This document shows positions 1-64,000 of a DNA stretch of 64,000 bases, piece after piece. The position numbers were made by a program, and so were the translations under genes. Within the stretch, counting starts at the first letter, position 1, and every line of letters starts with the position of its first letter. The DNA lies in assembly GCA_951828385.1 (NCBI GenBank), contig OX639973.1, positions 3,339,200 through 3,403,199 of the forward strand, read 5' to 3'. The DNA is from an uncultured Poribacteria bacterium. GTDB taxonomy: Bacteria > Poribacteria > WGA-4E > WGA-3G. Below the pieces are notes generated by a model. It did no database searches. It was not told the origin of the DNA and saw nothing but the letters and a program-made list of their open reading frames with translations.

Positions 1-120
1 GTACGCCGCAAATCTCGGATTGTCGCGGATTGCGCGGATTAGAAGAGGTCCTTTTCTATCCTAACCATTCTTGAAGTCCAGAGGAGCAGCACCTGCATAG
101 TATCTGATGGGTACTAGACG

Positions 121-336
121 CGGTAGGTGCGGTTTCCTAACCGAACCGGAACTTAGCCACAAACTTTTCAGACATCAAAGGCCTCTTGAGTTCCGTAGGA
201 ACGGTATGTTTATAGAAAAACGTCTCCACCGGCTCTTGAACCCTGTAAGGGTGGCATGTCTATAATAACGCCTACAAAATGCTGGCAGAAATCCCTAAGT
301 TGACACCTATGTGCGGTTAGGAAACCGCACCTACCG
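121..336. repeat. Element bounded by 23-bp perfect inverted repeats
   Basis: Bases 121-143 and 314-336 are exact reverse complements of each other over 23 bp. Each arm contains its own smaller hairpin, GTGCGGTT pairing with AACCGCAC. Between them lie two diverged hairpin units (181-222 and 231-270). A related palindrome occurs at 20120-20147. The arrangement resembles a small non-autonomous element, but no target-site duplication was recognised. Confidence 0.55.
181..270. repeat. Two diverged hairpin repeats with compensatory stems
   Basis: Units 181-222 and 231-270 share CTCTTGA at the left and ATGT-TATA at the right. Between these, the first forms GTTCC-GTA-GGAAC and the second ACCCT-GTA-AGGGT. 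Stem bases differ on both sides in a pairing-preserving way while the GTA loop is constant. This suggests that the folded form is what has been maintained. Confidence 0.5.
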
Positions 337-415
337 GGCCTGGGAGGAATTAGAATTACCGATTTAAACAATTAAACTTCATGAAACCGCACCTACCGGG
401 TTGGAATAGACAATT

Positions 416-1255
416 CTATACCGAATAGAATTCCGAAGCGTTTTCGTAAAAGAGTCTGCTTTTCTCTGTCTCTGACGCATCTTCGACAGCCCATAAGAGC
501 GCGTCTACCCACTCCTGATATGTCGCTGCCAGCGTGCAGACGGGCCAATCACTCCCAAACATCAGTCGCTCATAGCCGAATGCTTCTATTAGATGTCGGA
601 TATACGGCTTGAGCTCCTCACGCGTCCAATTCTCGCTTGCGGTCGTTACAATGCCTGATACCTTGCAATGGACGTTTTTAAAGGCAGCGAGTTCGCTTAT
701 ATGCGTTGCCCACGGTTCAAATTGCCCACCTTTTATATCCGGTCCTCCGCAGTGATTGAGGGCGTGCCGCACATCTGGTGTCGCCTTGACGAGTTCGATT
801 GCTGCGGGCAGCTGCGCATGGTTCGCACAGAGTTCAAATGAGAGATCAAACTTCGTCAGTAATTTCACGCCGTTAATCAGTTCAGGACTCGCGTAGAACT
901 GTGGATCCGGATGATGCCACGCCATCCGGCGCACGCCTACGACGAGACCGAACCCTGCAAGCTGCTCAAGGATAGCCTCGGCATTGGGTTTTTCCAACGG
1001 TGCTGCCGCCGCGATTGCACCTATCATACCATCTGTCTCAGCGATCTCTGTTAACCACTCGACCTCTTTGACGACATCTGTTTCAGCGGGATCCCCCTCA
1101 ACGTGTACCGATTTGACGACGTTAAGGTCGCCAATCGCCGCGCGATAGTCTTGCGCTGTATACCGTTCTGCCAACAAGTCAAAACCATCAAGCCAAGGAT
1201 ATTCCAAGTTTTCAGTATCCCAGAGGTGTTGGTGTGTATCAATTATTTTAAGCAT
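416..1255 (-). CDS. Amidohydrolase-2 family metal-dependent hydrolase
   Basis: A 279-residue TIM-barrel hydrolase of the COG3618 / amidohydrolase-2 type, of normal family length. The N-terminal strand carries the metal-binding DTHQHLW (H8, H10), the middle has NHCGGPD, and GSDWP near residue 235 supplies the conserved C-terminal Asp. Relatives hydrolyse lactones or related small carbonyl compounds; the substrate cannot be read from sequence. There is no signal peptide, so it should be cytoplasmic. AAGGAAG precedes the ATG, and a consensus promoter lies just upstream (1295-1323). The gene is divergent from the zinc peptidase gene, so it is probably transcribed alone. Confidence 0.85.
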   Translation of the reverse strand: MLKIIDTHQHLWDTENLEYPWLDGFDLLAERYTAQDYRAAIGDLNVVKSVHVEGDPAETDVVKEVEWLTEIAETDGMIGAIAAAAPLEKPNAEAILEQLAGFGLVVGVRRMAWHHPDPQFYASPELINGVKLLTKFDLSFELCANHAQLPAAIELVKATPDVRHALNHCGGPDIKGGQFEPWATHISELAAFKNVHCKVSGIVTTASENWTREELKPYIRHLIEAFGYERLMFGSDWPVCTLAATYQEWVDALLWAVEDASETEKSRLFYENASEFYSV

Positions 1256-1294
1256 CTGTTCTTCCTTATTTCCTATAGGTTAGACACATCCTGC

Positions 1295-1323
1295 AGTATA
1301 ACACGTTATCGGAATAGCGTCAA
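1295..1323 (-). promoter_or_regulatory. Sigma-70-type promoter of the amidohydrolase gene
   Basis: Read on the minus strand: TTGACG, 17 bp, TATACT. It lies about 40 bases upstream of the ATG at 1255 and back to back with the promoter at 1347-1375. Confidence 0.7.
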
Positions 1324-1346
1324 TTTTCAGTTGGGAGAAAAATGAT

Positions 1347-1375
1347 TTGAATTTTACGGCGATATCCCGTATAAT
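1347..1375 (+). promoter_or_regulatory. Sigma-70-type promoter of the zinc peptidase gene
   Basis: TTGAAT, 17 bp, TATAAT, 60 bases upstream of the ATG at 1436. It is divergent from the amidohydrolase promoter, giving a compact two-way control region. Confidence 0.7.
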
Positions 1376-1435
1376 TTCTTAACCGAATAAATATTTAACA
1401 ACAGAAAACAAAAACAGACTTTGGAGGTGTTTATC

Positions 1436-2134
1436 ATGTTTTGGGGTTTCTTTGACCCACTGTATTTTATAATTATAGCACCGGGATTCGCATTGTCTTT
1501 ATACGCGACGTTTCGCACAAAATCGACATTTTCAAAATATTCAAAAGTCGGATCGCGTAGTGGATTGACCGGGGCAGCAGCTGCGGAGTTGATGCTAAGG
1601 AGACAGGGTGTTAGCGGTGTGCGCATTGAACGCTCTGGTGGCTGGCTAAGCGACCACTACGATCCGAGTAAGAAGGCATTACGGTTATCCGAGGATGTCT
1701 ATTCCAGCCAATCGCTCTCTGCAATAGGTGTTGCCTGCCATGAGGCAGGACACGCAATTCAGGATGCACACGGCTACGGCATGCTCAGTTTGCGTACTGC
1801 GCTCGTTCCTGCGACGAACTTCAGTTCGACTTTTGCATTTATTGTGATGATAGCAGGCTTCTTTCTCCAGCTGACAGGCTTGATATTCGTAGGCGTATGC
1901 CTATTTTCAGTGGGAGTCGTTTTTTCACTGATAACGCTTCCAGTTGAATGGGATGCCAGCAAACGTGCGAAAGTTGCAATGGACGCAGCGGGGGTGCTTT
2001 CGCCAGAAGAAAGTCGGCACGCGAGTAAGGTGCTTAACGCTGCGTTTTTGACGTATCTCGCAGCGGCATTGACAAGCCTTCTCACACTGGCATATTACCT
2101 GATACGGTTGGGTGTCTTCGGTGGCGATGAATAA
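1436..2134 (+). CDS. Membrane zinc metallopeptidase (YugP / Zn_peptidase_2 type)
   Basis: A 232-residue membrane protein with the zinc-protease signature HEAGH at residues 102-106, followed by AIQDAHGY as in the YugP-like Zn_peptidase_2 family. A hydrophobic segment at residues 8-25 and two or three more in the C-terminal half place the active site at the membrane; a family role in membrane protein turnover is plausible but unproven. The start is the ATG at 1436, with GGAGG at 1423-1427; the upstream TTG at 1421 lies at this ribosome-binding site. It is convergent with the VOC gene, with a hairpin in between. Confidence 0.85.
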   Translation: MFWGFFDPLYFIIIAPGFALSLYATFRTKSTFSKYSKVGSRSGLTGAAAAELMLRRQGVSGVRIERSGGWLSDHYDPSKKALRLSEDVYSSQSLSAIGVACHEAGHAIQDAHGYGMLSLRTALVPATNFSSTFAFIVMIAGFFLQLTGLIFVGVCLFSVGVVFSLITLPVEWDASKRAKVAMDAAGVLSPEESRHASKVLNAAFLTYLAAALTSLLTLAYYLIRLGVFGGDE

Positions 2135-2146
2135 AACTATATAGGT

Positions 2147-2167
2147 GGCGCGGTCTGGGACCGCGCC
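2147..2167. terminator. Strong hairpin between convergent genes
   Basis: GGCGCGGTC and GACCGCGCC form a perfect 9-bp stem with a 3-base loop, 13 bases after the zinc peptidase stop. There is no T-run, so it may act as a two-way transcription barrier or simply be a dispersed palindromic repeat of the GCGCGGT type seen elsewhere in the window. Confidence 0.5.
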
Positions 2168-2185
2168 CATTGGAGAGATTGGATA

Positions 2186-2614
2186 TCAAACCTTGCTTTC
2201 GATATCGACACCGGGCCACTGATCATCTTGCTCAGTAATGTCAACGACGATCCCGTCCGGGTCTTCGACTTTGAAGGCGACTGAAGGCAGTTCGTCCGAA
2301 TTGGGATCGTAAGGTTTACTACCGTCTAAGCCTTCCCAAGTAATTTCAAAGCCGAGGTCTTCACACCGTTGTGCGGCTTCTCCCAAATTTGGGACACGAA
2401 CACCGATGTGGAGGTAGTCCAACATTCCACCGACATGTTCGGGACGCTCCGGACCGCGGTGCTGAAATACACGGAAATTGTGATAACCATCGGTAAGGTC
2501 GTAGCAGCCGTTCATCGTTGAGAAGACCTGCAATCCGAGCGCATCGCGCCAAAAACGGATGCTTTTCTCCAGATCGGTTGTACGGACACCGATGTGTACA
2601 AGTGTTGTTGCCAT
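2186..2614 (-). CDS. VOC / glyoxalase-fold protein
   Basis: A 142-residue single-module vicinal-oxygen-chelate protein. The opening LVHIGVRTTDLEKSIRFW and later YLHIGVRVPNL are the two beta-alpha-beta starts of the fold. The C-terminal VEDPDGIVVDITE carries the usual metal-binding acidic residue. Such proteins act as lactoylglutathione lyase-like, dioxygenase-like or resistance proteins, and the family alone does not tell which. It is the first of three minus-strand metabolic genes (VOC, PhyH, SCP2), separated from PhyH by a tandem palindromic repeat. Confidence 0.8.
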   Translation of the reverse strand: MATTLVHIGVRTTDLEKSIRFWRDALGLQVFSTMNGCYDLTDGYHNFRVFQHRGPERPEHVGGMLDYLHIGVRVPNLGEAAQRCEDLGFEITWEGLDGSKPYDPNSDELPSVAFKVEDPDGIVVDITEQDDQWPGVDIESKV

Positions 2615-2633
2615 AAGAGATTTTCCTTTTTGT

Positions 2634-2697
2634 TACGGCACACGGTGCGTGCCTACTACTTTTGATACGGCATACGGAATATGCCTACTACTTTAGA
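2634..2697. repeat. Tandem 32-bp hairpin repeat with compensatory change
   Basis: Two head-to-tail 32-bp copies (2634-2665 and 2666-2697) share TACGGCA at the left and GCCTACTACTTT at the right. The first folds GGCAC/GTGCC, the second GGCAT/ATGCC, so one base pair has changed on both sides. The second copy overlaps the stop codon of the adjacent PhyH gene. Confidence 0.6.
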
Positions 2698-3484
2698 CCC
2701 AGAGAGTCGGTTCTCGACTTTCTGCGCGGTGCTCGTAGAGCATTTTGACATCCTCGGGGAAACTATCAAAAGTCTCACCGGGAATCGTGGCAGTATTGAC
2801 ACCGAAGAGTTCTAAATTCAACCACCACGGTGCGTATCTGACAACGACAGCCGTCCGTTTGCCAGCACTCGGGTTCTCTGCGTTGGAATGCCAAATTCGG
2901 CTGTCCATGATAAGCACGCTACCGGCACTCCCAATGGCTTGCATTTCACCGTCAAGCGGGTTCCGGTCACCAATACCGTCCTCTTTACCTCTGGGGTTGC
3001 GAAGGTCTATATGCGTCTTAGGCACAATCCAAGTGCCGCCGTTCTCGGTTGTAAACTCAGAGAGCATCCAGAGGGTTGTGATGCCGATGACTGCGCTCGG
3101 GAACGGTTGTGGGATGTGCCATTTCTGGTTCAAATCATACGGGAAATCGGAGTGGTATGCACGCACCAATTCATAATGCGGGGGACGAATCTTATACTCG
3201 GTCTGGGAGATACGGACTTGCGGTCCCAACAGTTGGCGGATGGTAGCGAGGAGTCGCTCGTTTGCGAGATGCGCGGCAAATTTCGGCATGAAACTGATAA
3301 CATTGCGTTCCCATCTGCCGTGCTCTTTGCTGAATATGTTATAGTCCGCTTCTGAAGTTTCGACTTCTTCACGCACGCCACCAACGACATCGGCGGGAAT
3401 AACGCCATCCAAGACGCACCAGCCTTCTTCCCGCAACTGCGTAACATAAGGTTCAACTGTTTCTAATGCATTGTCGGTTTCCAT
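2693..3484 (-). CDS. Phytanoyl-CoA dioxygenase (PhyH) family protein
   Basis: A 263-residue non-haem Fe(II)/2-oxoglutarate-dependent oxygenase of the PhyH family. The iron-binding HxD is YHSDFP (H111, D113), the distal His is IWHSNAENP (H199), and R210 in GKRTAVVVRY is placed to hold the 2-oxoglutarate carboxylate. Members hydroxylate or halogenate varied small molecules; the substrate is unknown here. The start is the ATG at 3484, since AAGGAG lies just upstream; an in-frame ATG at 3514 lacks such a site and would overlap the SCP2 gene. No signal peptide. It follows the SCP2 gene by 17 bases, probably in one transcript. Confidence 0.85.
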   Translation of the reverse strand: METDNALETVEPYVTQLREEGWCVLDGVIPADVVGGVREEVETSEADYNIFSKEHGRWERNVISFMPKFAAHLANERLLATIRQLLGPQVRISQTEYKIRPPHYELVRAYHSDFPYDLNQKWHIPQPFPSAVIGITTLWMLSEFTTENGGTWIVPKTHIDLRNPRGKEDGIGDRNPLDGEMQAIGSAGSVLIMDSRIWHSNAENPSAGKRTAVVVRYAPWWLNLELFGVNTATIPGETFDSFPEDVKMLYEHRAESREPTLWV

Positions 3485-3501
3485 TGAAATCTCCTTGCGT
3501 G

Positions 3502-3900
3502 TCAAGAATCGCAATTAATTTCTCGCTCACGGTTATAGCGAACGGCTGTCTTAATGAGCGGGGCAAGGCGCATCACCTTGCCGAGGGAGCCAATGATACC
3601 AATTTCGCGTGTGGTTATGGCACCCATGACGTTGAGTTCGCCTGTCCAAAACCTGTGTGCCACATCACCTGTCATAGTGAGTTCAACATCTGGTGATGGA
3701 TCATTAGATGTACCACGGGTGATGCTATATTCGCCATTTGCCGCTGTTAACGTCATTGTACAATCAGGCAGAGTGTAATTAAACTGGACGCTCAGCGTCA
3801 AAGATTTAAGTACCTCTTGTGCTTCTGGAAGTGTTGCGATTTCTGCAAACAGTTCACTAATATAACTATAGAGTTGTTCAGACGTTTCAAATATAGCCAT
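3502..3900 (-). CDS. SCP2 sterol-binding-domain protein
   Basis: A short (132-residue) cytoplasmic protein matching the SCP2 lipid-binding fold: alternating strands such as MTLTAANGEYSITRG and VELTMTGDVAHRFW, then the helical G-X-I-K-like end MGAITTREIGIIGSLGKVMRL. SCP2 domains bind lipids or acyl chains; the location ahead of a PhyH oxygenase suggests the two handle the same hydrophobic substrate, which is inference. The start is uncertain: ATG at 3900 is used, and another in-frame ATG at 3930 would add ten residues. Neither has a clear ribosome-binding site. Confidence 0.75.
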   Translation of the reverse strand: MAIFETSEQLYSYISELFAEIATLPEAQEVLKSLTLSVQFNYTLPDCTMTLTAANGEYSITRGTSNDPSPDVELTMTGDVAHRFWTGELNVMGAITTREIGIIGSLGKVMRLAPLIKTAVRYNREREINCDS

Positions 3901-3975
3901 AGTTTGCGGTATAGCATACCGTAATAACATTTATGAAGTCAAGTAACTTTTTAAGAAAATTTTAGGTGACATAAA

Positions 3976-4545
3976 ATGAAAAGATCAAACCCTTTAGAAC
4001 GTATCTCCGAGGCATTAGGCGGTGATCAGGGCTTAAGGCAGTTACGCAATGTCTTCGGCATCCCGAGTTTCTGCTATAAGTCCCCTATCGGATGGATAGA
4101 TATCATTGCGGAGGGGAACCATATTTTGCGTGCTTCCTTTAGTGAAGTAGCCCCTTTGTCTGTACCTACCGCCCCACCAACTCTCCGGGTTCTCACCAGA
4201 ACGATTAAATTGTTGGACATCTATTTTGCTGGAGGAGCGATTAATTTCGTCGAGATACCGATGCAATTAGCATACGCCACAGAGTTCCAGCAGCAAGTCT
4301 GGAAGGCTATTCAGCAAATTCCTTATGGAGAAGTACGGTCCTATCAATGGATCGCCGATCGGATTGGGCGGCCGAAATCGGCGCGTTCCATTGGAAACGC
4401 AGTCGGGGCAAATCCGGTATCAATCCTCATTCCGTGCCATCGTGTCATTAGGAGTAATGGGGCATTAGGAGGCTACGGCGGTGGATTAGACCGGAAACGT
4501 CAATTACTAACACTTGAAGGTCACGATGCCGAAAAATTCAAGTAA
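3976..4545 (+). CDS. ogt: Methylated-DNA--protein-cysteine methyltransferase
   Basis: A 189-residue suicide DNA-repair protein that moves alkyl groups from O6-alkylguanine to its own cysteine. The active-site PCHRV motif is at residues 153-157 with C154 as acceptor, preceded by the helix-turn-helix-like PYGEVRSYQWIADRIG and NAVGANP and followed by GGYGGG. The N-terminal ribonuclease-H-like domain is present, so it is full length. AGGTGA lies before the ATG. It is divergent from the SCP2 gene and upstream of a PLP-enzyme gene. Confidence 0.92.
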   Translation: MKRSNPLERISEALGGDQGLRQLRNVFGIPSFCYKSPIGWIDIIAEGNHILRASFSEVAPLSVPTAPPTLRVLTRTIKLLDIYFAGGAINFVEIPMQLAYATEFQQQVWKAIQQIPYGEVRSYQWIADRIGRPKSARSIGNAVGANPVSILIPCHRVIRSNGALGGYGGGLDRKRQLLTLEGHDAEKFK

Positions 4546-4594
4546 GATACTCTCACCACACAAAAACACCAAAAACAGACTTCAGGAGTTTTGA

Positions 4595-5800
4595 ATGACA
4601 TTTCAGAAAAAGTTAGGGAAAGCTACGCAAGCCATCCACGCGGGTGAAAGACAGCCCTCCGCCACCGAAAAAAGTGGGACCCCCCTCCTACCGCCTATCT
4701 ATCAGAACAGCACTTTCCGGTTCACAACAGCCGCTGAATGTGCGGAAACGTTCCGAGACGAAGAGAGCGGTTATATCTATACCCGATGGGGTAACCCGAC
4801 ACAAGAGGTATTAGAAAAAAAACTTGCCGTACTTGAAGCAGGCGAAGCGGCACTCGCGACAGCATCAGGGATGGGAGCAGTGAGTATCGCCCTGCTCATG
4901 GCTCTATCTGATGGCGGACACGTTGTCGCGATGGAAAATCTTTATTCCGCAACGTTCCAGATACTTAATGAAGATCTCCGACGTTTCGGCATTGAGACGA
5001 CATTCGTTGATGCCACCGATCCCTCGCAAATTGCGCGTGCCATCAGACCTGACACGAAAGTACTCTACCTTGAAAGTCCAACAAACCCGCTTCTAAAACT
5101 GATTGACTTGCGGACATCTGCCGAGATTGCGAAAGCACACGGGGTGACCTCAATCATCGATAATACATTTGCGACACCCTGTGGGCAGCAACCGATTGCT
5201 CTCGGTATCGATGTCGTCGTCCACAGCATGACGAAATATTTGAGTGGTACGGGGGCGGTGATTGCCGGTGCGATTGTCGGACAAAAGGAATTTATTACGC
5301 ACGCTAAAACAGGGGCACTCCGCAACTTTGGAGCAGTTATCAGCCCATTCAATGCGTGGTTAACGCTACACGGGATTACGACGCTGCCCTTGCGATTTGC
5401 GCGGCATTGCGAAAATGCGATGTACGTTGCGGCGTTTCTGGAAGCACATCCCGCGGTAGCGTGGGCTCGCTATCCCGGTTTGCCGAGCCATCCGCAACAT
5501 GAACTCGCTAAACGCCAAATGGACGGGTTTGGAGGTATGATAACACTGGAACTGAAAGGCGGACACGTTGCGGGTGAGCAGCTTGTCGATCACCTCCAAC
5601 GCTGCGCGCTTGCAGTCAGCTTGGGTGACGTGCGGACCCTCATTTGCCATCCTGCATCAACAACGCATTCACATGTTCCAGCAGAAATCCGGCAACAGAT
5701 TGGTGTTACAGACGGGTTGGTCAGAATCTCCGTCGGACTGGAAGATGTTGAAGATATTATTGCCGACCTCGAACAGGCATTAGAAGCCTGTGCTTCTTAG
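4595..5800 (+). CDS. Cys/Met-metabolism PLP-dependent enzyme (cystathionine gamma-synthase/lyase type)
   Basis: A 401-residue fold-type I PLP enzyme. The PLP lysine is K214 in VVHSMTKYLSG, the ring-stacking and phosphate-binding region is SGMGAVSIAL (91-100), D189 in IIDNTF pairs with the pyridine nitrogen, and YTRWGNPT (62-69) is the family substrate loop. The choice between cystathionine gamma-synthase, gamma-lyase, O-acetylhomoserine sulfhydrylase and methionine gamma-lyase cannot be made from motifs alone. CAGGAG precedes the ATG. Its last 21 bases overlap the end of the convergent TPR gene. Confidence 0.85.
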   Translation: MTFQKKLGKATQAIHAGERQPSATEKSGTPLLPPIYQNSTFRFTTAAECAETFRDEESGYIYTRWGNPTQEVLEKKLAVLEAGEAALATASGMGAVSIALLMALSDGGHVVAMENLYSATFQILNEDLRRFGIETTFVDATDPSQIARAIRPDTKVLYLESPTNPLLKLIDLRTSAEIAKAHGVTSIIDNTFATPCGQQPIALGIDVVVHSMTKYLSGTGAVIAGAIVGQKEFITHAKTGALRNFGAVISPFNAWLTLHGITTLPLRFARHCENAMYVAAFLEAHPAVAWARYPGLPSHPQHELAKRQMDGFGGMITLELKGGHVAGEQLVDHLQRCALAVSLGDVRTLICHPASTTHSHVPAEIRQQIGVTDGLVRISVGLEDVEDIIADLEQALEACAS

Positions 5801-7015
5801 GGTTCGAATATAATTCTCATTGATATTATTTGAGTCGTGCGTTGCCTTTCTATGCGGTTCCGGGAATTCTGTGAGTAGTTTCTGATACGCGCCTATTGCT
5901 AAATCCGTTTCATTATTGTCTTCATAAATTTTTCCGACTGAATATTGCGCCATCCGTCGCGTGTCGTAATCGTAGGTAGCATTATCCGCCACTTTTTGAA
6001 ACGCATCAACAGCAGTCGCTATATCTTTATTTACAAGTGCGATTTGTGCAATGTAAACCTGCGCGTTAGCAGCATTTTCATTGTGTGGAAACAGATCAAT
6101 TCCTTTTTCAAGTTGCGCGATGGCTTCCTCGTACTTCTCAAGCCTTTCATAAGCCCATCCCATGTAGAAGTATGCATCCTGCCCGGCTTTGGTGTCCGGA
6201 TAGAGGTCGATAACCTTTTGGTAGCCGTCAAGAGCCTCCTGATATTTCCCCTCAGCGAGATAAGCCTGCGGGATACCGAAACTCGCCAAGGGTGCGAGGT
6301 CTGGATCACCGGAATCGACGACGTTTGTGAACTCGACGCGCGCGTTTTCGTAATCCTGCATCTTAAGATAGATTTCGCCAGTAACATATAAAATCTGATA
6401 GAGCAGCGGGCTATCGCTGAACGGTTCTCGAAGCGTGTCAAACGTCGAGAGCGCAAGATTCAATTCGCCTTTCCCATAGTAGCACATCGCCGTATTAAAC
6501 TGCGCTTGGTCTGACAGATCACTACCGGGGTATGTCACAATTAATTGATTGAAAAGCGCGAGTGCTCGGTTATAGTAGGCATCAAGGGATTCAAGGGTGC
6601 CGGTCTTTTTTAGTTCCCCAGCAATCTTATAGGAGGCGTAAGCAATGGCATACATTGAATCGTCCCCCCACTCACTGTCAGGATAATTGTTAATGAGTCG
6701 TCGGAAGAGCGCGAACGCCTCTTCATCGGTGCGTGATCGGATAGCGAGTTGATAGATCGCATCATCCGCCCATAGGCTGTCAGGATAGTTCTCGAAAACT
6801 TCACGGTATGCGGCTCGGACTTTGTGCAAACGGCTTTTATCGGGATTATCAATATCCACTGGCGGTGTATCAAGTTGCTTTGCCACTGTCCACGCCTTGT
6901 CTGCGTTGTCGTAGTAGTCCTCATAGCTGGTGCTATTCCCCGTGATACGCCCCAGCCAAAACCCACCAGCAAGTGCAAGCAGCACACAGATTTCCGCGAT
7001 TATGAACTTCTTCAT
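5780..7015 (-). CDS. Membrane-anchored TPR protein
   Basis: A 411-residue protein with an N-terminal anchor or uncleaved signal (residues 2-20, hydrophobic, then GRITG) followed by about ten tetratricopeptide-like repeats of the BamD/YbgF flavour (YPDSLWADDAIYQLA, YPGSDLSDQAQFNTA and similar). It probably acts as a periplasmic scaffold; no enzymatic motif is seen. The start is the ATG at 7015, with AAGGAG upstream. Expression is predicted to be sigma-54 dependent: a -24/-12 element lies at 7086-7101 with paired upstream sites at 7152-7198, the same layout as upstream of the Ycf48-like lipoprotein gene at 55048. Confidence 0.85.
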   Translation of the reverse strand: MKKFIIAEICVLLALAGGFWLGRITGNSTSYEDYYDNADKAWTVAKQLDTPPVDIDNPDKSRLHKVRAAYREVFENYPDSLWADDAIYQLAIRSRTDEEAFALFRRLINNYPDSEWGDDSMYAIAYASYKIAGELKKTGTLESLDAYYNRALALFNQLIVTYPGSDLSDQAQFNTAMCYYGKGELNLALSTFDTLREPFSDSPLLYQILYVTGEIYLKMQDYENARVEFTNVVDSGDPDLAPLASFGIPQAYLAEGKYQEALDGYQKVIDLYPDTKAGQDAYFYMGWAYERLEKYEEAIAQLEKGIDLFPHNENAANAQVYIAQIALVNKDIATAVDAFQKVADNATYDYDTRRMAQYSVGKIYEDNNETDLAIGAYQKLLTEFPEPHRKATHDSNNINENYIRTLRSTGF

Positions 7016-7085
7016 TTTTCTTCTCCTTACCAAGTATTGATTCTAAGCATGTTAACAAGACTATTAAAATATGTCAAGTACAAGT

Positions 7086-7101
7086 AGCAAGTTTCGTGCC
7101 G
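7086..7101 (-). promoter_or_regulatory. Sigma-54 promoter of the TPR gene
   Basis: Minus-strand CGGCACGAAACTTGCT matches the -24/-12 consensus TGGCACG-N4-TTGCW at all but its first base. It lies about 70 bases upstream of the TPR start codon, with paired 16-bp sites 50 bp further upstream. Confidence 0.75.
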
Positions 7102-7151
7102 ATCTGAACATACTACACTGATCAGATTCTTTACAAGATACCCATAAACCC

Positions 7152-7198
7152 TGCACAAAATAGGGCATACATTATCACCCACTGCACGAAATGGGGCA
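7152..7198 (-). promoter_or_regulatory. Paired 16-bp upstream activator-like sites
   Basis: Minus-strand sites TGCCCTATTTTGTGCA (7152-7167, proximal) and TGCCCCATTTCGTGCA (7183-7198, distal) begin 31 bp apart and have the same orientation relative to the sigma-54 promoter at 7086. The same motif pair and spacing recur at 25343-25389 and 54819-54865. Confidence 0.65.
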
Positions 7199-7252
7199 GA
7201 TTTGCGAGACAAACTGTTCGTGCTGTGTGCCGTCTATCTCTTATTAATTTCC

Positions 7253-7281
7253 TTGACAACATAAGGACAGTTTGATACAAT
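7253..7281 (+). promoter_or_regulatory. Near-consensus sigma-70 promoter of the amino-acid importer
   Basis: TTGACA, 17 bp, TACAAT. It lies 136 bases before the GTG of the binding-protein gene, leaving an untranslated leader that is AT-rich and without a recognised riboswitch. Confidence 0.75.
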
Positions 7282-7416
7282 GTCTAAAAGATAACACTTA
7301 CCTTACTGTTTATCAGAAAGTCATAAATTCAATAGTGATAAAATTATGAACAATGATAACAGAATTTAATCAAATTGCCTTTTCGATAAAGGGCATATCA
7401 AAAAGAGAGGTTTTCT

Positions 7417-8433
7417 GTGCGTAAATTTTTGTTTCGCGTATCCGCTATAGTTTTAGCGATTTCATTGATGACCCCTCTCCTCGCGAACAGCCAGGAGAGT
7501 ATTCTGGACAAAGTTAAAAACCGAGGAAAATTAATCTGTGGCGTGCATGGCGGTTTGCCCGGGTTCGGTTTCCTTGGCGAAGATGGTAAATGGAGCGGTT
7601 TTGACGCGGATTTCGGACGTGCAATCGCCGCTGCCGTTCTTGGCGATCCGAGCAAGGTTGAATTTGTGCCCTTAAATGCCGCCGAACGTTTTACCGCACT
7701 TCAAACCGGTGAAATAGATGTTTTAATCCGCAACACCACATGGACGCTTAGCCGTGATGCCGAGTTGGGTACTGACTTTACACCACCGACATTCTACGAT
7801 GGGCAAGGATTTATGCTGCCGAAATCCCTTAATATAAAATCTCTTAAGGAGTTAGCAGGAGCAAGCATCGGTGTCACCGCAGGTAGCACAACCGAGTTAA
7901 ACCTTACTGATACGATGCGGTCTTTAGGGCTTGAATTCAACCCAGTTGTTTATGAGGATATTGACACCCTTTACAGTAGTTATGATGCAGGACGTGTAGA
8001 TGTCGTCACCAGTGACAAATCTCAACTTGTTGCGCGGCGTAAGGACCTTAAAAACCCAGACGATCATATTATTCTGGATGAAACCATATCAAAAGAACCT
8101 TTAGGTCCTCTCACTATTCACGGTGATAATAAGTGGAATGATGCTGTGAGTTGGGTCGTTTATGCCACGTTCTTTGCCGAAGAGCACAATATTACGCAGG
8201 AGAATGTCAAGACCTTAAAAACCGATAATCCGGAAATCAAACGTTTTTTAGGTGAATCCGGCGAAATGGGTAAAAAGCTTGGACTTCCTAAAGACTGGGC
8301 AAAACAGATTATTATTTCCGTTGGGAACTATGGCGAAATCTTTGAACGTAACCTAACTCCGATTGGCTTACCTCGTGGCATTAATAAACCGTGGACGCAA
8401 GGTGGACTGCTTTACTCTATGCCGTTCCGTTAG
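7417..8433 (+). CDS. aapJ: Amino-acid ABC transporter substrate-binding protein
   Basis: A 338-residue periplasmic binding protein of the general L-amino-acid (AapJ/BztA) type. Signal peptide: residues 1-26 (basic start, hydrophobic core, cleavage near LANSQES). Then comes the typical opening ILDKVKNRGKLICGVHGGLPGFG and the ligand-pocket segment GFDADFGRAIAAAVLGD; GSTTELNL is the second-lobe anion-binding loop. GTG start at 7417 with AGAGAGG upstream. First gene of a four-gene importer cluster, followed by hairpins that may lower expression of the permeases relative to the binding protein. Confidence 0.88.
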   Translation: MRKFLFRVSAIVLAISLMTPLLANSQESILDKVKNRGKLICGVHGGLPGFGFLGEDGKWSGFDADFGRAIAAAVLGDPSKVEFVPLNAAERFTALQTGEIDVLIRNTTWTLSRDAELGTDFTPPTFYDGQGFMLPKSLNIKSLKELAGASIGVTAGSTTELNLTDTMRSLGLEFNPVVYEDIDTLYSSYDAGRVDVVTSDKSQLVARRKDLKNPDDHIILDETISKEPLGPLTIHGDNKWNDAVSWVVYATFFAEEHNITQENVKTLKTDNPEIKRFLGESGEMGKKLGLPKDWAKQIIISVGNYGEIFERNLTPIGLPRGINKPWTQGGLLYSMPFR

Positions 8434-8461
8434 ATCGTACTTTTCAGGAATTCCATTTTGA

Positions 8462-8485
8462 ATGCGCGCTGACTTAGGCGCGCAT
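8462..8485 (+). terminator. Hairpin after the binding-protein gene (possible partial terminator)
   Basis: ATGCGCGC pairs with GCGCGCAT over 8 bp. No T-run follows. It lies 28 bases after the aapJ stop, a place where importer operons often carry an RNA-stabilising or partly terminating hairpin. Confidence 0.45.
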
Positions 8486-8492
8486 CTACTAT

Positions 8493-8599
8493 TGTTCTGT
8501 CCACCTTTAAATTGTAGATGGATTCGTTCCTTGTAAGAGCGAGATTCACTCGTCCTATACACGAAAGCAAATAACCGCAATTTGTAACCGGACAGAACA
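8493..8599. repeat. 107-bp spacer bounded by 10-bp perfect inverted repeats
   Basis: TGTTCTGTCC at 8493-8502 and GGACAGAACA at 8590-8599 are exact inverted repeats. The spacer sits between aapJ and aapQ and contains no gene. It may be a small insertion element or a long-range RNA hairpin. Confidence 0.4.
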
Positions 8600-8615
8600 C
8601 TGCCTTTATATAACT

Positions 8616-9851
8616 ATGATGGAAGATAATTCCCCTAAGGTCATATCAGATAAAATCCCATTCTATCGAGACGTTCGGTTTCTGAAAGTATTTTTTCAGA
8701 TACTTTTCCTTATCGGCATCATTCTGTTAGCAGGATTCCTCTATTCAAATATGTTGAATGGACTCAGAAAACAGAATTTAGCTCTTGACCTATCCTTTTT
8801 AGGGAGTGAAGCAGGATTTGGAATATCCGAAGGGATTGCGTACGATCCTTCAGAATCATATCTCAAAGCATTTTGGGTTGGCATTGTCAACACAATAAAG
8901 GTAAGTATCATAGGGATAGTATTTGCGACGGTATTAGGTTTCATATTTGGGATTGCTCGGTTATCTAGCAATTGGTTAATCCGAAATATTGCTACTGTGT
9001 ACGTAGAGACTTTTCGCAATATTCCGTTGCTACTACAGATTTTGTTCTGGGCTGCGCTAACACGGTCGCTCCCTACGGTTCGAAACAGTATTATAATATC
9101 CGATAGCATAGTTTTAAACGTACGTGGTATATACTTTCCCTCATTTGAACCGGGTCCTGGATTTTCCGCTTGGTTGTGGTATCTGTTTGTCGGAGTTATC
9201 TTAGCGATAATTGTTGTTTTGGTTCTTGCAGCATTCCGGCATTTCGGACAACTTAGTGAACCTCACCATACAGACCGTCCTTCCTTCATCTCTAATATAA
9301 TCTTTGGCGCGAAGTGGGCTGCCGCTCCTACTTTTTTGATAGTCGCAATTGCGGGACTGTTTCTAACATCAGAAGTCCCATTTGCAGTAAACCGACCTGT
9401 GCTTCAAGGGTTTAACTATGTCGGTGGGATGAACCTTACACCCGAGTTCTCCGCACTCTTAATTGGGCTCGCAGTCTATACAAGCGCGTTTATTGCAGAA
9501 GTTGTGAGAAGCGGTATACAAGCAGTCGTGAAAGGACAACGGGAAGCAGCCAGAGCAGCTGGATTAAAAGAATCGCAGGTATTGCGACTCATTGTCATAC
9601 CCCAAGCAATTCCAATTATCGTGCCACCGCTTACTAGTCAATATCTGAACCTCGCAAAAAACTCCAGCCTTGCCACTGCAATCGGTTTTCCGGAACTACT
9701 TCACATCGGACATACGATGATGAATCAGACAGGGCAATCCATTCCTATTTTCGGCATGGTTATGCTAAGTTATCTCATCATGAGTCTAACAACCTCCGCT
9801 TTCATGAATTGGTATAACCATAGAATTACCCGAATTGGTCGATCAAGGTAG
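8616..9851 (+). CDS. aapQ: Amino-acid ABC transporter permease (first subunit)
   Basis: A 411-residue inner-membrane permease of the AapQ/BztB type. An N-terminal membrane segment (about 28-50) is followed by the split transport domain typical of this subclass, with a large insert between the first membrane helices and the rest. The cytoplasmic coupling loop EVVRSGIQAVVKGQREAARA (EAA motif) contacts the ATPase. The ATG pair at 8616/8619 lacks a strong ribosome-binding site, so the exact start may shift by one codon. It forms a heterodimer with the next gene product. Confidence 0.85.
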   Translation: MMEDNSPKVISDKIPFYRDVRFLKVFFQILFLIGIILLAGFLYSNMLNGLRKQNLALDLSFLGSEAGFGISEGIAYDPSESYLKAFWVGIVNTIKVSIIGIVFATVLGFIFGIARLSSNWLIRNIATVYVETFRNIPLLLQILFWAALTRSLPTVRNSIIISDSIVLNVRGIYFPSFEPGPGFSAWLWYLFVGVILAIIVVLVLAAFRHFGQLSEPHHTDRPSFISNIIFGAKWAAAPTFLIVAIAGLFLTSEVPFAVNRPVLQGFNYVGGMNLTPEFSALLIGLAVYTSAFIAEVVRSGIQAVVKGQREAARAAGLKESQVLRLIVIPQAIPIIVPPLTSQYLNLAKNSSLATAIGFPELLHIGHTMMNQTGQSIPIFGMVMLSYLIMSLTTSAFMNWYNHRITRIGRSR

Positions 9852-9872
9852 CACTGAAAAGGAAGCAGAAAA

Positions 9873-11123
9873 GTGGAAAATCTTGCAATTACACAAGAAG
9901 TCAAACCACCAAATACATCAAAAAGTCCGCTGAAATGGTTACAGGATAACCTTTTTAACACATGGTATAATACCATTTTGACTTGTTTAGCACTTGTGTT
10001 TCTCTTCCTTGTCTTTAGGGGAGTTTTGACTTGGGTGTTTACGCAGGCAAACTGGAAAGTTGTGCCTGCGAACTTGCAAATTTTGATGATCGGACCTTAT
10101 TCGATAGAACAGGTATGGCGGATCTGGATAGTCCTTGATACTTTGTTGGTCTTATTAGGACTGAGCGCAGCGGTATGGAAAGGTTTGGTTCTTCGCATTT
10201 CAACTGTTATTGCAAGTATTGGACTGATTTTTCTCCTCATTCCGTTGGATCTTGTCAAAAAAATTGAAACTGATCCGGCTACACTTGAATTTAACCTCAA
10301 TATTGTCTATCTCATTTTTTTCAAACGGAGATGGTTATTAGGTGGCTTAGTCCTCTTTGGCATCACCTTCTTTCTCGGACGCGATAGAAACTCATTGCGA
10401 CGATGGGTCATCGGTGGATGGATACTTTCCTTTCCGTGGACTATGATAGTACTACACGGCTTTGGTGAAAATACCATCTCCACAACAAATTGGGGAGGAC
10501 TCCTCTTAACGTTGATTCTGGCAGCTGTCGGGATTGCCGCTTGCTTTCCACTCGGTGTGCTTTTAGCACTTGGTCGTCGAAGTCAACTGCCAGCAATTAA
10601 ATGGGTTTCCACAATATATATTGAGACAATTCGTGGCGTGCCGTTGATAACCATACTGTTCATGGGGAGTATAATACTGCCCATATTTATACCAGGAGAT
10701 TTTCAACTCGATAAAGTTATACGCGCGATGATTGCGTTAACGCTTTTCTCCGCTGCTTATATGGCAGAGAACGTACGCGGCGGACTCCAAGCAATACCGC
10801 AAGGGCAAGTTGAGGCAGCACAAGCCGTTGGACTTACCTATCCAAAAACGATGCTATTTATCGTTCTTCCGCAAGCACTCCGAGCTGTTATTCCAGCAAT
10901 AGTCGGACAATTCATTTCGCTATTTAAGGACACATCTCTGGTATCTATTGTTGGACTCCTTGATCTATTAGGAATAGCCAAAAGCATACTCGGAAACCCA
11001 AAATGGCAAGGTCTTTATGTTGAAGTATATATATTTATTGCTCTCATCTATTTCATTTTTACTTTCGCAATGTCCTTTGTCAGTCGGAAAATTGAAGCAG
11101 ATTTAGGAGTCGGAAAGCATTAG
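9873..11123 (+). CDS. aapM: Amino-acid ABC transporter permease (second subunit)
   Basis: A 416-residue permease of the AapM/BztC type with eight or so membrane segments. The coupling EAA loop is AENVRGGLQAIPQGQVEAAQ in the C-terminal half, as in polar amino-acid importers. GTG start at 9873 with AAGGAAG upstream, 21 bases after the preceding stop, so it is co-transcribed with aapQ and aapP. No sign of truncation. Confidence 0.87.
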   Translation: MENLAITQEVKPPNTSKSPLKWLQDNLFNTWYNTILTCLALVFLFLVFRGVLTWVFTQANWKVVPANLQILMIGPYSIEQVWRIWIVLDTLLVLLGLSAAVWKGLVLRISTVIASIGLIFLLIPLDLVKKIETDPATLEFNLNIVYLIFFKRRWLLGGLVLFGITFFLGRDRNSLRRWVIGGWILSFPWTMIVLHGFGENTISTTNWGGLLLTLILAAVGIAACFPLGVLLALGRRSQLPAIKWVSTIYIETIRGVPLITILFMGSIILPIFIPGDFQLDKVIRAMIALTLFSAAYMAENVRGGLQAIPQGQVEAAQAVGLTYPKTMLFIVLPQALRAVIPAIVGQFISLFKDTSLVSIVGLLDLLGIAKSILGNPKWQGLYVEVYIFIALIYFIFTFAMSFVSRKIEADLGVGKH

Positions 11124-11155
11124 AAATTTGTTATGATTGAAGGAGGAATGAGAAA

Positions 11156-11917
11156 ATGACTGAAAACGAAAATACCACAAATGATCCCATTATTATATGT
11201 GAAGACGTACACAAATGGTTTGACGATTTTCATGTCCTCAAAGGAATTACCACCACTTTCAAAAAAGGTGAAAGGGCGGTAATTTGTGGTCCATCAGGGT
11301 CTGGAAAATCCACGTTTATCCGAACCATCAATCGCCTTGAAGAACATCAACGCGGGACAATCATTGTTGATGGAATTGAACTTAGCAATGATCTCCGGAA
11401 TATCAATCTGATCCGTCAGGAAGTCGGAATGGTTTTCCAACAGTTCAACCTATTTCCTCATCTGACAAATATAAAAAACATTACCTTAGGTCCCATACAA
11501 GTCAGGAAAATGCCAAAAAAGGCAGCGGAAGAAGCAGCTTTAGCATTATTGGTTCGAATGGGCATTGAGGATCAAGCGTATAAATATCCCGCAGAAATAT
11601 CGGGCGGGCAACAGCAGCGCGTCGCAATTGCCAGGGCATTAGCAATGGAGCCGAAGATCATGCTCTTTGATGAACCCACAAGTGCGCTTGACCCCGAAAT
11701 GATTTCGGAAGTGTTAGATGTGATGCGGGAACTTGCACATTCCGGCATGACGATGCTCGTTGTTACGCATGAGATGGGCTTTGCACGGGAAGTTGCGGAT
11801 CGAGTTATGTTCTTCGATGAGGGTGTGGTTATAGAGGAAGCAGCACCCGCAGATTTCTTTGATAACCCCCAGCACGAACGCACAAAACTTTTCATCTCAC
11901 AAACGCTGCAGCATTAG
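11156..11917 (+). CDS. aapP: Amino-acid ABC transporter ATP-binding protein
   Basis: A 253-residue ATPase energising the importer. Walker [10 protein letters not shown] at 45-53, Q-loop [11 protein letters not shown], signature ISGGQQQR at 148-155, Walker B IMLFDEP at 168-174 and the switch histidine in VVTHEMGFA are all present. AAGGAGG precedes the ATG. It is most like AapP/GlnQ-type polar amino-acid ATPases. Last gene of the importer operon. Confidence 0.92.
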
Positions 11918-11947
11918 GAATTTATTCCTAAATTGCATATTTCGCCA

Positions 11948-12052
11948 ATGAAAGCAAAATATGATTTTTCAAAGGGTGAACGCGGCAAATTCTATAATCC
12001 AAAAGCCGTTTTTAATATCCCTAATCCTGATGGAAAAGATGTAGGACCAAAG
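11948..12052 (+). other. Antitoxin-like N-terminal segment in frame with the SDR gene
   Basis: The frame ahead of the SDR start encodes MKAKYDFSKGERGKFYNPKA and a further 15 residues. The YDFSKG-RG opening is like the N terminus of small antitoxin-type proteins (BrnA-like and relatives), and does not resemble an SDR leader. No ribosome-binding site is evident. It may be a remnant of a truncated antitoxin gene joined in frame, or the real N terminus of an SDR fusion. Confidence 0.4.
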
Positions 12053-12811
12053 ATGCGGTTAAATAACAAAATAGCCATTGTCACAGGAGCAGGACGCGGT
12101 ATCGGTAAAGCAGTGGCTCTTCGATTTGCGGAAGAAGGTGCTAAGGTCGTCGTTGATGATGTAAATGACATCAACGGAGCGTCAACTGTCGCTGCGATCA
12201 CTGATGCAGGTGGCGAGGCTCTATTTATTAACGCCGATGTCTCCGATGCCAATGAGGCAGAAAGACTTATTTCCAGCACCGTTGATGCTTACGGTAGTGT
12301 TGATATTTTGGTCAACAATGCCATTTGTTCGACAGCCGATGTCTTGAACAACAACTGGGAATCGAACTTGGCGGTCGCGCTCCGCGGCACGAGTCACTGT
12401 TCCGAAGTGGTTGTTCCGGTGATGCAACAGGTTGGCGGTGGCAGCATTGTTAATATCGCCTCTGTCAACGGACTCATCGGGTTACAAGGTATCCATGCCT
12501 ACTCTGCTGCAAAAGGTGGTGTTATCGCATTGACACGCTCCATGGCAGTTGCACACGGCAAAGACAATATACGGATCAACTGTATCTGTCCGGGAACCAT
12601 TCAGACCGAAGTGTGGGAACCAATGATTGAACGTAACCCTCAAATCTTGGACGAAATCACGCCGTGGTATCCATTAGGACGGATCGGACAACCCATTGAC
12701 ATTGCGAACGCAGCACTTTTCCTCGCTTCTGATGAAGCCAGTTTCGCAACGGGTGCAGTTTTTGTCATTGACGGTGGCTTGACTGCAGGCAATCATCAGT
12801 TTCCTATCTAA
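12053..12811 (+). CDS. Short-chain dehydrogenase/reductase
   Basis: A 252-residue classical SDR when started at the ATG at 12053, with TAGGA just upstream. NAD(P)-binding TGAGRGIG is near residue 12, the NNA motif follows in ILVNNA, and the catalytic S-Y-K set is in ASVNG...YSAAKGG. The C-terminal GGLTAG is typical of the glucose/3-oxoacyl reductase-like group. An acidic residue after beta-2 (VVVDDVND) suggests NAD preference. The frame is open further upstream and encodes an antitoxin-like segment. It follows the importer operon at short distance and may share its transcript. Confidence 0.85.
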   Translation: MRLNNKIAIVTGAGRGIGKAVALRFAEEGAKVVVDDVNDINGASTVAAITDAGGEALFINADVSDANEAERLISSTVDAYGSVDILVNNAICSTADVLNNNWESNLAVALRGTSHCSEVVVPVMQQVGGGSIVNIASVNGLIGLQGIHAYSAAKGGVIALTRSMAVAHGKDNIRINCICPGTIQTEVWEPMIERNPQILDEITPWYPLGRIGQPIDIANAALFLASDEASFATGAVFVIDGGLTAGNHQFPI

Positions 12812-12828
12812 ATTGCTGTAATATCCGA

Positions 12829-12856
12829 ATCGCGGATTACACGGATTTCGCGGATT
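12829..12856. repeat. CGCGGATT repeat unit
   Basis: Successive CGCGGATTACACGGATT and CGCGGATT units in the spacer between the SDR and PhyH genes. Similar units start the window (1-40) and occur at 43077-43120. Confidence 0.4.
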
Positions 12857-12916
12857 ATTGCTATCCTGTGCAGAATATATATCCTATATGAAATTAAATT
12901 CACAAGGAGAAACACA

Positions 12917-13768
12917 ATGGTAACACAAGCACAAGTTGATTTTTTTCACGAGAATGGGTATCTCAAATTCGGTAGGGTCTTAGATAGTGCTGGCGTTGAA
13001 GCTATGCGTGCGGGTTTAGATGCAATTATTGAACTTGAACTCAACGAAGGCGACGATTCTTCGCCAGAGTTCAAGTACGGACACGACCGGCGTGAAGATA
13101 AACTCAATCGCGGTAGCGGGCACCCGCGTGCGATACATCAGTATGTCAATATGTGGAAACGTGAATCCAGTTACGAGGCAGCTATACATAATCCGCTCAT
13201 TGCGGGGACAGCACGTGCATTACTTGATACATCCGAAGTCCGTCTCTGGCACGATCAGATTATCTCCAAACCACCAAAAGATAACGGACACTTCGGATTT
13301 CACCACGATTTTTTCTTTTGGCCCCTGAGTCCGCCAAATATCGTGAGCTGCTGGCTAGCTTTGGATGATGCGACAGTCGATAACGGGTGCATGCATGTTA
13401 TGCCGAAGAGCCACAAAGATGAACGCTTCTCGGTTGCAGCAAGAGCAGCATTCAATGCTGAATCCGCAAAAGCGAGCGAAGAAGGGCGCGAACCGCCTCC
13501 GAACCCGTGGACAGAGAGACGGGAACTGGACATCAGTCACGGCGTTCCGGTGGAGTTGAAAGCAGGCGAATGTATGTTTCATCACTGCCTAAACTGGCAT
13601 GGTACACCCCCAAATGTTACGGACCGTCAACGTCGCGCGTTCGTAATGATTTTCATGGCGCAAGATGTCTACTATAACAACGCGCAAGCACCGGGTCATA
13701 TCCTCGTTTCAACAATCAAGGTTGCGGATGGTGAACCTCTTGTCGGTGATGCGTTTCCGGTAGCGTAA
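12917..13768 (+). CDS. Phytanoyl-CoA dioxygenase (PhyH) family protein
   Basis: A 283-residue Fe(II)/2-oxoglutarate oxygenase. The iron ligands are in GFHHDFFFWP (H129 or H130, with D131) and the C-terminal HHCLNWHGTPPN (H228), with R239/R240 in DRQRRAFVM for 2-oxoglutarate. It differs clearly from the PhyH at 2693, so it is not a recent copy. AAGGAG precedes the ATG. No signal peptide. The substrate is unknown; adjacency to an SDR suggests a possible two-step oxidation, which is inference. Confidence 0.85.
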   Translation: MVTQAQVDFFHENGYLKFGRVLDSAGVEAMRAGLDAIIELELNEGDDSSPEFKYGHDRREDKLNRGSGHPRAIHQYVNMWKRESSYEAAIHNPLIAGTARALLDTSEVRLWHDQIISKPPKDNGHFGFHHDFFFWPLSPPNIVSCWLALDDATVDNGCMHVMPKSHKDERFSVAARAAFNAESAKASEEGREPPPNPWTERRELDISHGVPVELKAGECMFHHCLNWHGTPPNVTDRQRRAFVMIFMAQDVYYNNAQAPGHILVSTIKVADGEPLVGDAFPVA

Positions 13769-13810
13769 CTCTGCATGGCATCGGGGTTCCAAACCCTTTC
13801 TACAGCAGAG
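13769..13810. terminator. Nested hairpin between PhyH and ATPase genes
   Basis: An outer stem CTCTGC/GCAGAG encloses an inner stem GGGTT/AACCC. No T-run. It begins at the base after the PhyH stop codon. It could terminate PhyH transcription or protect its message. Confidence 0.4.
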
Positions 13811-13833
13811 GCACCAAGGTAAGGTGTAATAAC

Positions 13834-15060
13834 ATGAAAAATTCAACGTTTATTACAAGAGTCGTTCTGAAAAACTATAAGAGCATTGCTGCGTGTGATG
13901 TGCAGCTGCAGCCCTTGACCTTCCTTGTAGGGCGTAACGGTTCGGGCAAAAGCAATTTTCTTGATGCGCTGCGATTCGTTGCTGATGCGTTAAATTTCTC
14001 GCTAGACCACGCCTTACGCGACCGTGGAGGTATCAATGATGTCCGCCGTCGATCTCGCGGGCATCCAAACCATTTTAGTATTGGGTTTGAATTCACTTTA
14101 CCTAATAGTAAAACAGGACACTACGCCTTCCGCATAGGATCCCGTCCACGCGGAGGGTATGAGGTTCAAAATGAAGTGTGTCTATTTCAGAAGCAGTATT
14201 TCAATGTTGATAAAGATTCTGTGGTTACGACTAGTGTAAAAGGAGCACCGGCTGCCGTACCGGATCGTCTCTATTTGGTAAATGCTTCTGGTCTGCCTGA
14301 ATTTCGGCCGGTTTACGATGCTTTTTCCCGAATGGGATTTTACAGCCTTAACCCCGATAGTATCCGTGATCTTCAAGACCCCAATCCTGGGGACGTACTT
14401 CTTCGTGATGGAAGTAACCTGACGAGTGTTCTTGCACAGCTTCCACCTCCCGTAAAGAAACACGTTGAGGAGTATCTAGCTGTGGTCGTCCCCGGCGTTC
14501 ATGCGGTAGATGTGAAGGGGTTCGGGCCCAAAGAAACGTTAGAATTCAGGCAAGATGTTGCAGGGGATAAATACCCATGGCGATTCCTCGCCAATAATAT
14601 GTCTGATGGGACACTCCGCGTATTGGGAATTCTGATAGCACTGTTTCAAGAAAATCACGACACTCAAAAACGTGTGCCACTCGTTGGAATTGAAGAACCA
14701 GAGATCGCCCTGCATCCGGCAGCAGCGGGGGTTTTATTGGATGGACTTCGAGATGCAGCTCACAAAACACAAGTTATCGTTACGAGCCACAGTCCAGACC
14801 TGCTTGATAATAAAGACTTGGATGTAGATTCAATTCTTGCAGTTGAAGCACAAAATGGTACAACAGCGATCGCCGGTGTGGATGATGTCGGTAGAACCCT
14901 GTTAAGAAAGCGGCTTTGCACAACTGGGGATCTCTTGCGCAATGATCAATTGCAACCTGATCTAATGTCTGTTGCCGCTGCGAAAGCTGCGAAACTTCCT
15001 CCATTTGATTTTAAGCATCAAAACTCTGGAGAAACGAAAAACAAGGGTGGAGGTGGATGA
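13834..15060 (+). CDS. AAA ATPase (AAA_21/AAA_15, OLD-like)
   Basis: A 408-residue SMC/OLD-type ATPase. The opening ITRVVLKNYKSIAACDVQLQ leads into Walker A GRNGSGKS at 33-40; NNMSDGTLR (254-262) is the signature-like loop, GIEEPEIALHP (285-294) is Walker B with catalytic Glu, and VTSHSPDLLD (316-325) is the switch. It has no TOPRIM domain of its own. Its TGA overlaps the ATG of the DUF4276 gene (ATGA), so the two are translationally coupled. The pair resembles a split OLD-family nuclease, a layout common in phage-defence loci. Confidence 0.85.
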   Translation: MKNSTFITRVVLKNYKSIAACDVQLQPLTFLVGRNGSGKSNFLDALRFVADALNFSLDHALRDRGGINDVRRRSRGHPNHFSIGFEFTLPNSKTGHYAFRIGSRPRGGYEVQNEVCLFQKQYFNVDKDSVVTTSVKGAPAAVPDRLYLVNASGLPEFRPVYDAFSRMGFYSLNPDSIRDLQDPNPGDVLLRDGSNLTSVLAQLPPPVKKHVEEYLAVVVPGVHAVDVKGFGPKETLEFRQDVAGDKYPWRFLANNMSDGTLRVLGILIALFQENHDTQKRVPLVGIEEPEIALHPAAAGVLLDGLRDAAHKTQVIVTSHSPDLLDNKDLDVDSILAVEAQNGTTAIAGVDDVGRTLLRKRLCTTGDLLRNDQLQPDLMSVAAAKAAKLPPFDFKHQNSGETKNKGGGG

Positions 15061-15680
15061 CGATCCAAATAGGTTGCATTGTTGAAGGGCATGGCGAGGT
15101 GGAAGCTGTCCCGCTCCTGATTCGTCGCGTCGCAGCAAACCTTTATCCAGAATCGGCGGTTATCATCCCGCGCCCCATTCGCATTTCCAGAGATAAGTTG
15201 CTTCAGGCAGGTGGACTTGAACAATGGGTTGAAATAATATCTGTGCGAATTGGGGCACAAGGGGCAATATTCGTCATCTTGGACAGTGACGATGATTGCC
15301 CAGCGGAATTGGGACCTGACCTATTTCATCGAGCATCACAAGTTCACACGGGTTTGCCAATTGCCGTTGTGCTGGCGAAATGTGAGTTTGAGGCATGGTT
15401 TCTTGCAGCAGCCGAGTCACTTCGTGGACAAAGAGGCCTGGGCGATGATATTCACCCGCCTAATGATCCAGAGGCGATCCGCGGAGCAAAGGAATGGTTG
15501 AGCCATCGAATGGAAGGCAGCAGATCGTATAGTGAGACACACGACCAACCTGCACTTGCAGCACTTTTTGATATAGAACAAGCGCGTCAAGCCGATTCGT
15601 TCGACAAATGTTATCGTGACATCGTTCGCCTCCTTGAAGAATTGCAAAAAGCGAGCGACCCAATCAGTAAACAAGCATAA
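15057..15680 (+). CDS. DUF4276 TOPRIM-like protein
   Basis: A 207-residue protein matching DUF4276. TOPRIM-like metal-binding features are visible: E10 and E14 in IVEGHGE, and D76-x-D78 in FVILDSDDD; KCEFEAWF (108-115) is a conserved family segment. A role as a nuclease effector driven by the upstream ATPase is inferred from the fold and the 4-base start/stop overlap. No signal or membrane segment. It is unlike the DUF4435 effector of PARIS. Confidence 0.8.
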   Translation: MTIQIGCIVEGHGEVEAVPLLIRRVAANLYPESAVIIPRPIRISRDKLLQAGGLEQWVEIISVRIGAQGAIFVILDSDDDCPAELGPDLFHRASQVHTGLPIAVVLAKCEFEAWFLAAAESLRGQRGLGDDIHPPNDPEAIRGAKEWLSHRMEGSRSYSETHDQPALAALFDIEQARQADSFDKCYRDIVRLLEELQKASDPISKQA

Positions 15681-15733
15681 GGCAGAAAATATAGCCTATT
15701 ACACCAACTTTACTCATGGAATGGAGGCATAAT

Positions 15734-17137
15734 ATGGAACAAAAACCAAATGTCATCTTTGTTTTAACGGACGATCAAGGACCGTGGGCTGCGGGCTGCT
15801 GCGGTAATGATGAGGTACGGACTCCTTATCTCGATCAGTTGGCTTCAGAAGGCACCCGATTTCCGAATTTTTTCTGCACAAGTCCAGTCTGCTCACCGGC
15901 ACGCGCGAGTCTGATGACCGGACGTATTCCCTCAGCACACGGCGTACACGACTGGATCCGCGATGGAAACATGCCGCCAGACCCCGCCCGATACCTTGAA
16001 GGTTTGACGTGTTATACCGATGTCTTAGCCGACAATAACTACACAGTCGGATTGAGTGGTAAGTGGCACCTTGGCGATAGCTTGACACCACAACACGGGT
16101 TCAGTCATTGGTTTGCTCTGCTCACCGGGGGAAGCAAGTACAACGATGCGGATATGATTAGAGATGGACAGGTAGAAATGCAACCCGGTTACCTCACCGA
16201 CGTAATCACTGATGACGCATTGGATTTCATCTCGGCGAACAAAGAGGGACCGTTCTATCTCAGCGTTAACTATAATGCACCGCATACGCCGTTTACCGGA
16301 CACCCACAGGATATTGTTGACTCTTATGACGATTGCCCCTTCAAGACGTGTCCACAAGAGGCATTGCATCCGTGGGCTGTGCAAGGTGCAGCGGCGCACA
16401 TGGGTAACCGCGAATCGCTGAAAGGCTATTTCGCAGCGATAACGGCACTTGATTTAAATGTCGGGCGGATTCTGGATCGGCTTGCGGCGTTAGGCATCCG
16501 CGAGAATACGATCGTTGTCTTTAGTAGTGATAACGGGTATTCGTGTGGACATCACGGATTTTGGCATAAAGGCAACGGCACATTCCCGCTGAACATGTAT
16601 GAAAACTCCGTCAAGGTGCCGTTCATCGTCAGTCATCCGGGTAGCATTCCAGAGGGACGCGTCAGTGAAGCGATGGTAAGCCAATACGATTTCATGCCGA
16701 CACTTCTTGACTATCTCGGATTACCGGATCCGAATGACGACATGTCGCCCGGCAGAAGTTTTGTCCCTACGCTTTCTGGGGAGACGAACGACGCGAAAGA
16801 TGAGATCGTCGTCTATGATGAGTACGGTCCCGTCCGTATGATTCGGACACAGGAGTGGAAATATGTCCATCGGTATCCTTATGGGCCCCATGAGTTATAC
16901 GATCTTGTGAACGACCCCGGTGAACGGAAAAATCTGATAGATGACAAGTCTCAGAATGCCCGTATCGGTGACATGCGTCAACAGATGGGTGCGTGGTTTG
17001 AACGCTATGTGGTACCAGAGTTAGATGGTGCGAGATGCTCGGTCACCGGCGGCGGTCAAGCGGCAAAATTAGGAAAAGGAAATTACGGTGAAAATTCCTT
17101 CCATCCAAGATACGCGGCACCTCGACGAAATGTGTAG
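15734..17137 (+). CDS. Sulfatase (tandem copy 1, no leader)
   Basis: A 467-residue type I sulfatase. The formylglycine signature CSPARASLMTG starts at C53; VLTDDQ (11-16) supplies metal-binding Asp residues and SSDNGYSCGHHGFWHKG is the second metal/substrate region. The modified Cys requires a maturase not encoded here. Start at ATG 15734 with GGAGG at 15723-15727. It lacks a signal peptide, unlike its close duplicate 84 bases downstream. The substrate is unknown; the family cleaves sulfate esters of polysaccharides and small molecules. Confidence 0.88.
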   Translation: MEQKPNVIFVLTDDQGPWAAGCCGNDEVRTPYLDQLASEGTRFPNFFCTSPVCSPARASLMTGRIPSAHGVHDWIRDGNMPPDPARYLEGLTCYTDVLADNNYTVGLSGKWHLGDSLTPQHGFSHWFALLTGGSKYNDADMIRDGQVEMQPGYLTDVITDDALDFISANKEGPFYLSVNYNAPHTPFTGHPQDIVDSYDDCPFKTCPQEALHPWAVQGAAAHMGNRESLKGYFAAITALDLNVGRILDRLAALGIRENTIVVFSSDNGYSCGHHGFWHKGNGTFPLNMYENSVKVPFIVSHPGSIPEGRVSEAMVSQYDFMPTLLDYLGLPDPNDDMSPGRSFVPTLSGETNDAKDEIVVYDEYGPVRMIRTQEWKYVHRYPYGPHELYDLVNDPGERKNLIDDKSQNARIGDMRQQMGAWFERYVVPELDGARCSVTGGGQAAKLGKGNYGENSFHPRYAAPRRNV

Positions 17138-17221
17138 ACAACATATCTTCATCTGAATCCGATATGCTGGATTCTATACGGGCATTTAGCGTTGATTTAG
17201 TAACATCAAATGGAGGAAGGT

Positions 17222-18760
17222 ATGTTAGATCAGGTGAAAAACCAGAGCCCGACTATTTCGCGCCGGCGTTTTTTGAAGAACGTAGGCACGGGTACTGTTG
17301 CTGCAGCAGTTACGCCAGCTGTCTTTATCGGTGCAGAGAAAACAAGAGGACATCAAATGCAAAACCAACCCAATGTCATTTTTATTCTCACGGATGACCA
17401 AGGCCCCTGGGCTGCTGGTTGTTGCGGCAATGATGAAGTCCGCACACCTTTTGTTGATCAACTTGCTTTAGAGGGGACACGTTTTCCCAATTTTTTCTGT
17501 ACGACTCCCGTATGTTCACCGGCACGTGCAAGCCTGATGACTGGACGCATCCCTTCTGCACACGGCGTTCATGATTTTGTCCCTGTCGGAAATATACCGC
17601 CAAATCCGATACGTTATCTTGAGGGCCTTACCTGCTATACCGACGTACTCGCTGACAATGGCTACACTGTTGGACTCAGTGGTAAATGGCACCTTGGCGA
17701 TAGTTTCTCGCCACAACACGGGTTTAGCCACTGGTTCGCTATGCCCAGAGGAGGCAGCAAGTATAATAACGCAGATATGATCCGAAATGGGAGGGTAGAA
17801 ACGCAACCCGGCTACCTTACTGACGTAATTACCGATGATGCGTTAGACTTCATTTCTGCCAATAGTGAAACCCCGTTCTACCTTAGTGTCCACTATAATG
17901 CGCCGCATACCCCGTTTAATGGGCATCCGCAAGACATTGTGGATTCTTATGATGATTGCCCGTTCAAGACGTGTCCGCAGGAAGCATTGCACCCGTGGGC
18001 GGGACGAGGAACAGCGTCGCACATGGGCAATCGCGAGTCGTTGAAAGGTTATTTCGCAGCAATAACAGCACTTGATTTAAACGTTGGCAGAATTTTAGAG
18101 CGACTTTCTGAATTAAGCATCCGCGAAAATACTCTCATCGTTTTCAGTAGCGATAATGGATATTCGTGTGGACATCACGGATTTTGGCACAAAGGCAACG
18201 GTACATTCCCACTGAATATGTATGAGAATTCGGTTAAAGTGCCTTTTATCATGAGCCACCCCGGTAAGATACCAGAGGGACGCGTCAGCGAAGCGATGGT
18301 GAGTCAATACGATTTCATGCCGACACTTCTCGATTATCTCGGTCTACCGGATCCGAACGACGATATGTCACCTGGCAAAAGTTTTGTCCCAGCACTTACC
18401 AGAAAAACAGACGATGCTCAAGATGAGGTCGTTGTATTTGATGAATACGGTCCTGTCCGTATGATCCGAACACAAGAGTGGAAATATGTTCACCGCTATC
18501 CTTACGGACCACATGAGTTGTACGACTTAGCGAAAGACCCAAGCGAACGAAAAAATCTAATAGACGACAAATCGCAGAAAGCATTGATAAGCGATATGCG
18601 GAAACAGATGGGTGCGTGGTTTGAACGATACGTAGACCCACGATTAGACGGCACAAAATGTGCGGTTACCGGCAGAGGCCAAAAGGCAAAAATTGGAGAT
18701 GGGGTGTATGGTGAAGATGCCTTCAACCCAAGGAATACAAGTTATCGACAAAACAGATAG
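17222..18760 (+). CDS. Sulfatase (tandem copy 2, with TAT leader)
   Basis: A 512-residue sulfatase nearly colinear with the preceding gene. It carries a twin-arginine leader (SRRRFLKNVGTGTVAAAV, residues 13-30), so it is exported folded. CSPAR is at 98-102. From residue about 46 (MQNQPNVIF) onward the two copies align without large gaps. GGAGGAAGG at 17212-17220 fixes the ATG at 17222. Probably a local duplication in which one copy lost or the other gained a leader, giving cytoplasmic and exported forms. Confidence 0.9.
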   Translation: MLDQVKNQSPTISRRRFLKNVGTGTVAAAVTPAVFIGAEKTRGHQMQNQPNVIFILTDDQGPWAAGCCGNDEVRTPFVDQLALEGTRFPNFFCTTPVCSPARASLMTGRIPSAHGVHDFVPVGNIPPNPIRYLEGLTCYTDVLADNGYTVGLSGKWHLGDSFSPQHGFSHWFAMPRGGSKYNNADMIRNGRVETQPGYLTDVITDDALDFISANSETPFYLSVHYNAPHTPFNGHPQDIVDSYDDCPFKTCPQEALHPWAGRGTASHMGNRESLKGYFAAITALDLNVGRILERLSELSIRENTLIVFSSDNGYSCGHHGFWHKGNGTFPLNMYENSVKVPFIMSHPGKIPEGRVSEAMVSQYDFMPTLLDYLGLPDPNDDMSPGKSFVPALTRKTDDAQDEVVVFDEYGPVRMIRTQEWKYVHRYPYGPHELYDLAKDPSERKNLIDDKSQKALISDMRKQMGAWFERYVDPRLDGTKCAVTGRGQKAKIGDGVYGEDAFNPRNTSYRQNR

Positions 18761-18817
18761 GGTTGTCTGACTCAAATCTATGTAATTGTACCAAGAAAAA
18801 TCAAGATGGAAATATTT

Positions 18818-19036
18818 ATGACTACGAAACTTGAACATGCATTCACAGAAGCATCTAAACTCTCTTCGGAGGAACAAAATATTCTTGCAGAGTGGTTGCT
18901 TGCTGAATTGGCATCGGAAAAACGCTGGTCCAAACTTTTTGCCAATTCACAAGATATTTTGGCTACGTTGGGACAAAAAGCCCTTGATGAGCATCAAAAA
19001 GGCAAAACACAAGAATTAGATCCGGAGCAAATTTGA
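18818..19036 (+). CDS. Antitoxin-like protein of a type II pair
   Basis: A 72-residue acidic helical protein (EASKLSSEEQNILAEWLLAELASEKRW) resembling the antitoxin partners of RelE/ParE toxins. The ATG at 18818 is chosen with GGA seven bases upstream; an in-frame ATG at 18806 is the alternative. Its TGA overlaps the TTG of the downstream toxin gene, giving coupled translation. Confidence 0.7.
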   Translation: MTTKLEHAFTEASKLSSEEQNILAEWLLAELASEKRWSKLFANSQDILATLGQKALDEHQKGKTQELDPEQI

Positions 19037-19305
19037 ATTCAAAAACAACAAGTCGTTTCCGGGATATGCTTGCAACCTTGCCTCGTCAGATTCGGCAGAG
19101 TGCGCGGGAAACTTATACGCTTTTTAATCTAAATCCTAATCATCCGAGCTTACAGTTCAAAAAAGTCCATAATACGCGACCCATTTATTCGGTTCGCATA
19201 AATGTTGACTATCGAGCTGTAGGTGAAATAGATGGAAACGATATAATTTGGTTTTGGATTGGTCCCCATAGAGAATATGAAAAGCTGCTTAGGCGAATTC
19301 GATAA
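19033..19305 (+). CDS. RelE/ParE-superfamily toxin
   Basis: A 90-residue basic protein with the mRNA-interferase-type fold pattern: helices RFRDMLATLPRQIRQSARETY, then strands LQFKKVHNTRPIYSVRINVDYRAVGEID and DIIWFWIGPHREYEKLLRRI. The ending GPHREYEKL is typical of RelE/HigB-like toxins. TTG start overlapping the antitoxin stop (TTGA). Target (ribosome-bound mRNA or gyrase) not determinable. Confidence 0.75.
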   Translation: MNSKTTSRFRDMLATLPRQIRQSARETYTLFNLNPNHPSLQFKKVHNTRPIYSVRINVDYRAVGEIDGNDIIWFWIGPHREYEKLLRRIR

Positions 19306-19387
19306 CTCATTTTATTCTCCAACTAATTGTCGTAAAAGAATTGGAACTCAAGACTACCAAATTGTCAGGGCAATTTAGTTTTCTACG

Positions 19388-19416
19388 TTGACATCAGAAC
19401 AGACTTCGTGTATGCT
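19388..19416 (+). promoter_or_regulatory. Sigma-70-type promoter of the Uma2 gene
   Basis: TTGACA, 17 bp, TATGCT, 60 bases upstream of the ATG at 19476. Confidence 0.65.
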
Positions 19417-19475
19417 ATGTAACAGCAACTGAAACTACAAAGGACGCAGATTTTCTGTATGTTAGGGAGGAAATC

Positions 19476-20057
19476 ATGACTGCTATTGCTGTGCAAACCC
19501 AACTTACACCTGAGGAATACCTCGCTTGGGAACGCAAAGCACCCTTCAAAAATGAATATCTCAGCGGACAGATACTTGCGATGTCCGGGGCAAGCCTCGC
19601 GCATAATCTCATCACAGGCAATATATTTAATGGCTTGTACAACCAATTGATGGAACGGGAGTGCATCACCTTTACCGGCGAGATGCGCGTGAAGGCGAGG
19701 CCCATAACATCTTACTTCTATCCGGATGTTGCGGTCGTCTGTGATGAACCCCGTTTTGAAGATGATGTGTTTGACACACTCCTTAACCCAACTGTTGTCG
19801 TAGAGGTACTTTCCCGCTCAACTGCAGCTTATGACAAGGGAGAGAAATTCGAGTCCTATAAGCAGATCGCGTCCTTGCAAGAATATATCCTTGTTTCACA
19901 AGACAGGGTAAACGTTGAACGCCATTTTCGTTTAGGAACGCAGTGGAGAGCGATAGAATTTCAGGAGCTTGCAGACATCCTGTCCTTGGATTCAATTCGC
20001 TGCGAACTGCCTTTGGGGCACATCTACAGGCGCGTCAAATTTACGGATACGCCCTGA
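19476..20057 (+). CDS. Uma2-family (DUF820) putative restriction-fold nuclease
   Basis: A 193-residue protein of the Uma2 family, a PD-(D/E)XK-like fold. The core shows KNEYLSGQI, then YFYPDVAVVCDEP (metal-binding Asp) and TVVVEVLSRSTAAYDKGEKFESYKQI with the ExL and downstream K. TAGGGAGG precedes the ATG. Family members are highly multiplied in some bacteria and their natural role is unknown. Confidence 0.85.
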   Translation: MTAIAVQTQLTPEEYLAWERKAPFKNEYLSGQILAMSGASLAHNLITGNIFNGLYNQLMERECITFTGEMRVKARPITSYFYPDVAVVCDEPRFEDDVFDTLLNPTVVVEVLSRSTAAYDKGEKFESYKQIASLQEYILVSQDRVNVERHFRLGTQWRAIEFQELADILSLDSIRCELPLGHIYRRVKFTDTP

Positions 20058-20119
20058 TCCCACCGTAGACTTACTTATGAAGATTAAGAATTTAATCCGG
20101 TAATTTACTGGCGAAGTCC

Positions 20120-20147
20120 GGTGCGGTTCCAAACCGCACCTACCGGG
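20120..20147. repeat. Dispersed palindrome GGTGCGGTT...AACCGCACC
   Basis: A hairpin with 9-bp arms followed by TACCGGG, matching the arms of the inverted repeat at 121-336. The flank GGCTTGGAGGAACATAGAA also resembles the sequence after base 336. Confidence 0.55.
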
Positions 20148-20306
20148 CTTGGAGGAACATAGAATTACCCAAATATTTTATTAAACTTCATTTGTAGGTC
20201 CTATTTCTAACTTTAGGCTCCTAAAACTTAACTGAAGTAGCAGACGTTATGCAACTTGCAAGTTGTTTTTTACAGACTCCCGATGGTTATTGTTGAAAGG
20301 AACGAA

Positions 20307-21155
20307 ATGGCGAGCGCTTTTGCCCCCGGCAACATCTCGTGTGTTTTCAAGGTTATTCGGCACGCCGATCCGGCGCGTATGCACTCGCTCGGTATGGGTT
20401 TCACCGTTAAAGAAGGTGTAGAGGTTATAGTTTCTGAGTATCATGAGACGGAAGTGCTATTTAATGGAGAGCGCATCAATTTTCCGACAGTACGTGCTGT
20501 TGTCAACAGACTCATCCAAAACAGTGGTATCACAGGCATAAAGGTAGACATCACCGCTCCATTGCCGCTCGGCTGTGGTTTTGGACTCAGCGGTGCCGCA
20601 GCACTCGCAACCGCCTACGCGCTCAATGAACTCTTGACCCTACACAAAGACAGCGAAACACTCGCGATGACAGCGCACATCGCAGAAGTTGAGAATCGGA
20701 CCGGATTGGGCGATGTCTGTTCACAATATCACGGCGGTTGCCTTGTCAAATTGACAGAAGGGTCACCTTTAACGGCTGACAGACTACCGATTACGGCGCA
20801 GCCGATCTATTACCGTTACTTCGGACCTATTCAGACAAGCGAGGTACTTGGAAATAGAGAACAGACAACCCGCATCAATCGTGCAGCGGATGTTGCGTTG
20901 CGCAGATTGCAAACGCTTACCAGTGCCAAGCCGAATGCCGACCTCTTTAACGCCTGCTTCGCGGTCTCAAAACAGTTTTCGGTAGAGAGCGGTTTGCTGA
21001 GCGATACGCGGGTGATAGATACAATCGCAGGCATTGAGGCAGAAGGCGGCGTTGCGTCAATGATAATGTTAGGGAACGGTGTATTTAGCACACATTCTTT
21101 TGAAGACGCAGTGGAAACGAGACTCGTTCACAATCCAGCACGCCTCATCTCGTAA
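20307..21155 (+). CDS. Pantoate-kinase-like GHMP kinase (COG1829 type)
   Basis: A 282-residue GHMP-superfamily kinase. The opening SAFAPGNISCVF and the ATP-binding PLPLGCGFGLSGAA (85-98) followed by EVENRTGLGDVCSQYHGG match archaeal pantoate kinase (COG1829) better than homoserine or galactokinase. Archaeal pantoate kinase phosphorylates pantoate before phosphopantothenate synthesis; no partner synthetase is encoded here, so the reaction is inferred. GAAAGGA fixes the ATG at 20307. The next gene follows closely and may be co-transcribed. Confidence 0.75.
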   Translation: MASAFAPGNISCVFKVIRHADPARMHSLGMGFTVKEGVEVIVSEYHETEVLFNGERINFPTVRAVVNRLIQNSGITGIKVDITAPLPLGCGFGLSGAAALATAYALNELLTLHKDSETLAMTAHIAEVENRTGLGDVCSQYHGGCLVKLTEGSPLTADRLPITAQPIYYRYFGPIQTSEVLGNREQTTRINRAADVALRRLQTLTSAKPNADLFNACFAVSKQFSVESGLLSDTRVIDTIAGIEAEGGVASMIMLGNGVFSTHSFEDAVETRLVHNPARLIS

Positions 21156-21193
21156 GGGTGATGTTAGACCACTTCTCAGATGGAGTTCCAGTG

Positions 21194-23206
21194 ATGAAAA
21201 CCGCACTTCTTCTATCATTTTTTACAGTATCTATTGCCTTCGGTGCGGTTGAGATTGAGGATGTGAGGTTCGGGTTCAACGAGGGTTACAAGACAGGTAC
21301 ATGGGCACCTCTGACTATCACTATTGGGGGTCAAGATGCGTTTGCTACATCTATTGGCGTTCCCGGTCAACGGATAGCTGAAACCTATCTGGCAGTAGAA
21401 GTTAGGAGTTTTTCTTCAAGCACACCTACCCAACGGTATGCGACACCACTAACTGGATCACGACGGAAAAATTTCTATATCTATTGCCCGAAAAATGCTA
21501 CGGAACTTGTCATTGAACTCGTACCTGCCCCACAGTCAGGGAACACAGGGTCTCAGGACAAAGTGCGACGCGTGATGCAGGAGAGAGCTTTACCGACACC
21601 GCTTGCCCGCAAAGACTTCCTCATATTGGTGTTGGCACCGAGCGGTGATAAACTAAAACGATTTATTGACAAAAAGCAGTTAGAGGTTCATGATGATGCA
21701 CAGGTACATGTGGCGTACCGTTCAAACCCGACATTATTGCCACGCGACTGGATAGGTTATAGTGCAGTGGATGTTCTCGTTATTCGTGAGATAGTCCTGA
21801 GAGGTATCTCTAAGGCCCAACAAACAGCGATGCTTGATTGGGTACAACGTGGCGGCACGCTTATTGTCTCTGGTGGCAGTAACTATAAATATCTGCGCGA
21901 CAGTTTTATAGAACCGTTCCTTCCAGTCAAATTGAAAAAACCAGAACAAACAGAGAAGATTCCGGCTGTCTTACATGAACAACTCGGTTTTCGGAACTTC
22001 GGTAGCAACAGTAACCCGTTTGAACGCATCCCATTTTCTCCAAAATCTGGATGTGAAGTGCTTATCGGGACAGACGCTCAGATCTACGTCGCGAAGCGGA
22101 ACTTTGGAGACGGTCAGATCCTGTGCCTTGCGTTTGATTACAACGCCACGCCCTTTTCGGAACAACAAGTGGGTGAAACATTCTGGAGCGGATTACTGAG
22201 CAGACACGGTAAATCTCCGCGGCATATCACAGACCGGTATGCCCTTGCGCTCCAACATGAGGAGAAGATCTACCAACAATTTTTATCAACTTCTGTCAAA
22301 GCCGGATCGACTCAGGTGCCGCTCATTAAACTGCTGGCTATAGTTTTACCAATATATCTGCTGAGTTTTGGTGGTTTCTTATTTTACTTTGGGAGGTCTC
22401 TGAAGTTACGCGATCACGATCATCGCGATGGCGTGCTTCAGCAGAAGCGAAAGGCACGCTCCTATTGGATAGGAGGACTTCTCTTTGTTCTACTCTCATT
22501 GAGTACAATTGCAGTCGCGAGACATGTGTTGCCGAATAGCGTTACGGCGGATCAACTGTCAATTTTGTCAGTCTATCCTGATCGGAATCGTGCGCACTTG
22601 CAAAGCTACGTCTCCGTTAGGGCTACAGCACACGCTGAAACATCCATTGATTTCACAAAAGGGAACTTTATTCGTCATCAGGAAGCTGAGAGCCCTCAAA
22701 AGATTGGAACGTTGGTTCAGAATTCAAGTATTCAACTACGAGGCTTGCCCGTGGAGCCGTGGCATCCTACAACCTATGTGCAAGAAACCATTTTAGATGT
22801 TCAGGAACTTCCGCGTATCCTTGAAAACGCGTGGCACGTTACAGGTAAAGAGATGACTTACTTAGGCAACGTCACACTTGATAGTAGGGGCGAGGTCACC
22901 TCGTCCCTACCTCTGAAGTCACGCGATCGCGATCATCGCGATGGCGTGCTTCAGCCAACAGCAGGCCTCCGGCGGCGAGTAACACCTGCGTTGCCACCTG
23001 ATGAAGGTCTGCACGGCAGGCGGAAGTGGTTTGCACAAATCCTAAGACAGGAACAAGTGTTACGACATCTGGCGGAAGAGAGAGGTGCACAACCGGCGCC
23101 TTATCTGATCGGATGGACTTCTCACAACTTCACGGACACGGTAGTAACAGGAAACATTAACACAAACAGTGAAACTTTAGTGATTTTACCTATCACTGGG
23201 CTTTAA
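21194..23206 (+). CDS. Signal-peptide membrane protein with two in-frame palindromic insertions
   Basis: A 670-residue protein: signal peptide (1-20), large extracytoplasmic domain with a Rossmann-like glutamine-amidotransferase-type segment (LDWVQRGGTLIVSGG), then membrane helices near 380-402 and 424-446 and a C-terminal domain. Function unknown. The short loop between the two helices consists largely of 14 residues (LKLRDHDHRDGVLQ) encoded exactly by a 42-bp palindrome. A second near-identical copy (LKSRDRDHRDGVLQ) sits at residues 574-587, preceded by another 27-bp palindrome. The ATG at 21194 is chosen because it starts a proper signal peptide. Confidence 0.75.
   Translation: MKTALLLSFFTVSIAFGAVEIEDVRFGFNEGYKTGTWAPLTITIGGQDAFATSIGVPGQRIAETYLAVEVRSFSSSTPTQRYATPLTGSRRKNFYIYCPKNATELVIELVPAPQSGNTGSQDKVRRVMQERALPTPLARKDFLILVLAPSGDKLKRFIDKKQLEVHDDAQVHVAYRSNPTLLPRDWIGYSAVDVLVIREIVLRGISKAQQTAMLDWVQRGGTLIVSGGSNYKYLRDSFIEPFLPVKLKKPEQTEKIPAVLHEQLGFRNFGSNSNPFERIPFSPKSGCEVLIGTDAQIYVAKRNFGDGQILCLAFDYNATPFSEQQVGETFWSGLLSRHGKSPRHITDRYALALQHEEKIYQQFLSTSVKAGSTQVPLIKLLAIVLPIYLLSFGGFLFYFGRSLKLRDHDHRDGVLQQKRKARSYWIGGLLFVLLSLSTIAVARHVLPNSVTADQLSILSVYPDRNRAHLQSYVSVRATAHAETSIDFTKGNFIRHQEAESPQKIGTLVQNSSIQLRGLPVEPWHPTTYVQETILDVQELPRILENAWHVTGKEMTYLGNVTLDSRGEVTSSLPLKSRDRDHRDGVLQPTAGLRRRVTPALPPDEGLHGRRKWFAQILRQEQVLRHLAEERGAQPAPYLIGWTSHNFTDTVVTGNINTNSETLVILPITGL
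22400..22441. repeat. 42-bp palindromic element, copy 1 (inside a CDS)
   Basis: Begins CTGAAG and ends CTTCAG; the inner arms are TACGC/GCGTG and ATC-CGAT repeats. It occupies exactly 14 codons. Copies 2 (22913-22954) and 3 (25606-25647) have the same length. Confidence 0.8.
22884..22910. repeat. 27-bp palindrome abutting the 42-bp element
   Basis: GTAGGG-G-CGAGGT pairs with ACCTCG-T-CCCTAC around a central C. Nine codons long, two bases from the second 42-bp element, within the same coding sequence. Confidence 0.65.
22913..22954. repeat. 42-bp palindromic element, copy 2 (inside a CDS)
   Basis: Same ends and centre as copy 1, in the same reading frame, encoding LKSRDRDHRDGVLQ. Arms CTGAAG/CTTCAG, CACGC/GCGTG and ATCGCGAT twice about a central C. 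Confidence 0.8.
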
Positions 23207-23266
23207 AGAACAATGTGATTGCCGGATTAGATGCTCCTTGCGGTGCTTGTTAAACAGAGGTGGACC

Positions 23267-24202
23267 ATGGATGTGCTATCGCTCGGTATTTATGTCGTTG
23301 ATGTGCTCGGACGGCCGATAGATCAGTTCCCCGAAAAAGGCAAATTAGCACTCTTTGATGAACTCGAAATCCATACCGGAGGTTGTGCGAACAACACAGC
23401 TCTTGCGCTCGCGCGTTTGGGTATCTCTGCGGGTGCGATGGGTAAAATCGGCACTGATACTTTTGGCGATCTGATTCTGCAAACACTTACCGACAACGGC
23501 GTTGATGTGGCTGGCATGCGACAAGATGCCGACGTTAGTACATCGTTTACATTTGTCGCGATTGCTTCCGATGGCGAACGGACTTTCTATCACTACATCG
23601 GTGCGAACGGTGAGCTCTGTGAAGCAGACCTTAATTGGGAACTTATTAAAACCACCAAAATTTTGCATATCGCCGGTGCGCTTGTCATGCCACGTTTTGA
23701 CGGTGCGCCGATGGCAAACGTTCTCCGAGAAGCGAAAAGGCTGGGGATAACCACCTCGCTCGATACAGCATACGATGCCACCGGAAAATGGATGGAGACG
23801 TTAGCACCGTGTTTGCACCATGTAGATATCTTTATGCCAAGCATCGTTGAAGCGCAACAACTCACTGGTATGTCTGAATGCCGTGAAATCGCGCAATTTT
23901 TTCGGAATAACTACAATATCCAAACTATCGCCATTAAAATGGGTGAAAACGGCAGTTATATTTCCACACCAGAAACAGAACTCTCTGTGCCTGCATATCC
24001 GGTCAATACCGTTGACGCAACGGGTGCGGGTGACGCTTATGTTGCTGGATTTCTCGCTGGAACTATCATGGGTTGGGACCTAGAAGCGACTGCGAAATTG
24101 GCATCCGCGACTGGGGCAGCATGCGTCACTGCTATCGGGACTACTGCGGGGATCCAGAATCTTGAAGATACTCTAAAAATTAGCCATCAGAGGAGTGGTT
24201 AA
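23267..24202 (+). CDS. PfkB-family sugar kinase
   Basis: A 311-residue ribokinase-fold kinase. The substrate-binding GG (38-39, in HTGGCANNTA) and the C-terminal ATP/catalytic motif DATGAGDAYVAGF (250-262, catalytic D256) are intact. The substrate (ribose, fructose, nucleoside or other sugar) is not determinable. GAGG at 23257-23260 fixes the ATG at 23267; the longer frame from 23231 lacks a good site. Located between a membrane-protein gene and an ABC ATPase gene. Confidence 0.87.
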   Translation: MDVLSLGIYVVDVLGRPIDQFPEKGKLALFDELEIHTGGCANNTALALARLGISAGAMGKIGTDTFGDLILQTLTDNGVDVAGMRQDADVSTSFTFVAIASDGERTFYHYIGANGELCEADLNWELIKTTKILHIAGALVMPRFDGAPMANVLREAKRLGITTSLDTAYDATGKWMETLAPCLHHVDIFMPSIVEAQQLTGMSECREIAQFFRNNYNIQTIAIKMGENGSYISTPETELSVPAYPVNTVDATGAGDAYVAGFLAGTIMGWDLEATAKLASATGAACVTAIGTTAGIQNLEDTLKISHQRSG

Positions 24203-24276
24203 TGGCTTATGGTTAAGAGAAAGACTTTATCTATCAAGTTTCCCTCTTAACTAATAACTAACAACCAATAACCAAC
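24203..24276. repeat. Intergenic palindromic repeat (GTTAAGAG...CTCTTAAC family)
   Basis: GGTTAAGAG and CTCTTAAC arms with a trailing run of AACTAA/AACCAA units. One of six related spacers in the window (see 28255, 32128, 36550, 38149, 40814). Confidence 0.5.
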
Positions 24277-24283
24277 AAAAAAT

Positions 24284-25246
24284 ATGAATAACACACCTAT
24301 TGTTCAAACAGAAAATTTATCCAAATGGTATGGCGAAGTTATGGGGGTGAATGACGTAACGCTCACGATTCACCCCGGCATCATCGGTCTACTGGGGCCA
24401 AACGGCGCGGGGAAAACAAGTTTAATCAAACTTATGACCGGGCAACTCAAACCCAACCAAGGCGAGGTAAAAGTGCTGAACCAACCCGTATGGAACAACC
24501 CTGAGTTGACTCGGCGGGTAGGCTACTGTCCCGATATAGAATTGGCATACCAATTCATGAGTGGACTTGAGCTTGTCACCTTTTTCGCCACGTTAAGTGG
24601 ATACGACCAAACAGAAGTAGAATCCCGGACCCTACAGTCATTGGAAACAGTGGACATGCTATCAGCAAAGGATCGACCTATCGGTTCTTATAGCAAGGGT
24701 ATGCGGCAGCGTATCAAACTCGCGCAGGCATTGGTACATGAACCGGAACTCCTATTTCTTGACGAGCCGCTCACGGGTTTAGACCCGAATGGAAGACGAC
24801 ACGTTCTTGCGCTGCTGAAAGACCTTGCTGACACAGGCATTAGCATCATTGTTTCAAGCCATATCCTCTACGAGATTGAAGCCTTAACAGAGACAATTCT
24901 GCTCATTCATCAAGGACGTATCCTTGCTGAAGGCACCATCTCCGATATCCGAGAACTCATTGACGAACACCCCCACAAAGTCTACTTAAGCACCGATGAA
25001 CCGCGTCGTTTGGCACAAGTCTGTCTGCCTTTTCCAGACATTCTGAGCGTAACCTTTGTTAATGGTGCTGATACCATAGAAGAAGCGTCAGCAAACGAAG
25101 CAGGTGATATTATCATCGAAACCGCTAAGCCGGATGCTTTCTATGCCCGACTCCCGGAAATTCTTATTGAAAACGAATTGAACGTCTCCCAACTCTATTC
25201 CCCTGATGATAATCTCTCCTCTGTGTTTAAATACTTGGTTGGGTAG
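24284..25246 (+). CDS. ABC transporter ATP-binding protein (export-type)
   Basis: A 320-residue ATPase of the CcmA/DrrA class. Walker A GPNGAGKT at 38-45, signature YSKGMRQR at 136-143, Walker B LLFLDEP at 156-162, D-loop GLDP and switch His in VSSHILYE are intact, followed by the roughly 90-residue C-terminal extension usual for this class. No permease gene is adjacent, so it may serve a permease encoded elsewhere, or gene order was broken by arrival of the WD40 genes. Confidence 0.85.
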   Translation: MNNTPIVQTENLSKWYGEVMGVNDVTLTIHPGIIGLLGPNGAGKTSLIKLMTGQLKPNQGEVKVLNQPVWNNPELTRRVGYCPDIELAYQFMSGLELVTFFATLSGYDQTEVESRTLQSLETVDMLSAKDRPIGSYSKGMRQRIKLAQALVHEPELLFLDEPLTGLDPNGRRHVLALLKDLADTGISIIVSSHILYEIEALTETILLIHQGRILAEGTISDIRELIDEHPHKVYLSTDEPRRLAQVCLPFPDILSVTFVNGADTIEEASANEAGDIIIETAKPDAFYARLPEILIENELNVSQLYSPDDNLSSVFKYLVG

Positions 25247-25342
25247 CCTATCCCCTCGCGGAAGCGATTTCAAACCGCGCCTACAAAGGATGTTCACATA
25301 TTTTGGAATTTTAATAAAAATTTTAATCCCGCCCTCTACGAA

Positions 25343-25389
25343 TGCCCCATATTGTCCACTTTGAAATAAGGACTGCCCATTTTTGTGCA
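25343..25389 (+). promoter_or_regulatory. Paired 16-bp upstream activator-like sites
   Basis: TGCCCCATATTGTCCA (25343-25358) and TGCCCATTTTTGTGCA (25374-25389) match TGCCCNATTTYGTGCA with two and one mismatches. They begin 31 bp apart, as at the other two loci. Confidence 0.55.
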
Positions 25390-25450
25390 GATTAGCCCCT
25401 GCAGTCAAGAAACCCGACATAGTTAGCAATTTCGGACATCAGCATACAAA

Positions 25451-25492
25451 TGCCGAGAGTGTTCAAATTATGAACAATACTCGGTATTTTTT
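25451..25492 (+). terminator. Intrinsic terminator-like hairpin with T-run
   Basis: CCGAG-AGTGTTCA pairs with TGAACAATACTCGG around AATTA, followed by TATTTTTTA. It lies about 205 bases after the ABC ATPase stop and upstream of the sigma-54 promoter of the WD40 gene, so it insulates the latter. Confidence 0.6.
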
Positions 25493-25560
25493 ATAGGATA
25501 GTCGCCCATTGCGTGCGTGGCAGCCAACGCAGAACGATGGCACTGATGTTTGATTACAAT

Positions 25561-25576
25561 TGGCATCATACTTGCT
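25561..25576 (+). promoter_or_regulatory. Sigma-54-like promoter of the first WD40 gene
   Basis: TGGCATCATACTTGCT: the invariant GG and GC are 10 bp apart, and the first five and last five bases match consensus. It lies 104 bases upstream of the ATG, 171 bp from the nearest paired site. Confidence 0.55.
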
Positions 25577-25605
25577 ACTAATGTTAACAATGGACTTGCT
25601 GTTGT

Positions 25606-25647
25606 CTAAAGTCACGCGATCGCGATCATCGGGATGACGTGCTTCAG
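25606..25647. repeat. 42-bp palindromic element, copy 3 (intergenic)
   Basis: CTAAAG...CTTCAG ends, same centre as the two copies within the membrane-protein gene, here in the untranslated leader of the WD40 gene. CAGAA follows, as after copy 1. Confidence 0.75.
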
Positions 25648-25679
25648 CAGAAAATCGAGTCAGACAGGAGGGTGAACCG

Positions 25680-28253
25680 ATGAAAAGGACGCAATTTCAA
25701 AAAGTTTTGGCAAGGCTTGTCCAAATTATTTCATACCGTCCGCGCTTTCTTGCTGAAACTCTAATAAAAAGATTAATTTTACTACTCTTTGTGGTTTCAA
25801 CCTTTTTGCGACTGAATGCCTTCGCCGAAAATTATGCGCAACGGGATTTACCCGTAGGTGCTAAGGCACGCCTCGGTAAGGGATCTGTAGGCGGTTTAAA
25901 GTTCTCCGCTGATGGCAATCGCCTGATGGTCGAGAACGCTGTCGGGATTTGGGTCTACGATGCCCACAGGGGTGTAGCACTGGATTTAATCACAAGAAAT
26001 TTATCAGACAGTCTCGCTTTGAGTCCGGATGGCAGTACTGTTGCCGGTTGGGGACCAGACGACCAGGTATGCCTGTGGCACGTAGCCGATAGCCAGAACA
26101 AATTAACACTTCAAGGTGATACCTCGAAAGTCCGCAGAATGACTTTCAGCCCGGATAGCCGCACGATTGCTGGTGGGACTTCGGACGATAAGGTAATACT
26201 ATGGGATGTTGCCTCTGGCGCGCGCAAAGCAACGCTCATTGGACACACACACGTAATCACCTCAGTAGCCTTTAGTCCGGATGGTAGCACGCTCGCAAGC
26301 GGGAGTTGGGATGAGACGGTGCGTCTATGGGATGTTGCGACTGGTAGGCACAAAACGACCCTCACGGAACATACCGAAGGCATCTCTAACATCGCTTTCA
26401 GTCCAGATGGTAATACATTCGCGAGTTCAAGTACCAATGAAGATAAGTTACACTTATGGGATGCAATCACTGGAACCCACAAAGCAGCTCTTGATACGGA
26501 TGCCAATTGTACCGCTTTCAGTCCTGACAGTCGTACGCTTGCCACTGGAAGTTGGAGGGGCGAATTACACTTATGGGATGTCGCCAGTGGAACCCACAAA
26601 GCCGAGTTCCTGGGGCATCCGTCAGATATTGTTTCCATTGCATTCAGTCCAGATGGGAAAACACTTGCAAGTGGCGGCGGCGACAAACTGTATCTATGGG
26701 ACACTGCCAGTGGTACGCGCAAATTATCGATTACCGGTCATACAGATGGTGTTTATTCAATTGCCTTCAGTCCAGATAGCAAAACGCTTGCAAGCGGGAG
26801 TTATGAACAAATCCGTCTATGGGATATCGCCACAAGTACACACGAAGCAACGCTGTTTGTAGGAGACTGGGCAACTAATGCCGGTTTGGATTTCAGTTCA
26901 GATGGAAACACACTTGTCAGTGAACACGGTTCGCTAATTCATCTGTGGGACGTTAACAGCCGTACACACAGCGCAACCATCAGAAGATATGGGGAAACAA
27001 CAAGCGGTTATGTCAGATACAGATCAATTGCTTTCAGTCGTGATGGCAGATTTTTTGCTCGTAGCGCGAGTAACAGTGTGCAGCTATGGTATGCGGGACG
27101 GACACATAAAAAGACACTTACTGGTCATACAGATAATGTCACTTCAGTCGCTTTCAGTTACGACAGTCGAACCCTGGCAAGTAGTAGTGTGGACAACACA
27201 GTGCGGCTGTGGGATGTTGAGACTGATGCCCACAAAGCAACTTTCACCGGACATACTGAGAGTGTTGTGAGTGTTGCGTTTAGTCCGGATGGGAGTCTCC
27301 TTGCGAGTGGTAGCGATGACAACACAATAATTCTATGGAGTGTGGACACCGGGGAACCGAGAACTACCATCGTGGCACATACGAACGGTATCAACGATGT
27401 TGTGTTCAGGCCAGATGGCAAAACCCTTGCAAGTTGTGGATATCGGGAGGATACTACCGTGAAACTGTGGGATGTTGAGACGGGTGCGCTTAAAACGACC
27501 TTATTTGGACACACGTACGGTATTACTGAAATTGCGTTTAGTCCGGATGGTCAGACCCTTGCGAGCGGTAGTTGGGACGGCACAGTGCTTCTGTGGGATA
27601 TGAATCCAGACGCAGTTGCTGAGACTGAAACCCCACAACTTGCAGAGGATGCAAATGCTGATGGTGGGGTAGACCTCCAGGATTTGGTTTTTGTTGCCTC
27701 ACAATTTGGACAGTCTGGTGGAGAAAACGCTGCGGATATTAACGGGGACGGTGTTGTTGACATAGCGGATATCTTGTTGGTCGCTGGTGCCCTTGAGATC
27801 GGCAATGGTGCGCCATCTGCGTATTCTCGATCGATAGGATTGCTCACGGTTGGGGAAGTGGAACAGTGGTTAATGAAAGCACTGGAAGTTAATGACAAGG
27901 GACCCGTCTTCCAAAGAGGTATTGCCGTGCTTCAAAGACTCTTGGCTGTGCTGACTCCGAAAGAGACGGGACTTCTACCCAACTACCCGAACCCATTCAA
28001 TCCAGAGACGTGGCTCCCCTATCAGTTAGCAGAGACAGCAGATGTGACACTCCGCGTCTATGCTGCGAGTGGTGAATTGGTACGGACACTGGCATTGGGG
28101 TATCAATCCGCGGGTATTTATCAAAGTCGTAGTCAAGCGGCGTATTGGGATGGTAAAAATGAACTCGGTGAACCTGTCGCAAGTGGTATGTATTTCTATA
28201 CGTTGTCTGCTGGAAGGTTCACAGCAACACGGCGGATGGTCATACGGAAGTAA
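25680..28253 (+). CDS. Secreted WD40-repeat protein with dockerin and FlgD-like C terminus
   Basis: An 857-residue protein. A basic N terminus of about 28 residues precedes a hydrophobic signal segment (30-46, cleavage after AFA near 49). About a dozen WD40 repeats follow (SPDGSTLASGSWDETVRLWD and variants), making one or two beta-propellers. Residues about 650-705 form a dockerin-like calcium-binding pair (DANADGGVDLQD, DINGDGVVDIAD), and the last 93 residues hold PNYPNPFNPETWLPYQL with a FlgD-Ig-like sandwich, as in sorted surface proteins. GGAGGGTGA precedes the ATG. Probably surface-exposed and scaffold-like. Confidence 0.88.
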   Translation: MKRTQFQKVLARLVQIISYRPRFLAETLIKRLILLLFVVSTFLRLNAFAENYAQRDLPVGAKARLGKGSVGGLKFSADGNRLMVENAVGIWVYDAHRGVALDLITRNLSDSLALSPDGSTVAGWGPDDQVCLWHVADSQNKLTLQGDTSKVRRMTFSPDSRTIAGGTSDDKVILWDVASGARKATLIGHTHVITSVAFSPDGSTLASGSWDETVRLWDVATGRHKTTLTEHTEGISNIAFSPDGNTFASSSTNEDKLHLWDAITGTHKAALDTDANCTAFSPDSRTLATGSWRGELHLWDVASGTHKAEFLGHPSDIVSIAFSPDGKTLASGGGDKLYLWDTASGTRKLSITGHTDGVYSIAFSPDSKTLASGSYEQIRLWDIATSTHEATLFVGDWATNAGLDFSSDGNTLVSEHGSLIHLWDVNSRTHSATIRRYGETTSGYVRYRSIAFSRDGRFFARSASNSVQLWYAGRTHKKTLTGHTDNVTSVAFSYDSRTLASSSVDNTVRLWDVETDAHKATFTGHTESVVSVAFSPDGSLLASGSDDNTIILWSVDTGEPRTTIVAHTNGINDVVFRPDGKTLASCGYREDTTVKLWDVETGALKTTLFGHTYGITEIAFSPDGQTLASGSWDGTVLLWDMNPDAVAETETPQLAEDANADGGVDLQDLVFVASQFGQSGGENAADINGDGVVDIADILLVAGALEIGNGAPSAYSRSIGLLTVGEVEQWLMKALEVNDKGPVFQRGIAVLQRLLAVLTPKETGLLPNYPNPFNPETWLPYQLAETADVTLRVYAASGELVRTLALGYQSAGIYQSRSQAAYWDGKNELGEPVASGMYFYTLSAGRFTATRRMVIRK

Positions 28254-28254
28254 T

Positions 28255-28396
28255 TAGTTGTCAGTTTTCAGTACGCTACGCTTTCAGTTTTCAGTGGAAG
28301 AGGTTTCTTGTGGCAGTTAGCAGAAACGTGCCCGCTACAAAAGATTAACTGACCACTGAAAGGTTGCACAGCAACCGGACTGACGACTGATAACTA
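28255..28396. repeat. Intergenic palindromic repeat (GTTGTCAGTTTTCAG family)
   Basis: Starts TTAGTTGTCAGTTTTCAGT and ends with complementary ACTGACGACTGATAACTA; the inner part has CAGTGGAAGAG... and ACCACTGAAAG. Fills the spacer between the two WD40 genes. Confidence 0.5.
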
Positions 28397-28417
28397 TAAA
28401 AATAGGAGACTGAACCC

Positions 28418-30943
28418 ATGAAAACGATGCGACTTTCGATTTTAATGCTATTTCTTATTTCAATCTTCTTTCCATTAAGCGCGTTTGCTCAGGATTACAC
28501 ACAATGGGGATTACCTGACGGTGCCACAGTGAGACTGGGAAAAGGCGGGTTACGGGGCAATATCGTCTTTTCACCGGACAGTACCTTGCTCGCTGTTTCA
28601 ACTGCTATTGGGATTTGGATTTACGATGGATATACCGGTAAAGAACTGAAACTGCTTACAACACGGACAGGCGGAATTTCGAGTGTCGCGTTCAGTCCGG
28701 ATGGAAAAACCCTCGCAAGCAGTAGTTCTGCCGAGTTTTATCTGTGGGATGTTGAAAGCGGTGAACACAAAGCCACTCTGACAGGACACACAGACGACAT
28801 TACGAGTATAGCGTTCAGCCCCGATGGGAAAACGCTCGCAACTGGTGGAGAATGGAAAGACGGAACAGTGCGTCTCTGGGATATTGAGACTGGGACGCTT
28901 AGATCCACTCTCATTGGTCATACAGATGGTATCTTAAGTGTCGCGTTCAGTCCCAATGGAAAAACGATCGCCAGTAGTGGACATTGGAAAGACAAGACAG
29001 TACGGCTCTGGGATGTTGCTACTGGTACACTCACATCGACACTCAGCGGACATTTAGACGGTGTTACGAGCATCGCGTTTAGCCCTGATGGTCACACACT
29101 CGCGAGTTGTAGTCATTGGTGGGGCGGCACGGTGTGGCTCTGGGATGTCAACAGCGGTGAACTGAAAACAACCCTGACCGGACATGTAGATAGTGTCCAT
29201 AGTGTAGCATTCAGTCGAGATGGTAGTGTGCTTGCAAGCGGAAGCGAAGATGGCACAGTGTGTTTATGGGACACTGCCACTGCTGCCTACAAGACAACGC
29301 TCTCGACACATACCCGAAGTGTATCAAGTGTCGCGTTTAGTCCTGATGGTAGAACCTTCGCCAGTAGTAGTCGAGACGGCACAGTGCGACTGTGGGATGC
29401 CACGAATTTTGAGCAAAGAGCGACAATCATGGGTCATACGACGGGCTTTTCAAGTATCGCGTTTAGTCCTGATGGACGAACGCTTGTGAGTGGTAGTTGG
29501 GACCGAGCCGTACGCCTATGGGATACGACGACTGGTAATAACAAAACTACACTTACTGGACATATAGGTCCCATTGAATCCGTTGATTTCAGTCCGGATG
29601 GTCGAACGGTTGCCAGTGGCGGTGGCATAACTGTCATCAACGGTTGGTTCGTAGATGACTACACGGTAAGGTTATGGGATGCAGCCACAGGCACGCATAA
29701 AATGACCCTCATCGGACATAAGGACGGTATTTATGATGTCGCGTTTAGTCCCGATGGCCGCATGCTTGCCAGTTGCGGGGGCAGGTATGACAAGAATGTG
29801 TGTTTGTGGGATACCGACACAGGTAGTCACTTGGCGACGCTGGCAGGTCATAAAGATGGTGTCCTCAGTGTCGCGTTCAGCCCGGATGGAAATACACTCG
29901 CAAGTGGAAGTTCGGCGGGAATACATCTGTGGGATATTCCGAGTAGACAGCAAAAAACCGTGCTCACTGAGTATAGAGGGACAATTTGGACGCTCGCGTT
30001 CAGCCCGGATGGAAATACACTCGCAAGTGGTGGTATGGACCGAGATGTCCATTTATGGGATGTTGAGGCTGGCGAGCACAAGATCGCTCTCATAGGACAT
30101 ACAGACAGAATTACCAGTGTCGCGTTCAACCCGGATGGAAATACACTCGCAAGTAGTGGAGGTTGGAAAGACAGAACAGTGCGTCTATGGGATCCTATTA
30201 GCGGGGAACACAAATCGACTCTCGCGGTGTATGCAAGCACGGTTCAGAGTGTCGTTTTCAGTCCAGATGGAAATACACTCGCTACTGCTGGTGCTGGTGG
30301 AATAATACTCTTGTGGAGGCTCGGAACTACAGAGGAACCGCCGTTGTTGGAAGCAGATGTGAACGGTGATGGTGTTGAAGATATTCAGGACTTAGTGCTT
30401 GTCGCCGCAAACTTCGGACAGACGGGGCCAAACGCTGCAGATGTCAATGATGACGGTGTTGTTGACGCTGCCGATCTTATCAAAGTCGCCGCTGCGTTGG
30501 ATAATGCGGCAGCTGCGCCATCTGCTGCGATGCTTAACGTAAAAAATGTACAACAGTGGCTTATGCAAGCGCGGCAATTAGATTTGACGGGTGCAACGTT
30601 ACAGCGAGGTATTCACTTCTTCGAACAACTGCTCGGGACGTTAGCACCAACAAAGACGGTATTATTGCCGAACTACCCGAACCCATTCAATCCAGAGACA
30701 TGGATCCCCTATCAGTTGGCGAAGGCTGCGCATGTAACATTGCGTATCTATTCTGCCGATGGACAATTGATTCGAACCTTGGCATTAGGACATCAGTCTG
30801 CGGGTATTTATCAACGCCGGAATCGTGCGGCGTATTGGGATGGAAACAATGAATTCGGTGAACTTGTTGCCAGTGGTGTCTATTTCTATACGTTGACAGC
30901 AGGGGATTTCTCAGCAACGCGAAAGATGCTAATACAGAAGTAA
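28418..30943 (+). CDS. Secreted WD40-repeat protein with dockerin and FlgD-like C terminus (paralogue)
   Basis: An 841-residue paralogue of the preceding gene. Signal peptide 1-24 (cleavage AFA-QD), then about thirteen WD40 repeats, a dockerin-like pair (DVNGDGVEDIQD and DVNDDGVVDAAD), and a 93-residue C-terminal module from 749 (LLPNYPNPFNPETWIPYQL) ending ATRKMLIQK. AGGAGA precedes the ATG. The two genes are tandem paralogues with well-conserved termini and diverged propellers, fitting repeat-unit turnover. Confidence 0.88.
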   Translation: MKTMRLSILMLFLISIFFPLSAFAQDYTQWGLPDGATVRLGKGGLRGNIVFSPDSTLLAVSTAIGIWIYDGYTGKELKLLTTRTGGISSVAFSPDGKTLASSSSAEFYLWDVESGEHKATLTGHTDDITSIAFSPDGKTLATGGEWKDGTVRLWDIETGTLRSTLIGHTDGILSVAFSPNGKTIASSGHWKDKTVRLWDVATGTLTSTLSGHLDGVTSIAFSPDGHTLASCSHWWGGTVWLWDVNSGELKTTLTGHVDSVHSVAFSRDGSVLASGSEDGTVCLWDTATAAYKTTLSTHTRSVSSVAFSPDGRTFASSSRDGTVRLWDATNFEQRATIMGHTTGFSSIAFSPDGRTLVSGSWDRAVRLWDTTTGNNKTTLTGHIGPIESVDFSPDGRTVASGGGITVINGWFVDDYTVRLWDAATGTHKMTLIGHKDGIYDVAFSPDGRMLASCGGRYDKNVCLWDTDTGSHLATLAGHKDGVLSVAFSPDGNTLASGSSAGIHLWDIPSRQQKTVLTEYRGTIWTLAFSPDGNTLASGGMDRDVHLWDVEAGEHKIALIGHTDRITSVAFNPDGNTLASSGGWKDRTVRLWDPISGEHKSTLAVYASTVQSVVFSPDGNTLATAGAGGIILLWRLGTTEEPPLLEADVNGDGVEDIQDLVLVAANFGQTGPNAADVNDDGVVDAADLIKVAAALDNAAAAPSAAMLNVKNVQQWLMQARQLDLTGATLQRGIHFFEQLLGTLAPTKTVLLPNYPNPFNPETWIPYQLAKAAHVTLRIYSADGQLIRTLALGHQSAGIYQRRNRAAYWDGNNEFGELVASGVYFYTLTAGDFSATRKMLIQK

Positions 30944-30953
30944 GCCACGCTGT

Positions 30954-30977
30954 AGGGCAGATTCTTGTATCTGCCCT
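30954..30977. terminator. Bidirectional hairpin between WD40 and tgt genes
   Basis: AGGGCAGAT pairs perfectly with ATCTGCCCT around a 6-base loop, in the 34-base gap between convergent genes, ending directly at the tgt stop codon. Without long T-runs, but well placed to stop transcription from both sides. Confidence 0.6.
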
Positions 30978-32212
<1,235 letters not shown>

Positions 32213-34768
32213 CTAATGGATAATTTTTGCGTTGAGGATAGGACTATCCTGTACAAACGGTTTGCCGTTGATTGTAGCTGAACCTCGGAATTTGAACTGA
32301 TAGGTTTTATCTTCCAAGGAACTGATAACCTTGAGCGGTACTTTGACCTCGGTTTCATTCACCGGAATCGTAACAGTTTCCGTGGTGAACCCCTCTGGCA
32401 CATCGAGTGGTGTCAGTGTGACTTCATCGGTAAAACCACCTTGCCGGACGATTGTTAGCGTGAGTATTGCCTCCTTTGTCGCTGGCGGATCGGTTTCCTC
32501 CGCAAGAGAAGACTCGGTATCTGCATTTGGATTTGCTGCAATCGCCACGGTGCCTCCTTGTGAGCCTGTGGTTGCGTCTGCAGTTGCAGCGACCGTTGCG
32601 GGGAAGACGATGCTAAAGCGCAAAGGCTCCACTGTTACAATGAAAGGTGCTTCAAGAATCGTCAGCGGAATAGCAGGTGTTGACTGACTTACCGTCTCCG
32701 TATCAACCTTCGCCGTGCCAAAAACGGAGATATAGTTGATGCCCGGCACTGGCACGACAGAAAACTGTTCCCTTCGCTCAAAACTTCCTGCTTTTACTGA
32801 GAGGACTGCCTCATTTTCACCTTCGGCAATATTAACAGGTGTTGCTGTCACTCGGGGGGGTAAGCCTACAACCGTGAGTGTGATCGGATCTGTGAAATCG
32901 TCGCGCCGATTCGCCGTTACGTGCAGGTTGACCGTTTTGTTATGTGTGACACTTGTACTAATCTCGGCGAGCGTCAGTGTAAATTCCGGTGCCTCCATCA
33001 CTGTCAGCAGCATCGGAGAAGGTGTAGCAGTACGTTCTACTTGACGATTGCCAACCGCACAGACTCCCGCGACAGAAAACGGCATCAGACCGAGTGGAGC
33101 GTTCCACGGTGCCGTGACCGTGAGCAGTGCCTTGTTTTGCCCCGTCTCAATGACAGCAGGACTCACTTCAAAAGTTTTCGGTAGAGTAGGGCAGTGTAAG
33201 CGGATAGGCCCGCTGAGTCTGTCAACGCGGTTAACGTTAACCTGCATTGTGAAGGTCCCGCCCCGGCTGACGCGCGGGCTATCTAAACCGGATGGACGGT
33301 TCTGGCTGTCAAGTACGACTGCACTGAGTGTGAAGCCTGGTTCCAAGGGACGAATGTTTAAACGGTATGAATAAGCATCACCGCCTTGGTTATTCAGATC
33401 TCGAATCGCGACAGAATACTTTCCTGCTTCCGTAAAATTCCAGTCAATGCGTGCGTCGGAGCCGCTGGCATCGTCGTTCACCATCAAGACCTGTTCTTTC
33501 TTGGGACTCTCGGAAACCTCCATATCTGTTGCGGCTTCCATCTGTTTTTCTGCACCGTAGAGAGTGAGAAGCGCATCAAGCTGCGATGACAATCTCAGTG
33601 CCTCCACCTCAAAAACAAGGAGTTGAGGTGCCTTTATCTCAAATGCGAACCGATCAACATCACCGGATTTGTCAATTTTTCCGTTGATTGTTATCGGTGC
33701 GGTCACGGCATTTGCTTTTTCAGCCGTATTGTTGGGTTCACTTTCTCCCATTTCTGCCAAATTTCCGATGGAGAAAGGGTGCGGATTACTTGTCAATCCA
33801 GAAGCCGTCTTTACCCTCAGCGTCTGTTCGCCGGTCGGCGTTTCAGCATTTATTGAAACCTGTATAGCATTCACTGTTTCAAGATTTGCGCCGGTGACAG
33901 CGATCGTATTATCCGTTCCGCGTTGTCCGCCAAGTGGAAAAATTGTCTCAAGATAGGGCAATTCACCGATACTCAGGCGATAGCGAAATCCGTTTCCACC
34001 TTTATAGCGGATATCTCGGATATGGAGTGTGTATTTACCCGTTTCAAGGGCGGTATAATTGAGGAGAGAATCTAATCCGTTCCCCTGTCCACTGTTCGCG
34101 ACCTCGACCCCATTAGCGTCTTGGAGGATGAGATACGAATCCAGAGGCGATCCTATCCGTTGTGCCGTCACTTCACAGATAAGCTTCGCATCTTTTTTCA
34201 CGTTAAAACTGAAACTGTCTTGATCATCAATTGATGTGATCTCACCATTTACGGTAACAGGCAGCTCCAGCCAATTTGACATTTCAGTGTCTTCGGCTGC
34301 TTCATCTTCGTTTATTTCTGGTAGGTTACCGACAACGAAATTTTGTGCGTTGGAAACACCATAAGGCGTAACGATACGCATCTGCTGGATACCTAATGGT
34401 GCATTAGGATCAATCGTTAAAGCGGCGACCAGCTGCATGTCGGTAGGCACACGTCCAGAAATTCCATCGCCATTGAAGAGGACAGCGGCTTGCTGCGTTT
34501 CCTGCCTAATTTCTGCGGTGATGCCGGTTCCACTGAACCATACCGCCGTTGCCGTGTCAAGATTTTGACCTTTGAGCGTAATTGCTACATTTTGTCCCTG
34601 TTGTGCACCTGGCGGGGAGACAGTCGATAGTGATGGCACAACCTGCGCGTGTGCGAAATTAATTATTAGAAAAAAGATCACTATGACGAGAAGAGGCTGT
34701 TTCGTTAAGAAATCAGGGAGGAGCGCATTAACCTGTCTTCCGAGTTTCCGAAATAGCGTATTCGGCAT
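32213..34768 (-). CDS. Secreted PPC-domain / IPT-like surface protein
   Basis: An 851-residue exported protein: N-terminal signal or anchor at about 25-42, an IPT/TIG-like domain (LSTVSPPGAQQGQNVAITLKG), two bacterial pre-peptidase C-terminal-like domains (DQDSFSFNVKKDAKLICEV and DVDRFAFEIKAPQLLVFEV) and several beta-sandwich repeats with VTVTA-like strands. Similar planctomycete proteins are large and of unknown role, probably extracellular adhesion or structure. GAGG lies upstream of the ATG. No catalytic motif seen. Confidence 0.78.
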   Translation of the reverse strand: MPNTLFRKLGRQVNALLPDFLTKQPLLVIVIFFLIINFAHAQVVPSLSTVSPPGAQQGQNVAITLKGQNLDTATAVWFSGTGITAEIRQETQQAAVLFNGDGISGRVPTDMQLVAALTIDPNAPLGIQQMRIVTPYGVSNAQNFVVGNLPEINEDEAAEDTEMSNWLELPVTVNGEITSIDDQDSFSFNVKKDAKLICEVTAQRIGSPLDSYLILQDANGVEVANSGQGNGLDSLLNYTALETGKYTLHIRDIRYKGGNGFRYRLSIGELPYLETIFPLGGQRGTDNTIAVTGANLETVNAIQVSINAETPTGEQTLRVKTASGLTSNPHPFSIGNLAEMGESEPNNTAEKANAVTAPITINGKIDKSGDVDRFAFEIKAPQLLVFEVEALRLSSQLDALLTLYGAEKQMEAATDMEVSESPKKEQVLMVNDDASGSDARIDWNFTEAGKYSVAIRDLNNQGGDAYSYRLNIRPLEPGFTLSAVVLDSQNRPSGLDSPRVSRGGTFTMQVNVNRVDRLSGPIRLHCPTLPKTFEVSPAVIETGQNKALLTVTAPWNAPLGLMPFSVAGVCAVGNRQVERTATPSPMLLTVMEAPEFTLTLAEISTSVTHNKTVNLHVTANRRDDFTDPITLTVVGLPPRVTATPVNIAEGENEAVLSVKAGSFERREQFSVVPVPGINYISVFGTAKVDTETVSQSTPAIPLTILEAPFIVTVEPLRFSIVFPATVAATADATTGSQGGTVAIAANPNADTESSLAEETDPPATKEAILTLTIVRQGGFTDEVTLTPLDVPEGFTTETVTIPVNETEVKVPLKVISSLEDKTYQFKFRGSATINGKPFVQDSPILNAKIIH

Positions 34769-34889
34769 TTCTAATTACCTCATGTTTGAAAAGTTATAAA
34801 GAACACGTAAGCCCAAGCAACGCGTCGGGTTGGATATACGTAAAGGCACGTTGATATTCAAACCCACTTGACCGAACTGCAAGGAAAAT

Positions 34890-36518
34890 TTAAAGGACAG
34901 AAATTTTGACGCTGAAAGCGTTGCGGCTTCCTTTCACACTGTACACACTCCCGGTAGCACACAAGCGAAACAATTTACCCCGGTCAAAAGCGTGTGTAAT
35001 TTTTCCCGTTTTTTCCGGCAAAATATGCCATTTTATAGCGAGGGCACCGAGTGCTTCCACATACGCCTCGCCGTGTTGGCACTCCCAGACAGAGTTAGGT
35101 ACGCCTTCCGGTGCTTTTTCTGTCGGCAGGTTTTTGTTGCCATCAAATAGGTAGAAAGTTCCTTCCGCTTTTCCTCTCCCGACACCGATATCCAGCGTAA
35201 GCGTGCCGCCATCCTCAAACGCCGTGGTATCAATCTCCAAAACGGTGTAGTCTTGATGCGGGACCATAGAGGTTTGAAAAGTGTCCATTACCTCCTCTGA
35301 GGAGCACACAGGGGTCAGGACAATTCTACCCAAACCGGGGCGTTTTCCTTCTAAGGCTTCCGATAAGAATAGATGGTACCCCTCCGTTGCAGAGAGTCCC
35401 CTATCACTGCTATCTCCGTGGAGCCGGTTGAAATCTTGACTACCCATCAGTTCAAGCTCAGGCGAGATAACCAGACAATCTACTGGCGAGAATATATTCC
35501 ACCCGTTTATGATAGCTTGTGCCAACGGGTGTGTTGCGTCAACCGCCTTGAAGTTCCGATGGGCCCTTTTCGCAATGTAGGCGCGCTGTGTTGGCGTGCG
35601 CCCTAAAGCAACATTAGACACCCATGTATTGATAAAATGTTCGTTCAAGAATTTGATGTTTTGTTCGTCGGAGAGAGCACCTGCCCTCAGGCTTTTGCCG
35701 CTCCCTCAACAGGTTTCATCCACCAAAGGACCGTCTATGGAAATGACGTGAATCGGTTTCTGCTGTGCTTGTGCTAATTCTAATGCCGTCTCCATTGAGA
35801 CCCAATCGATCTGCTCCGATTTGTAAAACTGGCAGTTTAGCACATGTTCGATTTCTTCCTGCGCAATAGCGGTAGAACTGCTCATTGCACTTTTCAAGTG
35901 GGTCGTGATGTCTTGCAGAACATCTTCGGCACCAGCACGGAGTTCCATTTGTGCGCAGAAACCGGTATCCATAATCCAGTTGGAGTCATCCCAACTCTTT
36001 TCGTCCTGCCAGCCAACCTCAAAATTCACGGGACCTTCTGGAACGCGCATCTGAAAGAACGAAACTGTCTCTTCTCGACGGTTGACAATGAGATGCCCCG
36101 TAAACTGTGAAGGCGTGAACCAGCCATCACCTAACTTGAATTCTGCGTGAATACGAAACACAATGTCTGCGAATTCATCAGTGTAAGCACGTAAACAAGC
36201 CCACAACCCGGGATCCCCGTAACCACGCATATCCAAATGTGGGTTCGGGTGAAGTTGCCGCAGTAGTTCAAGGATACCCGCTTCTTCAATCTGCCAAGGA
36301 TTTCCAACAGATACCGCTTCGTCTGGCAGAAACGCGCGGAAAACGGATGCCGAATACTCCTTTTCTGGGACGGCGATTCGAAGATTCGTCAACTCGTCCC
36401 ACTCAAACTCCACGTGGTAGTTAGCTAAGGTGTATTCAATCGGGGCGATGAAACCTTTGATGGAAATTTTGGTATCACCATCAATATTAAGCACAATTCT
36501 GTTGGAAGTTAGGTCCAT
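34890..36518 (-). CDS. Probable selenoprotein with thioredoxin-like CU motif
   Basis: The frame is open from ATG 36518 to the stop at 34890 except for one TGA at 35706-35708. Read as selenocysteine the product has 542 residues, with C270-U271-G-S-G. Around it, ALELAQAQQKPIHVIS leads into the CU motif and SLRAGALSDEQNIKFLNEHF follows, the pattern of a thioredoxin-like fold with its redox motif at a helix start. Both sides of the TGA read as one continuous domain. A SECIS-like hairpin starts directly after the TGA. The N-terminal 230 and C-terminal 230 residues are not recognised. Without recoding it would be two fragments, the second lacking a normal start. Confidence 0.75.
35673..35708 (-). 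promoter_or_regulatory. UGA codon and SECIS-like hairpin
   Basis: After the TGA: outer stem GGGAGC/GCTCTC (6 bp), a 7-base bulge on the 5' side, inner stem GCCT/AGGT, and 6-base loop GAGGGC whose first base is G, 18 bases from the TGA. This fits bacterial SECIS geometry (G at the start of the apical loop, short distance to UGA). Confidence 0.6.
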
Positions 36519-36549
36519 ATCTGTAAAAGGGTTATCGGAGTCAGAATCA

Positions 36550-36660
36550 CCAGTTTTCAGTTATCAGCTAAAGAAGTGTCTTGGGGCGATAAAGTTTCCT
36601 ATAATGCCTACAAGGTCTTAACTGACAACTGACAACTATTCTTCTGATAACCGACAACCC
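36550..36660. repeat. Intergenic palindromic repeat
   Basis: CAGTTTTCAGTTATCAG at the left, AACTGACAACTGACAACT and GATAACCGACAACCC at the right. Lies between the selenoprotein gene and the DUF1501 gene. Confidence 0.5.
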
Positions 36661-36680
36661 TTCCTCTCTCTGAGAACTGT

Positions 36681-38126
36681 TTAGAATATCCCGGCGATTG
36701 GTTCGCCTTTGACCAATTCGCGGGGTTGCTCTAAATGGTTGTAGACGATCGTATGCGGATCAATGCCGAGGGTGTGGTAGACCGTGGCAAGGATGTCGCG
36801 TGGATGCACCGGATTCTCAAGTGGCGTTGAACCTGTAGCATCGGACTTCCCGTAAACCTGTCCGCCCTTGACACCTGCGCCTGCGATTAACCCTGTGTAG
36901 CAATAGGGCCAGTGGTCGCGTCCATCAGGTGCGTTGCTATTACCGGAGGTGCTAATACCCATCCGTGGCGAGCGTCCGAATTCACCGATTGCCAAGACGA
37001 GTGTATCCTCTAACATCCCGCGCTGATCCAAGTCTTCGAGCAGCGAGGAGACGGCACTGTCTAACTTCGGGCAGTGAAGGTTTTTCAATGGACCGAAGTT
37101 GGTTGCGTGCGTATCCCAGGCAGTCGTATTCGGATTGCCATTTGCGACAGAGGGCCAGTTCACCTGTACGAAACGGGTGCCTGCTTCCACCAAACGACGA
37201 GCGAGGAGTGCACTCTGTCCAAAGGTATGTCTACCGTACTTATCTCGCATCTCATCTGGCTCTTGGGACAGATCGAAAGCGTTACGTGCCCGCTGCGACA
37301 AGATGAGGTTGTATGCCTTCTCATAATACTCGTTCAAGGCATAGGAGTCCGCCACCTTATCAATTTCGGGCATACCGGCGTTAATTGTCTCAAGGAGGTT
37401 TTTCCGGCGTTTCAAACGCACGGGTGACACTTCTGGACGCAAGCTTAAGTCGTCGAGGTTAATATCTTGATTCGGATCCTGGAAGAGGAAGTACGGATCG
37501 TAGGCTCTCCCCAAGAAACCGGCGTTTCCGCCTTTACCGATGATATTACTCTCTTGCATCGGACGCGGAAGTTGTACTGCCGCGAGCATCGGTTCATCGG
37601 GTGGACGATAATTTGAGATATGCGATGCGGCATTCGGATGATCAGCAGGCGAAGGCGGATCAAGTTGTCCTGAAGGAGCGACCTTATCCGGCGTTTCGCC
37701 AGTAACCATTTGATACATCGCAGCAGTGTGGTTGAAAAGCCCTGCCGGTGTGTAGCTTACCGAACGGATGAGGCAGGCTTTGTCCATCTGCTGTGCCAAA
37801 CGTGGCATCGTCTCAGATAACTGAATCCCCGGCACGTTGGTCGGGATCGGTTTGAATTCACCCCGAATGTTTGAAGGTGCATCGGGTTTCGGATCCCAGA
37901 TATCGAGGTGGCTAGGGCCGCCTTGTAAAAAGAGAAGGATGACCGAGTTGGCTTTCCCCCATCCGTTTAGCGGTTTAGCAGGGTCAACTGCCGTATTCGC
38001 GTTCGCTTGGAGTGACAATACCTGTGGCAGACTAATGCCGAGCATCGCCGCACCACCGACACGTAGAAATTCACGACGTGAGAACCCGTCACACAAGCGT
38101 CCGGGTAATTGTGGTAACGATAACAT
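36681..38126 (-). CDS. DUF1501 (sulfatase-fold) TAT-exported protein
   Basis: A 481-residue protein with a twin-arginine leader (SRREFLRVGGAAMLGISLPQ) and the DUF1501 core: SVILLFLQGGPSHLDIWDPKPDAP, then GEFGRSPRM and GRDHWPYCYTGLIAGAGVKGGQVYG. DUF1501 proteins have an alkaline-phosphatase/sulfatase-like fold and accompany DUF1549/DUF1553 proteins in planctomycetes; their reaction is not settled. GGAGGAAAC precedes the ATG. It follows the DUF1549/1553 gene on the same strand, the classic pairing. Confidence 0.88.
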   Translation of the reverse strand: MLSLPQLPGRLCDGFSRREFLRVGGAAMLGISLPQVLSLQANANTAVDPAKPLNGWGKANSVILLFLQGGPSHLDIWDPKPDAPSNIRGEFKPIPTNVPGIQLSETMPRLAQQMDKACLIRSVSYTPAGLFNHTAAMYQMVTGETPDKVAPSGQLDPPSPADHPNAASHISNYRPPDEPMLAAVQLPRPMQESNIIGKGGNAGFLGRAYDPYFLFQDPNQDINLDDLSLRPEVSPVRLKRRKNLLETINAGMPEIDKVADSYALNEYYEKAYNLILSQRARNAFDLSQEPDEMRDKYGRHTFGQSALLARRLVEAGTRFVQVNWPSVANGNPNTTAWDTHATNFGPLKNLHCPKLDSAVSSLLEDLDQRGMLEDTLVLAIGEFGRSPRMGISTSGNSNAPDGRDHWPYCYTGLIAGAGVKGGQVYGKSDATGSTPLENPVHPRDILATVYHTLGIDPHTIVYNHLEQPRELVKGEPIAGIF

Positions 38127-38148
38127 CTATTGTTTCCTCCGTTTTTGG

Positions 38149-38246
38149 CAGTCATCAGTTATCGGTTTTCAGTTACCAGTTAAAAAGTCTGCTGGTACAC
38201 CAAAATCTCTCTTAACCGACAACTGACAACTGACAACTAATAACCA
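38149..38246. repeat. Intergenic palindromic repeat
   Basis: CAGTCATCAGTTATCGG at the left and CCGACAACTGACAACTGACA at the right, with TTAAAAAGTC...CTCTCTTAA inside. Separates the DUF1549/1553 and DUF1501 genes. Confidence 0.5.
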
Positions 38247-38247
38247 T

Positions 38248-40752
38248 TTAGCGATTGAATAAGAAGGCGGGACTGTTAATCAATGCCCACAACAGGTCTT
38301 GCGCACCTTCTTCCTTAGATTCAGCGTTCGCGATATGTTCAACCGCTACTGCATATTCGTTCTTCTCTGGTAACCGAGAAAATGTTGCGAGATATAATTC
38401 TTCAACGAGTGCTCGGTCATCTTGATTCGTTTTGATGAGTTGTGCGATACGTCCTTTTGGATCAATGAGTGCTTCTGCCACCGTTGGTCCATTAATGAGG
38501 TTCATTGCGTGTGCAAGGCTGACCTCGGTCGTGCGTTCACATTCACACGAGGTTTCGCGTTCGGGTCTGCCAAACAGTTTCAAAAATCCGTCATCTTTGA
38601 CTTTACTGTCTGGCAATTGCACAGCGCGGAAGTTCTTGGGTACCTCTTGGAACCGGGGTCGGCTTCCTGTGGCAACGCCGATAGCGTCTAACAACTGCTC
38701 TGCTGTCAAACGTCTTGCGACCGCGTGTGAGAAGTTAATTGTATCTGACTTGTTCCACTTATTCGTCTTGATACTCTGTTGATAGGTTCGGGAACGCGTG
38801 ACTGTCTTCATGATATGCTTCATGTCGAATCCACTGTCCACGAAATCTATCGTCAATGCGTCGAGCAGTTCAGGGTTGCTCGGTGGGTTACTCGTGCGGA
38901 TATCATCCACAGGCTCAATAATCCCGCGTCCCATGAAGTAACTCCAGAGACGATTCACACCGGCGCGTGCGAACATCGGATTATCCTTGGAGGTGAGCCA
39001 CGTTGCGAGCATGTGCTGCTTATCGTCGGTTTCTGCCACAACTTCCCCGAATGGAACTGACGGTTCAACGACCGCTAAGGTGCGTGGATGTTTCACAGGG
39101 GTTGCCGTGTAACTCGCGTAGACGATTTCATCTCCGGGTAGCTGCCCCTGTTTCACATTGACATCCGCGAAGAACGCGCCAAGTTCATAGTACTGGTTTT
39201 GCGTCCATTTCTCAAACGGATGGTCGTGGCATTTGTTGCAGGAGAACCGAACCCCTAAGAACAGCTGCGTTGTGTTTTCGACCGCAGCGGTATATTCACG
39301 GGATACACGGAAATAACTTGCCGCGGGATTCGCGTAGGTGCTTCCGGTCGCTGTAATCAGGTCTCGTACAAACTGGTCATACGGACGATTCTGAGCGATT
39401 GCCTGATGGATCCACTGTTGGAAGAGCCAGACACCGCGTTCACCGAGGAATTTGCGGTTAGACTGCAGCAGGTCTGCCCACTTATGTGTCCAGTGGTCAA
39501 TAAACTCTGGTGTTTCGACGAGTGTGTCAATGAGTTGTTCGCGTTTGGTTTTAGAGGCGGTGGTATCAGCAAGGAAACTCCGCGCCTGTTCGGGTGTCGG
39601 CGGGAGACCTGTCAGATCGAAATAGATGCGCCGTACAAACTCTTCATCTGTGCAAAGCTCAGAAGGCAGGATTTTCATCCGCTTCAGTTTATTGTGCACG
39701 TGCGTATCAATATAGTTATACTCAGGCGTTTGAACCCATTTATAACCGCTTCTGTCGCCCATGACGATGATGCCATTCGTGCTGTAGGCACCTTCATATC
39801 GGGTGAGGATAGCAGTTTCGCCACGGCGCTCTGCGGTTACCACACCGTCGTCCGTAATTTTTGCGACTTCATTGAGGCTGCTCGTGAATTTCGCCTCACG
39901 GGTAACATCTCGCGTTGTGCCATCGGGATAGTGCGCGATCACCAAAAGCTGCTGCTTCATACCGGGCACAGCGAGTTCAGCAGAATCGGGTAAGACTTCT
40001 AACCTTTCGACGCGCTGTGTTGTTTTGACATCAGAACTCGCCCCTTCTGCTATCCATTGGCGGATGAGCTCGTAATCCCGTGAACCGGGGACGATCACTT
40101 GTCCACCTTTGTGTGGCACTTCGGATGTCGGCTTGAGCAACATCAGACTCTGTTCGGGAAATGCCCGATTAAACCGTCTGCCGGATATGTCCTCAATCAA
40201 GAGCTCATAATCAAAATCGGGATCGTAGCCACGGAGTGAGAGTTTGAATCCATTTTTACCTTTTGCTGCACCGTGACATGTACCGTTATTACATCCAGCA
40301 TGGCTTAGGAGCGGCATGACATCCCGTACGAAACTGACAGGTGGTGCTTCCATGCCCTTGACCTCTACGGGCAATTCGGCACTCACGCCGCTGACAGTAA
40401 CGACAATTTTCGTTGTGCCAACTGCCATCGGGAAGATATAGCCATCTTCATGCACTTTTACCCCAGCCGTAGCAGGTGTCAGCGTCGCCCACGGCGTTAC
40501 ATCTACATAAGTGCCATCTTTTGTCTTACCTGACACGAGTACGCGTCTGCCATCGCGTGCGTGCTCGAATGTCAGCGACTCCGGATGAACCCTCAACTCC
40601 GTTAAAGCGATGCTTGCAAGCCACTGTTCCGCCGTCGGCATTTCGGCACTTGCAGGCCGCGCCATCTCACTATGCGCTGCTAACTGGAACGCGAAGCAGA
40701 TGGAAAATGCAACAAGGAATGTTGTTACAAAGTTAAACCTGGGTTTCATCAA
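38248..40752 (-). CDS. DUF1549/DUF1553 cytochrome-like secreted protein
   Basis: An 834-residue exported protein: signal peptide 1-28, a BIG2-like Ig domain (TWGATL-like TPATAGVKVHEDGYIFPMAV), a planctomycete-type haem-binding segment GCNNGTCHGAAKGKNGFKLS (C-x4-CH), then DUF1549 (DEEFVRRIYFDLTGLPPTPE) and DUF1553 (NRLWSYFMGRGIIEPVDDIR...). A second CNKCHDHPFEKW gives a CxxCH motif. Such proteins may pass electrons during polysaccharide breakdown in planctomycetes, but this is not proven. Start uncertain between the two ATGs at 40752 and 40749. Confidence 0.85.
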   Translation of the reverse strand: MMKPRFNFVTTFLVAFSICFAFQLAAHSEMARPASAEMPTAEQWLASIALTELRVHPESLTFEHARDGRRVLVSGKTKDGTYVDVTPWATLTPATAGVKVHEDGYIFPMAVGTTKIVVTVSGVSAELPVEVKGMEAPPVSFVRDVMPLLSHAGCNNGTCHGAAKGKNGFKLSLRGYDPDFDYELLIEDISGRRFNRAFPEQSLMLLKPTSEVPHKGGQVIVPGSRDYELIRQWIAEGASSDVKTTQRVERLEVLPDSAELAVPGMKQQLLVIAHYPDGTTRDVTREAKFTSSLNEVAKITDDGVVTAERRGETAILTRYEGAYSTNGIIVMGDRSGYKWVQTPEYNYIDTHVHNKLKRMKILPSELCTDEEFVRRIYFDLTGLPPTPEQARSFLADTTASKTKREQLIDTLVETPEFIDHWTHKWADLLQSNRKFLGERGVWLFQQWIHQAIAQNRPYDQFVRDLITATGSTYANPAASYFRVSREYTAAVENTTQLFLGVRFSCNKCHDHPFEKWTQNQYYELGAFFADVNVKQGQLPGDEIVYASYTATPVKHPRTLAVVEPSVPFGEVVAETDDKQHMLATWLTSKDNPMFARAGVNRLWSYFMGRGIIEPVDDIRTSNPPSNPELLDALTIDFVDSGFDMKHIMKTVTRSRTYQQSIKTNKWNKSDTINFSHAVARRLTAEQLLDAIGVATGSRPRFQEVPKNFRAVQLPDSKVKDDGFLKLFGRPERETSCECERTTEVSLAHAMNLINGPTVAEALIDPKGRIAQLIKTNQDDRALVEELYLATFSRLPEKNEYAVAVEHIANAESKEEGAQDLLWALINSPAFLFNR

Positions 40753-40813
40753 AAACTCGGCGTAGAAACCTTCCGACTGTAATCGACGGAGGGGACGCCG
40801 TCCTCCTTTTTAA

Positions 40814-40921
40814 TGGTTGTCGGTTGTCGGTACGGAAATCTGCTATACAGATTCCGTTTTGGTTGTCGGTTAAGAGGTGGTTAGTTAAGTTAAAACCTCT
40901 TTATACCGAGAAATAGTAACT
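40814..40921. repeat. Intergenic palindromic repeat
   Basis: GGTTGTCGGTTGTCGG, then hairpin CGGAAATCTG/CAGATTCCG, then GGTTGTCGGTTAAGAGG with CCTCTTTATACCGAG. Lies upstream of the DUF1549/1553 gene. Related to the five other spacers of this family. Confidence 0.5.
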
Positions 40922-40996
40922 AAGGACCATACATGAATTATTTGTTCGTTGTTCGTTGCATCAATCTATCATCTGGATCGTTTGTATATCAACGGT

Positions 40997-41953
40997 TTAC
41001 GAAAGATCCCAGAGCAGGACAGAGTTGTCTTCACTTGCGCTCGCGAGCACACTGCCATCGGGAGAATAGGCAACATTTCTGACACTCCCTGTATGCCCCG
41101 TAAGTGTGCTTTTCGGCTTACCTCTCTTGGCATCCCACTGACGCACCGTGCCGTCACTACTGGCACTAGCGAGCGTTGTGCCATCCGGAGAAAAGGCAAC
41201 ACTCCAGACATAACCTCTATGTCCGGTGAGTGTGTTCTCGGTTTCACCTGTTATCACATCCCACAGACGTACTGTGCGGTCAGTACTTGCACTGGCAAGG
41301 GTTTCGCCATTCGGAGCATAGACAGCAGCATTGACAATATGCTTATGACCCGCGAGTGCCGCTTTGTGCCGTCCAGTGGCAGCATCCCACAATAGAACGG
41401 TGTCATCTCCGCTGCCCGCTGCGATCGTGCTTCCATCAGGAGAATATGTGACAGACCTAATAGAGAACTGCTCCACTGTGAGAGTATTTCTAACTTCCCC
41501 TGTGCTTACATCCCACAAATGTACCGTGCCATCAGGACTTCCACTCGCCACCGTGTTCCCATCAGGAGAAAAGGCAACGCTTCTAACAGCGTCAGTATGT
41601 CCGGTGAGCGTTGCTGTCGGAGCCCCGCTGGTTGCATCCCACAGCACAACGGTGTTGTCAATACTTCCACTTGCGATTGCCCCGCCATCCGGTGAAAAGG
41701 CGACACACCTGACGTATTCTTTGTGCTCCACAAGTAGGTTGAGTCCTGTCGCACTCTCTACATCGTAGACCCAAACGCCGATGTCGCAGGCGACTGCAAG
41801 TTGTGTCCCGTCCGGTGAGAAGGCTATATCTCCAGTTAGGTTTCCTTGGTCAAGTCGTGCTTTGACTCCTTCAGGTAGATTCAATTGTATTTCTTCTCCA
41901 ACTTTTAGATTTTCCAATGTTAAAGATATTTTTTGGCATAACTTGTAAGCCAA
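40997..41953 (-). CDS. WD40-repeat protein without export signal
   Basis: A protein of up to 318 residues with seven WD40 repeats (SPDGGAIASGSIDNTVVLWD and similar), enough for one propeller. There is no signal peptide, dockerin or FlgD-like end, unlike the two large WD40 proteins at 25680-30943, although the line LPEGVKARLDQGNLTGDIAFSPDG matches their mature N termini. The only possible starts are TTG codons (41953 or 41917), without a ribosome-binding site, so the 5' end may have been lost. The repeats themselves are intact. Confidence 0.7.
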   Translation of the reverse strand: MAYKLCQKISLTLENLKVGEEIQLNLPEGVKARLDQGNLTGDIAFSPDGTQLAVACDIGVWVYDVESATGLNLLVEHKEYVRCVAFSPDGGAIASGSIDNTVVLWDATSGAPTATLTGHTDAVRSVAFSPDGNTVASGSPDGTVHLWDVSTGEVRNTLTVEQFSIRSVTYSPDGSTIAAGSGDDTVLLWDAATGRHKAALAGHKHIVNAAVYAPNGETLASASTDRTVRLWDVITGETENTLTGHRGYVWSVAFSPDGTTLASASSDGTVRQWDAKRGKPKSTLTGHTGSVRNVAYSPDGSVLASASEDNSVLLWDLS

Positions 41954-42075
41954 AACTTGCTGTTGCTAATGGTTCATAAGTTCATATACGTGTGACGTGC
42001 AGATACCTTGTGGTACGTGGAAATGTGACGTAATTTCGTAATTTTTATTGTCAGTTCACGAGAGAACATCTTGCA

Positions 42076-42894
42076 CTATTCCTGATTCTTCAAGTGTCCC
42101 CACACTATTGGTAATTTATCACCAGCAGAAACATCTAAGTATTCGGATTCACTCGCTAAATAGTTGATAACGTTTTCTGTAAGTTTCTCTATTTGATCAA
42201 TACTCTCGTTGTTCTTATGGAAATTCGGGAGCCGCCAGTTCATGTTGAAGATTTTACCATCTCCTGCTTCCCAATAACCGAAGGCTGCAATCCTATCCTT
42301 GTAATCAGTCCCGCCCTCCCAAGCATTTGCAAGCGTCGTAAAATTCTTCCAAATCGTGTCGAAATAGTCACCACTTACTGGAAACCCAGTTGAATTGACC
42401 CGAATCCAATCATCGACTTTCGGTGTTTTCCCATCAACATTCTCAAGCCCGTCTACCAACCCGAGTTCCATCGTCTCTTTGAGGACGATAATCCCGACAT
42501 TACTTCCATCGTCTACAACGGGCCCAAATTTTCGGGGTTCCGCGTTTTCTAATCCCAGTGGCGTAGCGTATCGGATAGCAGCACCCGTCAGCAGTACTGC
42601 GCCACCGCTTTCAGCGTAATCTAAGAATGCATTCATTTCTGCGTCGGATAATCCGCCCGGATCTTCATCGCCATCATGCCACCAGACAACAGCGAACTGC
42701 TTGAAGGTATCGCTCTTCAAGTCCGCTTTCGCGAGTTGTTTTGTTTTGAACGTTTTTTCAGCAAATTCTAATGCGGGTGCGGTAAAGTCGCCTTCTTTGC
42801 CGAGATTAATAAACCCGACTTCCACCACAGCATTACCTATACTTATACCAAAACAGAAAAGAAATGTCAAACAAATTACGATTTTCCGTTCCAT
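42076..42894 (-). CDS. Secreted ThuA/amidotransferase-fold-like protein
   Basis: A 272-residue protein with signal peptide 1-21 (cleavage near GNA-VV). The mature part has FAVVWWHDGDEDPGGLSDAEMNAF then YAESGGAVLLTGAAIRYATPLG, resembling the ThuA/glutamine-amidotransferase-like fold in which a GG turn follows the nucleophile elbow, and later ends with FNMNWRLPNF. No Cys nucleophile is evident. Role unknown; planctomycete relatives act on sugars outside the cell. A consensus promoter lies upstream at 43017-43045. Confidence 0.65.
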   Translation of the reverse strand: MERKIVICLTFLFCFGISIGNAVVEVGFINLGKEGDFTAPALEFAEKTFKTKQLAKADLKSDTFKQFAVVWWHDGDEDPGGLSDAEMNAFLDYAESGGAVLLTGAAIRYATPLGLENAEPRKFGPVVDDGSNVGIIVLKETMELGLVDGLENVDGKTPKVDDWIRVNSTGFPVSGDYFDTIWKNFTTLANAWEGGTDYKDRIAAFGYWEAGDGKIFNMNWRLPNFHKNNESIDQIEKLTENVINYLASESEYLDVSAGDKLPIVWGHLKNQE

Positions 42895-43016
42895 GCTTGC
42901 TCCTTATGTGTCTACGCAAGGTAACGTGTGTTCGCTTACGTATTGATAATAGCACATTTCAAAAATAGGATCGATGGATACATCAAATTTCTCTTTTACT
43001 ATTCGGACTTCTGTAA

Positions 43017-43045
43017 ATAGTATCATGCAATAAGGTTTTTGTCAA
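43017..43045 (-). promoter_or_regulatory. Sigma-70-type promoter of the ThuA-like gene
   Basis: Minus strand TTGACA, 17 bp, TACTAT, about 125 bases before the ATG at 42894. Confidence 0.65.
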
Positions 43046-43069
43046 AGTATTCTGAATGCAGGTCGCATT

Positions 43070-43230
43070 TGGGCGAGTACGCCGCAAATCGCGGATGACA
43101 CAGATGACACGGATTTTAAGGAACTATCTGTCAAATCAAGGCTAAATCTGTTCCGGCATCCGAAATAAATCGGGCTTACAAGGTTTCCCTCCTACAAGCA
43201 CATAACACATCCGGCACAAAATTCGGGGCA
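43070..43230. repeat. Cluster of dispersed repeat motifs
   Basis: TGGGCGAGTACGCCGCAAATC (21 bases; positions 43070-43090) matches the reverse complement of 48274-48294 in 20 of 21 bases and the start of the window. CGGGCTTACAAGG with CCTCCTACAAG at 43171-43198 matches 47692-47714. The rest of the spacer 42895-43235 holds a promoter and no gene. Confidence 0.5.
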
Positions 43231-43235
43231 TCCGT

Positions 43236-44027
43236 CTATAAATGCAAGTTTGGGTTATCCTGACCCCCGCGGAGTCGTTCATTGCCTATTTCGACGAAAC
43301 TTGGTTCAATTTCAAACCCGATGAAATCTCGCTGATGCCGCTGACATACCACAGGACAAGTCCCCACACCAGCAAAGGGATCAAGGACCAGATCACCAGG
43401 TGATGAACTTGCTAATACAATTCGCTCGATTAACTTCTCTGGTTTCTGGATCGTATTGAGTGCCTTCCTGTTCATTAATTCCTTCGACTTATAGGTTAGC
43501 TGTTTTATATCACCCCAGACATCTCCGGGATTTTTGCCTTGCGGATTGTATTTGGTCTTTCCAAACTTGCCATTTGTCACGGATGGCACATTTTCACACC
43601 GAAGTCGATGCTCTAACTCAACAAGTTGCGAGACTCTAATAGCATCCAAGTTATAACACTGTGGCTTTTTGCCTTTGATGAAATAGCAGATAATGTCGTA
43701 GTTATTAGTGTAATTGATGCGTCCCTGTGCAAGTCTGCTCGGTTGATACCACACAATTTTTGAACGGAGGTTCAAGAACTTTCGATAATCTACAAAGTCA
43801 ATACAATCGGGTTTACCGAACAGATAGAGTGCGCCGCCATCTTTCAGCTTCGGCGTGAACTTTTCGATGAGTGCAAGATTAAATTCCTGAATTGAAGGAA
43901 TCTCATCCCACGAATTTTCTGTTACACCATACGGTCCATCACATACGATTAGGTCCACCGATGTATCTTCTACATCATTCAATAGCGTAAACGTGTCACC
44001 ACAATGGAGGATGTTGTGTTCAAGCAT
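43236..44027 (-). CDS. DNA methyltransferase (N4-cytosine/N6-adenine, beta class)
   Basis: A 263-residue amino-methyltransferase. The catalytic motif is DGPYG (30-34), a DPPY variant, and the AdoMet-binding DPFAGVGT is at 216-223, so motif IV precedes motif I as in the beta class. VWGDI and KALNTIQKPEKLIERI are family segments. No cognate restriction gene is next to it, so it is either an orphan modification enzyme or part of a broken system. The ATG at 44027 follows AAGGA; an upstream in-frame start at 44072 is possible. Confidence 0.87.
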   Translation of the reverse strand: MLEHNILHCGDTFTLLNDVEDTSVDLIVCDGPYGVTENSWDEIPSIQEFNLALIEKFTPKLKDGGALYLFGKPDCIDFVDYRKFLNLRSKIVWYQPSRLAQGRINYTNNYDIICYFIKGKKPQCYNLDAIRVSQLVELEHRLRCENVPSVTNGKFGKTKYNPQGKNPGDVWGDIKQLTYKSKELMNRKALNTIQKPEKLIERIVLASSSPGDLVLDPFAGVGTCPVVCQRHQRDFIGFEIEPSFVEIGNERLRGGQDNPNLHL

Positions 44028-44101
44028 ACTACAGTAAAATCCTTGCGAAATACAGAATAAAGGCAAAGACATTATTACGTCACCGCAATGAAATTCCGAA
44101 T

Positions 44102-44338
44102 CTATAAGTCTGGACGTTCGTCAGACATTTGTTCATAATGCCCTTTCATTTGTTTGGCTTGCTGTGCTAGGAGTTGACGGCGCTCCTCCAAGGAAAGGCA
44201 CACGAAAGCCGCTTGGGGCGACTGTTCATCTACTTCTCTGTTAATCAAATCAACTAACAAATGATAGGCGATCGGTAACTTGGCTTTTGGGAGTTTTTTC
44301 ACGAGTTGCTCTATCTGAGTATATGTGACTGTTTTCAT
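44102..44338 (-). CDS. Small antitoxin-like protein, probably shortened
   Basis: A 78-residue helical protein (MKTVTYTQIEQLVKKLPKAK, then LSLEERRQLLAQQAKQMKGHYEQ) of the type often found ahead of toxins. It ends abruptly after SDERPDL, without a toxin gene following; a methyltransferase gene comes next instead. GGGGGAG fixes the ATG at 44338. Possibly an orphaned antitoxin. Confidence 0.55.
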   Translation of the reverse strand: MKTVTYTQIEQLVKKLPKAKLPIAYHLLVDLINREVDEQSPQAAFVCLSLEERRQLLAQQAKQMKGHYEQMSDERPDL

Positions 44339-44566
44339 TTCTCCCCCTAAATTTTGATAGGTATCCATGAACTATTTGTAAACGTATTACCGCAATGGAT
44401 AGTGTTGTACGCAACATAATTTTGTTATCTCAACTCCGCCGACAGTTTTAACTTTTGTTGGCGTGGTGTATCGCCTTTCCAGCCGCTATCCCGAGGCCAA
44501 CGAGAAACACTACACGCGCAGAAATTGGAATCCATTCCATCACAATTCCTCCAAACTCTGAAGGTT

Positions 44567-46042
44567 CTACATCGGTCCCACCCGCCGCGGTCCTATGTCC
44601 ATAGCGAACATAGACGCGTCGAAATTCTGTTTCAACAGATCCATTTTGATGTCCTGCTTATCGGGTGCATGCCAGAGATTGTCAAACTCGTCGGGATCCT
44701 CGATTAAGTCGTAGAGTTCTCCCTCCTCGTGTCCGTGATAGACTACCAATTTGTAACGTTCATTTCGGTACATTGTTGCGAAAGAATGGTCACGGAGATC
44801 AACAGCATCATAATATTCACACCGGACAAAGTCCCGATGATGGCTTGCGTCCGCCTCACCCCGGAGGATAGGCAGTAGCGATCGTCCGTGCATACCTTCG
44901 GGTGGTGTTAAGCCTGCTAATTCCAAAAGTGTCGGTGCTTTGTCAACGAGTTCAACGAGAGCGTCGCTTTTAAGACCGTTCACGAACTGCCCTTGCCATG
45001 CAAAAATCAACGGCACTCTGACTAAGCCTTCGTAAAATCGGCACCCTTTCTGAATCAATCCGTGGTCGCCGAGCGTTTCGCCGTGGTCACTCGTGAAAAT
45101 GATGACGGTATTTTCGCGTTGCCCCGTTTCCTGAAGTGTTTCAAGCATTCTACCCAACTGCTCGTCAATGAGTTGGATCATCGCGTAATAAGCGGCTTTG
45201 AGCGTCTTAGCATCCGTGGCACCCACTGCATTCGTCTCTTGGCGCGGGGTCTGCCCCTTCCCAGTAACGGGTGGGGACCCCGGCAGGATCGGACTACGGA
45301 TGTCCAATTCATCAGGTGTTCGGACTTTAGATTGAAAATCGACTGCTTGTAAACGGGTCTGCTGTTCGAGATCGCTATTTCGGAAGATCGGTTCTGGCAT
45401 CTCCGCTGGATTAAATTGTTCTCGGTGCGTCTGTGGCGGATTGAACGGTGGATGCGGATCGTAGATATTGACGCTCGCGAGCCACGGACCATCGCGTTCT
45501 TCACGGATGAATTCGATTGTCTTTTCCGCGCACCATGTCGTCTGATGCAATTCCGCTGGCACGCCTTCTGGATTACGGTTCAATTCGCCTAAAATATAAC
45601 CTTTTGAGCGTACCCAATCCGCGTAGTCGTGTCCGTGTTCCCAGTCGTCGCGTGGGGCATGGCTGTACTGCCAATAGCGGTATCCATCGTTTGCACGTGG
45701 TTCTATTCGGCGGTAAGCACTTGCGAGATGGAGTTTGCCAATCAGACCGCAATCATAGCCGATGTCTGCAAGGGTACGCGTCACAAGCGGATACGCGTCA
45801 GGAAAAAAATCGTTTCCGTTGCGATTCGCGTGCGTTGCGTTTGGGTACATACCTGTGAGAAAACTCGCCCGACTCGGTGTACAGATAGGACTTTGGCAGT
45901 AGGCATGTGTGAACGCGACACCCTCCGCTACGAGACTATCGATGTTCGGCGTTGACACGTATGGGTTACCCAACGCCGCGATTGTATCGTAACGCTGCTG
46001 ATCTGTGCAAACCCAGAGAATATTGGGGGCTTTAACAGCCAT
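44567..46042 (-). CDS. Sulfatase (cytoplasmic or leaderless)
   Basis: A 491-residue sulfatase. CTPSRASFLTG from C54 is the formylglycine signature; VCTDQQ near 11 and IFTSDHGETLGDHGL carry metal-binding residues. No signal peptide. GAGG precedes the ATG at 46042, 21 bases after the stop of the selenoprotein gene upstream, so the two are probably one operon. It is less like the tandem pair at 15.7-18.8 kb than they are to each other. Confidence 0.88.
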   Translation of the reverse strand: MAVKAPNILWVCTDQQRYDTIAALGNPYVSTPNIDSLVAEGVAFTHAYCQSPICTPSRASFLTGMYPNATHANRNGNDFFPDAYPLVTRTLADIGYDCGLIGKLHLASAYRRIEPRANDGYRYWQYSHAPRDDWEHGHDYADWVRSKGYILGELNRNPEGVPAELHQTTWCAEKTIEFIREERDGPWLASVNIYDPHPPFNPPQTHREQFNPAEMPEPIFRNSDLEQQTRLQAVDFQSKVRTPDELDIRSPILPGSPPVTGKGQTPRQETNAVGATDAKTLKAAYYAMIQLIDEQLGRMLETLQETGQRENTVIIFTSDHGETLGDHGLIQKGCRFYEGLVRVPLIFAWQGQFVNGLKSDALVELVDKAPTLLELAGLTPPEGMHGRSLLPILRGEADASHHRDFVRCEYYDAVDLRDHSFATMYRNERYKLVVYHGHEEGELYDLIEDPDEFDNLWHAPDKQDIKMDLLKQNFDASMFAMDIGPRRVGPM

Positions 46043-46063
46043 TCATCAGCCTCTTCATGTGTG

Positions 46064-47662
46064 CTATTGAGTCGTTGCGCTAAACCCAGACGCTTTAACG
46101 ACGTTCGCGAGGTCAGTGGCAGTCGCGGTGTTTTTTCGGACTTTAATAACGGCTTGATCCGGTAGCGAAACTTCGACACTGATAACGCTCTGGTGTTGTG
46201 TAAGTGCACCCTGCACTTTTGCGACACACGCCCCTCACGTCATGCCTGACACGACCAGTGTGACATCCTCACTTCCGGCAGGTTCGATCGGCACAGACAT
46301 AAAGGCGTTGAGTAGTTTCCCAGAAGCGTCAAATATCCGAATTTTTCCATCAAAACCGCCTGTAGCGAGTTGTGTCCCGTCAGGATGGAATGAGACCGCG
46401 AAGACCCCGACAGCATCGCCTTGCATGCTCGCTAAACGCTTCCCATCGGCTACGTTATAGATACGTGCTTCACCACCGGCACTGCCAGTGGCAAACCGGC
46501 TGCCATCTGCTGAGAATGCTACGCCTTCAATTGTACCTGACTGTGCTTCATAGGCTTGAATGAGGTTAAAGTCCGTATTACCCACATCTCTCCGTATTTC
46601 GCGGAAGATTTTATAGAGTCGTGGTATGCGGTCTTCGCCAGCACTCAAAACTTGGTCTTCAGTCGGATGTCGTGCGATGGTGTTGATTTCACCGTAACCT
46701 TTGTTGCTGGAGTTGATGTCGTCAACAAAAGAACCAGTATCTACCTCAACCAATTTGAGTGCAGTATCGCGTCCACAACTCACAAAATGCGAGCCGTCAA
46801 CAGAAAAAACAGTGCCGAAAACCCAATCGCTGTGGTTATCAAATTTAATGAGCTCTTTTTCATCTTTAACGGATAGGACACGCACCGTCTGATCTGAGCA
46901 CCCAAAAGCGACGCGACTGGCATCTGGTGAGAAAGAGAGTCCGTAAATCGTATCATAACTGGCGCGCATCGCTTTGATGAGGGTATTGGTTGCGGTATCC
47001 CAAAGTTGGACCTCGCCAAATTGCGCAGGGGATCCGCCTGCCATGCCTAAAATTTTACTATCTGCTGTATACGTCAGCGATTCTATTCGATGTGCTTTGC
47101 CGACCAACCGTGCCTTGAGTTCAAAATTCGTTGTGTCGTACAATAAAATTTCACGGAAGCCGGACACCGCGAGTGTGCTGCCATCGGGTGAGTAGGCCAG
47201 GGCAGTAACGACAGGAGGCACTACATAAGTAGGATAGTTTCCGTCACCCATATCATCGACTTCGGCGGGTGTATCATCGGGCGCGCCTTCAAGAATCCAC
47301 CGTCGGAAGAGTTTGACCTCTTCAGGGGAGAGAGGTTCCATGTTTTGTGGCATTGCGGGTTCATCGCCGGAGATAAGTTCAATGATGAGACTGTCATCAG
47401 GTTTCCCTGGGACGATTGTTGCATCACCCGCCATCCCGCCTTGTTTGAGATCGGTATAGGTTGTGACAATCAAGCCACCGTTCGGATCGCCTGGGTGATG
47501 GCATCCTTGGCAACTTCGCTTGAGAATCGGGACGATCTGTGAGTGGTAACTGACGGGTGCCTCTGCGCCATGATTATCCGCTGTTACAAACGGAACCCAC
47601 GCTCCAAGGCAGAGTAAATACACCGCTAAATGGATCATAAACCTTGATCGCGATATTTTCAT
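46064..47662 (-). CDS. Probable selenoprotein: cytochrome c - WD40 - HMA domain with GMTUGAC
   Basis: ATG 47662 (GAGGG upstream) to TAG at 46064, open except for TGA at 46235-46237. Product 532 residues: signal peptide 1-28, haem motif CQGCH at 51-55, WD40-like repeats about 135-460, and a C-terminal heavy-metal-associated domain. The metal motif reads SGMT-U476-GAC479, then VAKVQGALTQHQSVISVEVS and a normal HMA ending GFSATTQ. The usual sequence is GMTCxxC, so selenocysteine replaces the first metal-binding Cys. Stopping at the TGA would remove nearly the whole HMA domain. A perfect hairpin follows the TGA. Confidence 0.85.
46198..46237 (-). promoter_or_regulatory. UGA codon and SECIS-like hairpin
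   Basis: After the TGA: outer stem GTGT/ACAC, a 7-base bulge on the 5' side, a perfect 7-bp inner stem AAGTGCA/TGCACTT and loop GGG beginning 24 bases from the TGA. The loop starts with G, as bacterial SECIS elements require. The 7-base 5' bulge is shared with the hairpin at 35673-35708. Confidence 0.7.
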
Positions 47663-48101
47663 GTTGTTAAAACCCTCAATAAAAAGGTTATCGGGCTTAC
47701 AAAGCCCTCCTACAATAGCAATCTGCGCCAAAAGTGTCGTCGTTAACATACAATTTTAATAATTATATCACAATTTCATAACGAAATTCAATTAAAAATG
47801 AATTCGGGAGGGTTGGCAGAGAGGAAAGGGTTTTGATACCCGCCTTGATAAGGAGAGCGATAAGAGTTGCCATTTGTAAATCCATAGAATTTCCTATTGA
47901 AATCAGAATTATGTTGATATTCCACAGATATTTAGGAAATTTGAAAGAAAAATGCGGAAAAACAGCGAATTTTGAAAAAAATCTGCAAAAAAGTGAAATT
48001 AGGCCTTAACTTTTGCAGTTTCATCCCTATATTAATATACAGGGGAAGGCAAAATCTTCTCCAAGCGAAATTTAGGTTAACATCTAAAAGGAAACCGTGA
48101 C
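47663..48101. other. AT-rich gene-free stretch
   Basis: No gene. Contains a repeat CGGGCTTACAAAGCCCTCCTACAA (24 bases; positions 47692-47715, also near 43171) and a strongly AT-rich run from about 47740 to 48060. A tRNA-Ser-like 5' half near 47805-47850 was examined and rejected. Confidence 0.5.
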
Positions 48102-48151
48102 AAAAACTTTACACACCCTGAGTTGCGTTAAAAATTGAATTTGAGTATAAT
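48102..48151 (+). promoter_or_regulatory. Promoter with shared 19-bp element, upstream of the sigma-54 activator gene
   Basis: AAAAACTTTACACACCCTG (48102-48120) directly precedes TTGCGT, 17 bp, TATAAT (48123-48151). The same 19 bases precede another promoter at 53021-53075, implying a shared regulator or a duplicated segment. The leader to the ATG at 48403 is about 245 bases. Confidence 0.65.
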
Positions 48152-48402
48152 CCAAGTGACTACGGACAAGATTTTAAACCCGCAGCCCTTGCGTTTCACT
48201 GAAAAATGTTGATTATCCCAGCATTTTGTAGCCTAAACTTTTAGTTCGCAGCATTTTCGGTCACAATCTAACAGATTTGCGGCGTACGCGCCCAGATACA
48301 ACGTGCATCATTCTACAAACGAGAAATTGATTAGCAGAAATGGTGTGAGTTACCGCGACATGTCAAAAGACATTCATATCCAAACGGATAAAGGGAACAA
48401 TC

Positions 48403-49383
48403 ATGAAGCTACAGACCGAACTTGAAACGAACCATTCCTTTGGCGAAATCATCGGCAAAAACAAAAAAATGCGGCACCTGTTCACCCAGATTCAAATAGT
48501 GGCAGCAGGGAATATTACCGTCCTGATTCAAGGCGAAACCGGGACCGGCAAAGAATTGGTCGCACAATCAATACACGATCACAGCCTGCGAAAAACAGGA
48601 CCTTTCGTTGCCATTAATTGTGCGGCAATACCAGCTGAATTGATTGAAAGCGAGTTATTTGGCCATGAACGCGGGGCTTTCACCGGGGCAATCGCGCAGC
48701 AGATCGGGAAGTTTGAACAAGCCAACACTGGCACATTTTTTCTTGATGAAATTGGGGATATGCCACCAGCTTTGCAAGCGAAATTGCTGCGTGTATTAGA
48801 AGAACGGGAGTTTCAGAGACTCGGCGGTACAAAAACCATTGCCATTGACAGCCGCGTACTGACAGCCACACATTGGGATTTAACGGATACCGCCAAAGAG
48901 GATGCCTTCCGCGAGGACTTGTACTATCGACTTGCAGCGTTCCAAATCGTGGTTCCACCGCTAAGGGAACGGCGAGAAGATATTCCGATCTTGGCACATC
49001 ATTTCCTGAAAAGATATGCCGCAGCCGCCGAAAAACCCATTCGCGCTATTTCTACTGATGCCTTACAAGTGTTGATGCAGCACGACTTCCCCGGCAACGT
49101 GCGCGAGCTGAAAAACGCCATTGAAAGTGCCGTTTTGTCTGAGACAACAGACCAGCTACAACTACAAAGCCTCCCTTTACATCTGACACAAAAGGGTTCA
49201 CAAGCCGCTACAAGCAGCCCGACAGATACTACCGTTATTCTGCCGCTTGACGAGGTTGAACAGAATGCCATCGTCCATGCCCTCAAAGTGATGGACAATA
49301 ATGTCCCCGATGTAGCACGGGCGTTGGGCATCGGTAGATCCACACTTTATCGGAAATTGAAGGAATATAACCTGCTACCGTAA
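48403..49383 (+). CDS. Sigma-54-dependent transcription activator lacking a sensor domain
   Basis: A 326-residue enhancer-binding protein. AAA+ core: Walker A GETGTGKE (44-51), sigma-54-contacting GAFTGA (91-96), Walker B LDEIG (114-118) and an arginine-rich RERREDIP segment; C-terminal Fis-type helix-turn-helix (about 283-325, ARALGIGRSTLYRKLKEY). Only some 12 residues precede the core, so there is no receiver or PAS domain; activity must be set by expression level or a partner protein. Two perfect dyads and a sigma-54 promoter follow the gene, pointing to control of the next operon. Confidence 0.9.
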   Translation: MKLQTELETNHSFGEIIGKNKKMRHLFTQIQIVAAGNITVLIQGETGTGKELVAQSIHDHSLRKTGPFVAINCAAIPAELIESELFGHERGAFTGAIAQQIGKFEQANTGTFFLDEIGDMPPALQAKLLRVLEEREFQRLGGTKTIAIDSRVLTATHWDLTDTAKEDAFREDLYYRLAAFQIVVPPLRERREDIPILAHHFLKRYAAAAEKPIRAISTDALQVLMQHDFPGNVRELKNAIESAVLSETTDQLQLQSLPLHLTQKGSQAATSSPTDTTVILPLDEVEQNAIVHALKVMDNNVPDVARALGIGRSTLYRKLKEYNLLP

Positions 49384-49386
49384 AAA

Positions 49387-49427
49387 TGTTGTCTCAATAT
49401 GGGATAGTGTCTTATATTGAGACAACA
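49387..49427 (+). promoter_or_regulatory. 14-bp perfect dyad (candidate activator site 1)
   Basis: TGTTGTCTCAATAT, 13 bp, ATATTGAGACAACA, starting 4 bases after the activator stop. No T-run follows, so an activator site is preferred to a terminator. Confidence 0.55.
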
Positions 49428-49466
49428 CGCCGAAACCCGCGTTATCAAAGGCTTAGTCACCGATAC

Positions 49467-49496
49467 GCGTCCCAAACTTGTTTCATTTTGGGACGC
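49467..49496 (+). promoter_or_regulatory. 10-bp perfect dyad (candidate activator site 2)
   Basis: GCGTCCCAAA, 10 bp, TTTGGGACGC. It shares the GTCYCAA / TTGRGAC half-site with the first dyad; centres are about 74 bp apart, near seven helical turns. Ends 111 bp before the sigma-54 promoter. Confidence 0.55.
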
Positions 49497-49607
49497 TCCA
49501 CGAAAAACAACTTTAAGCAACCCGATCACACCACGTACAGCCCGTATCCCGCGTACCACCTTGACGGACAAAGTTATAACAGGGATAAATATCACGGTTT
49601 CACCGAT

Positions 49608-49623
49608 TGGCACGGTTCTTGCT
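49608..49623 (+). promoter_or_regulatory. Sigma-54 promoter of the envelope gene cluster
   Basis: TGGCACGGTTCTTGCT matches TGGCACG-N4-TTGCW at every defined position. It lies 113 bases before the ATG at 49737. Confidence 0.8.
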
Positions 49624-49705
49624 TACTTATGCTGTGGAGTGTAAGTTGTGGAGTGTAAGCCAAATCCGTTGATGTTATTAATGAATTTCGTTGTTCACTT
49701 TCTCT

Positions 49706-49722
49706 ATCCGTTGAATGCAACC
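49706..49722. repeat. 17-bp direct repeat, left copy
   Basis: ATCCGTTGAATGCAACC, identical to 52952-52968. The two copies flank the four-gene cluster 49737-52830. Confidence 0.6.
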
Positions 49723-49736
49723 CAAGGAGGCTCGCG

Positions 49737-50159
49737 ATGTTCCGCACGTTCCTTTTGATATTTTTACTTTGTGGACTGACCGTCTTCTCGGTGCTGACGG
49801 AAGACCGCACCAGTGCCGAGACGTCCGAGTGTCAACCGCTGCGTATGTGTCGGTTTCCCGAAACACCACCACCGTGTGAGACGATCCCCTGTGCGCCTTC
49901 TGTGCAACCACCAGAGTGTGAGATGCCCGCCTGTTCAGCCGTCCTGCATCCGTGGGTTCACCGCCGGTGTGTGCCTTCGTGGCAAAAACAGATGACAGAA
50001 CCCGTGATGCGAAGTCCAGAAGTGTTTCCGCAACGAGGGACCGACTCAATGCTGTGTCGATGGTGTTCCCTTCGGATGTCCTGCGGGCAATGCGTCGATA
50101 GCACCCAAACTGAACACCGATACAGACGTGTGTCGGTGTGCAAATCAAGGAGTCTTTAA
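49737..50159 (+). CDS. Cysteine-rich secreted protein, possibly frameshifted
   Basis: A 140-residue predicted product with signal peptide (MFRTFLLIFLLCGLTVFS) and many cysteines in CxPxxxC-like spacing. CAAGGAGG precedes the ATG. From about base 50003 the other forward frame looks more protein-like (CCVDGVPFGCPAGNASIAPK, then CRCANQGVFN), so a one-base shift may have occurred near there. The annotated frame ends in TAA one base before the next ATG. Function unknown; likely a disulphide-rich envelope protein. First gene behind the sigma-54 promoter. Confidence 0.6.
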   Translation: MFRTFLLIFLLCGLTVFSVLTEDRTSAETSECQPLRMCRFPETPPPCETIPCAPSVQPPECEMPACSAVLHPWVHRRCVPSWQKQMTEPVMRSPEVFPQRGTDSMLCRWCSLRMSCGQCVDSTQTEHRYRRVSVCKSRSL

Positions 50160-50160
50160 C

Positions 50161-50997
50161 ATGTTAAAAGACCTTTTCAGCAACCGCCTTTTCATAGGCG
50201 CGCTGGCGTTCTTTGTGTTGTGCGTCTGCGGCAGCCTGCTTTACATGCAGCATGTCAAGAAGCAGACAGCAGAGGATCTGGCAGCACATAAAGAACGCAT
50301 CAAAGAACTCACCTCTGAACAGAAACCGACAACCGAAGCACCTGTTGGCGATACCTCACAGAGTGGGCATTTCCACGCCGATGGCACTTGGCATGCGAAA
50401 CCACAGTGGCCTATAACTCGCAAACCTGAAAATGTTGATGGTGTTAGAACTGTTGACAACGAAGGCTCGACGAATGGACATGAGGTTTCTGCGGAAGAAC
50501 TTGCATTCTGGGAAAAACACGGTGTCGCCCCACCCCCACAAGGGTATACTTACGTACAACTGACGGATGGGACAAAGCACCTGCAAAAGAAGAATGTCAT
50601 GGTTGTATCTGTCAATAGAGGAACTACCCCGGAATTTAATTTGGGATGGTTACCCGACGATGCATATTACTACTATGATGCCTTGATCGGGCTTTCAAGT
50701 GGCGAGAATCTCATAGGTGTCGGGCGTTTAACCCCGGCGGAAACAGCGCGCGCCAGAGAAATGTTGGACGCATTTGAAAACGCATGGGCAGTTGCAACCA
50801 ACATAAGTTTTAACGCGTCGGGGGCGTACGAGGCAGATCACGCCCACAGAGCATATGCTGACGAGGATAAAGCGATTGCCGAGAAAGAGCGGGAACTGAA
50901 AGCAGAACTCGGCATTAGCGAAAACAGGCAACGTGACTTTGATGTCGATGTGATGCGCGAAATCTTAACACAGATTCAAAAGGAGTTATCCCAATGA
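50161..50997 (+). CDS. Single-pass membrane protein with HFHADGTWH motif
   Basis: A 278-residue protein with one N-terminal membrane segment (about 10-30), a charged helical stretch (KKQTAEDLAAHKERIKEL), then GHFHADGTWHAKPQWP and a mixed soluble domain ending in a helical, charged C terminus. Function not recognised; the His-rich motif could bind metal. AAGGAG precedes the ATG at 50161. Its stop overlaps the next ATG (ATGA), so the two are coupled. Confidence 0.75.
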   Translation: MLKDLFSNRLFIGALAFFVLCVCGSLLYMQHVKKQTAEDLAAHKERIKELTSEQKPTTEAPVGDTSQSGHFHADGTWHAKPQWPITRKPENVDGVRTVDNEGSTNGHEVSAEELAFWEKHGVAPPPQGYTYVQLTDGTKHLQKKNVMVVSVNRGTTPEFNLGWLPDDAYYYYDALIGLSSGENLIGVGRLTPAETARAREMLDAFENAWAVATNISFNASGAYEADHAHRAYADEDKAIAEKERELKAELGISENRQRDFDVDVMREILTQIQKELSQ

Positions 50998-52244
50998 GCA
51001 GAAAAGTTTTTAGCACATTTTTTACCCTGATATTGTTGATAGTGATCGCAGTGCCAGGGCTGGACGCGTGGCCAGGTGTAGATGTCGTAGATGAATCCGC
51101 AAAGATCAGTGCGTCTGCCTCAACCCTACAGCACGCACCGACAGGAAATATTCTTAAAAAGTATAGACGCGAAGGTGGGCAGTGGGTATATGTCCGGACG
51201 ATTGATGCAGAGTGGTTCTGTCGCGTCAGAATGCAAGTAAAGTTTACAGGCTATGGAAACGCCAGCATTGGCGCAGAAGGTCAAACTGTAAAGAGGGAGA
51301 CAGGTAGCACATTTAAGACGTTGTCGCCGGATGCAGGAACGACAAGGATTAGTTCCTATCTCTTCTTTGACCAGTCAGAGCCACTGGAGTTGTTTGCGAG
51401 TGCAACGGGAACTGTCAAAACAAAGAATGAGAACAAAGTCGGTGGATATAAAGTCACAGGCAAAGGCTATTATGAAATAGGCCATGGTGGTGATGGTATA
51501 GGGCTATCCGTATACAATGTCGCTGGCTCGCTTACGCTGGGCGGTATTGATTCGGAGACGATGTCGATGCCGCTTGATGAGGTTGATCAGCCGCATTTTG
51601 ACATCGCCATCCAATGCGATCCTGCCGAAGCGTGTTCGGGGAATAGTAGCCCCCCACCGACAGGCAGCGCGCCGCCATCGGATAGCACACCCCCGCCACC
51701 CACTCCGTCAGACGATACCCCGAATTGTCAGGATTGCACGTCTCATTGTAGTTCACCGTGTAGTTGTAGCAACTCAGGAACATGTAATGGAACGGTGTCA
51801 ACACCGCCTCCGCCGTCTTATCATGCGTGTGGTGTGCATGAGACATCTGTGAGTGGGGATCATTCCGTACAAGCGAGTTGTTCATCAACGGACGAACACG
51901 GCAATTATTGCACAGGGTCCGGTTTCTATGCGTGTGAGGCACATACGCATGTCTACCCGCCGCCGCCACCCCCGACGGTGAGATGTGGTCGTTCGGCTTG
52001 CACCGCGTCTGTGAGTTCCTCGACGGAGCATAAAAGCAGTCCGTGTTCTGCTTCTGCGGGGCATACGTATTACACGTGTAATCCGAATGTGAATGTCTCG
52101 AACTGGCTAAACAAACACCGCGTTCGGACGTGTCGGTATAGCGAATGTGGTCGCAGCTGGCAACAGTGTGTGACAGGTACAACCCCGGTCTGCAATAAGC
52201 CGTTTCGGCAACAAAACGGTTTGAAGTGTTGGGCGATCGAGTAG
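50994..52244 (+). CDS. Secreted Cys/Pro/Ser-rich protein
   Basis: A 416-residue exported protein. Signal peptide 1-25 (cleavage near LDA-WP), then a beta-rich domain to about 205, then a low-complexity region with proline tracts (PPPTGSAPPSDSTPPPPTP) and repeated cysteine clusters (CQDCTSHCSSPCSCSNSGTC, later HACGVHETS, CTGSGFYACEAH, CGRSACTASV), ending with Cys-rich CRYSECGRSWQQC. It probably forms a disulphide-bonded surface or extracellular structure. Not recognised as a known family. Base composition in the Pro/Cys part differs from neighbours. Confidence 0.75.
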   Translation: MSRKVFSTFFTLILLIVIAVPGLDAWPGVDVVDESAKISASASTLQHAPTGNILKKYRREGGQWVYVRTIDAEWFCRVRMQVKFTGYGNASIGAEGQTVKRETGSTFKTLSPDAGTTRISSYLFFDQSEPLELFASATGTVKTKNENKVGGYKVTGKGYYEIGHGGDGIGLSVYNVAGSLTLGGIDSETMSMPLDEVDQPHFDIAIQCDPAEACSGNSSPPPTGSAPPSDSTPPPPTPSDDTPNCQDCTSHCSSPCSCSNSGTCNGTVSTPPPPSYHACGVHETSVSGDHSVQASCSSTDEHGNYCTGSGFYACEAHTHVYPPPPPPTVRCGRSACTASVSSSTEHKSSPCSASAGHTYYTCNPNVNVSNWLNKHRVRTCRYSECGRSWQQCVTGTTPVCNKPFRQQNGLKCWAIE

Positions 52245-52260
52245 TCCTGTGAGGTCAAAG

Positions 52261-52830
52261 ATGTCTGACAGACAACGAAAAACTTTCAACCTCAGCCGGC
52301 GACTGCACAGCGTAATGTGCGGTCGCCGTCTCTGCGTCCGTTCTCTTTCTATAGCGGGCGCGTTCGTCTTACTGGTGACCTTGTTCTTTGCTTTCAGGAC
52401 ACCGTCATCGACGGACACTCAAAGCATGAAGGGGATCGCACCGCCACCAGAGCGTCGTGTTCGTCTCACCCCGCAAAGCGTCTTTGATTCCGAAGCGTTC
52501 TACCAGACCATCATCTCTAATAACTTGTTCCGTCCGTTAGGGTGGACACCGCCACACCCGACAGAACCCTATCGCCTGATAGGTACGATCCTACCGCGAG
52601 ATGCGAACATGCCGCCACAGGCAATCCTTGAATCCATCGCAGGAAACAAAACATATATCGTGTCCACTGGTGAGAAACTGGATGCGTCGACCGAAGTCGT
52701 CTCGATACAAGGCAAGGCAGTGACGCTTTCGACAAACGGAGAGCAAAGAACACTGCGCCTCAACACTACCGTCTACCTTAATCCGTCGCCTGCCAACCGT
52801 TACGCCGCGCGCCGTTCACCCGCCCCGTGA
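52261..52830 (+). CDS. GspC/PulC-like type II secretion component
   Basis: A 189-residue protein: basic cytoplasmic N terminus, one membrane helix (about 29-46), then FYQTIISNNLFRPLGW and YRLIGTILP followed by ILESIAGNKTYIVSTGEKL, the pattern of the GspC homology region. It lacks a PDZ or coiled-coil end, so it is a short version. GAGG lies before the ATG at 52261; an in-frame ATG at 52249 is an alternative. It may connect the secreted cluster products to a secretion channel, which is inference. Confidence 0.65.
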   Translation: MSDRQRKTFNLSRRLHSVMCGRRLCVRSLSIAGAFVLLVTLFFAFRTPSSTDTQSMKGIAPPPERRVRLTPQSVFDSEAFYQTIISNNLFRPLGWTPPHPTEPYRLIGTILPRDANMPPQAILESIAGNKTYIVSTGEKLDASTEVVSIQGKAVTLSTNGEQRTLRLNTTVYLNPSPANRYAARRSPAP

Positions 52831-53020
52831 GACCGCCCACTGTGAGATAGGAACCTGTGAGACGGACTCCGTAAAGTTTAAGACAAGTTTTTCTGCTCAA
52901 ATTCACCAGGTGTCAAATACCCTTTCTTTGTTGCTTGTCGGCAATACTCCGATCCGTTGAATGCAACCAATTGAATACCCCTCCTACAAGGCGTTAGTGT
53001 AACTTGAGACGCTTAATGCT
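52831..53020. other. Gene-free spacer with right copy of the 17-bp repeat
   Basis: No gene. Contains ATCCGTTGAATGCAACC at 52952-52968, the exact partner of 49706-49722, and CCTCCTACAAGG. A run of GTGAGA triplets follows the GspC-like stop. Confidence 0.55.
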
Positions 53021-53075
53021 AAAAACTTTACACACCCTGTTTTTCGTTGACGCGTTTTGAAAAATAGGGTATACT
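53021..53075 (+). promoter_or_regulatory. Promoter with shared 19-bp element, upstream of yceI-like gene
   Basis: AAAAACTTTACACACCCTG (53021-53039) followed by TTGACG, 17 bp, TATACT (53047-53075). The 19 bases are identical to 48102-48120 upstream of the sigma-54 activator. Confidence 0.7.
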
Positions 53076-53138
53076 TCTTTATGTCTCATAGACGTATATT
53101 CTCAATGGAACTACAAATAAATATAAGGAGATATTTCA

Positions 53139-53765
53139 ATGAAAATGGATTTAGGACGGAACTTGCAGGTTTTCAGTATCGGAAGTCTTGTGCTCTTATT
53201 ACTCATCGGTTCTGCTGGAATCACGGAACCTATGGGTATAGCAACGTATGAAATTGACACTGCACATTCAATGATAATTTTCCGCGCAAAACATAATGAC
53301 GTTAGCTATAATTACGGCAGATTCAACGAATTCAGCGGTAAGATCGTGATGACCTCAACAGATGTGAGCGGTAATATGGTCCCTGGGAGCTTGGTGGAAT
53401 TTGAGGTCAAAACGGCGAGCGTTGACACCGGCAATGAAAAACGCGACCAACATCTCAGAAGTTCTGACTTCTTCAGTGCAAAACAATTTCCCGTGATTAC
53501 CTTCAAAAGCACGGAAGTCAAGGCGAAGAAAGGCGCAAAAGATGTGTTGGAAGTCACGGGCGACCTTGAGTTACACGGCGTTAAGAAATCCATCACGGTG
53601 GATGTCGAAATCACAGGGCGCGCTAAAGGAAAACAGGGTGAATCGCTTATCGGATTTGAGAGTATTTTCACGATTAAGCGAAGCGAATTCGGTATGACTT
53701 ACGGTATGGGTCCCGTTAGTGACGATATCCGTCTCACCGTCAGTGTTGAAGCGGTGCACAAATAG
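53139..53765 (+). CDS. YceI-family lipid-binding protein
   Basis: A 208-residue protein of the YceI lipocalin-like family. An N-terminal hydrophobic segment (about 10-28) suggests export. ATYEIDTAHSMIIFRAKHND, FSGKIVM, SVDTGNEKRDQHLRSSDFFSAKQFPVITFKS and LELHGVKKSITVDVEI are family hallmarks. Such proteins bind isoprenoid-type lipids in the periplasm. AAGGAG precedes the ATG. Monocistronic or joined to the membrane-protein gene that follows. Confidence 0.9.
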   Translation: MKMDLGRNLQVFSIGSLVLLLLIGSAGITEPMGIATYEIDTAHSMIIFRAKHNDVSYNYGRFNEFSGKIVMTSTDVSGNMVPGSLVEFEVKTASVDTGNEKRDQHLRSSDFFSAKQFPVITFKSTEVKAKKGAKDVLEVTGDLELHGVKKSITVDVEITGRAKGKQGESLIGFESIFTIKRSEFGMTYGMGPVSDDIRLTVSVEAVHK

Positions 53766-53836
53766 GTATATCCTCCAACCAAAGAAACCCGATACTTCAC
53801 ACGCCGTTTCCATAAGCATATAGAGGAATTTTAACG

Positions 53837-54745
53837 GTGTTAATATTCAAACAACTTGTCCTCGGTTTATTCCTACCGGCTGTTGTTGGCGGCGGAATTT
53901 TTATATTTGCAAAATCACTTGCCTTGAAAACAGAAAGCGAACATACCGAAAAAGAGAAAGACTGGTTTTCGGGGTGGCTGGTTGCTGTTGCCCTGAGTGC
54001 TGGTTATATGGTTGGATATATCGGTTTAGAAGGTTTGCCTCCATTTCCGCCGCGAGAAGGTGTGCATTGGCTCTGCTATCTCGCACTCACCGGACTTATC
54101 GTCGGATGTTTTTGGCATTTTTCGCTTTCGGGACGTTTGGTAACCCAGATAGCCTTGTCGGTTATTATACCGCGGCTGCTCCTGAATTCGGCGTTTAAGT
54201 ATACGTGGGGACAGTTTGAAGGGACTATCTGGTGGGTGTGCCTCGCCGGTGTGATTTTTATCTTTTGGAATATGGTGCAACAAAGTTTTATCGAGTTGCC
54301 ATCCGGTAGTTCAGGGCCGTTTGTCTACTTTGGGCTCTCTGGTGGGACAGCCTTGGTGCTCGCGCTTTCTGGGAGTTTGCGATTGGCACAGCACGCGGGT
54401 GTTCTGGTAGCAATTTTTGCCACAAGTTGGATTATCACACTTGTTGGACAGCGTTCTGACAACAAATGGCACGTTTTTCCGCCCGGCGTGTCCGCGATTG
54501 TGACACTTGTATTCGCTGGTATCTGGATGAACGGTTATTTCTACGAAGAAGTTCCAGCGGCGAGTGCTATTCTGTTAGCAATGGCGTTATTCTTAGCACC
54601 CGTTGGTCGGATAGAAAAGGTTCAGCAACTTGGTGCGCGGCGTTCCACTTTGGCCCAGATAGCAGTCATCGCGCTGCCTGTCGTTATTGCAATCGGTATC
54701 GCTGTTGCGCGCTCTGGTCTTTTTGGTGAAAGCGATGGCTATTAA
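53837..54745 (+). CDS. Multi-pass membrane protein of unknown function
   Basis: A 302-residue integral membrane protein with about nine hydrophobic segments (for example FLPAVVGGGIFIFAKSLAL and FVYFGLSGGTALVLALSG). GTG start at 53837 with GAGG upstream. No conserved charged motif of a transporter was recognised. Downstream of the yceI-like gene by 71 bases. Confidence 0.7.
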   Translation: MLIFKQLVLGLFLPAVVGGGIFIFAKSLALKTESEHTEKEKDWFSGWLVAVALSAGYMVGYIGLEGLPPFPPREGVHWLCYLALTGLIVGCFWHFSLSGRLVTQIALSVIIPRLLLNSAFKYTWGQFEGTIWWVCLAGVIFIFWNMVQQSFIELPSGSSGPFVYFGLSGGTALVLALSGSLRLAQHAGVLVAIFATSWIITLVGQRSDNKWHVFPPGVSAIVTLVFAGIWMNGYFYEEVPAASAILLAMALFLAPVGRIEKVQQLGARRSTLAQIAVIALPVVIAIGIAVARSGLFGESDGY

Positions 54746-54818
54746 AACATGAACATACAACTGGAGAAGTTTGTCTAAATGCTTTGGGGTTGTATTAACT
54801 CCAACCATTTATTAAATT

Positions 54819-54865
54819 TGCCCGATTTCGTGCAATTGGGTATAGCGTATGCCCGATTTTGTGCG
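54819..54865 (+). promoter_or_regulatory. Paired 16-bp upstream activator-like sites
   Basis: TGCCCGATTTCGTGCA (54819-54834) and TGCCCGATTTTGTGCG (54850-54865) begin 31 bp apart, in the same orientation relative to the promoter as at 7152-7198. In both cases the distal site has TTTCG and the proximal TTTTG. Confidence 0.7.
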
Positions 54866-54905
54866 GTTTTTCCATATATTTTGCCAAGAACACATTAGAA
54901 TAACA

Positions 54906-54921
54906 TGGCACGGAACTTGCT
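54906..54921 (+). promoter_or_regulatory. Sigma-54 promoter of the Ycf48-like lipoprotein gene
   Basis: TGGCACGGAACTTGCT, a full match to TGGCACG-N4-TTGCW. It lies 40 bp after the proximal paired site and 126 bases before the ATG. The equivalent gap at the TPR gene is 50 bp, one helical turn more. Confidence 0.8.
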
Positions 54922-55047
54922 GCACAGTTATTATGAGTTTCAACCTAAATAGCAGTATCTCGCGGAGAAGAGACTCGTTTTGCAACCACAAATAGATCCA
55001 AACCATCTTCTCGGCTTTCAAAAAGAGAACAACGACCGGAGGGAAAA

Positions 55048-58000
55048 ATGAGTTTGATACGTAATATGAATTTTGGCGCAGTTTGCAAGCCGAAACTCGC
55101 TGTGCAAAGACTTATCACAGTAGGTCTACTTGGCATCGTGTTCCTTATTAACGGCTGTGTTAAGATGGAGGCAACACGCAAAGCGGATTGGGAGACACAT
55201 TTCACGGATCTCCACTTTGTCAACCACAAACAGGGATGGATTGTCGGAGAGGGCGGCCTGATAATTCATACAGCAGATAGTGGAAAGACATGGAAACAAC
55301 AGGAAGTCGATACAACAAGTCCTGGATTTCGTATGCCTGATGCCTCGTTAGATTTCAAAGCGGTTTATTTTACAAACGCGAACAACGGCTGGGCAGTCGG
55401 CGATGAAGGATTAGTTGCAGCAACTGACGATGGCGGCAGACACTGGTCGTTGCAGAAGAGTGGCAGCTCCGCGATGCTCCTTGACGTCTTTTTTGCGAAC
55501 TCAAAAAAAGGTTGGATTGTTGGTGAAGACTCGGATGTCCTCTATACTAAAAACGGTGGAAAAGAATGGAAACGCTACGAGTATGTTAGCGAATTTATGC
55601 TCAACGGGGTCTGGTTCGTTGATGATTCAAGCGGATGGGTTGTTGGTACACACGATAGAATTTTTCATACCAAGACTGGCGGCGAATCGTGGCGGGAACA
55701 GAGCAACCGCTTTGAAGGCGAACGCGATCGGATGATCAATGATAATAAACAGGTATTTTTCATCAGCGACAATGAAGGTTGGATCGTTGGCAGTGACGGC
55801 TCCATCTTCCATACGACGACTGGCGGCACTAATTGGGAGCGTCAAGACAGTCGTATCCCGCTGATTAATGGACACGTCCGAGATACCATCAATAGCATCC
55901 ATTTTACAGACGAAAACTATGGGGTCGCCGTGGCGGATGTCGGCTTTATTACGCGTACCGAGGATGGTGGCGACAATTGGCAATTGATGGAGAGCGGCAC
56001 CGAAAACAATTTGACGGGCATCCAGTTTACCACGCCTACAGAGGCATGGGCAGTTGGTTGGTCCGGTACTATTTTGCATACGACGGATGCGGGTGCAACA
56101 TGGGAGATGACCAGCGGTACAACAGCGAATGATTTACAGAATGTTCAGTTTACGGATGCCAATCGTGCAATAGCAGTCGGCAGACGTGGCACGATGGCGA
56201 TGAGCAACGACGGTGGACAGACCTGGAACGAAATTGAGACAAATATTTGGGACGGTATCTGGAACATCTATTTCGCGACTGACAAACACGGCTGGGCAGT
56301 CGGTGAACGCGGGCTTATTGTCCATACGAATGACGGCGGCATGAACTGGGAACGTCAGCGCGGACCCACTGCCTTTACACTTCGTTCCGTCCACTTTGTT
56401 AGCCCTCAGGTCGGCTGGATTGTAGGCGATATTGGCAGTATCATACATACGATTGATGGGGGTAAAACATGGCTCCCACAAACCGCAACCGGTGATTTCT
56501 TCTCGCTCATGCTAAAGGGTGTATTTTTCCTTGATGAAAAGAAAGGGTGGGCTATCGGATGGCCGGGGGTTTGCCTTGCAACAGAAGACGGTGGTTTGAC
56601 ATGGAACCAACAGACGACGGGTACCTTCAATGAACTCTACGCTGTCTATTTCGCAGATGAAAACACTGGATGGATCATTGGACAGTTCGGCGAGATTTTA
56701 CATACAAAAAACGGCGGGAAAAAATGGAATTTCCAACGCAGCGGGACTCAAGAGAATCTGAATAAACTCTATTTTGCGGATACACAGCACGGTTTAATCG
56801 TTGGGGACAACGGCGTGATGCTTACTACCACTAACGGCGGGAAAAAATGGGAAATGCAGGAGAGCGGCACCGACAATGACCTTTACGGTTTAGCACTCTC
56901 GCCTGATGGTGTTGTCGCTGTCGGTAAAGGCGGGATTGCGATGCGGTATTCGGTTGAAGAGGCACAACTGCCTGCTAAGTTGCCGCCTGTTGCCGAAGAG
57001 CCCGAAATCGTCGCTGCCGAAGAAGAAGCTCCGATTGAACCCGTTGCTTACCATTGGGATATTATCCGTCAGGCGGCTTGGCGCACTGATTTTGCAGATA
57101 CGCACTTTGTAGATGCCCAAAATGGTTGGGCAGTCGGTTCCGGTGGTGTCATCGCCCATACCACGGACGGTGGAAAAACATGGCTACCGCAACATAGCGG
57201 TGTCAGTGAAAATCTGCGCGAAGTGGAATTCGTTGATGCGAACCATGGAAAAGCCCTCGGTTCTGGCACTTTACTCCAGACAGAAAATGGTGGCGAAACG
57301 TGGGTGCCGATCCTCCAAGCGACCAAGCAAAACCTCCCTCGTGTGAGTACAATGCACTTCCTGAACGCCGAAGAAGGGTGGCTCGGTGCGTCAATTGGCC
57401 AAACCTTGCACACCACTGATGGAGGTAAGACGTGGGAAGTCCAAAAAACCGGAACAACAACCGGAAACATCACTGATCTCCACTTCATCAATAGTCAAGT
57501 CGGGTGGGCAGTCACTCCTCAACGTCGAGACGGTGGATTCATCCTCCACACTGTTGATGGTGGTGATTACTGGAAAATTCAGGCGAAGACTAATCAACCC
57601 GGTATTGCTGTCCACTTTGCCGATGAAACTCACGGTTGGGTAATCCTCGGTAACGGGAACTCCTTGTTGACTGAAGATGGTGGCGAAACGTGGCAATTGA
57701 AAACTACTTCACAAAGCACACGCGGCTTGCGCCGTGTTACCTTCCGTTCGCATACCAAAGCGTGGGGACTCGGTGGCGGCGGTGCTTATGTCACCGAAGA
57801 CCAAGGGGTGAATTGGAAGGCTATCTCGGTCGCTACAAGAGACGAGATACTCGCCATGCGACAATCTGATCCAGAGATACCCGAAGAACCCGCGCCAGAA
57901 ACGGAAAAAGATGAATCGGAAGATGAGATTGTTGAGGGACCCACGTTAGCGTATGACGAGACACCGGAGGAAATACAAAATCGGCTTCGAGCAGAGCGAC

Positions 58001-59142
58001 AACGTGCGGGGCGTCTTGCACCTGAAGGGGCACTGCCGCCTAATAATGCAGAGCAGGCAACGCCAGCACCAACACAGCAACAACCCCCTCCACCGCCGGA
58101 ACCGAGAGGCCGCAGACGCGGCGGTCGCCGAATTGCAAGCGTGTATTTCCTTGACACAGAACACGCATGGGCGGTTGGCAGTGCTGGCAGTATTTATCAC
58201 TCTGCAGATGGTGGGAAGACATGGGAGCGTCAACTCGGTGAACAAGAACGCAGCGATTTCCGAGAGGTGCTTTTCTACGATGACAAAAATGGTTGGATCG
58301 CAGGCGACAGCGGTATGTTATTGGAAACCCAAGACGGTGGAGAAACGTGGCAGAAACTCCGAAGTCAAACGCGTCAACGCTTCATCGGTATACACTTCGC
58401 AAGCTTAGAACCGAAATGGGGATGGGCAATGCAACGTGATGGTACTGTGCTGTATACTACGGATGGTAACATTTGGACAGCAGGGGACACACCTGAACGT
58501 CCACCGTTCATGGAAGACGATCCGCCCGGTAATTTCTCGCTAAACGATGTTGCTTTCGGTAAATTTTCCGAAGGGTGGGCAGTCGGGCAATTCGGAGACA
58601 TCATCCATAACAAAGATGGCGGTCCTACGTGGACACCTCAACGGACGACTGCGAACGACAGGCTCCTGAGTGTGGATATGAAATTTGCGCCGCTCGGTTG
58701 GGCAGTTGGGCAAAGTGGTGTCACCCAACGGACTATCAATGGTGGCGAATATTGGAAGATGCCTGAAACGAACGTTACCTACGATCTCAACGCTGTTTCA
58801 TTCATTACAAAACGGAAGGGGTGGGCAGCCGGTGAGTCCGGTATCGTGCTAAGAACGATCGACGGTGGCTTCACATGGGAACCTAAATTAACTGGCATTC
58901 CGAAAGATCTCAACGGTGTCGTCGCGCTCTCCGAGCATGAGGTTTATGCGGTTGGCAACGAGGGGACGATTGTCCGCTCAACCGATGGCGGTGAGACGTG
59001 GGAACAAGAGCATACCGATATTGATAACAACTTGTATGTTATTACGCGTTCCAAGGACGGTAAAGCCCTCTGGGTCGTTGGACAGTGGGGTGTTGTGCTC
59101 CGTCGGAAGTTAGAAACGCAGGAGAAGATGTCAATGCGGTAG
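55048..59142 (+). CDS. Giant Ycf48/BNR-repeat lipoprotein
   Basis: A 1364-residue lipoprotein: lipobox LINGC (33-37, C37 lipidated). More than twenty Ycf48/sialidase-type blades follow, each with the pattern GW-VG-G-I-HT-DGG-TW (for example [20 protein letters not shown]). An acidic then Pro/Gln/Arg-rich linker near 945-1025 splits the chain into two groups of blades. Single Ycf48 domains assist photosystem assembly in phototrophs; here the repeats more likely form propellers for binding at the cell surface. GGAGGG precedes the ATG. Confidence 0.85.
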
Positions 59143-59162
59143 ATTATGCCGTTTAGATGTGT

Positions 59163-59188
59163 ATAGGCGGGTCATTGGGCCCGCCTAT
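59163..59188 (+). terminator. Hairpin after the lipoprotein gene
   Basis: ATAGGCGGG pairs with CCCGCCTAT around an 8-base loop, 20 bases after the stop. No T-run follows, but position and 9-bp GC-rich stem favour a terminator. Confidence 0.5.
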
Positions 59189-59225
59189 GTCCGTTATGTG
59201 ACCTATGCGGACGCATTAGAAAAAC

Positions 59226-59254
59226 TTGACGCGGTCGATAAGACATGCTATACT
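59226..59254 (+). promoter_or_regulatory. Sigma-70 promoter of the truncated methyltransferase
   Basis: TTGACG, 17 bp, TATACT, ten bases before the ATG at 59264. Intact although the gene it served is now only a stub; it probably drives the VWA and helicase genes. Confidence 0.65.
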
Positions 59255-59263
59255 CTATGCAGA

Positions 59264-59407
59264 ATGGACAAATTTAACTTTATAGATCTCTTTGCCGGAA
59301 TAGGTGGGATCCGCATTCCATTTGAGCAGTTGGGCGGAACGTGCGTGTTTAGTTCCGAATGGGATAAACACGCTCAGGAGACCTACGTTGATTTTTGGCA
59401 ACCTTAG
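59264..59407 (+). pseudogene. N-terminal remnant of a DNA (cytosine-5) methyltransferase
   Basis: 47 codons: [20 protein letters not shown] carries the AdoMet-binding FAGIGG motif and continues [16 protein letters not shown] as in Dcm-type enzymes, then stops at TAG. The catalytic PCQ region and target-recognition domain are absent from the following sequence, which is the VWA gene. A deletion has removed most of the gene. Confidence 0.8.
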
Positions 59408-59436
59408 ATTCCGTAATTGGAGAGTTCTTACATATA

Positions 59437-60411
59437 ATGAAATCAAAATCCAGTAAAGCGTTCCTTGTTTCAGTCCTGTTGCATCTCGGTGTTGGGGTGC
59501 TCGGACTCTTCTATTGGTTTAGTACGGCTCCGATGCGAGAAACGTCGAGTATTAACGCCTTGTTTGTCAGAGAAGATAAACCGAAAGTTAGACGTGTAAC
59601 ACCTCCGAAACGTGCCCAAATTGTCCAGGAAAAGACCCGCGACGTTAGCCAGCAACGTCTGAAAATCCTCACGAGCAACGCGCCTGTCAGCAGTCGTGGG
59701 GTGGTTTCTGCAGCAGAACCCGCACCCTTCCAGCAGTTCGACAACAACGACTTAGTCGAACCCATTGGACCCACCGCAACGTCTGTCGATTTTGACAATG
59801 TGCCACGTGTGCAAAAAGTTATTGAACGTCCTTTTGTGAAACAAGAGAAAGTCGAAACACGCTACAAAAGTAGGTTGGTGAAATTCATTGAAGCACAAGA
59901 GGGACCCCAGCGGATTGTCTACTGCGTGGATTTGTCAACCAGTATGCAAAACTTACCCCCGCACAAACTCAAAAAGATTATAGACCTCATGCGGGATTCG
60001 CTGACTTTCCTTGAGCCACACGATAGTTTTAATATTTTTGCATTTAGTACGGAGTTGATTGTCTACAAGGAAGGCTACGTTCCTGTCACAGAAAAGACAG
60101 TCAGTGAATCAGCAGATTATCTTGCCGACATCCAATCCCAAATCCACACAAAAGGTACTGATCACGACATGCTAACGGCATTGACAGAAATTGCTAAGAC
60201 TGGTCCCACCCTCGTTATCCTCTTCAGCGATGGCATTCCTACCACTATTGAGGGACCAGATCTAACGCTTGTGGGTCAATATGCCACAGGCAATGGACGC
60301 ATTTTCGCCATGGGGATTGGGATGTCCCCCAATTTCCCCGGCGCAGTGATGTTGAAACGCCTTGCCACGGTTAGTCAGGGAGACTTGTGGCTGGTTGATA
60401 GAGGCAGATAA
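59437..60411 (+). CDS. Membrane-anchored VWA-domain protein
   Basis: A 324-residue protein. A short basic start and one membrane helix (9-29) are followed by a linker and a von Willebrand A domain with MIDAS motif D165-L-S167-T-S169 (YCVDLSTSMQ), T in KGTDHDM and D in LFSDGIPTT. VWA domains mediate metal-dependent protein contacts. The ATG at 59437 is used because it opens the membrane helix. The helicase gene begins 11 bases after its stop. Confidence 0.82.
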   Translation: MKSKSSKAFLVSVLLHLGVGVLGLFYWFSTAPMRETSSINALFVREDKPKVRRVTPPKRAQIVQEKTRDVSQQRLKILTSNAPVSSRGVVSAAEPAPFQQFDNNDLVEPIGPTATSVDFDNVPRVQKVIERPFVKQEKVETRYKSRLVKFIEAQEGPQRIVYCVDLSTSMQNLPPHKLKKIIDLMRDSLTFLEPHDSFNIFAFSTELIVYKEGYVPVTEKTVSESADYLADIQSQIHTKGTDHDMLTALTEIAKTGPTLVILFSDGIPTTIEGPDLTLVGQYATGNGRIFAMGIGMSPNFPGAVMLKRLATVSQGDLWLVDRGR

Positions 60412-60422
60412 GGGGACACTGC

Positions 60423-62252
60423 ATGCAGCAAGACAGCCTCACGCGTGCTGAAGAAATTTCCAAAGGTTTATATCCGCACCAAATAGAAGGGATCGCTTTT
60501 CTGCTCGGTCGCCGTCGCGCGCTCCTTGCAGACGATATGGGACTCGGCAAAACGCGTCAGTCTGTTATCGCGATGGTTGAGGCGGAAGGCGAAGGGCCTT
60601 ACCTTGTGATCTGTCCCGCCTCTATTAAACGCAACTGGGCACGTGAAATCGAAATCGTTTTCCCGGACGCCGAACCTACCATTGTTGGTCCCGGACCGCT
60701 CCCCTCTATAGATTATTGTGGTTGGATTATTGTCAACTATGAAATCCTCGGTAAAAACCTTGACAAACTCCTGGCGTTTGACTGGAAAGGCGTTGTTTTT
60801 GACGAAGCACATTACCTAAAAAATTATCAGAGTCAGCGGAGCCGAAACGCATCAAAACTGGTTAAAGAGATTAAGCATGATCCTGTAGTCCACGCGCTAA
60901 CCGGTACGCCAATGACAAGCCGTCCGCGCGATCTTTTTCCGCTGTTGCAGATTCTGGATCATCCTCTCGGAAAGAGTTTCCTCAGCTTTGCGAAACGTTA
61001 TTGTGAGGCATATCAAGGCGATTTCGGATTAGTAGCAGATGGTGCGAGCAACCTTGAGGAATTAACTGTGCAACTCCACGGTGTCATGCTGCGCCGCACA
61101 AAAGATGAGGTTTTAGACCTGCCACCGAAGGTACGAACGTGGATGGACGTTGAACTGCACCCCTACGCAATCCAGCATTTTAACCGATTGGTCCAAGAAT
61201 TCATATCAAAGTTTGACACGCCTGAAGCGATTGATGGGACACCAGAATCCGTTGGTTTATCATCAGCACACCGCGATGAATTAGATGATTCAATAGACAC
61301 GACAGATTTAGGAAGTGGAATGGGTAGGATCACCCAAGTGCGGCGAGCGATTGCTTTTGTTAAATGTCGGCACACCATTAAATTCGTGGAAAATGCGCTG
61401 GAACAAGGTGAAAAGGTAATTATCTTCACCTCTTTCCTCAATACGATGCAGCGATTCCAAAAACATTTCAAGGACCGAGCGGTTTATGTTTCCGGTGAAG
61501 TCCCTGCTCACGAGAGGCAAGACAGAGTAGATCGCTTTCAAAACGATGACGACATCAAAATTTTCGTAGCCAACATGCACATAGCAGGCGTTGGTATAAA
61601 TCTCACTGCAGCGCGACAGGTCGTCTTTAATGACTTAGATTGGGTGCCTGCCAATCACTGGCAGGCAGAAGATCGGGCCTATCGCATCGGTCAGACAGGA
61701 ACCGTTAATGTCACTTATATGATAGCGACAGGAACTGTTGATTCGTTCGTCAAGACAGTCTTAGAGACAAAAGCAGCACTGATGGATTCCATCGTTGAAG
61801 GGTCAATATTGATACCGGGAGGAGAGGCGGCTCTCCAGTTAGATGTCCTCAGCGAACTCAAGCGGATGATGAATGCTTTGTCTGTTCAAACCACTAAACT
61901 TGAAGCATCTGAACTGCATGATGTGCTTCAGAAAGCAGGAGATGTATACCTTGAAGAAAACGCCTCGCATCTCCGCGAAGCGACGCGTGCGCAGCTGCGT
62001 CCATATTCTGAAGAAGCCATCCGTACTTTAGCCCAAGTTCTCGCGGGCCCTGAGCGGCATATCTATCACACCGAGAGTTCATCTCAGCAAGGCAAGTTTT
62101 ATACGCTGGAGGTTGTCGGTGTAGATATAACGTGCGATTGTCCAGGTTTCACGCACCGTGGCAGTTGCCGACATGTCCGTCCGCTGAAATCTGCTCTTGT
62201 TGCGGGGAACCCTTTGCCGAAGGGGTACACGCAAGTTACGCCCGAAAAGTGA
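60423..62252 (+). CDS. SNF2-family helicase with C-terminal SWIM zinc finger
   Basis: A 609-residue DNA translocase. Walker A DDMGLGKT at 37-44, DEAH at 127-130, motif III TGTPMTSR, and the helicase C lobe with motif VI RAYRIGQTGTVNVTYM. Near residue 570, CDCPGFTHRGSCRHV is a SWIM finger (CxC...CxH). Compared with HepA/RapA it lacks N-terminal Tudor-like domains. AGGGGA precedes the ATG. Probably co-transcribed with the VWA gene; a functional link is unproven. Confidence 0.9.
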   Translation: MQQDSLTRAEEISKGLYPHQIEGIAFLLGRRRALLADDMGLGKTRQSVIAMVEAEGEGPYLVICPASIKRNWAREIEIVFPDAEPTIVGPGPLPSIDYCGWIIVNYEILGKNLDKLLAFDWKGVVFDEAHYLKNYQSQRSRNASKLVKEIKHDPVVHALTGTPMTSRPRDLFPLLQILDHPLGKSFLSFAKRYCEAYQGDFGLVADGASNLEELTVQLHGVMLRRTKDEVLDLPPKVRTWMDVELHPYAIQHFNRLVQEFISKFDTPEAIDGTPESVGLSSAHRDELDDSIDTTDLGSGMGRITQVRRAIAFVKCRHTIKFVENALEQGEKVIIFTSFLNTMQRFQKHFKDRAVYVSGEVPAHERQDRVDRFQNDDDIKIFVANMHIAGVGINLTAARQVVFNDLDWVPANHWQAEDRAYRIGQTGTVNVTYMIATGTVDSFVKTVLETKAALMDSIVEGSILIPGGEAALQLDVLSELKRMMNALSVQTTKLEASELHDVLQKAGDVYLEENASHLREATRAQLRPYSEEAIRTLAQVLAGPERHIYHTESSSQQGKFYTLEVVGVDITCDCPGFTHRGSCRHVRPLKSALVAGNPLPKGYTQVTPEK

Positions 62253-62379
62253 TAGGATTTATAGTAAAGTATAACACGCCTCGCCTTATTTTTAACCTGT
62301 TCACCGGAAGTTTTAAAGTTCATTCCATTTTCGATCTTCCCTCCGTTTTAACGGAACTCCTTTCATCCGAATTTTCTGC

Positions 62380-62408
62380 TTGACATCTCTCGGAAAACCC
62401 TCTAAAAT
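62380..62408 (+). promoter_or_regulatory. Sigma-70 promoter of the sulfatase gene
   Basis: TTGACA, 17 bp, TAAAAT, ending 38 bases before the ATG at 62447. Confidence 0.75.
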
Positions 62409-62446
62409 GGAGACAGCCAAATCTAAACAGAGAGGAAAATAGAGAT

Positions 62447-63811
62447 ATGCCACAAGACTCAAATCAACCAAACGTCATCGTCTTTTTCACCGACCAGCAG
62501 CGATGGGATACATCCGGCTTGCACGGGAATCCACTCGACCTGATGCCTAACTTCGATCGGATGGCACAGGGCGGTACACATGTCCGTCGCTCTTTTACAT
62601 GCCAGCCCGTTTGCGGTCCCGCACGCTCATGCCTCCAAACCGGATTATACGCAACTCACACAGGATGTTTCCGAAATGGTATTCCGCTATCACCAAACCT
62701 CAAGACCCTTGCACACCACTTCGGTGAGTCAGGTTATGCCACCGGATATATCGGTAAGTGGCACCTTTATAGTGGTGGCACTGGACCGGGCCCTGTGCCT
62801 GCGGAGCATCGCGGCGGCTACGACTATTGGTTAGCATCCAATACGCTCGAATTCACTTCCGATGCATATCAGACAACGCTTTATGATAATGACAATAAAC
62901 CCGTTGATCTCCCCGGCTATCGTGTAGACGCGCTCACCGACGCAGTGATACGCTACGTTGATGGGCATAAAAACGAGCCATTCTATCTCTTCACCTCATA
63001 CATTGAGCCACACCACCAAAACCATTTGGACGACTATCCACCGCCGGACGGGTATCGGGAACGATACACAGGGAAATGGATACCACCAGATCTTGCTGCG
63101 CTCGGTGGATCGACGCACCAGCACTTAGGTGGTTACTACGGTATGGTGAAAAGGTTGGATGAAGCCCTCGGCAGACTTTTAGATGCACTCAAGAGCCTCC
63201 ACCTACTTGATAACACGATTATTCTTTTTACCTCTGATCATGGGTGTCATTTCAAAACCCGTAATGGCGAATATAAACGCTCATGCCATGAAAGTTCTAT
63301 CCGTGTACCGACGGCTTTCCATGGCGGCGATTTCATCGGTGGTGGACAGATTCAAGAACTCGTCAGCCTCGTTGATCTTCCGCCGACGCTTCTTGATGCT
63401 GCAGGTTTGGAAATCCCGGCTGAAATGCAAGGCAGATCTATTATGCCGTTGGTACGCGGGGAAACGGATGACTGGCCAGAAGAGGTTTTCGTCCAAATTA
63501 GCGAGGCACAGGTCGGGCGCGCGGTTCGGACGCAACGTTGGAAATACGGCGTAGATGCTCCGAATAAGAGCGGCGGCAGAGATGCCGGATCAGACCGGTA
63601 TGTGGAACAATACCTTTACGATCTTCAGGCAGATCCATACGAGTTACGGAATCTCGTCGGACTTCAATCGCATGAACCAGTTACAGAGGTCATGCGGGAA
63701 CGGCTCATTCGGCGGATGTTGGAGGTAGGCGAAGAGGCACCAACGGTCGAACCGGCACCTACACAACGGAGCGGACAGCGCAGTGTAACCGAAGCGGAGG
63801 CGCGAAGTTAA
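62447..63811 (+). CDS. Sulfatase (choline-sulfatase-like group)
   Basis: A 454-residue sulfatase with signature CGPARSCLQTG from C56 and FFTDQQRWD (14-22). LFTSDHGCHFKTRNGEYKRS carries the second metal site, and LVSLVDLPPTLLDAAGLEIP is a family segment. No signal peptide. AGAGGAAA precedes the ATG. It is followed by an enolase-superfamily gene on the same strand, possibly joint use of a sulfated sugar acid. Confidence 0.88.
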   Translation: MPQDSNQPNVIVFFTDQQRWDTSGLHGNPLDLMPNFDRMAQGGTHVRRSFTCQPVCGPARSCLQTGLYATHTGCFRNGIPLSPNLKTLAHHFGESGYATGYIGKWHLYSGGTGPGPVPAEHRGGYDYWLASNTLEFTSDAYQTTLYDNDNKPVDLPGYRVDALTDAVIRYVDGHKNEPFYLFTSYIEPHHQNHLDDYPPPDGYRERYTGKWIPPDLAALGGSTHQHLGGYYGMVKRLDEALGRLLDALKSLHLLDNTIILFTSDHGCHFKTRNGEYKRSCHESSIRVPTAFHGGDFIGGGQIQELVSLVDLPPTLLDAAGLEIPAEMQGRSIMPLVRGETDDWPEEVFVQISEAQVGRAVRTQRWKYGVDAPNKSGGRDAGSDRYVEQYLYDLQADPYELRNLVGLQSHEPVTEVMRERLIRRMLEVGEEAPTVEPAPTQRSGQRSVTEAEARS

Positions 63812-63918
63812 TGCTCTGAAAAAGAGAAGGGAAGACCGGAAGCGTGGAAGGATGGAAGAGCGCGGATCACTTTTCCGGTTTTCCATCCGAGAGTCTTTCA
63901 ATTTTGAATGGAGAAAAA

Positions 63919-64000
63919 ATGCAGATTACAGATGTGAAAACGTTGGTCATGGGGACCAGTTGGCGGAACTTAACCTTCGTCAAAGTTGAAACCGATGAAG
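63919..64000 (+). CDS. Mandelate racemase/enolase-superfamily protein (partial)
   Basis: The first 27 codons are present; the gene runs off the window. MQITDVKTLVMGTSWRNL, followed by FVKVETDE, is the capping-domain start seen in galactonate or gluconate dehydratase-like enzymes. GGAG precedes the ATG. The catalytic barrel is outside the window, so the reaction is not assignable. Confidence 0.7.
   Translation, partial: MQITDVKTLVMGTSWRNLTFVKVETDE

Follow-up and report, generated by a model that had tools for sequence, protein, structure and literature searches.

A Poribacteria gene family with a conserved in-frame UGA: a probable family of selenoenzymes with a vicinal Cys-Sec pair

One frame across an in-frame TGA

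On the minus strand of the window, by which we mean the whole analysed stretch of 64,000 nucleotides, two open segments lie in one frame and are separated by a single TGA, which raises the question of whether this codon terminates a gene or is read through and, in the latter case, as which amino acid. Translation from position 36518 to 34890 with TGA rendered as U yields 542 residues with an ATG start, a TAA stop and no further in-frame TGA. The gene (34890 to 36518, minus strand) accordingly comprises 542 codons plus the TAA stop, and its peptide is VISIDGPLVDETC-U-GSGKSLRAGALSD. The TGA occupies positions 35706 to 35708 of the minus strand, where the peptide runs LVDETC-U-GSGKSLR with U271 encoded at 35708-35706 directly after the invariant Cys270; the upstream open reading frame according to translation table 11 (35706-36518) has 270 amino acids. 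An earlier note, made from sequence alone, had described one frame broken by a single TGA at 35706-35708, which is confirmed by translation; its coordinates, codon counts and motif held as well, while the strand, left unstated there, is the minus strand. Our best explanation, to which we assign a probability of about 0.8, is that the gene encodes a member of an expanded selenoenzyme family, specific to Poribacteria, which carries out thiol or peroxide redox chemistry by means of a vicinal Cys-Sec pair, with substrate and reaction being inferred.

Both sides of the TGA are coding and under purifying selection: comparison with six orthologues gives dN/dS values of 0.14-0.22 upstream of the TGA and of 0.22-0.31 downstream. 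One rival explanation holds that the TGA is a sequencing error, the stop of a pseudogene or the boundary of two genes, and finds some support in the fact that each half is open and that a TTG-initiated open reading frame exists downstream. Against it stand the purifying selection on both sides, the recurrence of this TGA in hundreds of family copies that stem from independently assembled genomes, single-contig ones included, and the absence, across the 65 codons following the TGA, of any column in which more than 20% of the members have Met. Checks for homologues ending at the TGA and for independent genes, which the earlier note had named as possible refutations, were run and found neither. 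We regard this rival as all but excluded.

The motif DE-x-C-U-[GA]-[ST]-G, TGA included, is kept in 73 of 73 motif-bearing members extracted; the context in the broader family is DE-x-C-U-[GA]-x-G-K, and more distant subfamilies show CUANGK or CUADGK. All rows listed from the search of the phylum, more than 140 in number, contain an in-frame TGA, as do 12 of the 12 thioredoxin-domain copies of the source genome. Not all of the several hundred family copies were read individually, but nearly all intact copies, we conclude, keep the TGA. The criterion of a conserved in-frame UGA with protein conservation on both sides is met. Among the copies read, the only intact member devoid of the TGA (DEAC-G-ASGK, genome G030, contig C115, L107:1114-2853, plus strand) has Sec replaced by Gly while Cys270 is retained; its N-terminal stretch resembles a signal peptide. 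We would like to note that G030, which is 96% complete, has no full-length SelA match, yet its other family copies retain the TGA, and that a copy on its contig C70 (L117, L123) contains several stops and a frame shift and is apparently a pseudogene. No Cys version of the family was found in the phylum. A search for CC or UC homologues, which was restricted to the phylum, returned none, and at E 0.01 neither a Sec nor a Cys form of the thioredoxin domain is present in those 20 genomes of the phylum which lack the family.

A second rival explanation assumes that the UGA is decoded as Trp, Cys or Gly via a code change or a suppressor tRNA rather than as Sec. The member with Gly at the site speaks for it. 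Among 56 members with the end available, however, 28 terminate with TAA, 23 with TGA and five with TAG and, since TGA is the terminator of 23 of these 56, UGA still terminates, even in genes of the same family. A further argument against this rival is the complete Sec pathway in the genome together with a SECIS-type hairpin after the UGA, and it, too, can be virtually dismissed. The source genome, a single contig of 6.66 Mb, contains selA (603 bits), selB (355 bits) adjoining the tRNA-Sec gene (76 bits, anticodon UCA according to ARAGORN) and selD (363 bits), whereby the criterion for a selenoprotein-producing bacterium, the presence of SelA, SelB, SelD and tRNA-Sec, is met. The selD gene (L001, G000:C1:1330118-1331041) has its own in-frame TGA within KCAG-U-ASK, which makes SelD, too, a selenoprotein in this genome. 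The co-occurrence of selA with the family is uninformative, as SelA exceeds its cut-off in 57 of 65 family-bearing and in 15 of 20 family-less genomes. Elsewhere in the window, two further TGA codons, at 2186-2188 (minus strand) and at 62381-62383 (plus strand), are each flanked on either side by long open segments of a single frame; a Sec reading of these was not tested.

A hairpin downstream of the TGA

Starting at +18 after the TGA, a putative bacterial SECIS hairpin is present at positions 35673 to 35688 of the minus strand (stem GAGGGC/GCUCUC, loop AGGU), which was assessed by RNAalifold, pair counts, synonymous constraint and energy. The copy in the window shows a distance of 23 nt from the UGA to the loop, a 6-bp stem and an energy of -8.6 kcal/mol. 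Taken alone, the window sequence can also adopt a longer fold (-17.9 kcal/mol) which is not common to the family. Applied without guidance to the 57 members with common spacing, RNAalifold reveals one hairpin, in which columns 21-26 pair with columns 31-36 counted from the UGA, with the consensus GAGRRC-AGKU-GYYCUC. Standard pairs occupy 98.2% of the stem cells compared to 50-78% (maximally 78.2%) with the partner slid. One stem pair varies on both sides (7 cells), a result matched in one of 500 shuffles; as a caveat regarding covariation, most stem pairs do not vary, three of them being invariant or nearly so. The pair count left out 16 members with a shifted stem. Over all 73 members, 52 form this stem perfectly; in these 16 the stem, likewise of 6 bp, is displaced by two bases and encloses a loop of 6 nt, and five members show one mismatch or more, which amounts to a full 6-bp stem in 68 of 73.

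Within the hairpin, third codon positions are nearly frozen: Ala is always encoded by GCA, the next codon invariably ends in T, and Leu is encoded by CTC in 58 of 60 cases. Measured in 10-codon windows, the strongest synonymous constraint of the gene is found at codons 275-284 (0.77 versus a median of 0.54). The published bacterial SECIS model (PMC13188914) demands a stem of 4-16 bp, a loop of 3-9 nt, a G in the first two loop positions, a spacing of 16-37 nt and a minimum free energy of at most -7.5, and the hairpin of the window meets these limits. Because this model is permissive, the evidence from pairing and codon usage outweighs the fit to it. A pattern scan of the source genome returned eight sites, all inside family copies, with none in the reversed control, and Rfam provides no meaningful match at the TGA site. 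The earlier note had postulated a stem at +18, which held, and a loop starting with G, which did not: the conserved loop is AGGU or AGUU, with G as its second base. Its selenoprotein claim is supported by the Sec machinery, the conservation, the SECIS pairing, the synonymous constraint and the downstream dN/dS of 0.2-0.3. We hold the insertion of selenocysteine at UGA271 to be almost certain on comparative evidence, although neither translation of the gene nor selenium in its product has been shown directly.

Distribution, locus and predicted structure

Homologues are present in 42 of 60 relatives and, across the phylum Poribacteria, in 65 of its 85 genomes, with the TGA at the corresponding site in copies from these 65. 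Profile searches of the phylum give 563 matches, fragments included, and 448 matches to the N-terminal domain with a maximum of 17 in one genome. All relatives found in the genome collection are Candidatus or uncultured Poribacteria; the scan beyond the phylum was a single pass with one query sequence, in which only Poribacteria matched. Neither the plasmid searches nor the viral search revealed relatives, but since the viral scan used Cys codons, viral Sec forms would have escaped it. Other copies form tandem arrays; in one of them (G032, C38) eight copies lie within 59.7-72.7 kb. In a tree of 75 members the gene of the window falls into a clade of ten (support 100/99), and the same paralogue types from different species cluster together. 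Because the types group across species, several of them must be old, each having retained the TGA. A family specific to Poribacteria and expanded by duplication is the best reading of this distribution.

The order of the locus, DUF1549/1553 gene, DUF1501 gene, selenoprotein gene, PPC/TIG protein gene and TGT gene, is kept in seven other species. In the window the syntenic neighbours, all on the minus strand, are the DUF1549/DUF1553 (PSCyt2/PSD1) protein at 38248 to 40752, the DUF1501 protein directly upstream at 36681 to 38126 and, downstream at 32213 to 34768, a protein of 851 amino acids with PPC and TIG domains; they give no clear functional hint. Three WD40 beta-propeller proteins are encoded around this region (25680-28253, 28418-30943 and 40997-41953).

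An AlphaFold2 model built from 52 members, with Sec treated as Cys, has a mean pLDDT of 83, which drops below 50 at residues 269-271. Residues 232-392 (35343 to 35825, minus strand), containing the active site C270-U271-G-S-G274, match DsbH (2ju5) with a VIA Z of 12.5 (rmsd 2.9, 121 aligned residues), followed by ERp18 (1sen, Z 11.4), AGR3 (11.1) and DsbD-gamma (9.4). The criterion for a thioredoxin fold, a model matching solved thioredoxin-fold proteins, is met, and this fold, with Sec placed in the catalytic position, is likely, albeit predicted by the model. When the profile of the family is aligned with DsbD-gamma of E. coli (PDB 1uc7/2fwe), U271 falls on the first catalytic Cys, Cys270 on the preceding Trp and Gly274 on the resolving Cys, with a stretch free of gaps downstream. 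As the probability of this alignment (0.1%) is negligible alone, the register rests on the fold and the ungapped local match. In both alignments, where U is shown as C, no variation occurs at Cys270, Sec271 or Gly274. The hallmark of a classical thioredoxin, a second redox residue at +3, is missing; this position is an invariant Gly (U-x-x-G). Cys108 and Cys188 are invariant among close members and, because they are lost in some distant subfamilies, a redox relay via these residues is not general.

The N-terminal alpha/beta domain (about residues 1-215; 35874 to 36518, minus strand), modelled alone from 56 members, reaches a pLDDT of 88.7 and a pTM of 0.87 and has no match among solved structures (best Foldseek E 0.17, best VIA Z 4.8). 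It may tentatively be considered a candidate new fold, a model-based suggestion for which a missing match is no proof. Residues 397-542 (34893 to 35330, minus strand) form a C-terminal beta-sandwich resembling PliG, GOLD and collagen-binding domains; since this fold is common to many unrelated proteins, no function can be derived from it. The beta-sandwich is missing in some relatives belonging to another family, which end near residue 370. It is doubled in some members (L106, L116), and separate copies adjoin arrays (G000:C1:5407741-5408196). With respect to the earlier note, a Cys-Sec pair at the start of a thioredoxin-like helix is supported by the model and by the matches to DsbH, ERp18/AGR and DsbD-gamma, with the exact register remaining weak. 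Its claim of large unrecognised terminal parts held for the N-terminal part and failed for the C-terminal one, a common beta-sandwich, and its assignment as a thiol or peroxide oxidoreductase is still inference.

Proposed activity and relation to known families

In the mechanism which we propose, codon 271 (UGA) would be translated by the ribosome as Sec via SelB, tRNA-Sec and the SECIS hairpin 18-33 nt downstream. Sec would occupy the position of the attacking Cys of a CxxC motif, with Gly in place of the resolving Cys and the invariant Cys directly before Sec. Its selenolate is inferred to attack a peroxide, a disulfide or a similar electrophile, and a thiol or peroxide redox reaction of this kind appears likely. 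The intermediate may then be resolved by Cys270 or by an external thiol, for which a selenenylsulfide between the vicinal Cys and Sec is one possible route; whether the resolving step actually involves the vicinal pair is an inference which could go either way. The flanking domains may diversify partner or substrate specificity, as is suggested by the many retained paralogues. A third rival explanation accepts the selenoprotein but not the redox enzyme, the Cys-Sec pair serving instead to bind or transform soft metals or metalloids (mercury, arsenic) within the sponge host. It is backed by CU motifs in the catalogued mercury-tied selenoproteins SaoL and HgcA (PMC13188914), but is opposed by the placement of Sec at the catalytic position of a thioredoxin fold and by the absence of metal-resistance genes directly adjoining the gene, and we deem it unlikely.

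The redox selenoenzyme remains our preferred reading. A bolder version of it, a Sec-only, lineage-specific enzyme family with an N-terminal domain of new fold and a new active-site arrangement (vicinal Cys-Sec without a resolving Cys at +3), with about 17 copies per genome and arrays of up to eight genes, is one against which we would place the odds, if only by a small margin. Selenoprotein genes are readily mistaken for broken genes in annotation, and standard annotations of Poribacteria probably show the genes of this family as split or truncated. By itself, this family accounts for as many as about 17 candidate selenoprotein genes in one genome of these mostly sponge-associated bacteria, pointing to an unexplained selenium demand. 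Given that no Cys form is found in the phylum, it becomes testable within one family why Cys has not taken the place of Sec. According to a 2026 review, aerobic bacteria rarely retain selenoprotein genes, and the largest bacterial selenoproteomes comprise 57-63 genes (PMC13188914); an enrichment of SelA and SelB in bins of sponge symbionts from various phyla was described in 2017 (PMC5649159).

Neither the protein nor profiles yielded a credible match in searches of Pfam, NCBIfam and PDB sequences, and none of the 119 catalogued prokaryotic selenoprotein families (PMC13188914) corresponds by motif and domains. The open-access literature searched contains no paper dealing with both Poribacteria and selenoproteins; as subscription papers were not covered, an earlier description cannot be excluded. 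The catalogued CU-motif selenoproteins SaoL, SaoC, HgcA, MbdU and KCU-star (PMC13188914) have the adjacent Cys-Sec in common with the present family but are not of the thioredoxin type, as judged by family names only, without structure comparison. DsbH/Thioredox_DsbH (DUF255), AGR/ERp18 and DsbD-gamma share the thioredoxin fold (Z 8.9-12.5). Some members of the new family reach PF03190 (DUF255) weakly (E 0.016-0.03), but membership is not given, the domain of the window scoring 12.3 bits versus a curated cut-off of 27. In contrast to these proteins, the new family has C-U-G-S-G instead of CxxC and, in addition, the N-terminal domain and the beta-sandwich. With the catalogued thioredoxin-like selenoproteins (Trx UxxC, Trx7/PDZ CxxU, VPGUxxT and UGC-TlpA; PMC13188914) it shares Sec within a thioredoxin-like fold and a bacterial SECIS just downstream.
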